Assembly (NCBI GenBank): GCA_030535455.1 | Contig: JAUNJY010000047.1 | Location: 1-32,072 of the forward strand | DNA: 32,072 bases | DNA from: a bacterium | GTDB lineage: Bacteria > Bacillota > Clostridia > Lachnospirales > Lachnospiraceae | Reading direction: 5' to 3' | Part shown: piece after piece, positions 1 to 32,072 of the stretch | Numbering within the stretch: the first letter of the stretch is position 1 | How the letters are laid out: each line of letters starts with the position of its first letter | Position numbers and translations under genes: made by a program | The notes under the pieces: model-generated | The model's input: the letters and a program-made list of their open reading frames with translations, nothing else | Databases searched by the model: none | Told to the model about the DNA's origin: nothing

Positions 1-49
1 GCCAAGATGCGCACTTACGCGAAAGGAGTTTATCACTTCGTGATCGCGT
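1..49. other. Structured non-coding left edge
   Basis: This stretch before the first terminator is rich in inverted repeats. ACGCGA at 17-22 pairs with TCGCGT at 44-49, and ATCAC (32-36) pairs with GTGAT (40-44) around a TTC loop. No convincing gene was seen. It may be the 3' part of a longer element cut by the window edge, and its opening GCCAAG resembles the start of a hairpin arm near the right edge (31964-31969). Confidence 0.35.
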
Positions 50-59
50 TCGGTGGGTT

Positions 60-85
60 GTGTTTTGCAAGCAAAACACTTTTTT
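60..85 (+). terminator. Rho-independent terminator
   Basis: GTGTTTTGC (60-68) and GCAAAACAC (71-79) form a perfect stem, followed by six T on the plus strand. It would end a plus-strand transcript entering from the left edge. On the minus strand no T-run follows, so it is a poor terminator for the pseudouridine synthase gene that ends at 93. Confidence 0.7.
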
Positions 86-92
86 ATCGAGT

Positions 93-875
93 CTACACTT
101 CTAACAATACTGCCACCTCTTCATTAGAGAGTTTACGGTACTCGCCTTTTTTTAATTTGAAATCTAAGCAAACGTCTCCGATTGACTCTCTCTTAAGATA
201 GATTACATAGCATCCCACGGCCTTAAGCATACGTTTCACCTGATGTTTTCGTCCCTCTGATATAGTCAGATATCCCGAGACTACCGGCTGTCCATAAGGG
301 TTCATCTTTATCTTGTCAATAATCGGACTAAAGATTTCCCCCTTAAGTTCCGTATAGGTTCCTGTCTTATCTATCCGGATTGTTGCAGGCTTGGTAATCG
401 CTTCCTCTTTTCCTATGCTCAATCCTTCTTCTAATGCCTTTATATTCTTTTCATCCAGCGAGCCAAGGGCCCAGAAAAAATAAGTCTTATCCACATGATA
501 ATCTGGATTCATCAATTTATGATCAAACTCCCCATCATTGGTTAAGAACAAAAGACCTTCTGTATCTTTATCCAATCTTCCTACTGGAAACAATGCCTTG
601 GAATTTACATCTTTAAAATAATCAAGGACAGTCAGTTTTTCAGAATCTGTTCTGGCAGTAATACAGCCTGCTGGCTTATGAAACATGTAATACTGTCTCT
701 TTACCAGCTTAACTTCATTACCAAAAACCATGATGCAATCCTTCTCTTCAAGAATCTCCGTCTCTGGAACTCTAATTATTTCATCATTTACGGAAACCTT
801 TCCTTCTTTTATATACTGCTGGACTTCTTTTCTCATACCTAAAGAAGCTAATGTCAAATACTTATCTAATCTCAT
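93..875 (-). CDS. rsuA: RsuA-family rRNA pseudouridine synthase
   Basis: This 260-residue cytoplasmic enzyme should isomerise a specific uridine of rRNA to pseudouridine. An N-terminal S4 RNA-binding domain (about residues 1-50, starting MRLDKYL) is followed by the RsuA/RluB/E/F catalytic domain with the signature GRLDKDTEGL, whose Asp102 is the expected nucleophile, and a C-terminal EGRKHQVKRML segment typical of the family. The ATG at 875 is preferred because GAGAG lies 5 nt upstream; an in-frame TTG at 890 has no comparable site. The gene follows the Xre regulator by 30 bp and may be cotranscribed with it. RsuA (16S U516) is the likeliest member, but RluB/E/F cannot be excluded from sequence alone. 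Confidence 0.9.
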   Translation of the reverse strand: MRLDKYLTLASLGMRKEVQQYIKEGKVSVNDEIIRVPETEILEEKDCIMVFGNEVKLVKRQYYMFHKPAGCITARTDSEKLTVLDYFKDVNSKALFPVGRLDKDTEGLLFLTNDGEFDHKLMNPDYHVDKTYFFWALGSLDEKNIKALEEGLSIGKEEAITKPATIRIDKTGTYTELKGEIFSPIIDKIKMNPYGQPVVSGYLTISEGRKHQVKRMLKAVGCYVIYLKRESIGDVCLDFKLKKGEYRKLSNEEVAVLLEV

Positions 876-905
876 GTGCTCTCTTTTCAAATGTTCTATT
901 GTTAT

Positions 906-1118
906 TTATTCTTTTCTTTTTTCATACTCTAATATATCACCTGGCTGGCAGTCTAATACTTCACAGATTGCCTCTAGTGTGGAAAAACGAACTGCTTTGA
1001 CCTTTCCCGTCTTTAAATTGGACAGGTTTACATTCGAAATGCCTACCTTCTCAGCCAGTTCATTCAATGACATTTTTCGATCTGCCATAACACGATCAAG
1101 TCGTAATATAATGGGCAT
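906..1118 (-). CDS. Small Xre/Cro-type HTH transcriptional regulator
   Basis: This 70-residue protein is essentially one helix-turn-helix domain of the Cro/CI (HTH_26, YozG-like) type. The segment MSLNELAEKVGISNVNLSNL forms the two DNA-contacting helices, and a short charged tail follows. It starts at an ATG with AGGAGGG about 7 nt upstream, 12 bp after the DUF2975 gene. Pairs of a DUF2975 membrane protein and a tiny Xre regulator are common in Bacillota, and the regulator is thought to control its own operon. The target operator was not identified, although the upstream promoter (1772-1799) is the obvious candidate. Confidence 0.85.
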   Translation of the reverse strand: MPIILRLDRVMADRKMSLNELAEKVGISNVNLSNLKTGKVKAVRFSTLEAICEVLDCQPGDILEYEKRKE

Positions 1119-1130
1119 AGCCTTTCCCTC

Positions 1131-1730
1131 CTATAATGTAGTATCCTGCTCTTCTTGAAGAACTGACCCGTACTGAAAGATTTCTGCCAGCACTAAGATT
1201 AGCATCCCCACAAACACATTGGTCAAATTAAGCGGATTATATATCACCAAGGAATGAAATACTACTGTAGATATTCCTGCCTGTATCAATAAGTTTCCAA
1301 AGACACCTTGCAAAATCATCACTATCCCGATGATCCTGACCCATTTGACGCAATTCTCTTTAAATGGCGTATAGTCTTTTCTGATGACAAGCAACAGTTG
1401 ACGAAGGAATATTAAAATTAGCAAAACAGGTAGTCGTTCTGCAAGGATTTTCATTATGTTCATAGCGATCATAAACGACCGGCTGCTAAACTCACCCTTC
1501 TCATATGGTACCATACTGTTGCTTATATTGGAACTTCCTATAAATGCCTCTTCATACTGCCAACTTCCAGCCTCATACTTAACATTCAGCTCATTCGTAC
1601 TTTTCACTGCTGCACCTATTACATTTAAAAAACTAACAAATATACTAGCCAGAGTAAGAGCTAGAAATACGTATACTAAAACTAAACATCCTTTGCATCT
1701 GATTTTTGAATTCTTCATTTCATTATTCAC
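1131..1730 (-). CDS. DUF2975 family membrane protein
   Basis: The product is 199 residues with about four predicted membrane helices: one near the N terminus (LVLVYVFLALTLASIFVSFL), then LPVLLILIFLRQLLLVI, a third around WVRIIGIVMILQGVFGNLLI and a fourth near NVFVGMLILVLAEIF. This is the DUF2975 topology, and the biochemical role is unknown. A GTG at 1730 is preferred because GGAGG lies 7 nt upstream; the in-frame TTG at 1736 sits almost on the ribosome binding site. The next gene is the small Xre regulator, the usual partner. The promoter at 1772-1799 has a Fur-like palindrome immediately upstream, so iron may influence expression. Confidence 0.8.
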   Translation of the reverse strand: MNNEMKNSKIRCKGCLVLVYVFLALTLASIFVSFLNVIGAAVKSTNELNVKYEAGSWQYEEAFIGSSNISNSMVPYEKGEFSSRSFMIAMNIMKILAERLPVLLILIFLRQLLLVIRKDYTPFKENCVKWVRIIGIVMILQGVFGNLLIQAGISTVVFHSLVIYNPLNLTNVFVGMLILVLAEIFQYGSVLQEEQDTTL

Positions 1731-1771
1731 AAGCAAACCTCCGTTTTTTTGTTTTCCACATCTTTACATTT

Positions 1772-1799
1772 AGTATACGATTCATTTTATGTTTTGCAA
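1772..1799 (-). promoter_or_regulatory. Promoter for the DUF2975/Xre operon
   Basis: On the minus strand, TTGCAA (1794-1799) and TATACT (1772-1777) are separated by 16 bp, about 42 bp upstream of the chosen GTG. The match to a sigma-A promoter is good at -10 and fair at -35. Confidence 0.55.
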
Positions 1800-1805
1800 T
1801 AGTTT

Positions 1806-1824
1806 TTTAATGATAATCATTAAA
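1806..1824. promoter_or_regulatory. Fur-box-like 19-bp palindrome
   Basis: TTTAATGATAATCATTAAA is a perfect inverted repeat around a central A. Its core AATGATAATCATT is identical to the centre of the classical 19-bp Fur box. It lies in the divergent region, 7 bp upstream of the -35 of the DUF2975 promoter and about 120 bp upstream of feoA, so either side could be controlled. No fur gene is in the window. Confidence 0.65.
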
Positions 1825-1907
1825 TATTTTATATTATAAATTAAATATTCTTTATTATTGATGTAATGCACCTTTTTACTACTCGTACATAATATAGTAC
1901 TAAAGAA

Positions 1908-1926
1908 AGTTTCCTTAGACTAAATA
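1908..1926 (+). promoter_or_regulatory. Possible MntR/DtxR-type site in the feoA leader
   Basis: AGTTTCCTTAGACTAAATA resembles the known MntR box (AGTTTCCTTAAGGCAAATT in this orientation) at about 14 of 19 positions, and contains the small palindrome TTAGACTAA. It ends 17 bp before the feoA start. An MntR-type regulator is encoded at 5560-6006. The match is partial and the assignment is inferential. Confidence 0.35.
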
Positions 1927-1943
1927 ATTAAACGAGGGGTTTT

Positions 1944-2183
1944 ATGTATCATAATTTATCTGAATTAAAAATCGGTGAATCAGGCACCGTTTCAAATATA
2001 ACAACAACAGGTTCCATGCGAAGGAGGTTACTCGATCTAGGGGTTGTAGAAGGTACGTCTATCTGCTGCCTTCATAAAAGTCCATCGGGAAGTCCAGTTG
2101 CCTACACCATTCGTGGCGCTGTCATTGCCTTAAGAACGGATGACTCAAAAAATATCTTAATTACTTGCTCTAATGATGAATGA
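1944..2183 (+). CDS. feoA: FeoA, ferrous iron transport accessory protein
   Basis: The 79-residue cytoplasmic protein is a single FeoA (SH3-like) domain. The diagnostic parts are LSELKIGESGTVSNI, GSMRRRLLDLGVVEGTSI and a final strand YTIRGAVIALR. FeoA is thought to interact with the FeoB transporter and modulate its activity. The ATG is preceded by GAGGGG at good spacing. feoB follows 124 bp later, separated by a hairpin (2208-2263) that may reduce read-through. Metal-responsive sites upstream fit the expected iron control. Length and motifs are normal for the family. Confidence 0.93.
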   Translation: MYHNLSELKIGESGTVSNITTTGSMRRRLLDLGVVEGTSICCLHKSPSGSPVAYTIRGAVIALRTDDSKNILITCSNDE

Positions 2184-2207
2184 AATGGAAAGTTCATAAT
2201 ATAATAT

Positions 2208-2263
2208 AAAAACGGCGTTTCTTACACTTGTACTAATTTTCAGATGTAATTCGCCGTTTTTTT
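2208..2263 (+). terminator. Hairpin terminator or attenuator between feoA and feoB
   Basis: AAAAACGGCG (2208-2217) pairs with CGCCGTTTTT (2252-2261), with T continuing to 2263. An inner stem TTACA (2222-2226) / TGTAA (2245-2249) shortens the large loop. It has the form of an intrinsic terminator inside what would otherwise be a feoAB operon. No separate feoB promoter was clear in the 44 bp that follow. Confidence 0.7.
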
Positions 2264-2307
2264 GGGTGTAATTTTCCCCATTCAAAATATAAGGAAAGGA
2301 TGTAAGT

Positions 2308-4389
2308 ATGAAAGAGTTTACCATTGCATTGGCAGGTAATCCAAATGTAGGAAAAAGTACGGTTTTTAATGCATTGACCGGAATGAACCAACATACTGGC
2401 AATTGGCCTGGAAAAACTGTTTCCAAAGCAGAAGGAAAGTACTTACATGGCGAAATCATCTATAACCTTACCGACTTACCAGGTACGTATTCCTTGATGG
2501 CTCACTCCCAGGAAGAAGAGGTTGCTAGAGATTTCATTTGCTTTGGAAATTCCGACGCAACCATTGTCGTATGTGATGCTACTTGCCTAGAACGTAATCT
2601 TAATCTGGTACTTCAGACCTTGGAGATTACCGGAAATGTTATTGTCTGCGTGAACTTAATTGATGAAGCCAAGAAAAAAAACATTACCATTGACTATGAA
2701 CAGCTTTCAAAGATTTTAAATGTTCCAATCATTCCGACTGCTGCAAGGCAAAAGAAAGGCCTTCATGAACTAATTGAAGCTCTTGACCAGGTAACATCAA
2801 AACCGGATAAGGAAGCCAGAGTCATCAAGTACGCGCCTGATATTGAGAAAGTCATTGATTTTATTGAACCTTATATTGATAACTATATTGATTGCAAGAT
2901 CCCTGCAAGATGGATTGCAATCAAGCTGATTGAAAATGATGCCACCTTAATTAAGTCATTAGAAGAAACCTATGGCATACAGATCACTGAAAACGAAGAG
3001 CTCCAGACCATGCTGGCGACTATTCGCTGCACACTGGAGAGTTCCGGGATCAACCTTGACTTCTATAAGGATATGTTAGTCTCTACACTAATAAACGAAG
3101 CCGAACATATTTATAAACAAGTGGCTACTGTAATGCCTTCGAAGAAAGCAAACCGTGATCGTAAGTTAGATAAGATTCTGACCAATAAGCTGACAGGAAT
3201 TCCGATTATGGTCCTGTTGCTGCTTGTGATCTTCTGGATTACTATTACCGGTGCCAATTATCCTTCCGAACTGTTATCCACCGGATTATTCTGGTTTCAA
3301 GACCGATTAACTGATTTTTTCACCTACATAAATGCTCCCGACTGGCTCCATGGTGCCCTGGTTCTTGGGCTTTACCGTGTCCTTGCCTGGGTTGTTGCCG
3401 TCATGCTTCCACCTATGGCCATCTTCTTTCCATTGTTCACATTGCTTGAAGACTTTGGCTATCTGCCTCGTGTTGCCTACAACTTAGATCATTATTTTCA
3501 GAAATGTAAGGCATGCGGGAAGCAGGCACTTACCATGTGCATGGGCTTTGGATGTAATGCCTGTGGAGTCACAGGATGCAGGATTATAGACTCCCCACGT
3601 GAACGTCTGATTGCAATCATAACCAATAACTTCGTTCCATGTAATGGCCGTTTTCCAACACTTATTTCCATTATCATGATGTTCTTCGTTGGTAGTGCTG
3701 CAGGACTTACCGGTACGCTGCTTTCTACATGTATTCTTACATTGGTCATTTTATTAGGAATTTGCATGACCCTGCTTGTCTCACGAGTACTGTCTACTAC
3801 TATTTTAAAGGGTGTGCCTAGTTCATTTGCCTTAGAACTTCCACCTTATCGGAAGCCTCAAATCGGCAAGGTCATTATACGTTCCATTTTTGACCGTACC
3901 TTGTTCGTACTAGGGCGTGCTTTGATTGTAGCAGCTCCTGCAGGTGTCCTAATCTGGATTTTGGCAAACGTGAACGTTGGTAATGTATCTATCCTTACTC
4001 ATTGTACTGACTTTATTGACCCATTTGCCAAACTATTTGGTTTAGACGGCGTAATCCTTTTTGCCTTTATCCTTGGTTTCCCTGCAAATGAAATCGTTGT
4101 TCCTATCATATTGATGGCCTATATGGCTACCGGTACCCTTATTGATTTAGCAGACCTTGGAGAATTAAAGGCTGTGCTTGTGCAAAATGGATGGACCTGG
4201 GTTACTGCAATCAGCGTTATGCTGTTCAGTCTGATGCACTGGCCATGTTCTACGACCTGTCTGACCATCCACAAGGAGACTAAGAGCCTAAAATGGACCT
4301 TGGTAAGCTTTCTTGTGCCAACCATTCTTGGATTTGTCATTCTATTTATCTTTAATCGTTGTGTCGACTTGGTAAATCTGTTCTTATAA
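2308..4389 (+). CDS. feoB: FeoB, ferrous iron transporter
   Basis: This 693-residue inner-membrane protein imports Fe(II). The N-terminal G domain shows G1 GNPNVGKS (10-17), G3 DLPG (56-59), G4 NLID (116-119) and a G5-like TAAR; a helical guanine-dissociation-inhibitor-like region follows (about 165-270). From about residue 290 come the membrane helices with the two FeoB Gate regions and a Cys-rich segment (CKACGKQALTMCMGFGCNACG) near the middle of the chain. The start has GGAAAGGATG upstream. Length is typical of the Gram-positive type without a fused FeoC, and no feoC was found nearby. Expression probably depends on read-through of the hairpin after feoA. Confidence 0.96.
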   Translation: MKEFTIALAGNPNVGKSTVFNALTGMNQHTGNWPGKTVSKAEGKYLHGEIIYNLTDLPGTYSLMAHSQEEEVARDFICFGNSDATIVVCDATCLERNLNLVLQTLEITGNVIVCVNLIDEAKKKNITIDYEQLSKILNVPIIPTAARQKKGLHELIEALDQVTSKPDKEARVIKYAPDIEKVIDFIEPYIDNYIDCKIPARWIAIKLIENDATLIKSLEETYGIQITENEELQTMLATIRCTLESSGINLDFYKDMLVSTLINEAEHIYKQVATVMPSKKANRDRKLDKILTNKLTGIPIMVLLLLVIFWITITGANYPSELLSTGLFWFQDRLTDFFTYINAPDWLHGALVLGLYRVLAWVVAVMLPPMAIFFPLFTLLEDFGYLPRVAYNLDHYFQKCKACGKQALTMCMGFGCNACGVTGCRIIDSPRERLIAIITNNFVPCNGRFPTLISIIMMFFVGSAAGLTGTLLSTCILTLVILLGICMTLLVSRVLSTTILKGVPSSFALELPPYRKPQIGKVIIRSIFDRTLFVLGRALIVAAPAGVLIWILANVNVGNVSILTHCTDFIDPFAKLFGLDGVILFAFILGFPANEIVVPIILMAYMATGTLIDLADLGELKAVLVQNGWTWVTAISVMLFSLMHWPCSTTCLTIHKETKSLKWTLVSFLVPTILGFVILFIFNRCVDLVNLFL

Positions 4390-4406
4390 GTAGCTTGTGG
4401 TAATTT

Positions 4407-4480
4407 AGCCTTTTCATTAAGAGTTAAGCCGTACATTTTGTAAAACTTCCTCTTTTAATGAAAAGGCTTTTCTCCTTTTA
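4407..4480 (+). terminator. Terminator after feoB
   Basis: A perfect 14-bp stem, AGCCTTTTCATTAA (4407-4420) with TTAATGAAAAGGCT (4455-4468), is followed by a T-rich tail (TTTTCTCCTTTT). The 34-nt loop is long, but the stem and tail are strong. Confidence 0.75.
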
Positions 4481-4490
4481 TCCCCTATTA

Positions 4491-4499
4491 TGCTATACT
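4491..4499 (+). promoter_or_regulatory. Extended -10 promoter for the lipoprotein gene
   Basis: TGCTATACT fits an extended -10 element (TGnTATACT) 31 bp upstream of the ATG. No good -35 was seen, which is usual for extended -10 promoters. Confidence 0.5.
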
Positions 4500-4530
4500 T
4501 ATTTATATAAGATTTCAGGGAGGAAACACT

Positions 4531-5547
4531 ATGAAAATCTCTTTTTTTCTCTTTCTTGTCATAACCGCATTCTTACTGACCTCATGTAACAAAAGTTCCA
4601 AGACTACTGATACTTCCATCCAAAACTATGCACCCGTTTTAGACACTTCTCTTGATGCCCTAGATTATGTACAGCTCTTTAAAGATGCAGGTCTGCCAAT
4701 TGACAATCTGATTATAGTTACTTCAAAGGATAAAAATAAAAGCATCTCTTCAAAAGAGTCCTCTTTTCAAAGTAAAGTCACCTTTGTAGATTCAAGGTCT
4801 CAAAGTTTCAAAGAAAATAGGTATAACGACTGTTTTCTAGAAGTTTATAGTGAAGAAGAGTCTGCCATCCTGCGAAAAAAGCTATTAGAAACACTATCTG
4901 AGTTCTCCATGGGACAAGTCTTACAAGTAGGTTCCCTTATTCTATATTTGCCAAGCGAGCTTACAGACAACCAAGTACAGCAATATAAAAAGATCTTTTA
5001 TAGCTTTCCCTATGTTTTGAAAAATGTAACGGATGCCCCTCCAAAGGAAACTGCCATTTTGCCTTCCAAAAAAAGTACAACGGCTAGCACGGAAAGTAAG
5101 ACCTACGTAGTTGGAACGGACCTTGCACCGGGAGAATATGTCTTGTTAAAGGAACTGGATAATAGCTATTTTATTCTAAAAAGTGCTGCAGACAATGCTG
5201 GCACCGATACTAAGCAGCATATTTCCACAAATCGAATTGTAAGCGTAAAAAAAGGAGATTATCTAACTGTAAAGGGAGTCTATATGAAATCCATAGCAGA
5301 CTCGCCTATACTAGATATCTCCAAACAAGGAATGTTTAAAATCGGTCTCCATCTAAATGAAGGTAATTATAAGATTGTTGTAAATTCAGATTCTATCGTT
5401 GACTTTGGAATAATTGAGCTTACAAAGGATGCCTCTTATCAATCCTCTTCCATCATAAGCACCCATGTTTTCTCCGGAACGACTACCATTCATGTGGCCA
5501 ATGGTGAATACCTATATGTACAAGGGGCACATATTGAAACAGAATGA
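4531..5547 (+). CDS. Lipoprotein of unknown function with duplicated beta-rich module
   Basis: The 338-residue protein begins with a lipoprotein signal peptide ending in LTSC, so Cys19 should be lipid-anchored on the outer face of the membrane. Residues about 40-165 form an alpha/beta region, with a Ser/Thr/Lys-rich linker at about 172-190. Two similar modules follow (about 192-252 and 268-334). Each opens with a G-x-x-L-x-x-G-x-Y pattern (VGTDLAPGEYVL; IGLHLNEGNYKI), has I-S-T in the middle, and ends with G-x-YL-x-V-x-G (GDYLTVKG; GEYLYVQG). I do not recognise a named family. It has its own promoter and start site (GGGAGG) and converges on the MntR-type gene with a 12-bp gap and no obvious terminator. 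Confidence 0.75.
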   Translation: MKISFFLFLVITAFLLTSCNKSSKTTDTSIQNYAPVLDTSLDALDYVQLFKDAGLPIDNLIIVTSKDKNKSISSKESSFQSKVTFVDSRSQSFKENRYNDCFLEVYSEEESAILRKKLLETLSEFSMGQVLQVGSLILYLPSELTDNQVQQYKKIFYSFPYVLKNVTDAPPKETAILPSKKSTTASTESKTYVVGTDLAPGEYVLLKELDNSYFILKSAADNAGTDTKQHISTNRIVSVKKGDYLTVKGVYMKSIADSPILDISKQGMFKIGLHLNEGNYKIVVNSDSIVDFGIIELTKDASYQSSSIISTHVFSGTTTIHVANGEYLYVQGAHIETE

Positions 5548-5559
5548 TCCGTTTTCTAT

Positions 5560-6006
5560 TTAAGGCGTACCGCCCTCGCTATTGTTGATTTCTTGTATTG
5601 CCGGAATCAGTTTTTGCATATTAAGAACGGTACGCCGATCTAAATAATGCTCAATCTTTTCTGCAATCTCTAACTCGTCTTCTGTTTCATTTACCACTTG
5701 AAAAAACTCATTGATTACATTATGACGATATAGAAAATACCTGCCGACTCCCCAACCTTTTACCGTAGGTTTGATAATGCCGTATGGTTCAAAATCAACG
5801 TACTCTGCATCCTTAAGGCGGTTTACCATCTTAGAAACGGAACTTGGTCTGACATTTAGGCGCTCCGCCAAATCATTTACGCGAACATACTTATTTGAAC
5901 AGCAAGCTCTGCAGATCATTTCAAGATAGTCTTCCATGGCATAAGACAATTCATTATGTTCCTTTTTCTCATACCCCTTTAACGTATAATAATCGTTTTC
6001 ACCCAT
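5560..6006 (-). CDS. MntR-type DtxR-family metalloregulator
   Basis: The 148-residue protein has an N-terminal winged helix (VRVNDLAERLNVRPSSVSKMVNRL, about 41-64) followed by the metal-binding dimerisation domain, with no C-terminal SH3 domain. Aligned by motif with Bacillus MntR, all six metal ligands are present: Asp26 and Glu29 (MEDYLE), His95 (YRHNV), Glu116, Glu119 and His120 (AEKIEHYL). This points to Mn(II) sensing rather than a DtxR/IdeR Fe(II) site, although related clostridial proteins can sense iron. It lies 59 bp downstream of the patatin gene. TCCGCTC/GAGCGGA complementarity between its leader and the start region is described under findings. Targets could include its neighbours feoA or the flavin genes. 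Confidence 0.88.
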   Translation of the reverse strand: MGENDYYTLKGYEKKEHNELSYAMEDYLEMICRACCSNKYVRVNDLAERLNVRPSSVSKMVNRLKDAEYVDFEPYGIIKPTVKGWGVGRYFLYRHNVINEFFQVVNETEDELEIAEKIEHYLDRRTVLNMQKLIPAIQEINNSEGGTP

Positions 6007-6065
6007 CCGCTCTCAAATCCTTACTTTACAATTTTTTGATTAGTTTAATATATGAGCGGAACTCT

Positions 6066-6908
6066 CTATTCATTCTTTAAGTATTGCTTTATCTCATCCA
6101 TTCTCCTTACTGCCATATCATATCCCATCTGGTATGATTTTGTAAGCTCATCCACGTCCTTTTCAAATGATTCAATTGGTCGGTCTGGACGAAATACGAT
6201 TGCCTTCTTATCATCCTCTAACTCTTTGATAAACTTTGTAGTCTCATTGTATGCAATATGGCGGTTTAACATATCCTCAGTGATTTTTGGATATTTATGC
6301 TGATACAGCCTTGCTGCAAACTTTGCTTCCTTGCTTACATCCTTTACATAATCGTATGGTCTTGTCAAGATAATGATATGCTTATCGCATCCATCTGCAA
6401 TGGCCTTTCGAATTGGAATTGGATCACTAAGTCCTCCATCATAATATGGAGTATCATCAATCATGATTGCTGGAAATACCAGTGGTAATGCACAGGTAGC
6501 ACGAAGCATATTGCAACGTTTGTCCATCTTAAGGCCATCCATATATTCTGGCTTTCCGGTCAGTGCATTGGTTGTAACGACCACCACCTTACCTTTATAA
6601 GCTCGATATGTCTTCCAATCAAACTTTATCAGTTGATTTGGCACCTGGTTATACACAAAATCAAGCCCGAATATGCTTCGCTGCTTGATAAGATTACGCC
6701 TTCCTATATAGCGTTTATCGTTTCTATACTTTTTAAAAACCTCTAAATTCCTTTTTGGCTGTTTTGAAATATAAGAAACCCCATTACTGATTCCTGCAGA
6801 AGCTCCTATACAATAATCTACCATAATGCCATGATCTAATAATGCATCCATGACCCCAGCACTAAAAATAGCTCGAAAGCTTCCTCCTTCTAATACTAAG
6901 CTGACCAT
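6066..6908 (-). CDS. Patatin-like phospholipase (RssA/YjjU type)
   Basis: This 280-residue protein is a patatin-fold Ser/Asp-dyad hydrolase. The oxyanion-hole segment EGGSFRAIFSAGVMD (7-21) precedes the nucleophile elbow GASAG with Ser37, and the catalytic Asp is Asp157 in DGG (157-159). It probably hydrolyses acyl ester bonds of phospholipids. No signal peptide is visible, so it should be cytoplasmic. The ATG has GGAGG 8 nt upstream. It follows the Gx transporter gene by 48 bp, with a GAAA-tetraloop hairpin between them. The exact substrate is unknown. Confidence 0.88.
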   Translation of the reverse strand: MVSLVLEGGSFRAIFSAGVMDALLDHGIMVDYCIGASAGISNGVSYISKQPKRNLEVFKKYRNDKRYIGRRNLIKQRSIFGLDFVYNQVPNQLIKFDWKTYRAYKGKVVVVTTNALTGKPEYMDGLKMDKRCNMLRATCALPLVFPAIMIDDTPYYDGGLSDPIPIRKAIADGCDKHIIILTRPYDYVKDVSKEAKFAARLYQHKYPKITEDMLNRHIAYNETTKFIKELEDDKKAIVFRPDRPIESFEKDVDELTKSYQMGYDMAVRRMDEIKQYLKNE

Positions 6909-6936
6909 CCTAGTTCCTCCTATTCTATTTATGTAC

Positions 6937-6956
6937 TCAAGTACTTTCGTACTTGA
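6937..6956. other. GAAA-tetraloop hairpin directly after the Gx gene
   Basis: On the minus strand TCAAGTAC and GTACTTGA form a perfect 8-bp stem closed by GAAA, starting right after the Gx stop codon. The flank that follows is A-rich rather than T-rich, so it looks more like an RNA-stabilising or processing hairpin than a terminator. Confidence 0.5.
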
Positions 6957-7454
6957 TTAATATCGAAATATTACTTTTAATCGTTTTGTGATTTCCCCAC
7001 CAACAATTCCAATTACTACACCAGAAACAATACCAAAAACAAGTAAAAAAGGCAAGTAGCCAATTAATGCTTTTGTCTCCAGGATAATCATTGCAACTGC
7101 AATTTGTCCTACGTTGTGGAAGATGGCCCCTAATACGCTGACCCCAATGATACTGAAGAGATTAAAGCGTTTTGCCAATGCCATTACTGCAAAGCTTAAT
7201 AACCCGCCTGCAAGACTATAAAGCATCGTATTTAGATTACCAAACGTAAATCCAACTAAGACCACGCGGATAATGGATACCACAAATGCTTCCTTTGCAC
7301 CTAACAAATATAAGGTAGCAAGCACAACGATGTTAGCTAACCCCAGCTTCATGCCAGGAACAGCAAAGTTAAATGGTATTAATGCTTCCACATAACTGAA
7401 TATAAATGCGAGTGCTACTAAAACACCGAACGTAGATATTTTTTTAGTTGACAC
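6957..7454 (-). CDS. Gx transporter family membrane protein (EetB-like)
   Basis: The 165-residue protein has about five membrane helices and matches the family historically called heptaprenyl diphosphate synthase component I, now Gx transporter, which resembles ECF substrate-binding subunits. Recognisable parts are VPGMKLGLANIV near residue 33, GxLNTMLYSLAGGLLS and GAIFHNVGQIAVA. Its start is a GTG with GGCGGAGA upstream. It lies 24 bp behind the NusG-II gene. In the Listeria extracellular electron transfer locus an equivalent protein pair is EetB/EetA, needed for exporting or supplying flavin. A flavin-related role here is inferred from that pairing and from the nearby FMN-binding and ApbE genes. 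Confidence 0.85.
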   Translation of the reverse strand: MSTKKISTFGVLVALAFIFSYVEALIPFNFAVPGMKLGLANIVVLATLYLLGAKEAFVVSIIRVVLVGFTFGNLNTMLYSLAGGLLSFAVMALAKRFNLFSIIGVSVLGAIFHNVGQIAVAMIILETKALIGYLPFLLVFGIVSGVVIGIVGGEITKRLKVIFRY

Positions 7455-7478
7455 CTTAGCTCTCCGCCTTTCTTAACC

Positions 7479-7847
7479 CTAATTAGCAACGGAATCTAAT
7501 GATATATCCTCATTACTTTCAATTGTAACCAAAACTAAATGTGGTAAACATACGATAGTTTCACCGTTATAATGAATTTGTTTTTGATGTACACAGATTT
7601 GATCTGTACAATCTGCATCAGTCATCTTTGCATATCCATCTTTGATTTCTAATGTATTAGAATAATCACCATATTTGATTTCAATTGTTTGGTCTTCATA
7701 TAAATCTGCTTCTTTGTAAACATGTCCATTTACTGTAACTACAACCTTTGCATTTTTAGGTTCTTCTCGATTAAGCAGAATATATCCGCCAATTCCAAGA
7801 GCCAATACAGCAATGATTGCAATTAGTATTATATCATTCTTTTTCAT
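7479..7847 (-). CDS. NusG domain II-containing protein (EetA-like)
   Basis: This 122-residue protein has one N-terminal membrane helix (about 5-26) and an extracytoplasmic NusG_II domain. It keeps the three family cysteines, Cys80 and Cys85 (DCTDQICV) and Cys100 in IVCLPH. The ATG at 7847 has GGAGG 5 nt upstream; an in-frame TTG at 7859 overlaps that site and is rejected. In many Bacillota this domain sits next to a Gx transporter, as here, and next to FMN-carrying proteins. It is probably part of the extracytoplasmic flavin or electron transfer machinery, but its biochemical activity is not established. Confidence 0.85.
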   Translation of the reverse strand: MKKNDIILIAIIAVLALGIGGYILLNREEPKNAKVVVTVNGHVYKEADLYEDQTIEIKYGDYSNTLEIKDGYAKMTDADCTDQICVHQKQIHYNGETIVCLPHLVLVTIESNEDISLDSVAN

Positions 7848-7888
7848 GTATTCCTCCAAAAAGCTTATATTATCTTAAAATATAATAA

Positions 7889-7913
7889 GGGTGTACGTAT
7901 AAATGGTACACCC
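7889..7913. terminator. Hairpin between the FMN-binding and NusG-II genes
   Basis: GGGTGTAC (7889-7896) and GTACACCC (7906-7913) form a perfect stem around a 9-nt loop. On the minus strand it is followed by TTATTATATTTT, and on the plus strand by TTTTTCTTATT. It may act as a partial terminator, giving more FMN-binding transcript than downstream genes. Confidence 0.55.
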
Positions 7914-7944
7914 TTTTTCTTATTCCTATGCAATACGTAAGCTT

Positions 7945-8439
7945 TTATTTGTTAGATTGAATAAAGTTGTAAGCGTTGTTGATGCTTGTTGCTGCTGCTT
8001 GAGAAGTAAGTGTAGCGCCAGATACAGCCTCAACTTCAGTTCCTTCACCTACAGTTCCGATTTTAACTGGAGCAGTAACTCCTGTTACAGAACCAACGAA
8101 AGCAGCTTCACCAATTTGTCCACCTAATGTTGGAGTTTCATTGTTTGCACCAAGTTCAAAACCAGCAATCTTTGTACCATCAGCTTCAAAGCTTACTGTA
8201 ATTTCAACGTCTTCACCAGCAAAACCTTTAGATACAGTTACTACTTTATATCCAGTAACGTTACCATCTTTATCTTGCATTGAAGATGCTTCTTTGATTC
8301 CTTCTGTTCCTTTAACGTCCATTGCAACTGCTTCAGCTGCATTTCTTGATCCTAAGAAATCTGTCCCCCAGATTGTAAAAGCAGTGATTGCTACTACGAA
8401 CAAACCTGCGATAATTCCTGCATATTTTTTATCTCTCAT
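7945..8439 (-). CDS. Membrane-anchored FMN-binding domain protein (RnfG/NqrC/PplA-like)
   Basis: The 164-residue protein has a single N-terminal membrane helix (about 6-25) and an extracytoplasmic FMN_bind domain. ETPTLGG (101-107) matches the ETPGLG motif of RnfG/NqrC proteins, and SGAT (140-143) is the flavinylation motif, so Thr143 should carry FMN via a phosphoester bond. The start at 8439 has GGAGG 4 nt upstream; longer in-frame readings to 8505 lack a site. ApbE, the enzyme that attaches FMN, is divergently encoded next door. No Rnf or Nqr subunits are present, so this is a stand-alone electron carrier. The hairpin at 7889-7913 separates it from the NusG-II gene. Confidence 0.9.
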   Translation of the reverse strand: MRDKKYAGIIAGLFVVAITAFTIWGTDFLGSRNAAEAVAMDVKGTEGIKEASSMQDKDGNVTGYKVVTVSKGFAGEDVEITVSFEADGTKIAGFELGANNETPTLGGQIGEAAFVGSVTGVTAPVKIGTVGEGTEVEAVSGATLTSQAAATSINNAYNFIQSNK

Positions 8440-8571
8440 ATTTCCTCCATAGATTACGTCACTAGAATTTGTTAATGTATTGCATAATTTCCTAGCAAAA
8501 GCCATTGTGAAAATAATATCATAAATGAGGTTTTCTGTAAAGAAGTATTTATTGAAACTTTTTTCTAATTT

Positions 8572-8611
8572 TTGAGTATCCTTGACATTTCTATATAATA
8601 TTTAATACAAT
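8572..8611 (+). promoter_or_regulatory. Overlapping promoters for apbE
   Basis: Two sigma-A-like combinations overlap: TTGAGT (8572-8577), 16 bp, TATAAT (8594-8599); and TTGACA (8582-8587), 18 bp, TACAAT (8606-8611). Either would start transcription 20-40 bp before the apbE ribosome binding site (AAAGGAG). Confidence 0.6.
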
Positions 8612-8642
8612 CGAAATATCAACAAAATATAAAGGAGTAGTC

Positions 8643-9701
8643 ATGACCCAAAAGAAATTAATACATCATGGAAACAGAATACTTTCCCTTCTTTGCATTA
8701 CCATCCTAATGATTGGTACGCTTAGCGGATGTTCCACTTCGAAAAAGCAGGAAGCATGGAATGGTTCTTATATTACAGATTCACAATTTTTATTAAATAC
8801 GATTGTACAAATCTCATTATACGATCTACAAGATGAAAAGATCTTACAAGGAGCTTTCGATGTATGTGAAAGCTACGAAGAAGTATATAGCAGAACATTA
8901 GAAAGTAGTGAGCTCTATAAGCTTAACAACCGTACATTAGAGTCTAAAGACGGTAAATTCACCGTTTCAGACAACTTGGCAGAACTTATTTCAAAAGCTC
9001 TTTATTACAGTAAGCTTAGCGATGGTGCGTTTGACCTTACGATTGCACCAGTAAGCTCTCTCTGGGACTTTACCAGTTCTACTCCATCCATTCCGGATGC
9101 CAACGAAATTAAAGAAAATCTGAAACATATAGATTACAATAAAGTACATGTTGACGGCAATACGATTTGGTTCGATGATGAAAAGACTACCATTGATCTT
9201 GGAGCAATTGCAAAAGGGTATATAGCGGATCGCATCAAAGATTACCTTGTTGAAAATGGTGTAAACAGTGCCATGATCAACCTTGGCGGAAATGTACTTT
9301 GTGTAGGTAAAAAACCTGATGGTTCCCCATTCAATGTAGGAATCCAAAAGCCATTTGCTGACCGTAACGAAACCTGTGCCATTATGGAGTTAGATGATGT
9401 ATCCGTGGTTAGTTCCGGTATTTATGAGCGTCGTATTACTGTTGACGGAAAAAGCTATCATCATATCTTAAATCCTAAGACAGGATATTCTTACGAGAAT
9501 GACTTAGTTGCTGTAACAATCATCAGTAAGGAATCCGTAGTTGGAGATGGACTTAGCACATCTACGTTTGCTCTTGGATTAGAAAAAGGCTTAGAATTGA
9601 TTGACTCCTTAGATGATGTATATGCTGTATTTATTACAGAGGATTATGAATTACATTACTCAAAAGGATTTAAAGAAGCAATTACTGTAAAAGAGTCTTA
9701 A
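8643..9701 (+). CDS. apbE: ApbE family FAD:protein FMN transferase, lipoprotein
   Basis: This 352-residue enzyme transfers FMN from FAD onto a Ser/Thr of target proteins outside the cytoplasm. It begins with a lipoprotein signal ending in LSGC (Cys30), so it is anchored on the outer membrane face. The ApbE signatures are DLGAIAKGYIADRI, MINLGGNVLCVG, the SSGIYER segment, HHILNPKTGYS and the C-terminal DGLSTSTFALG, which contributes Mg-binding and catalytic residues. Its obvious substrate is the divergent FMN-binding protein with Thr143 in SGAT. It has its own promoter and is closed by a strong terminator. Length and motifs look intact. Confidence 0.95.
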   Translation: MTQKKLIHHGNRILSLLCITILMIGTLSGCSTSKKQEAWNGSYITDSQFLLNTIVQISLYDLQDEKILQGAFDVCESYEEVYSRTLESSELYKLNNRTLESKDGKFTVSDNLAELISKALYYSKLSDGAFDLTIAPVSSLWDFTSSTPSIPDANEIKENLKHIDYNKVHVDGNTIWFDDEKTTIDLGAIAKGYIADRIKDYLVENGVNSAMINLGGNVLCVGKKPDGSPFNVGIQKPFADRNETCAIMELDDVSVVSSGIYERRITVDGKSYHHILNPKTGYSYENDLVAVTIISKESVVGDGLSTSTFALGLEKGLELIDSLDDVYAVFITEDYELHYSKGFKEAITVKES

Positions 9702-9730
9702 ATCCCGCTCTACAAATCTGCATCACAAAG

Positions 9731-9775
9731 AAGGAGCTTGTAACAATATTCGCGTGTTGTTACAAGCTCCTTTTT
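9731..9775. terminator. Bidirectional terminator
   Basis: A perfect 16-bp stem, AAGGAGCTTGTAACAA (9731-9746) and TTGTTACAAGCTCCTT (9757-9772), is followed by a run of T on the plus strand. It separates convergent apbE and the response-regulator gene and should stop apbE transcripts efficiently. The minus-strand side is less T-rich (CTTTGTGATG). Confidence 0.8.
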
Positions 9776-9776
9776 A

Positions 9777-11903
9777 TTAAGATTTCTTTTTAATTAAGAC
9801 ATGTTCTAAAGAGAGCGTTTCTGCTAGTTCGATCGGCTGTAACTCAAAATGTAGCTCTACATTGTGCAGCTTATTGAAGTCGTAAAAATCATTTATAATG
9901 CTCTCCATCATCATGACGGCCTGATCATATGCGGTGCAAGGCAACAAGACTGCATACTGCGTTTCACTCAGCTTACAAAAGACATCCTCAATACATAAAT
10001 TACTCATAATCATTTCCTGGAGCTGCTGCATCAGCCTTATCTTTTGTGGTTCGATCAAATAACTTTTATTCTCCATATTGATAATACAAAGATAAGCCGT
10101 CTCCCCATTTTGTATCATTCTCCTAGAGCATAGCTGATACACATTTTTGAATACATGTAAATCACAGTAGTAGGCGCCTGCTGCCAGATCTGTTTCTTTC
10201 AGCAACGATTCAACCTGTCCAATTCCATATCTTTGCTCATCACTGCTCTCCAAAATCTCCAGATAAAGATTTAAGATGCTCTCTGGAGGCGTAATTCCCA
10301 AAACGGTATAATACTCCTGCTCTATATATTCAAAATGTTCTAATGCTTCTTTATTGCGTTTCAATTGGATAAGCGCCCGTAGATAATAATAATGGATGCG
10401 GCTGTCAAAGGCTTCTAGGAAGATTACTTTTCTGCTCAGCTCGATAATCTTAATATATTCCTCACGAGCATAGCAAATGGACAGCAAGGTCGATAAAATC
10501 TCATAATACATACTGCGATAGCGCTCCCTAAGGTCATTTACCCATTTGATATTCAGGACTTTAGAAAGGTAATCACCTTGATATAACTCCACTGCCCTCT
10601 CGCATAGACGGTATACGTTGTCTCCCTCTTGCTCATTTTGTATCTGTGTATACAGGTTTTCAAACAGCTCAGTATCTACAATGCACATGTAACTGGTGTT
10701 CCAATGATACGTGCCATTTCTCATTACGATCAAATCATGTAGAAATGAGAGCTTCAAAACGCCAAGTTCTTCCTTCGCATCCTCTAATAGTTTCTTTAGC
10801 TGATAATTCTCATCCTGAATTTTATCATATGGCCAGATTGCCTGAACTAATTCCTGTTTCGTATATTCCTTTTGGCGGTTGGTAATTAGAAATACAAGCA
10901 TCAAAAGTACATGGCTCATTTTTTCATTTTTAGGAGTCATAGTGCCCTGTCTGGATAACAAGCGCAAGCGCCCAAATAAAAATACCTCGATCTGCCCCTT
11001 ATTCTGCTCCTGGTCATCCCAGACAATCTGGTTTCTACCAAGGCTCTTTGCACGATACAGACGTTTATCTACGCTGTCTACATTTTTCTCAATTTCATGA
11101 GTATTCGGGATAAGCGTATTGCCTCCAATGCTGACGGTAACCACTTTGTCAGCCCTGCTATGGAGATGCTCAATCTGAAGTGCCTTCACATTCTTACGCA
11201 TTCCATCCATAATCTGATACGCTTCTTTTTCATCATAGCCCCATAGCACAACGACAAACTCCTCTCCTCCGTATCGAGCAACAAAGTCTCTCTTGTTTGG
11301 CAGGCTCTGCTTCAAAACTTGGGCTACTCTTTTTAGTACCACATCCCCTTGTAAATGCCCATAATTATCGTTATATTCTTTAAAACAGTCAATATCCACA
11401 ATGGATATGCTAATCTTTGTCCCTGTTGAAAGTGCCTTGCACCAGTATTCTTTAATTTTCTCATTATAGCTTCTCCGATTGGGCACTGCCGTAAGTCCAT
11501 CTAACATGGCAATATTCTCAATCGTCTTACGATATTCAAATAACTCAATATGATTTTTTACCTTCGCCTTGATCACACTTGGATTAAATGGCTTTGTTAT
11601 GTAGTCTACGGCTCCTAAGCGTAATCCTTTTTCTTCGTATTTATCCTCTTTTAAACTAGTGATAAACATTACTGGTACAGATTTTGTCGTAGGATTTTCC
11701 ATCAGCACATTAAGTACCTCAAATCCATTCATTTCCGGCATAAGAATATCTAAGAAAATCAGGCTGCATGGAATATTAGATGCCAGCTTGATCCCTTCTT
11801 TTCCGTTTTTTGCTACAACTACATGGTACTGTTCTTTTAACATGACATATAACGCATTAATATTTACTGCGCTGTCATCTATAATCAATATCGTATGTTT
11901 CAT
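9777..11903 (-). CDS. REC-GGDEF-SARP/BTAD fusion response regulator
   Basis: The 708-residue protein joins four parts. Residues 1-120 are a receiver domain with Asp9/Asp10, phospho-acceptor Asp52, Thr82 and Lys104. Residues about 130-295 are a diguanylate cyclase domain with an intact GGEEF (212-216) and the typical LDGLTAVPNRRSY entry; the allosteric I-site RxxD is not present (NKRD at 203-206). Residues about 305-410 form a winged helix of the SARP/OmpR type, followed by a BTAD/TPR-like region (about 412-560). The last about 140 residues resemble a degenerate GGDEF-like domain seen at the end of clostridial SARP proteins. It overlaps the kinase gene by 4 bp (ATGA) and is the likely phosphorelay output. 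It would make c-di-GMP and bind DNA. Confidence 0.88.
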   Translation of the reverse strand: MKHTILIIDDSAVNINALYVMLKEQYHVVVAKNGKEGIKLASNIPCSLIFLDILMPEMNGFEVLNVLMENPTTKSVPVMFITSLKEDKYEEKGLRLGAVDYITKPFNPSVIKAKVKNHIELFEYRKTIENIAMLDGLTAVPNRRSYNEKIKEYWCKALSTGTKISISIVDIDCFKEYNDNYGHLQGDVVLKRVAQVLKQSLPNKRDFVARYGGEEFVVVLWGYDEKEAYQIMDGMRKNVKALQIEHLHSRADKVVTVSIGGNTLIPNTHEIEKNVDSVDKRLYRAKSLGRNQIVWDDQEQNKGQIEVFLFGRLRLLSRQGTMTPKNEKMSHVLLMLVFLITNRQKEYTKQELVQAIWPYDKIQDENYQLKKLLEDAKEELGVLKLSFLHDLIVMRNGTYHWNTSYMCIVDTELFENLYTQIQNEQEGDNVYRLCERAVELYQGDYLSKVLNIKWVNDLRERYRSMYYEILSTLLSICYAREEYIKIIELSRKVIFLEAFDSRIHYYYLRALIQLKRNKEALEHFEYIEQEYYTVLGITPPESILNLYLEILESSDEQRYGIGQVESLLKETDLAAGAYYCDLHVFKNVYQLCSRRMIQNGETAYLCIINMENKSYLIEPQKIRLMQQLQEMIMSNLCIEDVFCKLSETQYAVLLPCTAYDQAVMMMESIINDFYDFNKLHNVELHFELQPIELAETLSLEHVLIKKKS

Positions 11904-14512
11904 TCTTCCACCCCTAATAACTGTCTGGTTTTCTCCAGCGTTTGTTTTGCTATTTCAAAATCGTAATGTTCAATCTGAGTAATCAAGAGATTTACTTGCC
12001 CAATCAGGTCTTCCCTATATAGATACCGATATAAGTTTTCGGTCTCATCTACCGCATTGGCACTATGGGATAAGATCAGTTTCTCCAACCTGTCTAGCAG
12101 CTGCTCTGCCTTGTCCCTTTGAAATCCCTTTTTGTACGTTGTCATCCTTATGGACTGTGCATATGGAATCAGCTCCTCATTTACAAGCTTAAGTTCTGTC
12201 GTAAAAAGCAGGCAGACATTCTTGTCCACATTATCCTTTATTATCATTCCTTCCAGACGTTGCGCCAGCTTTGCAAGCTCAAAAGCTCCAATTGTATTAG
12301 CTAGCCCCTTGATGGTATGGACATACAGCCTTGCTTCTTTTTGTTCTTTACGAATCAGCTGGTTAATCTTAGTCAAATCCTTCTGATATTCTTTAATAAA
12401 ATTAAATACAATCTTGTTATAAAGATAATAATCATTATCCAGCTGCTTTAGAGCCGTTACATAGTCAATATGTTTGAACGGGTAACTCTTTCTTTCCTTC
12501 TTTGCCTCACCAAGCTCCACTGTACTTGCAATCTCTTCTTGATAGGGTCCTTCAAACTGCAGATATTTTTGCAGTATATATTCTATGCTCTTCTGATTTA
12601 CCGGTTTGGTCAGGCAGCCGCTCATCTGTCCTTCATTTACCTGCTCTTTTACCTCTTCAAAGGTATTGGCTGTCATTGCAATAATCGGAATATCCTTTTT
12701 TAAGTTCCTAATTCGCCTGCTCGTTTCCCAGCCAGAAAGCTTAGGCAGGTATAAGTCCATGATAATCAGGTCAAACGGTCTGTTTTTTACAAGCGACAAT
12801 GCCTTATATCCATCTTTTACAACCGTTGTATTCACGCCAAAACGTTCTAGCAGTTCACACAGTACCATCTGGCTTGTACTGTTCTCCTCTACTACAAGTA
12901 TGTCACCTTTGTATTGGCAAGGCGGTTTACTAATACTTGTGTCCACTTCCGTATTCCTAACAAGATCCTGCTTGCATTGTTTTAATGGCAACGCAAAATA
13001 AACCTTGGTGCCTTCATTCTCTTTGCTAAAAACTTTGATACGGCCTCCCATTGCTTCAATTAATTCCTTAGAAATCAGCATGCCGAGCCCCGTTCCATTC
13101 TGTCCTTTCTTCCTAGCCTGTCCCTGACTGCTAAATGGATCAAATATATGGGATACAAAGTCTTCTGACATTCCTGTTCCTGAGTCCTTTACTATAAACA
13201 ACAGGCCCTTGTCACGTTTTCTTACGATTAGCTTTACGTACCCCATCATCGTATATTTCACAGCATTTCCAAGTAAGTTCATAAGAACCTGCTGCAGACG
13301 CAGGCTGTCCCCGCTATAGGTGTCCGGCACATGCTCTTCGATTTCCACAATCAGACGCAGGTCCTTCTCAACCGCCTTGTTATTTAACAAGGTGATTACT
13401 TTCTGGATTACCAGCTTCAAGGAAAATGCCTCCTCATAAACCTTAATCTCTTCCTCTGCAATCTTTGAATACTCTAAAATATTATTGATCACTTCTAATA
13501 GGTCAACAGCGCTTTCTTCAATCTTCTCAAGATAGTTGTAGACCTTATAGGTGCGTGGTTCTTCAAGCGCAAGGCTGGCAAGTCCGATCATTCCTGACAA
13601 AGGCGTCCGAATCTCATGGCTCATCTTGGCTAAAATATTAGCACTATTTGCAAGTGCTGCCTCAGCATCAAGCTTCTGCTGTTCCATATGGGTAACCTCC
13701 AGATATGCTCCCCGATAACCAATGCATTCTCCATTCTCCTCATATAGGAAGACTCCAGTAAGAAGCATCCAATGGGGAATTCCCTGCTTATCATTCACTT
13801 GCATAAGGCTGCCATTTGCCTGTTCCTCCGGTTTCTCATACATTTGATTAATTTTTTCTATTGCCTTTTCCCTTGCCTCTACCGGAAACAGCTCATAGTA
13901 GTATTTCCCCAGAAATTCTTCCGCTTCATAGCCAAGAACCTTTAAAATTCCCTCACTAATATAAATAAACTGTCCGTTCACATCTAATTCAAAAACAATT
14001 TCATTCCTTGCCATTGATAAGGTGTGATAGCGTTCTTCACTGTCCTGTATCATCTTTTCTGCAAGAAAGCTGTCTGTAACATCCACAAAGATACAGGCGC
14101 ATCGGTCTTCACCTACTGCATAACAAGTAATCTTGATATACGTCTCCTCGGCTTCGTCAAATTCAATAAATGCCATCCGATTTCCTTCTGAAACGACTTC
14201 TCCGCAGACCTTTAGCAGTCGTTGGCTAAACCTTGGAATAACCTCTTTGACTGACTGCTCTAAAATCTCTTGGTCTTTATTGTAATAACATTCTAAAAAT
14301 TCGTTATTTGCATATTCAAAAATTAAATCTGCTGGCTTCTTTGATTCTTCCATGACTACACGAAACAATACAACTCCCATGCTCATCTCACAAAATACAT
14401 GAGTAAGCTGCTTTTGTTCTTTCTCGCATTTTTCATATTGGCTTTTCAAATTTTCATACTCTTCTTTTAGTAAGGTGTTTTCATTCATCAACTTTTTCAT
14501 TTTTTTGAACAT
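11900..14512 (-). CDS. Soluble PAS hybrid histidine kinase with REC and HPT domains
   Basis: The 870-residue protein has no membrane helix. It starts with a coiled coil (about 1-40), then two PAS-like regions (about 40-150 and 160-285), HisKA with His299 in SHEIRTP, an HATPase domain (Asn412/Asn416, DSGTGM, GTGLGM), a receiver with Asp586 and Lys636, and an HPT domain with His732 in HTIKG. A complete internal phosphorelay therefore ends at HPT, which should phosphorylate the receiver of the next gene. The ATG at 14512 is preferred because AAGGGG lies about 8 nt upstream; an in-frame ATG at 14539 falls at the expected transcription start. The signal sensed is cytoplasmic and unknown. Confidence 0.93.
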   Translation of the reverse strand: MFKKMKKLMNENTLLKEEYENLKSQYEKCEKEQKQLTHVFCEMSMGVVLFRVVMEESKKPADLIFEYANNEFLECYYNKDQEILEQSVKEVIPRFSQRLLKVCGEVVSEGNRMAFIEFDEAEETYIKITCYAVGEDRCACIFVDVTDSFLAEKMIQDSEERYHTLSMARNEIVFELDVNGQFIYISEGILKVLGYEAEEFLGKYYYELFPVEAREKAIEKINQMYEKPEEQANGSLMQVNDKQGIPHWMLLTGVFLYEENGECIGYRGAYLEVTHMEQQKLDAEAALANSANILAKMSHEIRTPLSGMIGLASLALEEPRTYKVYNYLEKIEESAVDLLEVINNILEYSKIAEEEIKVYEEAFSLKLVIQKVITLLNNKAVEKDLRLIVEIEEHVPDTYSGDSLRLQQVLMNLLGNAVKYTMMGYVKLIVRKRDKGLLFIVKDSGTGMSEDFVSHIFDPFSSQGQARKKGQNGTGLGMLISKELIEAMGGRIKVFSKENEGTKVYFALPLKQCKQDLVRNTEVDTSISKPPCQYKGDILVVEENSTSQMVLCELLERFGVNTTVVKDGYKALSLVKNRPFDLIIMDLYLPKLSGWETSRRIRNLKKDIPIIAMTANTFEEVKEQVNEGQMSGCLTKPVNQKSIEYILQKYLQFEGPYQEEIASTVELGEAKKERKSYPFKHIDYVTALKQLDNDYYLYNKIVFNFIKEYQKDLTKINQLIRKEQKEARLYVHTIKGLANTIGAFELAKLAQRLEGMIIKDNVDKNVCLLFTTELKLVNEELIPYAQSIRMTTYKKGFQRDKAEQLLDRLEKLILSHSANAVDETENLYRYLYREDLIGQVNLLITQIEHYDFEIAKQTLEKTRQLLGVEE

Positions 14513-14545
14513 AGTTTTTCCCCTTACAATTTTTTCCATATTTTT

Positions 14546-14554
14546 ATTATATCA
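14546..14554 (-). promoter_or_regulatory. Extended -10 promoter of the kinase/response-regulator operon
   Basis: TGATATAAT on the minus strand is a perfect extended -10 element, about 28 nt upstream (after the start point) of the kinase ATG at 14512. It lies immediately downstream of the SGNH-gene terminator, and no clear -35 is visible. Confidence 0.6.
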
Positions 14555-14563
14555 TATTGATGC

Positions 14564-14617
14564 AAAAAAAGCTTTGTAGAAATAGTAGATATTTCGTCTC
14601 CCATTTCTACAAAGCTT
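14564..14617 (-). terminator. Terminator of the SGNH gene
   Basis: A perfect 15-bp stem, AAGCTTTGTAGAAAT (14569-14583) with ATTTCTACAAAGCTT (14603-14617), is followed on the minus strand by seven T (14564-14570). It isolates the SGNH gene from the kinase operon. Confidence 0.85.
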
Positions 14618-14631
14618 CTAGTTCTAGCTTA

Positions 14632-15738
14632 CTATGATATTGTAAAACCTAAGATTGTAAAGTAATCCTGCCTTGAGTCCACAGACCGCCTGATTTCTAC
14701 CTTATGTACCTTTTCCTGACTACTTCGATATACTTCCCGATAATCGGCAAAGTTTCCCCATTCTGTCACAAAATCAGCGTCCAGAGCCATCTTAAACTCC
14801 CCATCTACCAGCACGTCGAATTTTCCGCTAAGTCCATCTTGGGTACCATAATAAACGACTCCGATATTCTTTGCATATAACTCAAACACAATAAGTCCCC
14901 CAGTTGTGGTACGAAATCCATTATGAAATGGCACATAGGACAGTCTGATTGGATCAAACATATCGACCTCGCATGGAAACGCATTGGTATTGTTCACCAT
15001 CTTTGCTTCTTTATAAATATCCTCTGTATAGGCAGGCTTTAACTCATCTTCCGGCAATTCATCCAAATGATTGATTAACTCCATTGTCTCTTCAAAATAA
15101 GTAGTAAGAAAATGAGCAATCATAAAATGTCCTGTATTCTCCGGGTGAATGCCATCTGCATCGGAAGCAATCAAATTCCATCCCAGCCTTCCATTTTTCA
15201 GCTCCTCTATAATGGCATTACGGTAGCTGATCATAGGAAATCCATAATATGCTCCGATTTCCTGCTGCACGCCCTGATTATCGACGCCATCCCGGTTCGT
15301 TAAGAACAACAGGACCACAGCCGGATTACTAGACCATAAATAGATTTTTCGAAGCAGGCTGTCGTAACTCTCTTTATTCCATTCTTTTTTATCGTCTACT
15401 GCAAACTCCACAATTACAATATCCGGATTATACTCTAATAAATCTTTTTCAACTCTATGTACTCCCAAATAAGAATCAGTTGCCCCAATTCCTGCATTTA
15501 CATATTTCACATGTGCTGTTTTAAACGTGTTATTAAACCATTTATAGGTAAGTGCTGCATAGCTGTTTTCATCCCTTGGTATCGCATTATATCCAGCAGT
15601 GATGGCCCCTCCGATAAATCCAACCGTAATTGTCTGCCCCTCTTTTGCCTTACGTAATGCCTTGACCAATCGCCGTCCATTACCTTTACTTATGACTGCC
15701 TTTTCGTACATCTTCTTTATGTCGGGTAATGTAATCAT
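14632..15738 (-). CDS. SGNH-fold esterase-like protein with Ser-to-Ala nucleophile change
   Basis: The 368-residue protein has an SGNH/GDSL hydrolase domain (about 35-215) and a C-terminal beta-sandwich-like part (about 245-368). The order of blocks is clear, but two catalytic residues differ. Block I reads FIGGAITAG, with Ala45 where the nucleophilic Ser of GGSIT is expected. Block III reads EFAVDD, with Asp115 in place of the oxyanion Asn. Block V keeps Asp195 and His198 (DGIHP). The usual hydrolysis mechanism therefore seems disabled, and it may bind carbohydrate or use altered chemistry. No signal peptide is visible. The ATG has GGGAGTGA upstream. The gene is single, with its own promoter and terminator. 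Confidence 0.82.
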   Translation of the reverse strand: MITLPDIKKMYEKAVISKGNGRRLVKALRKAKEGQTITVGFIGGAITAGYNAIPRDENSYAALTYKWFNNTFKTAHVKYVNAGIGATDSYLGVHRVEKDLLEYNPDIVIVEFAVDDKKEWNKESYDSLLRKIYLWSSNPAVVLLFLTNRDGVDNQGVQQEIGAYYGFPMISYRNAIIEELKNGRLGWNLIASDADGIHPENTGHFMIAHFLTTYFEETMELINHLDELPEDELKPAYTEDIYKEAKMVNNTNAFPCEVDMFDPIRLSYVPFHNGFRTTTGGLIVFELYAKNIGVVYYGTQDGLSGKFDVLVDGEFKMALDADFVTEWGNFADYREVYRSSQEKVHKVEIRRSVDSRQDYFTILGFTIS

Positions 15739-15773
15739 AAAATCACTCCCATCCTAATGATAACACCAGCATT

Positions 15774-15803
15774 ATTATAGCAAAGAAAAGGGACAAACTA
15801 CAA
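15774..15803 (-). promoter_or_regulatory. Promoter of the SGNH gene
   Basis: TTGTAG (15798-15803) and TATAAT (15774-15779) are 18 bp apart on the minus strand, and TGC before the -10 adds an extended -10 element. Confidence 0.6.
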
Positions 15804-15826
15804 CGATTGTTTGAATATTTTTACAT

Positions 15827-16936
15827 TTATTTGGAATTGTTGTATTTCTCCACAATCGGATCCTTCATATTCTGAATTCGCTTCCATTCCTTCGTATCAG
15901 CCACCTTTGCTGTCTCTGAACGATTTTGATATAGGAAACGGACAATGTTATAACAGTCAATCCAGATTTCGTTATTTCCTTCTTTCTGTGACTCATCAAA
16001 TATAATCTGCATACCAAAGTGTAAATGTGCGGTATCAATATTATTTACATTCTCTTTAGCGCTATATCCGGTTCTTCCCAGATATCCAATTACGTCGCCG
16101 GCCGTAACAGTGCTTCCAACAGCCAGATTGCTTGCATAAGGATAGTTTTGACGCAAATGTGCATAGTAATAGTACCTCTTCTTGTCAAAGCTTCGTATGC
16201 CAATTCTCCAGCCCCCGTACTGGTTCCATCCCAATGCCTCCACATATCCGGACTCAACTGCCACGATTGGCGTCCCGATCTGGCCCATCATATCATGGCC
16301 TAAATGTTTTCTTTTATATCCATAGGATCTAGAAACTCCAAAATCATCAAAATCGCTATATGGGAAATTCTTTGCGATTGGAAGAAATGCTTTCAGACCA
16401 TATTTTGTCTCCCAGGTCTTTGCCACCTTGCCATCTTCGGCTTCTGTTTCCACTTGATATTCTCCTACAAATCCTCCTAAAATTGCTTCATAACTGTCAT
16501 GATAATACTCATAATACTTTTGTCCCTTTACAAGTTCTTCCATGGTAGTCTCCTTGTTTTTAATCTGATCTACTACCTTGGTTAAATCGCTGGTTTTATA
16601 TTTCTGAAAATTGCCCCCATTTTTACATGCCAGATAGGAAAGCAATTGGATCCAGTCAATATGTACATCGCTTTGATAGGTCTCGACATCTGCCTTATAT
16701 GCATCATTTAACGCAGTGTAGTTCACATTAAAGTCAACCCATTTTATATATTTTTCTGTGGGGCCCTCAGTTGCCACTACTTCGGCGTCTTCCATATTTT
16801 CCGTTGTACTGCTATTGGCAAAACGAGCATCATCTCCACTGTTTGCCATATCATTTCCCATATAGTAAATTACGAACAGGACAAATAAAAGCACTACCTC
16901 TCCTGCAACTAAGTACTTCATCTTTCCCTTTTTCAT
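15827..16936 (-). CDS. Membrane-anchored M23 family metallopeptidase
   Basis: The 369-residue protein has one N-terminal membrane helix (about 8-27), an extracytoplasmic helical region (about 60-190), and a C-terminal M23 (LytM-type) domain that should cleave peptidoglycan cross-bridges. The zinc ligands are intact: His211 and Asp215 in HLGHD, and His306 of HLH, with His304 as the catalytic His. The ATG at 16936 lies 5 nt after GGAGG; a TTG at 16948 and an ATG at 16939 are too close to that site. It follows no gene on this strand. Resemblance to sporulation or cell-wall remodelling peptidases is general, and the exact role is not known. Confidence 0.9.
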   Translation of the reverse strand: MKKGKMKYLVAGEVVLLFVLFVIYYMGNDMANSGDDARFANSSTTENMEDAEVVATEGPTEKYIKWVDFNVNYTALNDAYKADVETYQSDVHIDWIQLLSYLACKNGGNFQKYKTSDLTKVVDQIKNKETTMEELVKGQKYYEYYHDSYEAILGGFVGEYQVETEAEDGKVAKTWETKYGLKAFLPIAKNFPYSDFDDFGVSRSYGYKRKHLGHDMMGQIGTPIVAVESGYVEALGWNQYGGWRIGIRSFDKKRYYYYAHLRQNYPYASNLAVGSTVTAGDVIGYLGRTGYSAKENVNNIDTAHLHFGMQIIFDESQKEGNNEIWIDCYNIVRFLYQNRSETAKVADTKEWKRIQNMKDPIVEKYNNSK

Positions 16937-17016
16937 CATTTCCTCCAAATCTTAAGTCCTAATATTTTATGTGGGAATCTAAAATAAAATACTAGCTTTA
17001 TCCAGGGAATGTTTGT

Positions 17017-17046
17017 ATTGTAAAAGATTTACAATTCTTGTACAAT
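17017..17046 (+). promoter_or_regulatory. Promoter with overlapping palindromic operator
   Basis: TTGTAA (17018-17023), a 17-bp spacer and TACAAT (17041-17046) form a good promoter. ATTGTAAA (17017-17024) and TTTACAAT (17028-17035) are a perfect inverted repeat with a 3-nt centre that covers the -35, and TTGTACAA (17038-17045) adds a second palindrome over the -10. A repressor probably binds here. The repeat is similar to a Rex site but one base shorter in the centre. Confidence 0.6.
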
Positions 17047-17069
17047 AAAAGTAGTATTTAGGAGGGGGT

Positions 17070-17741
17070 ATGTTTATGGATCTAACGGAAATGAAAGTTA
17101 GCTGTTCCTATAATTCTGCATTGCAGATAAAGGTCGTTGCAGGACACTTCGCTACAAATCATTCCCACATCAATTACTATCTCGATCTTAACACAACCAA
17201 AGTACGTCAGAAAGAAGCATTTGCCGTTGCAAGAACTATGGCAAATGAGTATGTAGCCAATACGGTAATCGACACCATTGTCTGTATGGATGGCATGGAG
17301 ATTATCGGAGCCTATCTCGCAGAAGAATTGACTGCTGCTGGTATTATGTCGATGAACGCCCATCAGTCGATTTATATCATCACGCCAGAAGTCAATCGAA
17401 ATGGCCAGCTGATCTTTCGTGACAACATTAAGCCAATGGTCAAAAACAAGCACATCTTATTGTTACTTGCCAGTGCAACAACAGGCATTACCATTGCCAA
17501 GAGTCTAGAGTGTATTGAATACTATGGTGGCGAAATTCAGGGAATTAGTGCAATCTTTAGTGCCGTTTCCGAGATTCGTGACCATACCATCAACTCCATC
17601 TTTCGTGCCAAAGACTTGTATGACTACGAAACCTACCCTCAGAACGATTGTCCTCTATGCAAACGTGGCATAAAGCTTGATGCAATGATTAATAGTTATG
17701 GTTATTCTGAATTGACAAACACAAAGCCATCAGACCATTAA
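17070..17741 (+). CDS. Phosphoribosyltransferase-like protein with degenerate PRPP loop
   Basis: The 223-residue cytoplasmic protein resembles the orotate phosphoribosyltransferase fold: a strand-rich N-terminal part, VIDTIVCMDGMEIIGAYLA, and the segment ILLLLASATTGITIAKSLE, which aligns with the PRPP loop. In catalytic members that loop has an acidic pair before the small residues (as in EDxxxTG); here the positions are Ala134 and Ser135. A C-P-L-C pair (Cys194, Cys197) near the C terminus could bind metal. The start has GGAGGGGGT directly upstream; a second ATG at 17076 is possible. It may be a regulator or a divergent enzyme. The strong operator at its promoter suggests tight control. Confidence 0.7.
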   Translation: MFMDLTEMKVSCSYNSALQIKVVAGHFATNHSHINYYLDLNTTKVRQKEAFAVARTMANEYVANTVIDTIVCMDGMEIIGAYLAEELTAAGIMSMNAHQSIYIITPEVNRNGQLIFRDNIKPMVKNKHILLLLASATTGITIAKSLECIEYYGGEIQGISAIFSAVSEIRDHTINSIFRAKDLYDYETYPQNDCPLCKRGIKLDAMINSYGYSELTNTKPSDH

Positions 17742-17860
17742 ACTAACTAGTACTTGCATTCTTTTTCCACTTTCATTACAATGGAGTTGTTTAAGGGTTA
17801 GCAGTATTTGGTATTTTTATCATCTATGTTGACTTATACTTTACAATAGGAGGTTTCATT

Positions 17861-18310
17861 ATGTCAAAAATCGATGTTGTACGTGGAGAAATGATGGCTG
17901 CCATGAAAGCAAAGAACAAACCACGTAAAGACGCTCTTTCCATGTTACTAACCGTACTTAAAAACAAGCAGATTGATAAGCGCGCTGAATTAACGGAAGA
18001 AGAGGAAAACGAAGTAGTATTAAAAGAGATTAAGCAAACGAAGGAAAGTATAGAAACATCTCCTTTAGACCGTACTGATTTTATTAAAGAATGTGAATAT
18101 CGTATCAGTGTCTATGAAGAATTTGCTCCTAAGTTCTTATCCGAAGATGAAATCAAAGAAATCATCAAAGAAGTTCTTGCTTCTCTTTCCATCACTGCTC
18201 CAACTGCAAAGGACAAAGGAAAGATCATGAAAGAGCTTATGCCTAAAGTAAAAGGAAAATCCGATGGCAAAGTGGTAAATCAGCTAGTTAGCTCCTTTAT
18301 TGCAGACTAG
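17861..18310 (+). CDS. yqeY: YqeY family protein (GatB/YqeY domain)
   Basis: The 149-residue protein matches the YqeY/GatB-tail family, a compact helical protein with similarity to the tail of the amidotransferase subunit GatB. The family pattern is seen in RKDALSMLLTVLKNKQID, FIKECEYRISVYEEFAPKFL, and a final GKIMKELMPKVKGKSDGKVVNQL. A tRNA-related role is assumed from that similarity, but the function is not proven. The ATG has AGGAGG 7 nt upstream. The 119-bp gap before it shows no terminator, so read-through from the previous gene is possible. A bidirectional terminator follows. Confidence 0.9.
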   Translation: MSKIDVVRGEMMAAMKAKNKPRKDALSMLLTVLKNKQIDKRAELTEEEENEVVLKEIKQTKESIETSPLDRTDFIKECEYRISVYEEFAPKFLSEDEIKEIIKEVLASLSITAPTAKDKGKIMKELMPKVKGKSDGKVVNQLVSSFIAD

Positions 18311-18321
18311 TTCTTATAAAC

Positions 18322-18355
18322 AAAAACCCGCCAGCATTTTAGCTGACGGGTTTTT
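18322..18355. terminator. Bidirectional terminator
   Basis: ACCCG-c-CAGC (18326-18335) pairs with GCTG-a-CGGGT (18342-18351), flanked by A on the left and T on the right. It serves yqeY on plus and the GH3 gene on minus. Confidence 0.8.
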
Positions 18356-20290
18356 CTAATATTGTCTCCCATAATCAAATCCATACAATACCGTTTCATT
18401 ATTGTCTTTATCTTTCACCAGAATATCTTTTTCACTCTTATACCACGGCATTGCTAGTTTTCCTGTGAAATATGCTCTTCCCACCAGAAGATTTCCAATA
18501 CCTCCGGCCTCAGTTCCAGGGAGTCCACACATAAGGACAGCATCCCAATCTTTCTCATACTCATCAATTCTGACATTTCTTCCTGCCACGATCAAGGTTA
18601 CTGTCGGATGGCCAAGTTTCTTTGCAAGGTTGATGGCCTCTTTATTTCCCTCAAGTCCTAAAGGACCTGTGATACTAATATTGTCTGTATTTCCAGAATC
18701 TAAAGCATATGGCTTTTCCCCCAAGCATAGCAAGGTAATGTCTGCATTCTTCGCCTTCTTCTCATCTGTAATTATGGTCAGGTTATAGGACTTAGCTAAC
18801 TCCTTTAAAGCTCCTTGTATGGTAGTTCCTCCGGCAATCACTTGCTTATTCTCTTTACCTGAACCAGTCAGAGCGGCATCCGTCTTTCCTTCTTTTGTCA
18901 TTGTATAGCCGCCACACTGTACGTCAATATCATTTGCAGCCGGACCAGTGACAAATACCTTCAGATGATCTGATGCATTAAATGGAAGCACTGTTTTCTT
19001 ATTTTTCAACAATACGGTACTTTTTTCAACCAGCTCCTTAGCGGTATCACGCACTTTGCTTGTCCCTGCCTTCTTTAACGATGATTTCAACTTGCTATTG
19101 TTTGGATCGTCCAATAACCCCATATCCTTTTTTACCTTTAAAATTCTTTGGATGGCATCATTAATGCGATCCATGCTGATTGATCCTTCCTGGACTCCCT
19201 CAATAATATACTTATAACACTGTTCATAATCTTTTGTCTCCATCAACACATCCACTCCGGCATTTACAGCCTTGATGACCTGAGCCTTTAAGTCTCCATC
19301 CAGTGTATGGATTCCGTCAAAGTCACTGATTACAATGCCTTTGTACTCCATGGTGTCACCTTTTAGTGTCTTGGTAATCAGCTCCTTGTGTTCATGCATC
19401 TTAATACCATTTACACTGCCGCTTCCAAGCATGATGGTCTCACATCCGGCATCAATTACTTCTCGATAGGCAAGCAAGGCATTATATATCTCTGCTTCTG
19501 ACATTGCCACATCGTCTGTCTTGGTCTTTTTATTATTGTCCACTGTCATATAGGAACCACTATAACCTGTAATAAAATACTTGGCACAGCTCATTACACC
19601 AGCTTCCGTTAATCCTTCCACATAAGAAGCTGCCAATGATTTTACTCGGTCTAAGTCAGTGGAGTAACTTTCAAAAGTCGCTCCCCATCTTGGGTCCTTT
19701 ACATTGACAAGACAAGGGGTAAGTGCCCATCTGATTCCCGTATGCTTAAGCTCCTCCCCTACTTGTTTTCCCATCTTCTTTGTAAGGTCACTGTCATTTG
19801 CAATGCCGATGTTTATATTCTGTGGAAATACAACGCTCTTGTCCAAATAGCCGACACCATGCTCACTTTCCAGTCCATACATGGCAGGAATGCCGCTGTC
19901 AGACTGTTTTGCAGATGCCTGGAATTTCTTAATCACATCTTTCCAGGCGGTTTCTGTTGTCTTTTGCTTGGAAGATGTTCCAAATACTCCTCCGTATCCA
20001 TACTTTAACATTTCATCTGCTGTCATATATTCTGCCGATCCTTGAACCATCTGGGCTGCCTTCTCTTCCAATGTCATTGCCTTTATCAAAGATTTCACTT
20101 CTTTTGTCTTTGTAAATACTGCCTCTGGACGTTTTGTGGGTCCCGCAATTGGTGCCTTCGTAGCATTTGGATCTACAGTTACCATAGGTGTTGGTGTCTC
20201 CACCATAGTTTTCTTTGAATTAGAGCAGCTGCATGCCATTGCTGCTATGATCAGACTCATGGAAATTTCTATGTATTTTCTAACCTTCAT
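18356..20290 (-). CDS. GH3-family lipoprotein lacking the usual acid/base residue
   Basis: The 644-residue protein starts with a lipoprotein-like signal (MACSC, Cys20 or Cys22) and a Thr/Pro-rich linker to about 55. Residues about 65-395 are the GH3 TIM barrel with the nucleophile Asp323 in VISDFDG, and about 430-640 the alpha/beta sandwich domain. Three usual residues differ: the KH pair reads KY (Lys237-Tyr238), the substrate-binding Asp in DAVHG reads Glu141 (ESEHG), and GExPYxE reads GEKPYAL with Leu530 at the acid/base position. Retained nucleophile with altered partners suggests a binding protein or a different mechanism. The ATG has GGAGGGAAG upstream. Typical GH3 activity is beta-glucosidase, xylosidase or N-acetylglucosaminidase, which cannot be assumed here. 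Confidence 0.85.
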   Translation of the reverse strand: MKVRKYIEISMSLIIAAMACSCSNSKKTMVETPTPMVTVDPNATKAPIAGPTKRPEAVFTKTKEVKSLIKAMTLEEKAAQMVQGSAEYMTADEMLKYGYGGVFGTSSKQKTTETAWKDVIKKFQASAKQSDSGIPAMYGLESEHGVGYLDKSVVFPQNINIGIANDSDLTKKMGKQVGEELKHTGIRWALTPCLVNVKDPRWGATFESYSTDLDRVKSLAASYVEGLTEAGVMSCAKYFITGYSGSYMTVDNNKKTKTDDVAMSEAEIYNALLAYREVIDAGCETIMLGSGSVNGIKMHEHKELITKTLKGDTMEYKGIVISDFDGIHTLDGDLKAQVIKAVNAGVDVLMETKDYEQCYKYIIEGVQEGSISMDRINDAIQRILKVKKDMGLLDDPNNSKLKSSLKKAGTSKVRDTAKELVEKSTVLLKNKKTVLPFNASDHLKVFVTGPAANDIDVQCGGYTMTKEGKTDAALTGSGKENKQVIAGGTTIQGALKELAKSYNLTIITDEKKAKNADITLLCLGEKPYALDSGNTDNISITGPLGLEGNKEAINLAKKLGHPTVTLIVAGRNVRIDEYEKDWDAVLMCGLPGTEAGGIGNLLVGRAYFTGKLAMPWYKSEKDILVKDKDNNETVLYGFDYGRQY

Positions 20291-20325
20291 CTTCCCTCCA
20301 CCTTTACCAAAATATGTATATAACT

Positions 20326-20354
20326 ATAATATACCTTTTTTTGACAATCGTAAA
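20326..20354 (-). promoter_or_regulatory. Possible promoter of the GH3 gene
   Basis: TTTACG (20349-20354) and TATTAT (20326-20331) are separated by 17 bp on the minus strand, about 36 bp upstream of the ATG. The fit is moderate. Confidence 0.4.
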
Positions 20355-20391
20355 GAAAAAATACCATATGGTCGAGCCTTTCCCTTTCACT

Positions 20392-20442
20392 AAAAAAAAT
20401 GGAGCCACTAACAATGCGAATTGCACTGTTAATAGATCCATT
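20392..20442 (-). terminator. Terminator of the glycerophosphodiesterase gene
   Basis: A long imperfect stem between 20399-20418 and 20423-20442, closed by a short AATTC-type loop, is followed on minus by eight T (20392-20399). The core ACAATGC/GCACTGT and the outer AATGGA/TCCATT pairs are clear. Confidence 0.75.
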
Positions 20443-20467
20443 TCTTTTCCTTATGTTTATGAACACC

Positions 20468-21301
20468 CTATCTCTCTCTGCGAAAAGGGGTAAAGCTATC
20501 AAAAATAATGTAATCAAAATGATGTCTGTTATTATCATGATCATACTGATTTTGCACTGTCCATGCTGCTATTGGAAGCTTAAATACTTTCTTTAGCACA
20601 CGTAAAGAAAAAGTGGATGCATATTTATGGTTATATGCTATAAAATCAGGTCTTCCTAAAAAGTTAAACATCAATTTAGACAAACCAAATAGGACGATTT
20701 TATTTCCTTTTTCTTTTTCCTTGATGAACTGATCCGAAAGCTGCCCCCTCATAATGGCATTACGATGTTTCTTAAACCAACGCACCACTAATGGGTTAAA
20801 GCTTTCCATGCAATATGCTCCGGTATACTGATCCAAAAGCAAAACAGCCTTTTCGCATAATGCCAGGTCAAACCTCTCTACCTTAAACTCAATGATAAGA
20901 GGAACCATCCCCTCCACAAGCTGTAACACTTCTTCAAGGGTTGGGATCTGCTGATTGCTTTTATATAGGGTAAGTTGCTTCAAGTCTGATAACGTAAGAT
21001 CAGATACCTTTTTGTCAACTCCAGTAACTCTTTTTAATGAATAATCATGAAATACAACCGGTATTCCATCTTTTGATAACTGGATATCCAGTTCAATGCC
21101 ATATCCATAATCAATTGCATTTGAAAATGCTTGTAATGAATTTTCCGGCGCATCACTTTCATTATCATGAAAGCCTCTATGTGCATATAGCCAGCCGTCA
21201 AATCCTGTACGTTCAGGTCGATTTGTAATTCTTGGCATAATTAAGTACAAATACAGTAATAAAATTCCAACTAGAATACAGGTTATTATTATAAATTCCA
21301 T
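20468..21301 (-). CDS. Membrane-anchored glycerophosphodiester phosphodiesterase
   Basis: The 277-residue protein has one N-terminal membrane helix (about 3-22) and a GDPD domain from about residue 36. The catalytic pattern is complete: His41-Arg42 (AHRG), Glu53 (PENS), Glu70 and Asp72 (ELDIQL), and His85-Asp86 (VFHD). It should hydrolyse glycerophosphodiesters to glycerol-3-phosphate and an alcohol. The C-terminal part ends with AAWTVQNQ and DYIIFDSF, which fit the last barrel strands. The ATG has AGGAGG upstream, and a promoter sits at 21338-21367. A terminator follows, so it is a single-gene unit. Confidence 0.92.
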   Translation of the reverse strand: MEFIIITCILVGILLLYLYLIMPRITNRPERTGFDGWLYAHRGFHDNESDAPENSLQAFSNAIDYGYGIELDIQLSKDGIPVVFHDYSLKRVTGVDKKVSDLTLSDLKQLTLYKSNQQIPTLEEVLQLVEGMVPLIIEFKVERFDLALCEKAVLLLDQYTGAYCMESFNPLVVRWFKKHRNAIMRGQLSDQFIKEKEKGNKIVLFGLSKLMFNFLGRPDFIAYNHKYASTFSLRVLKKVFKLPIAAWTVQNQYDHDNNRHHFDYIIFDSFTPFRRER

Positions 21302-21337
21302 AGAACTCCTCCTAACTCTGATTCATTCTTATAGACA

Positions 21338-21367
21338 AATATACCATATTTTCTACATAATGTCCAA
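21338..21367 (-). promoter_or_regulatory. Promoter of the glycerophosphodiesterase gene
   Basis: TTGGAC (21362-21367) and TATATT (21338-21343) are separated by 18 bp on the minus strand. Confidence 0.5.
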
Positions 21368-21401
21368 TTTGAAATCTTACAAAGCGACTCAAATACAGTT
21401 T

Positions 21402-23069
21402 TTATGCTTTTACAATTTCCTTTGCACGAGCTAATGCTGCATCAATATTCACTAAAATATTTTCTTCTCCAACCATTTTGTCGAAGCCAGCCTTTCTCAT
21501 TGCACGCATAGGTTGTTCATTTACGTGGGAAAGAACTAATGTTACATGATCTTTCTGACATTGTTTATATAAATCAACCAAGCTGTTCATACCTGTCATA
21601 TCGATTGCCGGAACACTTCTCATACGAAGAATTAACACATCGTGTTTTTCACTAAATACGATATTGGTAAACTCTTCACTTGCACCAAAGAAGATTGGTC
21701 CTGTAATCTCATAAACTAATGTATTCTTAGGAACTTCTTTATATCCGATATATTCAGGATCATTTTCTTCGTTGTCGTCTTCTTCCTGCTCTTTATGATT
21801 TTCATCTACATATACCCAGCTGTTTACTTCTGTAACATCTGCCATACGTTTCATAAATAATAAACATGCAAGAACGATACCTACAACGATTGCCACAACA
21901 AGGTCAAATACTACAGTTAACACTAATGTAGTTACGAACACTGCAATATCACTTTTTGGTGAAGACTTAAGAAGATGACCACATGATTTTAATCCGCTCA
22001 TATTATAAGCAACTACAAATAAAATTGCTGCAATTGTTGGCATTGGAATTAATGCTGCATATGGCATTAAAACAACAAGTACGATTAATAAGGTAACTGC
22101 ATGTACCATACCTGCGATTGGAGTACGTCCGCCATTTTTGATGTTTGCTGCAGTTCTTGCAATTGCCCCTGTTGCTGGGATACCACCAAATAAAGCTGAT
22201 GCTGTATTACCAACTCCTTGTGCTACTAATTCCATATTGGAGTTATGCTTGCTTCCGATCATACCATCGGCAACAACACAAGATAATAAGGATTCAATTG
22301 CTGCTAAGATTGCGATTGTAAATGCATCTGGCAGGATGTTGCGAATTGTCTTATAGTCTACTGCTGGAATATGAAATGTTGGTAGAGACGAAGAAACTGA
22401 ATTTCCGATTGTTACAACATTTAGATTTCCGATTTTAACAATTGCTGCACATACAACAACTGCAATAAGAGAAGATGGAATCTTCTTAAAGAATTTAGGC
22501 CAGATCACTAAGATGGCTAAAGATAAAATACCGATAAGCAATGCGGTATAATTTATAGTCGAAATACTGCTAGCGATAGCTTTTACTTTATCAACAGTCT
22601 CAATTGGACTTGTAGTAAATTTCAGACCTAAAAAGTCTTTTACCTGACCAATCAAAAGTGTGATTGCGATACCAAGGGTAAACCCTTCGGTAATTGTATA
22701 AGGAATAAAGCGAATAAGACTTCCTAATCGACAAAATCCCATGATCATTAATATGATACCGGCAATAATCGTTGCCCAGATCAAACCATCCATGCCATTT
22801 TCGGCTTTAATGCCTGCTACGATGGTTGCAAAAGCTGCAGTTGGTCCAGCAATCTGTACCCTGCTGCCTCCAAGAAATGAAATAATGAAACCTGCAATAA
22901 TTGCAGTATAGATACCTTCATTAGGCGTTACACCAGATGCAATACCTAATGCAATGGATAATGGTAAGGCGATGATCGCGACGATAATACCTGCAATCAC
23001 GTCTTTTATTGCTTGTTCTTTTGTATAATTCTTCATAACCGAGAATAATTTCGGTCTAAGCTGATTCAT
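21402..23069 (-). CDS. SulP family anion transporter with STAS domain
   Basis: The 555-residue protein has the SulP membrane core, about 10-14 helices, opening with AGIIVAIIALPLSIALGIASG and the conserved GGSRVQIAGPTAAF. It ends in a cytoplasmic STAS domain (about 440-555, with PAIDMTGMNSLVDL). An acidic linker (EEDDNEEND) lies between them. Members carry sulfate, bicarbonate or organic anions, and the substrate here is unknown. The ATG at 23069 lies 9 nt after GGGAGG; an in-frame ACG/ATG reading up to 23102 has no site. The gene is not in an obvious operon; the next minus-strand gene has its own promoter. Confidence 0.92.
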   Translation of the reverse strand: MNQLRPKLFSVMKNYTKEQAIKDVIAGIIVAIIALPLSIALGIASGVTPNEGIYTAIIAGFIISFLGGSRVQIAGPTAAFATIVAGIKAENGMDGLIWATIIAGIILMIMGFCRLGSLIRFIPYTITEGFTLGIAITLLIGQVKDFLGLKFTTSPIETVDKVKAIASSISTINYTALLIGILSLAILVIWPKFFKKIPSSLIAVVVCAAIVKIGNLNVVTIGNSVSSSLPTFHIPAVDYKTIRNILPDAFTIAILAAIESLLSCVVADGMIGSKHNSNMELVAQGVGNTASALFGGIPATGAIARTAANIKNGGRTPIAGMVHAVTLLIVLVVLMPYAALIPMPTIAAILFVVAYNMSGLKSCGHLLKSSPKSDIAVFVTTLVLTVVFDLVVAIVVGIVLACLLFMKRMADVTEVNSWVYVDENHKEQEEDDNEENDPEYIGYKEVPKNTLVYEITGPIFFGASEEFTNIVFSEKHDVLILRMRSVPAIDMTGMNSLVDLYKQCQKDHVTLVLSHVNEQPMRAMRKAGFDKMVGEENILVNIDAALARAKEIVKA

Positions 23070-23209
23070 AAAAATATGCCTCCCATATAATAAAGTTGTC
23101 AATTAAAAAGTTTATTCCTTTCTTCTTAATATTTCAAGTCGAAATTTAGAATTTTTTAATATTTCTTCATAATTGTAAACTTTTCATAAAATCAGGAGGC
23201 ATTAAATAC

Positions 23210-24286
23210 CTATTTTTGCTTTCTAAAGTAGGATAAAATCAATCCAGTTACCTGATTGTAACTATTGGTTCCTTCCGTCTGGGCATTGGCCTTCAGATAA
23301 ACATCATTTACCTTATTGGAGATCGTAGCGATCTTTGTCTCGTATTTATCCCAAAAGGCACGTTTGTTCATAATGTCGTGGTTTGCCTGTTCGCAAAGCT
23401 GTTTGCGAATTTCTGAAAATCCTTCCGGATCATAGTTAATCAGCTCGTTCATACAATAAGTATATGCGTTCATCAGTCCACTGTATCTGACTCCTGGATC
23501 GTCTGCATTCATACATGCTAAAAATGCAACGAAGTTGGCTTCTTCCTCTCGCATAATCCCTTTTAGATGGCTTAATTCATGACACATGGTAAATGGCTGC
23601 AAATAGATCGGGATATCGCTATTATAATTTGCCTCTACAGTAAATGGCACATATATTCCGGTGATATCCTGATAGCTTAAAATTTCAGAAAACAACAGTC
23701 CTTTAGGAGATGGATAATATCCCTTTAGCGAACTATATGTATTAGAAATCGATTGCATTGCCTCCTTCACATGGGAAACCATGTCTCCTGCTATCACAGT
23801 GTTTCCATCTTCATCTTTGGTAAGCTGGTCTTCTAATCCATTAATTTCATTGGTAAGCGTATTACAAACCGTTAAAAGTTCCTCTTTGTCATAGGCCTTT
23901 ACCTCAAAGCCTTCTTGTTCTGCAAATCCTGTCTTATGATAATTGACACCGCAATTTACCACGTATAATACACAAAGGATTGAACTAAACAAAAATAAAT
24001 TCTGAAGTCCTTTTAGAATGCTTTGCTTTGTTGCCCTTCGTTTTTTCATCCTTACTCGATATACCACTGCTCTTCCAATTAAAAATACCAAATAAAGCAG
24101 AATTGCATATAACAAGAATTCTACCACAGAAAAAGGAAGCCACCCAAAGACATAGGCAAATACGGTAGAAATAGGACGATATATGGTTACATAATACCAA
24201 TCTGCAAATGCTGTACTTTGCCTTGCTATTAAGGTCAATACTATGCTGATTGCAAATAATACACACGCTATTTTACTTTTTTTCAA
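23210..24286 (-). CDS. DUF3810 family membrane zinc-peptidase-like protein
   Basis: The 358-residue protein has three N-terminal membrane helices (within about 6-115) and a large extracytoplasmic part carrying HELSH (about 236-240) with downstream Glu residues (MREEEANFVAF), a gluzincin-like zinc site. DUF3810 members are predicted peptidases of unknown substrate. A TTG at 24286 is preferred over the GTG at 24295, because AGAGGTG lies 6 nt before the TTG but abuts the GTG, and because the extended -10 at 24309-24317 would leave the GTG only about 7 nt of leader. It is divergent from the amidase gene. Confidence 0.82.
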   Translation of the reverse strand: MKKSKIACVLFAISIVLTLIARQSTAFADWYYVTIYRPISTVFAYVFGWLPFSVVEFLLYAILLYLVFLIGRAVVYRVRMKKRRATKQSILKGLQNLFLFSSILCVLYVVNCGVNYHKTGFAEQEGFEVKAYDKEELLTVCNTLTNEINGLEDQLTKDEDGNTVIAGDMVSHVKEAMQSISNTYSSLKGYYPSPKGLLFSEILSYQDITGIYVPFTVEANYNSDIPIYLQPFTMCHELSHLKGIMREEEANFVAFLACMNADDPGVRYSGLMNAYTYCMNELINYDPEGFSEIRKQLCEQANHDIMNKRAFWDKYETKIATISNKVNDVYLKANAQTEGTNSYNQVTGLILSYFRKQK

Positions 24287-24308
24287 ATCATTCACCTCTT
24301 TTCACTCT

Positions 24309-24317
24309 AGTATATCA
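24309..24317 (-). promoter_or_regulatory. Extended -10 promoter of the DUF3810 gene
   Basis: TGATATACT on the minus strand (24309-24317) fits TGnTATACT. The expected transcription start near 24302 leaves just enough room for AGAGGTG ahead of the TTG at 24286. Confidence 0.5.
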
Positions 24318-24460
24318 TATTCTTTCTGCTAATTCTCTGGTAAAACGAAGCAGCTTTTATCAATAAAATAGTATATACACGGTTACATTTGTAGTGTAGT
24401 ATATACCTAGCGTTTGGATTTAATTTCCATACGCAATACTTACATAAAGGGGCGATTTTT

Positions 24461-25408
24461 TTGTTATATAAACTAAGGAAAATGTTCTCCATGCTAGTAA
24501 TGGCCCTGCTGGTCATACTAGAACTAGCAGTACCAAATGTGTCTGCTTCGGCAGCACAAACCCACATGGTATTTACCCAAAAAGTAACTACATTAAAAGC
24601 GGGAAAGACCTATACTTTTAAGACAAATATATCAAAAGAACATACAAAATGGACAGTCTCTAATTCAAAAATTGCATCCATCTCAAAAGATGGAAAACTG
24701 ACTGCCAAAAAATACGGAAAAGTGACAGTAACTGCAACCAACAACAACAAGACAGTCTCCTGCAAAGTTACCATTACTCCAAAAAGAATCGTCGGCATTG
24801 ACGCCGGCCATCAAGCACATCAAAACAGAGGATTAGAACCAATTGGCCCTGGTTCAAAGACAAAGAAGCCCAAAGTCTCCTCCGGTACCTGTGGCGTTGC
24901 TACCAGAGTAAATGAATACGAACTGAACTTAACCATTGCAAAAAAGCTACGGACTGAATTAGAAAATAACGGCTATAAGGTGGTCATAACCCGTACTAGC
25001 CACAAAGTGAACATAAGCAATAAACAAAGAGCACAACTACTTAATAAAAGTGGATGTGAAATTGTAATACGCCTCCATGCCGATGGTGCAAATAACCGTC
25101 ATACTGTTGGCGCAACCACCCTTTACACTTCTACATCAAACCGCTATGTCAAAAAGTCTGTCAGCAAGAAAAGCAAGAAATTAGCCACTACGATTTTATC
25201 TTCGTACTGTAAAGAGACAAAGATCAAAAACCGTGGAGCAGTTGTTAGGGATGACCTGACTGGAAACAACTATAGCAAAGTACCAACCATCGTATTAGAG
25301 ATGGGGTTTATGTCCAATCCCAAAGAAGATAAAAATATGCAAAAATCCTCTACCCAGAAGAAAATGGTCCGCGGTATCGTATCCGGGATTAACAAATATT
25401 TCGCCTAG
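24461..25408 (+). CDS. Secreted N-acetylmuramoyl-L-alanine amidase with Big2 domain
   Basis: The 315-residue protein has a signal peptide (about 1-31, ending ASAA), a bacterial Ig-like (Big2) domain (about 38-107, with WTVSNSKIASIS and GKVTVTAT) and an Amidase_3 domain. The zinc ligands are His117 (DAGHQ), Glu152 (NEYEL) and His206 (LHADG), with catalytic Glu280 (VLEMGFMSN). It should remove stem peptides from peptidoglycan. The start is a TTG with AAAGGGG 8 nt upstream; ATG codons at 24482 and 24491 are weaker alternatives that would shorten the signal peptide. Many Lys/Ser residues (KKSVSKKSKK) give a basic surface. Confidence 0.92.
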   Translation: MLYKLRKMFSMLVMALLVILELAVPNVSASAAQTHMVFTQKVTTLKAGKTYTFKTNISKEHTKWTVSNSKIASISKDGKLTAKKYGKVTVTATNNNKTVSCKVTITPKRIVGIDAGHQAHQNRGLEPIGPGSKTKKPKVSSGTCGVATRVNEYELNLTIAKKLRTELENNGYKVVITRTSHKVNISNKQRAQLLNKSGCEIVIRLHADGANNRHTVGATTLYTSTSNRYVKKSVSKKSKKLATTILSSYCKETKIKNRGAVVRDDLTGNNYSKVPTIVLEMGFMSNPKEDKNMQKSSTQKKMVRGIVSGINKYFA

Positions 25409-25747
25409 CATTTCGTAGCCTTTTTTCTGCTGTACTGGTAGGAGCAGGCCCTGATTTGGCATATCATTCATTTATACTGTATTTTTGCACATCCACGCAT
25501 GTTTTTAAAGGTTACTGTGTCCTTTTAGGCTAATAGGTTATTTTTCGTATGCGAATGCCCACTGTTTTTGTCGCTTCCCTGACATCTCAATGGATTTTTT
25601 CTATATATGCCCAAACATCCACTTTTTCTTTTATTTCAAGTCATACTTTGGGCTATCGGGAGCGTATTTACACTTATGATGCCCAATCGGTCACAACTTT
25701 GCCCGCACAATCGGTTTGGGTAAACGACAAGTTTCTTTCCAAATTCA
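25409..25747. other. Gene-free region with short repeats
   Basis: No credible gene was found in this 339-bp stretch. It contains GCCCAAAC (25609-25616) and its complement-like TTTGGGC (25647-25653), and two copies of CAATCGGT at 25684-25691 and 25708-25715. There is no T-run after the amidase stop, so the amidase transcript may continue into it. It could hold a leader RNA, a small RNA or remains of a decayed gene. Confidence 0.4.
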
Positions 25748-25783
25748 AAAAAATGGAGTCCCTGTACAGGAACTCCATTTTTT
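25747..25783. terminator. Bidirectional terminator
   Basis: AAAAAATGGAGT (25748-25759) pairs with ACTCCATTTTTT (25772-25783), and the loop contains the palindrome CCTGTACAGG. A- and T-runs on both sides allow termination from either strand, in particular for the minus-strand gene ending at 25824. Confidence 0.8.
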
Positions 25784-25823
25784 CTTATCTTTTTAACTAT
25801 TTTAATACTTCTAGTTTAGAATT

Positions 25824-27296
25824 CTATTTAGCAGCAGTCTCTTCAAATACTTCTGTAGGTACAAAACGTAAGCGAACATCTGGAAGCTTCTTGATTACAG
25901 TATAGCTGTTTTCCATCCAGTCCTCTCCTGCTTCTTCACTATTTTCACCGGTTGCAGGTGGTGCAAATACATTTAGACTCAAGTCACAAGCGCCATCCAA
26001 AGGTCTTTCAAAGAAAGCACTCATCATATCGATTGTCTTTACTCCAGGTGCCTTATAGAACCATCTGCCGTTTAGTTCCATCATTAAATTAAGATCCACT
26101 AATTCCTCGTCAAAATTAACTTCTGCAAATACAGGATTGCTGTCAAAATGTAATGGAATAGAAAGTCCTGTGGAGTCTTCCGCACTGCCCCATCTTAATG
26201 TAACTGGGAATGTTACTTCTTCCTTTGTTTCCATTTCTGGTTTAAAGTAGTCATCATGTAAGATTTCTTTATATACTGCTAATTCTGGCTGCTCAATACC
26301 AACCTGGCTGTTATTAGGATCAGTAATCTCAAGACCAAGTCTTCCGTCATCACGGAATTGGTAGAACGTAAATCCGCTAAACCAGTCTTCCTCATCTGCT
26401 TTTAACATCTCACAGAAATCTTTTACCATTTTTGCTTGATTATATGGGCCTGTTACATCGCCGTCTGCATTAAACTCACTCATAACCATAGGTTTGGATA
26501 CGCCATTGTTTAACTCTTTAAAACGCTTATAGCTAAGCTTTGTCAGGTTATAGATTGACTCCACTGTATACAGCTTATGACTCGTTCCGCCTGGTTCTGC
26601 AACATCATAAGGCCAGCCCCAGTGAAGTGCCATATATTTATCAACAGACCAGATATCTGTTGCCTTAACTGCCTCTTTGAACTCTTCTTCTTTTTCAATC
26701 TTTGTTGCATTTTCATCTTCAATACCACCAATACAAAGAATTGTCTTTACATTTGGTGCATATTCTTTGATGATGTTATGAAATCTCACATAAAAATCTG
26801 CAATTTCTTGATAGGTTGCACGTTTGGTAAAGGAGAACCAGTCCCCGGTTGCTTCATGATTGATACGGATCTGCATTCTTCCAAAAGTTCTTAAATCTTT
26901 TGCAATTGCAATTAGATGCTCATCAGTTACAGTTGGGTCAATTGTCAATGTCAAGATAACATCTTGTCCATGTTTACGGACATCTCTCATAAATGTGAAT
27001 GGCTCGTCTTGTAAATTGCCATTTAATCCGCCTTTATATGTAAAATAATCATCATATGGATAATCCCATGCAAAGGATACTTCCTGATCTGCAAACGCCT
27101 CGCTTACACGTTGTGGCCATCCCTTGTCTAATGGATAATAGCAATACATCAAGTTGATTGCTCTATGAGGTCTTCCTAATTTATTCAATATATAATCCTG
27201 ATTTACATAAAGTCCACGCTCACTGCCATCACTTAAGTCCAGTGCGCATTTTGCTGGTCCCATATGTAATCCATATGCTTTTAAGTTCTGTTCCAT
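25824..27296 (-). CDS. Clan GH-A-like glycoside hydrolase, cytoplasmic
   Basis: The 490-residue protein has no signal peptide. Residues about 40-345 look like a TIM-barrel of clan GH-A: the acid/base motif is RINHEATGDWF with Glu148, reminiscent of the RPYHEMNGxWF pattern of GH26, and the nucleophile is Glu274 in PMVMSEFNADG near the end of the barrel. The C-terminal 130 residues form a beta-rich domain. The family could not be fixed with confidence (GH26-related is the best guess). The ATG has GAGGAGG about 10 nt upstream, and an extended -10 promoter is at 27330-27358. The gene stands alone, divergent from the purine permease. Confidence 0.7.
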   Translation of the reverse strand: MEQNLKAYGLHMGPAKCALDLSDGSERGLYVNQDYILNKLGRPHRAINLMYCYYPLDKGWPQRVSEAFADQEVSFAWDYPYDDYFTYKGGLNGNLQDEPFTFMRDVRKHGQDVILTLTIDPTVTDEHLIAIAKDLRTFGRMQIRINHEATGDWFSFTKRATYQEIADFYVRFHNIIKEYAPNVKTILCIGGIEDENATKIEKEEEFKEAVKATDIWSVDKYMALHWGWPYDVAEPGGTSHKLYTVESIYNLTKLSYKRFKELNNGVSKPMVMSEFNADGDVTGPYNQAKMVKDFCEMLKADEEDWFSGFTFYQFRDDGRLGLEITDPNNSQVGIEQPELAVYKEILHDDYFKPEMETKEEVTFPVTLRWGSAEDSTGLSIPLHFDSNPVFAEVNFDEELVDLNLMMELNGRWFYKAPGVKTIDMMSAFFERPLDGACDLSLNVFAPPATGENSEEAGEDWMENSYTVIKKLPDVRLRFVPTEVFEETAAK

Positions 27297-27329
27297 CTTG
27301 ATAATTCCTCCTCGATATCAGTTTTCTTC

Positions 27330-27358
27330 ACTATAACATGCAGCATTTTGACAGACAA
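27330..27358 (-). promoter_or_regulatory. Promoter of the GH-A-like gene
   Basis: TTGTCT (27353-27358), 17 bp and TATAGT (27330-27335) on the minus strand, with TGT before the -10 as an extended element. The rest of the 300-bp divergent region (27297-27596) is AT-rich and shows no recognisable purine riboswitch. Confidence 0.65.
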
Positions 27359-27499
27359 TGTAGATTATCATATAGACCATAGGCTATCTTATCTTTCTTT
27401 CCAAAATGCTATAATCCCCTATTATAACCAGTTTTTCTCCACTTTCTAATTTTATTAATTAGCACTACTTATATATTATAAAGTTTTTATTAATACTGA

Positions 27500-27528
27500 T
27501 TGACTAATTTAAAAGAGTTTGCTACTAT
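27500..27528 (+). promoter_or_regulatory. Promoter of the purine permease gene
   Basis: TTGACT (27500-27505), a 17-bp spacer and TACTAT (27523-27528), followed by a leader of about 62 nt before the ATG at 27597. Confidence 0.6.
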
Positions 27529-27596
27529 CATTATGTTTCTTAATATTTTTCGACAAAATAAATGAAAAGTATGTTATACATGAAGGAGGAAAAATC

Positions 27597-29027
27597 ATGT
27601 TAGAGAAGTTCTTTAAATTAAAGGAGAACAATACCACTGTAAGAACCGAAGTACTTGCCGGTCTTACAACATTTATGACAATGGCTTACATAATTGCACT
27701 TAATCCAAACATCATTGCAGCGCCTACAAACGGAGCATCCACAAACTTATGGAATGCCGTATTTATTGCCACAGCATTATCTGCTGCAATTGGTACACTT
27801 TTTATGGCATTTTTAGCAAACAAACCATTTGCATTGGCTCCCGGTATGGGATTAAATGCTTACTTTGCAACTGTTGTATTAACAATCATGGCTTCTACTT
27901 CAGACAAGACTTACGATGAAGCATTTAAAGGTGCATTAGCAATCATCGTTGTATCCGGTATCTTATTCACTATCTTAACACTTTTTAAAGTACGTGAAAA
28001 AATCGTAGATGCTATTCCTGTCGGAATTCGCTTTGGTATTACCGCAGGTATCGGCTTAATGCTGATCAATGTTGGTATGACAACAAACGCAGGTATTTAC
28101 TATGATGACAAAGGAAACTTCATCACAATCCTTGATTTCTTTACAAATGGTGCAAGCGTGAGCCACAACATGATTGGATCCGCTTCCTATAAACTATTAA
28201 TCTTATATATTATTACATTCTTCGTTGGTTTATTTACTATCGTAGTATTAAATCACAAGAAAATCAAAGGTTCTATCCTTTACGGTATGTTAGTGGCTTC
28301 CTTAGTATACTTTGCAGGGGATGCAATGCTTGGAAATGATCCTTTCTTAGTAGTAAAACATACTACTTGGTTACCACAGTTTACCGACCTTGTAGACAAG
28401 ACATTATTTAAATTCCACTTTGATACTTTATTTAGCATGGGCTTCTTATCTGCCATCATGACAATCGTTACTTTCTGTATGGTTGATATGTTTGATACCA
28501 TCGGAACTTTACTCGGTACTGCTACAAAAGCTGGCATGATCGACGAAACAGGTAAAATGCCAGATATGAATAAAGCAATGTTATCAGATTCCTTAGCTAC
28601 ATGTGTTGGTGCTTGTACTGGTACTTCCACAGTTACAACATTTATCGAAAGTGCTTCCGGTGTAGAAGAAGGCGGTCGTACTGGTTTTGCTTCTGTCGTT
28701 ACTGGTCTTTGCTTCTTAGCTTGTTTATTCTTAGCTCCAGTGGCTAAATTAATTCCAGCTCCAGCAACTTCAGCTGCTTTAGTATTTGTTGGTATCTTAA
28801 TGATCAGTTCCTTAAAGAACGTAGATTATGACGATTTCTCTCAATCTGTACCAGTTGTTCTTATGATCGTATTCATGATGGTTACAAGCGGTATCGGAAA
28901 TGGTATTGGTATTGGTTTAATCTCTTACTCAATCATCAAGATTTGTTCCGGAAAGATCAAAGAAGTATCCATCTTGACAATTATCCTGTCTTTACTCTTT
29001 GTCGGAAAATTCTTTATTATTTTCTAA
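27597..29027 (+). CDS. AzgA-type purine permease (NCS2-like, PbuG family)
   Basis: The 476-residue membrane protein matches the AzgA/PbuG group of hypoxanthine-guanine-adenine permeases. The start LEKFFKLKENNTTVRTEVLAG and the following LTTFMTMAYIIALNPNI are diagnostic, as are FALAPGMGLNAYFA and MVDMFDTIGTLLG with the later TSTVTTFIESASGVEEGGRTG. About 12-14 helices are expected. The ATG at 27597 has GGAGG 8 nt upstream; an in-frame reading from 27519 overlaps the promoter and lacks a site. A strong terminator follows. The import substrate (hypoxanthine, guanine or adenine) cannot be decided here. Confidence 0.94.
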   Translation: MLEKFFKLKENNTTVRTEVLAGLTTFMTMAYIIALNPNIIAAPTNGASTNLWNAVFIATALSAAIGTLFMAFLANKPFALAPGMGLNAYFATVVLTIMASTSDKTYDEAFKGALAIIVVSGILFTILTLFKVREKIVDAIPVGIRFGITAGIGLMLINVGMTTNAGIYYDDKGNFITILDFFTNGASVSHNMIGSASYKLLILYIITFFVGLFTIVVLNHKKIKGSILYGMLVASLVYFAGDAMLGNDPFLVVKHTTWLPQFTDLVDKTLFKFHFDTLFSMGFLSAIMTIVTFCMVDMFDTIGTLLGTATKAGMIDETGKMPDMNKAMLSDSLATCVGACTGTSTVTTFIESASGVEEGGRTGFASVVTGLCFLACLFLAPVAKLIPAPATSAALVFVGILMISSLKNVDYDDFSQSVPVVLMIVFMMVTSGIGNGIGIGLISYSIIKICSGKIKEVSILTIILSLLFVGKFFIIF

Positions 29028-29060
29028 TAAAGCTATCTAGAACAGCTTTTTAAAATATAA

Positions 29061-29109
29061 GAAGCTCCAATCAGCACTGTTACCTAGCTGATTGGAGCTT
29101 CTTTTTTTT
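29061..29109 (+). terminator. Terminator of the purine permease gene
   Basis: A perfect 15-bp stem, GAAGCTCCAATCAGC (29061-29075) with GCTGATTGGAGCTTC (29087-29101), is followed by eight T. Its right half encodes the last residues of the convergent CPBP gene, which ends at 29080. Confidence 0.85.
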
Positions 29110-29802
29110 GTTATATAATATAAGACATATGATCTGTATGACAGCAATTACTGTGGTAAATATTCCAGCCTCTGGTCCAAAATCTCCACCATTTAAAAAC
29201 GCACTCCCAACAATATTAACATTTACAATATGGGGTACCGCATATCCACTTACAGAAAATCCTAACATTGCCTGGACGAAGTTCCAGGAGAAATGCATGC
29301 CTATGCACATTGCCAAGCTTTTGGTAATGGAATACATTAAGGCAAAAGAAATTCCAAATATGGTCAGATTAGCAAATGCCATGATTGAAAATCCTTGATT
29401 TCCTATATGCGCAAATCCAAATGCAAGGGAAGACAAAAGGATTGCTTCCTGCTTAGTTCTTCCGCTCTGCCTTACCACGCCCATTATAAATCCGCGAAAT
29501 ACCATCTCTTCTTCAATTGCAACCACTATGTAACAAATAAACCAAAGTAAAATAGAAGGGAACGATAGTTCTGCATTGTTTTCTATCGTTCCACTTTTTG
29601 AAAGAAGGATTGCTGCCCATATCAAACCAATCGATACGGCCCCAATTACAAAGCCTGCACTTCCTTGTCCAACTAACTTTGCTGTCTTATACCTGGTTCC
29701 ATAGCCACCGGCCGGAACATTACTCTTTTTATAATACTGATATAATAAAAAAATGACACAAATGCCTGTAACAATCTGCAGTAGTACTGTAATCTCAATC
29801 AC
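29080..29802 (-). CDS. CPBP intramembrane metalloprotease (CAAX-type)
   Basis: The 240-residue membrane protein has about seven helices and the Rce1/CPBP motifs: EEEMVFRG (Glu-Glu-x3-Arg), FAHIGN (His), and HFSWNFVQ (His-x3-Asn), arranged as in the family. It probably cleaves a membrane or peptide substrate, and roles in bacteriocin processing or immunity are known for relatives, without evidence here. The start is a GTG with AAGGGA close upstream, 9 bp after the bactofilin-like gene, so the two are one operon. Its last residues (KKKKLQSAR) are encoded by one arm of the terminator of the convergent gene. Confidence 0.88.
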   Translation of the reverse strand: MIEITVLLQIVTGICVIFLLYQYYKKSNVPAGGYGTRYKTAKLVGQGSAGFVIGAVSIGLIWAAILLSKSGTIENNAELSFPSILLWFICYIVVAIEEEMVFRGFIMGVVRQSGRTKQEAILLSSLAFGFAHIGNQGFSIMAFANLTIFGISFALMYSITKSLAMCIGMHFSWNFVQAMLGFSVSGYAVPHIVNVNIVGSAFLNGGDFGPEAGIFTTVIAVIQIICLILYNKKKKLQSAR

Positions 29803-29811
29803 TTCCCTTAA

Positions 29812-30576
29812 CTATTCTTCAATTTTTTCTGTATTTAATATACGGCAGTTCTCCGTTGCTATTAATGTATTCAGATATTCTGCTTCTTCTACAATACAAC
29901 GTTTGGATAACTCAATGTCTTCCGCCTTGATACTAGACACCCCGATTGACTCTGCATAAATACGGTTACACTCAATATGGTCCACCGTAAAGATATCTCG
30001 GTAGATTAAGGATGTTGGATGCATTAAGAAAAATGGATGCATCAGCTCAATCTGACCAGCCTTTAGCACTTTGATATAGCCGCGATGGAATGCCTTTGCA
30101 ATAAATACTTCTGCTTCAATGGTTCCATCAAATTCAATTCTTCCCACGACTTCCATATGGCCTGCTCGTATCGTATCTTTCCCTGTTAATACAAGCTCCA
30201 TCTTTATTTTTTCTGCCGTCAGTACCGACTCTGACTGCACGTTCCCCTTGAACGTAATTTCCTTTGCCGTTACCTCATCCTTAATCTCTGCATTTCCATC
30301 AATCACAATATTCTCTGCTTCAATTTTCCCTAATATTTCAGCATTACCACGAATGATTAATTGCTCCGTTCTAATAATGCCTGTCAAAGACAAATCACCA
30401 TCTATTGTTATGGATGCTGCTTCTACCGTTTCATTAAACGTAGCATTCCCTTTAATCTCAATTGTATTTGCACAAACAAATCCTGAGTTTGTTGCGTTCC
30501 CATTGACTTTGACCGATTGGTATTCCCCCTCCGGTATCATGCCATCTGCCTCAATGTTTAGTACTTGATCTTCCAT
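29812..30576 (-). CDS. Bactofilin-like polymer-forming beta-helix protein
   Basis: The 254-residue protein is built from repeated short beta-helix rungs with patterns like I-x-I-x-G-(N/D)-A and A-x-x-I (IEIKGNATF, ITIDGDLSL, LIIRGNAEI, IVIDGNAEI, ITFKGNVQS). This is the polymer-forming cytoskeletal (bactofilin) type. No signal peptide or membrane helix is seen. Members assemble filaments that organise the envelope. It precedes the CPBP protease by 9 bp, and its promoter lies inside a large palindrome (30608-30640). The ATG has AGGAG upstream. The C-terminal 90 residues depart from the repeat pattern and may cap the helix. Confidence 0.85.
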   Translation of the reverse strand: MEDQVLNIEADGMIPEGEYQSVKVNGNATNSGFVCANTIEIKGNATFNETVEAASITIDGDLSLTGIIRTEQLIIRGNAEILGKIEAENIVIDGNAEIKDEVTAKEITFKGNVQSESVLTAEKIKMELVLTGKDTIRAGHMEVVGRIEFDGTIEAEVFIAKAFHRGYIKVLKAGQIELMHPFFLMHPTSLIYRDIFTVDHIECNRIYAESIGVSSIKAEDIELSKRCIVEEAEYLNTLIATENCRILNTEKIEE

Positions 30577-30607
30577 GGTTCTCCTTCCCTTTACCGCTTT
30601 CCCTTTA

Positions 30608-30640
30608 TAATATATGATAACTTTATTATATCATATATTA
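30608..30640 (-). promoter_or_regulatory. Extended -10 promoter within a 33-bp operator-like palindrome
   Basis: TAATATATGATA (30608-30619) and TATCATATATTA (30629-30640) are a perfect 12-bp inverted repeat with a 9-bp centre. On the minus strand TGATATAAT (30625-30633) lies across it as an extended -10, about 50 bp upstream of the bactofilin-like gene. It looks like a repressor operator; no T-run follows, so it is not a terminator. Confidence 0.6.
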
Positions 30641-30660
30641 TCACAAATACATACTTTTTT

Positions 30661-31818
30661 CTACACAGTCCGAACCATTGGAAGCTGATTATTTACTCCT
30701 TTAGACATTAAAATCTGGTGTAAGTCAATGACCCCATTATCAAAGGTAGATGCACAGGATGCAAGATAAAGATCCCACATTCGATAAAATTCCCCTCCAA
30801 ACATCTCAATGACTTTTTCTTTATTGGCATTATAGTTCTTTCTCCAACATAAAAGTGTTTTATTATAGTGACGACGCAGGCTTTCTACGTCCAATGTATA
30901 AAAATTATACTCTGGTAAAAGATTGATTATTTCACGTAATGAAGGAATCATACCACCCGGGAAAATGTATTTCTTAATCCAAGGGTCTCCCGGATACTCT
31001 TTTAATGCACTGATATAATGTAGCAAGAATAATCCCTGTGGCTTTAAGACTTTGTCTGCCTGTTCTAAGAACTCCTTATATTGGTCTCTTCCAACATGTT
31101 CAATCATCCCTACACTGACGATTCGGTCAAATAAAAGCCCGCTGTCTCCTAGCTCACGATAGTCCATAAGCTTGACTGTAAGGTAATCTTCTAGATGTTC
31201 TGTCTTAATTCGTTCCTCAAACTTCTTAAATTGTTCCTCGCTTAGTGTTATTCCGACGCCCTTTACCTTATATTTCTTAGCCGCCTCTATTAATAGAAAG
31301 CCCCATCCACAGCCGATATCCAGTAACGACATTCCTTCTTTTAACTGTAGCTTTTCTAAGATATGATCCACCTTATTAATCTGCGCCTGAGTAAGGGTAT
31401 CTGCTTCAGTTTTAAAATAAGCGCAGGAATAGCTCATTGTTTCATCCAGCCATAGACGATAAAAATCATTTCCGATGTCATAGTGAGACGTTACCTCCTT
31501 CTTCTGATTTTTTCTAGAGGAAGAGGTAAATAATAGCTTTTTAAGATGTGAATGGTTTGTCGTAAATTTATCCATATGCCCCATAAATAAATCCAGGACT
31601 TCGTATAGGTCACGATCTACTTCGATCTCACCACGCATATATGCTTCGCCAAGTGCCAATGAAGTAGATGTCATAAGTTCCGCCTTAGAAGGCATTTTAT
31701 GAATGGTAACTGTAAATTCAGGTTTACCATCTCCCAATGTGGTTGTTCCTTCCTCAGTAACAATATTGCAAGGAACTGGAATAATTCGTTCCAAATACTC
31801 TTTCACAAATTCTTTCAT
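30661..31818 (-). CDS. cfa: Cyclopropane-fatty-acyl-phospholipid synthase
   Basis: The 385-residue enzyme adds a methylene group from S-adenosylmethionine across the double bond of phospholipid acyl chains. The SAM motif is LLDIGCGWG (165-173), YDIGNDFY (113-120) and SCAYF (Cys132) are the family's substrate/active-site region, and MIEHVG holds Glu240-His241. The ATG at 31818 has AAAGAGG 6 nt upstream; an ATG at 31851 has no site. No downstream terminator was seen before the bactofilin-like promoter. Modified membrane lipids would help resist acid or solvent stress. Confidence 0.94.
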   Translation of the reverse strand: MKEFVKEYLERIIPVPCNIVTEEGTTTLGDGKPEFTVTIHKMPSKAELMTSTSLALGEAYMRGEIEVDRDLYEVLDLFMGHMDKFTTNHSHLKKLLFTSSSRKNQKKEVTSHYDIGNDFYRLWLDETMSYSCAYFKTEADTLTQAQINKVDHILEKLQLKEGMSLLDIGCGWGFLLIEAAKKYKVKGVGITLSEEQFKKFEERIKTEHLEDYLTVKLMDYRELGDSGLLFDRIVSVGMIEHVGRDQYKEFLEQADKVLKPQGLFLLHYISALKEYPGDPWIKKYIFPGGMIPSLREIINLLPEYNFYTLDVESLRRHYNKTLLCWRKNYNANKEKVIEMFGGEFYRMWDLYLASCASTFDNGVIDLHQILMSKGVNNQLPMVRTV

Positions 31819-31921
31819 AGACAACCTCTTTCTATTCTTATTTTTATTCATCTATGTATTTTGATGTTTTTTTCCATGTTTTATACAATTTAAGAATATT
31901 TTGGTATTTTTCATCTATCAG

Positions 31922-31991
31922 AAGAAACATACTTCGCAAGTTTCTCTGGTTATCGCGACAGTCGCCAAGGTCATGTTCACATGACTTTGGC
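31922..31991. other. Cluster of three hairpins upstream of cfa
   Basis: Three structures follow each other: AGAAAC (31923-31928) / GTTTCT (31940-31945); GCGAC (31955-31959) / GTCGC (31961-31965); and GCCAAGGTCATG (31964-31975) / CATGACTTTGGC (31980-31991) with a 4-nt loop and one G-U pair. Neither flank has a T-run. No gene was seen. Confidence 0.5.
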
Positions 31992-32010
31992 TCGTTGTTC
32001 GCATAAATTT

Positions 32011-32067
32011 AAAAAATGGAGGTGTCGCATTAACGATTTTTAATCGTTAGTGTGGCACCACCTTTTT
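32011..32067. terminator. Strong bidirectional terminator at right edge
   Basis: A stem of about 20 bp between 32018-32038 and 32042-32062 (core TTAACGATT / AATCGTTAG, base GGTG / CACC) is flanked by AAAAAA (32011-32016) and TTTTT (32063-32067). It can end transcripts from either strand. Confidence 0.75.
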
Positions 32068-32072
32068 GCCTT

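What the first reader, a model, noticed from the sequence alone, without database searches (positions are those of the whole stretch)
9777..11903. Fusion of receiver, diguanylate cyclase and SARP-type DNA-binding output in one protein
The gene joins an intact REC (Asp52), an intact GGEEF cyclase without an RxxD I-site, a SARP/OmpR winged helix with a BTAD/TPR-like region, and a degenerate GGDEF-like tail. The combination would couple a phosphorelay to both c-di-GMP synthesis and transcription. REC-GGDEF and SARP are each common, but their fusion with a degenerate second GGDEF is not one I recognise. Absence of the I-site suggests no product inhibition.
Basis: partly seen in the sequence, partly recalled or inferred. 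Interest (0 to 1): 0.7.

Follow-up and report, generated by a model that had tools for sequence, protein, structure and literature searches.

The report
Signalling enzyme fused to ex-gene regulator
In one bacterial genus an enzyme that makes the messenger c-di-GMP has become fused to a gene regulator whose DNA-reading residues are changed; the regulator's tail belongs to a widespread, unnamed domain family that looks built to sense the same messenger.

Summary
The 708-residue gene (9777-11903, minus) encodes REC, an intact GGEEF cyclase without I-site, a SARP-type wHTH-BTAD unit and a degenerate GGDEF tail. It overlaps a hybrid kinase by 4 nt. The fusion is in 4 of 4 held genomes of the genus (REC cut off by a contig end in one) and forms one clade (100/99). 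No other was printed among matches in 397 family and 391 class genomes (capped lists), where the C-terminal unit is normally a separate ~400-aa protein.

Two corrections. (1) The DNA-binding output is doubtful: the equivalent of AfsR's base-reading R92 is Arg in 41 of 43 other homologues but D/E/N/E in the four fusions. (2) The tail is a mobile module without a Pfam model, also carried by cyclases. It keeps an I-site RxxD in 88 of 91 copies, against 19 of 91 catalytic GGDEFs sampled. The window's copy is an exception.

Most likely: a phosphorelay-controlled, feedback-poor cyclase with a repurposed C-terminus. Nothing was assayed. The bolder lead is the separate SARP-tail family as c-di-GMP-sensing regulators.

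The parts
9777..11903 (-). REC-GGDEF-wHTH-BTAD-GGDEF' fusion protein, 708 aa
   Evidence: ORF; Pfam; orthologues
11559..11891 (-). REC domain (residues 5-115), phospho-acceptor D52, K104
   Evidence: Pfam 1.4e-23; residues
11028..11510 (-). Catalytic GGDEF domain (132-292), GGEEF at 212-216, I-site absent (NKRD)
   Evidence: Pfam 1.3e-44; PleD alignment
10695..10997 (-). OmpR/SARP-type winged-helix region (303-403)
   Evidence: sub-threshold Trans_reg_C; alignment with 43 other homologues
10764..10814 (-). Recognition helix (364-380) with changed DNA-contact residues: E374, D375, K377, E378 in place of AfsR S91, R92, R94, K95 (own sequence mapping)
   Evidence: AfsR contacts
10251..10679 (-). 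BTAD (409-551)
   Evidence: Pfam 4.8e-12
9804..10235 (-). Degenerate GGDEF tail module (557-700), SETQY in place of GGDEF
   Evidence: hhalign with controls; PDB profile hits to GGDEF proteins, best E 0.0024; b-a-bb-a-b core in a low-confidence model
9984..9995 (-). Former I-site of the tail: C637-I-E-D640 (R lost); second Arg lost at S668
11900..14539 (-). Partner hybrid histidine kinase, 879 aa: PAS-HisKA (H308)-HATPase-REC (D595)-HPt (H741); overlaps the cyclase gene by 4 nt
   Evidence: same pair in G001
14569..14617. 21-nt inverted repeat (90% complementary) followed by a T run on the minus strand, between the GDSL gene and the kinase gene; terminator-like to the eye, with a TATAAT-like box before the kinase; not listed by the terminator scan
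   Evidence: (sequence)

Best explanation
The protein is the output of a local phosphorelay. The hybrid kinase, apparently co-transcribed, passes phosphate His-Asp-His (HPt) to D52 of the REC domain; phosphorylation pairs two subunits and switches on the GGEEF cyclase, as in PleD/WspR/DgcR (inferred from family; no assay). The catalytic domain has no I-site and the tail of this copy has lost its I-site Arg, so product feedback should be weak or absent (inferred). The C-terminal 400 residues are a SARP regulator captured once, in the ancestor of this genus, and then repurposed: selection is kept, but the residue that reads DNA bases is gone. It most likely serves as a dimerisation or partner-docking unit (perhaps still RNA polymerase or sigma, which AfsR touches) rather than as a sequence-specific DNA reader.
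For: Domains and catalytic residues. Kinase-cyclase pair overlapping 4 nt, also in G001. Fusion in 4 of 4 genus genomes, one side of a branch with support 100/99 and length 0.68 among 49 rows. Position equivalent to AfsR R92: R in 41 of 43 other homologues, E/D/N/E in the fusions; net helix charge +1 to +4 in 43 of 43 against -5, -3, -3, +2 (contacts from PMC10936776, passages). wHTH G000 against G001: pN 0.12, pS 0.86. Tail I-site Arg lost here, kept in G001-G003.
Against: The G003 helix is still net +2 and three of the four fusions keep a Lys at the R94 position, so non-specific DNA binding is possible. G003 has no kinase next to the gene but an OmpR-type regulator, and G002 is cut off there, so the kinase pairing is seen in only two of four. 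The structure model was poor (mean pLDDT 50.3), so the wHTH fold was not confirmed. Synonymous sites are near saturation, so pN/pS is a rough guide.
Confidence: 0.6

Rival explanations
1. One reading: one protein with two outputs, c-di-GMP synthesis and sequence-specific transcription control, both driven by REC phosphorylation; the changed recognition helix simply reads a different site.
For: BTAD and wHTH region retained in all four fusions and under purifying selection between G000 and G001; Lys kept at the R94 position in 3 of 4. The low Trans_reg_C score of the window protein is no argument against it, since two of four other homologues scanned score nearly as low.
Against: Base-reading Arg replaced by D/E/N/E, acidic helix in 3 of 4, against 41 of 43 with Arg elsewhere.
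Confidence: 0.2
2. The C-terminal half is a passenger in slow decay after fusion, without function.
For: The tail is the least conserved part (60% identity to G001 against 81-82% in REC and GGDEF) and lost three of four conserved Arg here.
Against: Reading frame kept in four species; between G000 and G001 pN well below pS in every domain; three of four tails keep RxxD and ERI.
Confidence: 0.12
3. Tail as a second, in-protein feedback site: in the relatives (not in this copy) the tail's I-site binds the product and cross-links the cyclase, replacing the I-site that the catalytic domain lacks.
For: G001, G002, G003: catalytic I-site absent, tail RIED/RIGD/RIGD and ERI present.
Against: Across the sample no hand-over is seen: catalytic I-site in 7 of 36 tail-bearing and 12 of 55 tail-less cyclases, Fisher p = 1.0. 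The window copy lost the site.
Confidence: 0.2

Closest known systems
REC-GGDEF cyclases PleD, WspR, DgcR
   Same: REC then GGDEF, catalytic residues; among the best PDB matches (2wb4, 1w25, 3i5a, 6zxm)
   Different: No I-site; carries a 400-residue SARP-derived C-terminus
SARP regulators (AfsR, EmbR type)
   Same: wHTH followed by BTAD; large SARPs also carry extra C-terminal domains (PMC10936776, passages)
   Different: SARP unit lies behind a cyclase, recognition-helix contacts changed, and the extra domain is a GGDEF-like module rather than NOD/TPR or FHA
c-di-GMP receptors with degenerate A-site and intact I-site (PopA, SgmT)
   Same: Tail family: GGDEF motif lost, RxxD kept, and an Arg 31 residues further on (spacing 31 in 90 of 91 copies), as SgmT R763-R794 (passages) and R359-R390 of PleD chain 2wb4
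   Different: Module at the C-terminus of SARP regulators and c-di-GMP enzymes in Clostridia; this window's copy has lost both Arg; binding untested
Separate SARP-tail proteins of the same family (~400 aa)
   Same: Direct relatives of residues 303-708, 21-29% identity
   Different: No REC or cyclase; keep the basic recognition helix and nearly all keep the I-site

Membership tests
REC-GGDEF diguanylate cyclase | REC with acidic pair, phospho-acceptor Asp, T and K | tested here: met
   D9/D10, D52, T82, K104; Pfam
REC-GGDEF diguanylate cyclase | GG(D/E)EF with metal-site Asp | tested here: met
   GGEEF 212-216, VDID 169-172, ND and GH motifs
REC-GGDEF diguanylate cyclase | Makes c-di-GMP on phosphorylation | not testable with these tools
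   needs an enzyme assay
I-site feedback in the catalytic domain (optional feature) | RxxD nine residues before GGDEF | tested here: not met
   NKRD (window), SETD, KKNA, PYGG in the fusions
SARP | BTAD behind an OmpR-type wHTH | tested here: met
   BTAD 4.8e-12; wHTH by homology only, Pfam sub-threshold, fold not confirmed
SARP | Basic recognition helix with the AfsR DNA contacts | tested here: not met
   R92-equivalent is D375; K95-equivalent is E378
SARP | Binds DNA and activates transcription | not testable with these tools
   needs EMSA/DAP-seq and a transcription assay
Degenerate-GGDEF I-site receptor (PopA/SgmT type) | GGDEF homology without the A-site | tested here: met
   hhalign 90.9%, E 1.2e-6, controls 0.2-0.3%; SETQY
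Degenerate-GGDEF I-site receptor (PopA/SgmT type) | Intact RxxD | tested here: not met
   CIED in the window copy; 88 of 91 tails sampled have RxxD
Degenerate-GGDEF I-site receptor (PopA/SgmT type) | Binds c-di-GMP | not testable with these tools
   needs ITC, DRaCALA or capture

The most novel reading that the evidence does not exclude
[quoted passage not shown] The window protein is a side branch in which a cyclase took over such a regulator and both its DNA reading and its ligand site were given up.
Probability: 0.45. Interest if true: 0.75.

Novelty: new variant of a known kind. Interest (0 to 1): 0.5.

Why it matters
The fusion shows a transcription regulator being turned into an accessory part of a signalling enzyme within one genus. 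More widely, the tail gives a concrete, testable candidate for how c-di-GMP could reach gene expression in Lachnospiraceae: a module for which no Pfam family reached its cut-off in the proteins scanned, and whose first, third and fourth most conserved columns, over 91 copies at 26% median identity, are the positions of the PleD I-site residues. If binding is shown, many BTAD-type regulators of Clostridia would gain a ligand.

Tried and rejected
I-site hand-over: I expected cyclases with a tail to lack their own I-site more often than those without. They do not (7 of 36 against 12 of 55, p = 1.0; one of the 36, L101, is a spurious GGEEF match). Rejected as a general rule.

Full-length structure prediction with three rows gave mean pLDDT 50.3. 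Only the tail stretch 601-690 (blocks of 60-81) is usable and shows the b-a-bb-a-b order of a GGDEF core. It does not confirm the winged helix.

First tail-GGDEF comparison held one catalytic fragment among 56 rows; repeated clean (probability 95.1 fell to 91.6 with that row removed, and is 90.9 with the 91-row set).

No Rfam family reached its gathering score in the window, so no known c-di-GMP riboswitch was found there.

Co-occurrence of tail and GGDEF: 122 of 123 tail genomes have a GGDEF at 1e-12 against 127 of 176 others (Fisher 6e-12). The exception, G098, has two SARP-tail genes: L219 keeps RxxD but lost the second Arg; L220 keeps both although no GGDEF passes the cut-off in that genome. 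L220 speaks against a c-di-GMP ligand, unless the assembly (97% complete) misses a cyclase.

Survey limits: at most four candidates per genome were scored and not all rows were printed. Among printed rows whose match includes the wHTH, frames over 600 aa were G000, G003, G222 (further C-terminal residues, V4R only at E 0.084) and G344 (HAD hydrolase in front). Other phyla were looked at only by the two clade-specific peptide patterns: 31 stretches, 3 relatives, of which L033 is a plain actinobacterial SARP.

Papers. GGDEF+BTAD: 5 papers. I saw passages of four: in two 'btad' is part of a DOI, in one the held text has neither word, one treats kinases; the fifth (PMC12636743) only in the listing. 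Listings, with no title or abstract start that describes the fusion: 0 papers; 7; 20 of 34 listed; 20 of 57 listed; 0; 1, a Streptomyces product; 0. From these I looked up passages of PMC11960120, PMC12564702 and PMC3509222. The library lacks most subscription journals.

Full report
WHAT IS THERE. The ORF 9777-11903 (minus) has 708 codons before the stop. Pfam finds REC (5-115), GGDEF (132-292) and BTAD (409-551) above cut-off; the winged helix is only hinted at (Trans_reg_C, 16.6 bits, cut-off 26.2), and the tail has no match. REC and cyclase residues are intact; the I-site position reads NKRD where PleD has RAID.

THE OPERON. The gene overlaps by 4 nt an 879-aa kinase with PAS, HisKA (H308), HATPase, REC (D595) and HPt (H741). 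A 21-nt inverted repeat with a T run (14569-14617) and a TATAAT-like box lie between the preceding GDSL gene and the kinase; the pattern scan did not list that repeat. So the pair is probably its own transcription unit (inference). G001 has the same overlapping pair. G003 has an OmpR-type regulator 27 nt upstream instead. In G002 the contig ends. The window has ApbE and FMN-binding genes behind the fusion; L031, L032 and L064 have genes of similar size and direction there (not scanned with Pfam).

DISTRIBUTION. All 4 held genomes of the genus carry the fusion, G002 without its REC part. In 397 family genomes 137 match the C-terminal profile at 1e-10; printed matches that include the wHTH lie in frames of about 285-490 aa, apart from G000, G003, G222 and G344, and the last two are other fusions. 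In 391 class genomes 48 match at 1e-8 and no other frame over 600 aa with the wHTH was printed. A tree of 49 C-terminal halves puts the four fusions on one side of a branch (100/99, 0.68 changes per column). One fusion event is the simplest reading.

THE DNA READER. I aligned 49 C-terminal halves; two lacked the helix and were dropped, leaving 4 fusions and 43 others, which include the G222 and G344 proteins and a few close pairs. They were picked as best matches to the fusion, not at random. AfsR inserts its recognition helix in the major groove with R87, T88, S91, R92, R94 and K95; R92 contacts a base (PMC10936776, passages). Counted from the conserved Trp (AfsR W74), these fall on helix positions 6, 7, 10, 11, 13 and 14; this mapping is mine. 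Position 11 (R92) is R in 41 of 43, K in 1, Y in 1; the fusions have D (window), E (G001), N (G002), E (G003). Position 13 is R or K in 43 of 43; fusions K, K, T, K. Net helix charge is +1 to +4 in 43 of 43; fusions -3, -5, -3, +2. Between G000 and G001 the wHTH has pN 0.12 and pS 0.86: kept, not rotting. Hence I read it as repurposed.

THE TAIL. A profile of 91 tails aligns with 10 active GGDEFs at probability 90.9, E 1.2e-6, while REC and BTAD profiles give 0.2 and 0.3; 'RYSxSQ(Y/F)' lies over 'RxGG(D/E)EF'. The module also follows REC-GGDEF in L029 and lies between REC-GGDEF and REC-HD-GYP in L021 (Pfam); by reading of translations it follows GGDEF in L017, L020 and HD-GYP-GGDEF in L016, L030; in L028 it is alone. 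It matches in 123 of 299 family and 91 of 398 phylum genomes at 1e-8; many weak phylum hits cover only the GGDEF-like core and are probably ordinary GGDEFs. Over 91 unique tails (E at most 1e-10 and at least 95 profile positions; 52 SARP type including the 4 fusions, 32 cyclase type, 7 other) RxxD at the I-site register is present in 88, with both x variable. The Arg of 'ERI' is present in 87, and the spacing is 31 in 90 of 91. The same spacing is seen in SgmT R763-R794 and DgcR R206-R237 (passages) and between R359 and R390 of PleD chain 2wb4. Among 140 columns, D85, R82 and R113 rank first, third and fourth in conservation; median pairwise identity is 26%. Catalytic GGDEFs in the fetched loci have RxxD in 19 of 91 (an uneven sample, one entry spurious). 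The three tails without RxxD also lack the second Arg, against 1 of the 88 others (Fisher 3.3e-5; relatedness not corrected). SgmT shows that a GGDEF with a dead A-site and a live I-site binds c-di-GMP and that the I-site Arg is needed (PMC3509222, passages).

THIS COPY. The window tail has Q598, C637 and S668 where the family has R41, R82 and R113; G001, G002 and G003 keep all three.

SHOWN AND INFERRED. Shown: architecture, gene overlap, restriction to the genus within capped samples, single clade, substitutions, conservation of the triad. Inferred: phosphorelay direction, cyclase activity, loss of DNA reading, ligand of the tail family. Against the ligand idea: L220, in a genome without a GGDEF over the cut-off, keeps the triad.

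VERDICT. A new variant of a known kind (REC-GGDEF cyclase) built by capture of a SARP-tail regulator. The more interesting result is the tail family and its SARP partners; it needs one binding assay.

Noticed in passing
L005-L011, L013, L014, L022, L023, L036-L063 and others: Separate ~400-aa wHTH-BTAD-GGDEF' proteins are widespread in the family; [quoted passage not shown]
   Followed up: partly
L016, L017, L020, L021, L029, L030: The same tail sits behind REC-GGDEF or HD-GYP-GGDEF parts, and in L021 between REC-GGDEF and REC-HD-GYP.
   Followed up: partly
L067:4368-6341 (G344): HAD hydrolase fused in front of a SARP-tail unit.
   Followed up: no
L066:3284-5098 (G222): SARP-tail protein with about 200 further C-terminal residues; V4R only at E 0.084.
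   Followed up: no
L064:6400-7107 (G003): OmpR-type response regulator 27 nt upstream of the fusion in place of the hybrid kinase.
   Followed up: no
L219, L220 (G098): Two SARP-tail genes in a genome with no GGDEF above cut-off; one keeps the full I-site triad.
   Followed up: partly
window 25827-27296 and 4531-5544: Proteins of 490 and 338 aa without a Pfam match at 1e-5.
   Followed up: no
window 17070-17741: 223-aa protein without a Pfam match at E 1 but a weak NCBIfam match to orotate phosphoribosyltransferase (pyrE_Therm, 31.6 bits, cut-off 150).
   Followed up: no
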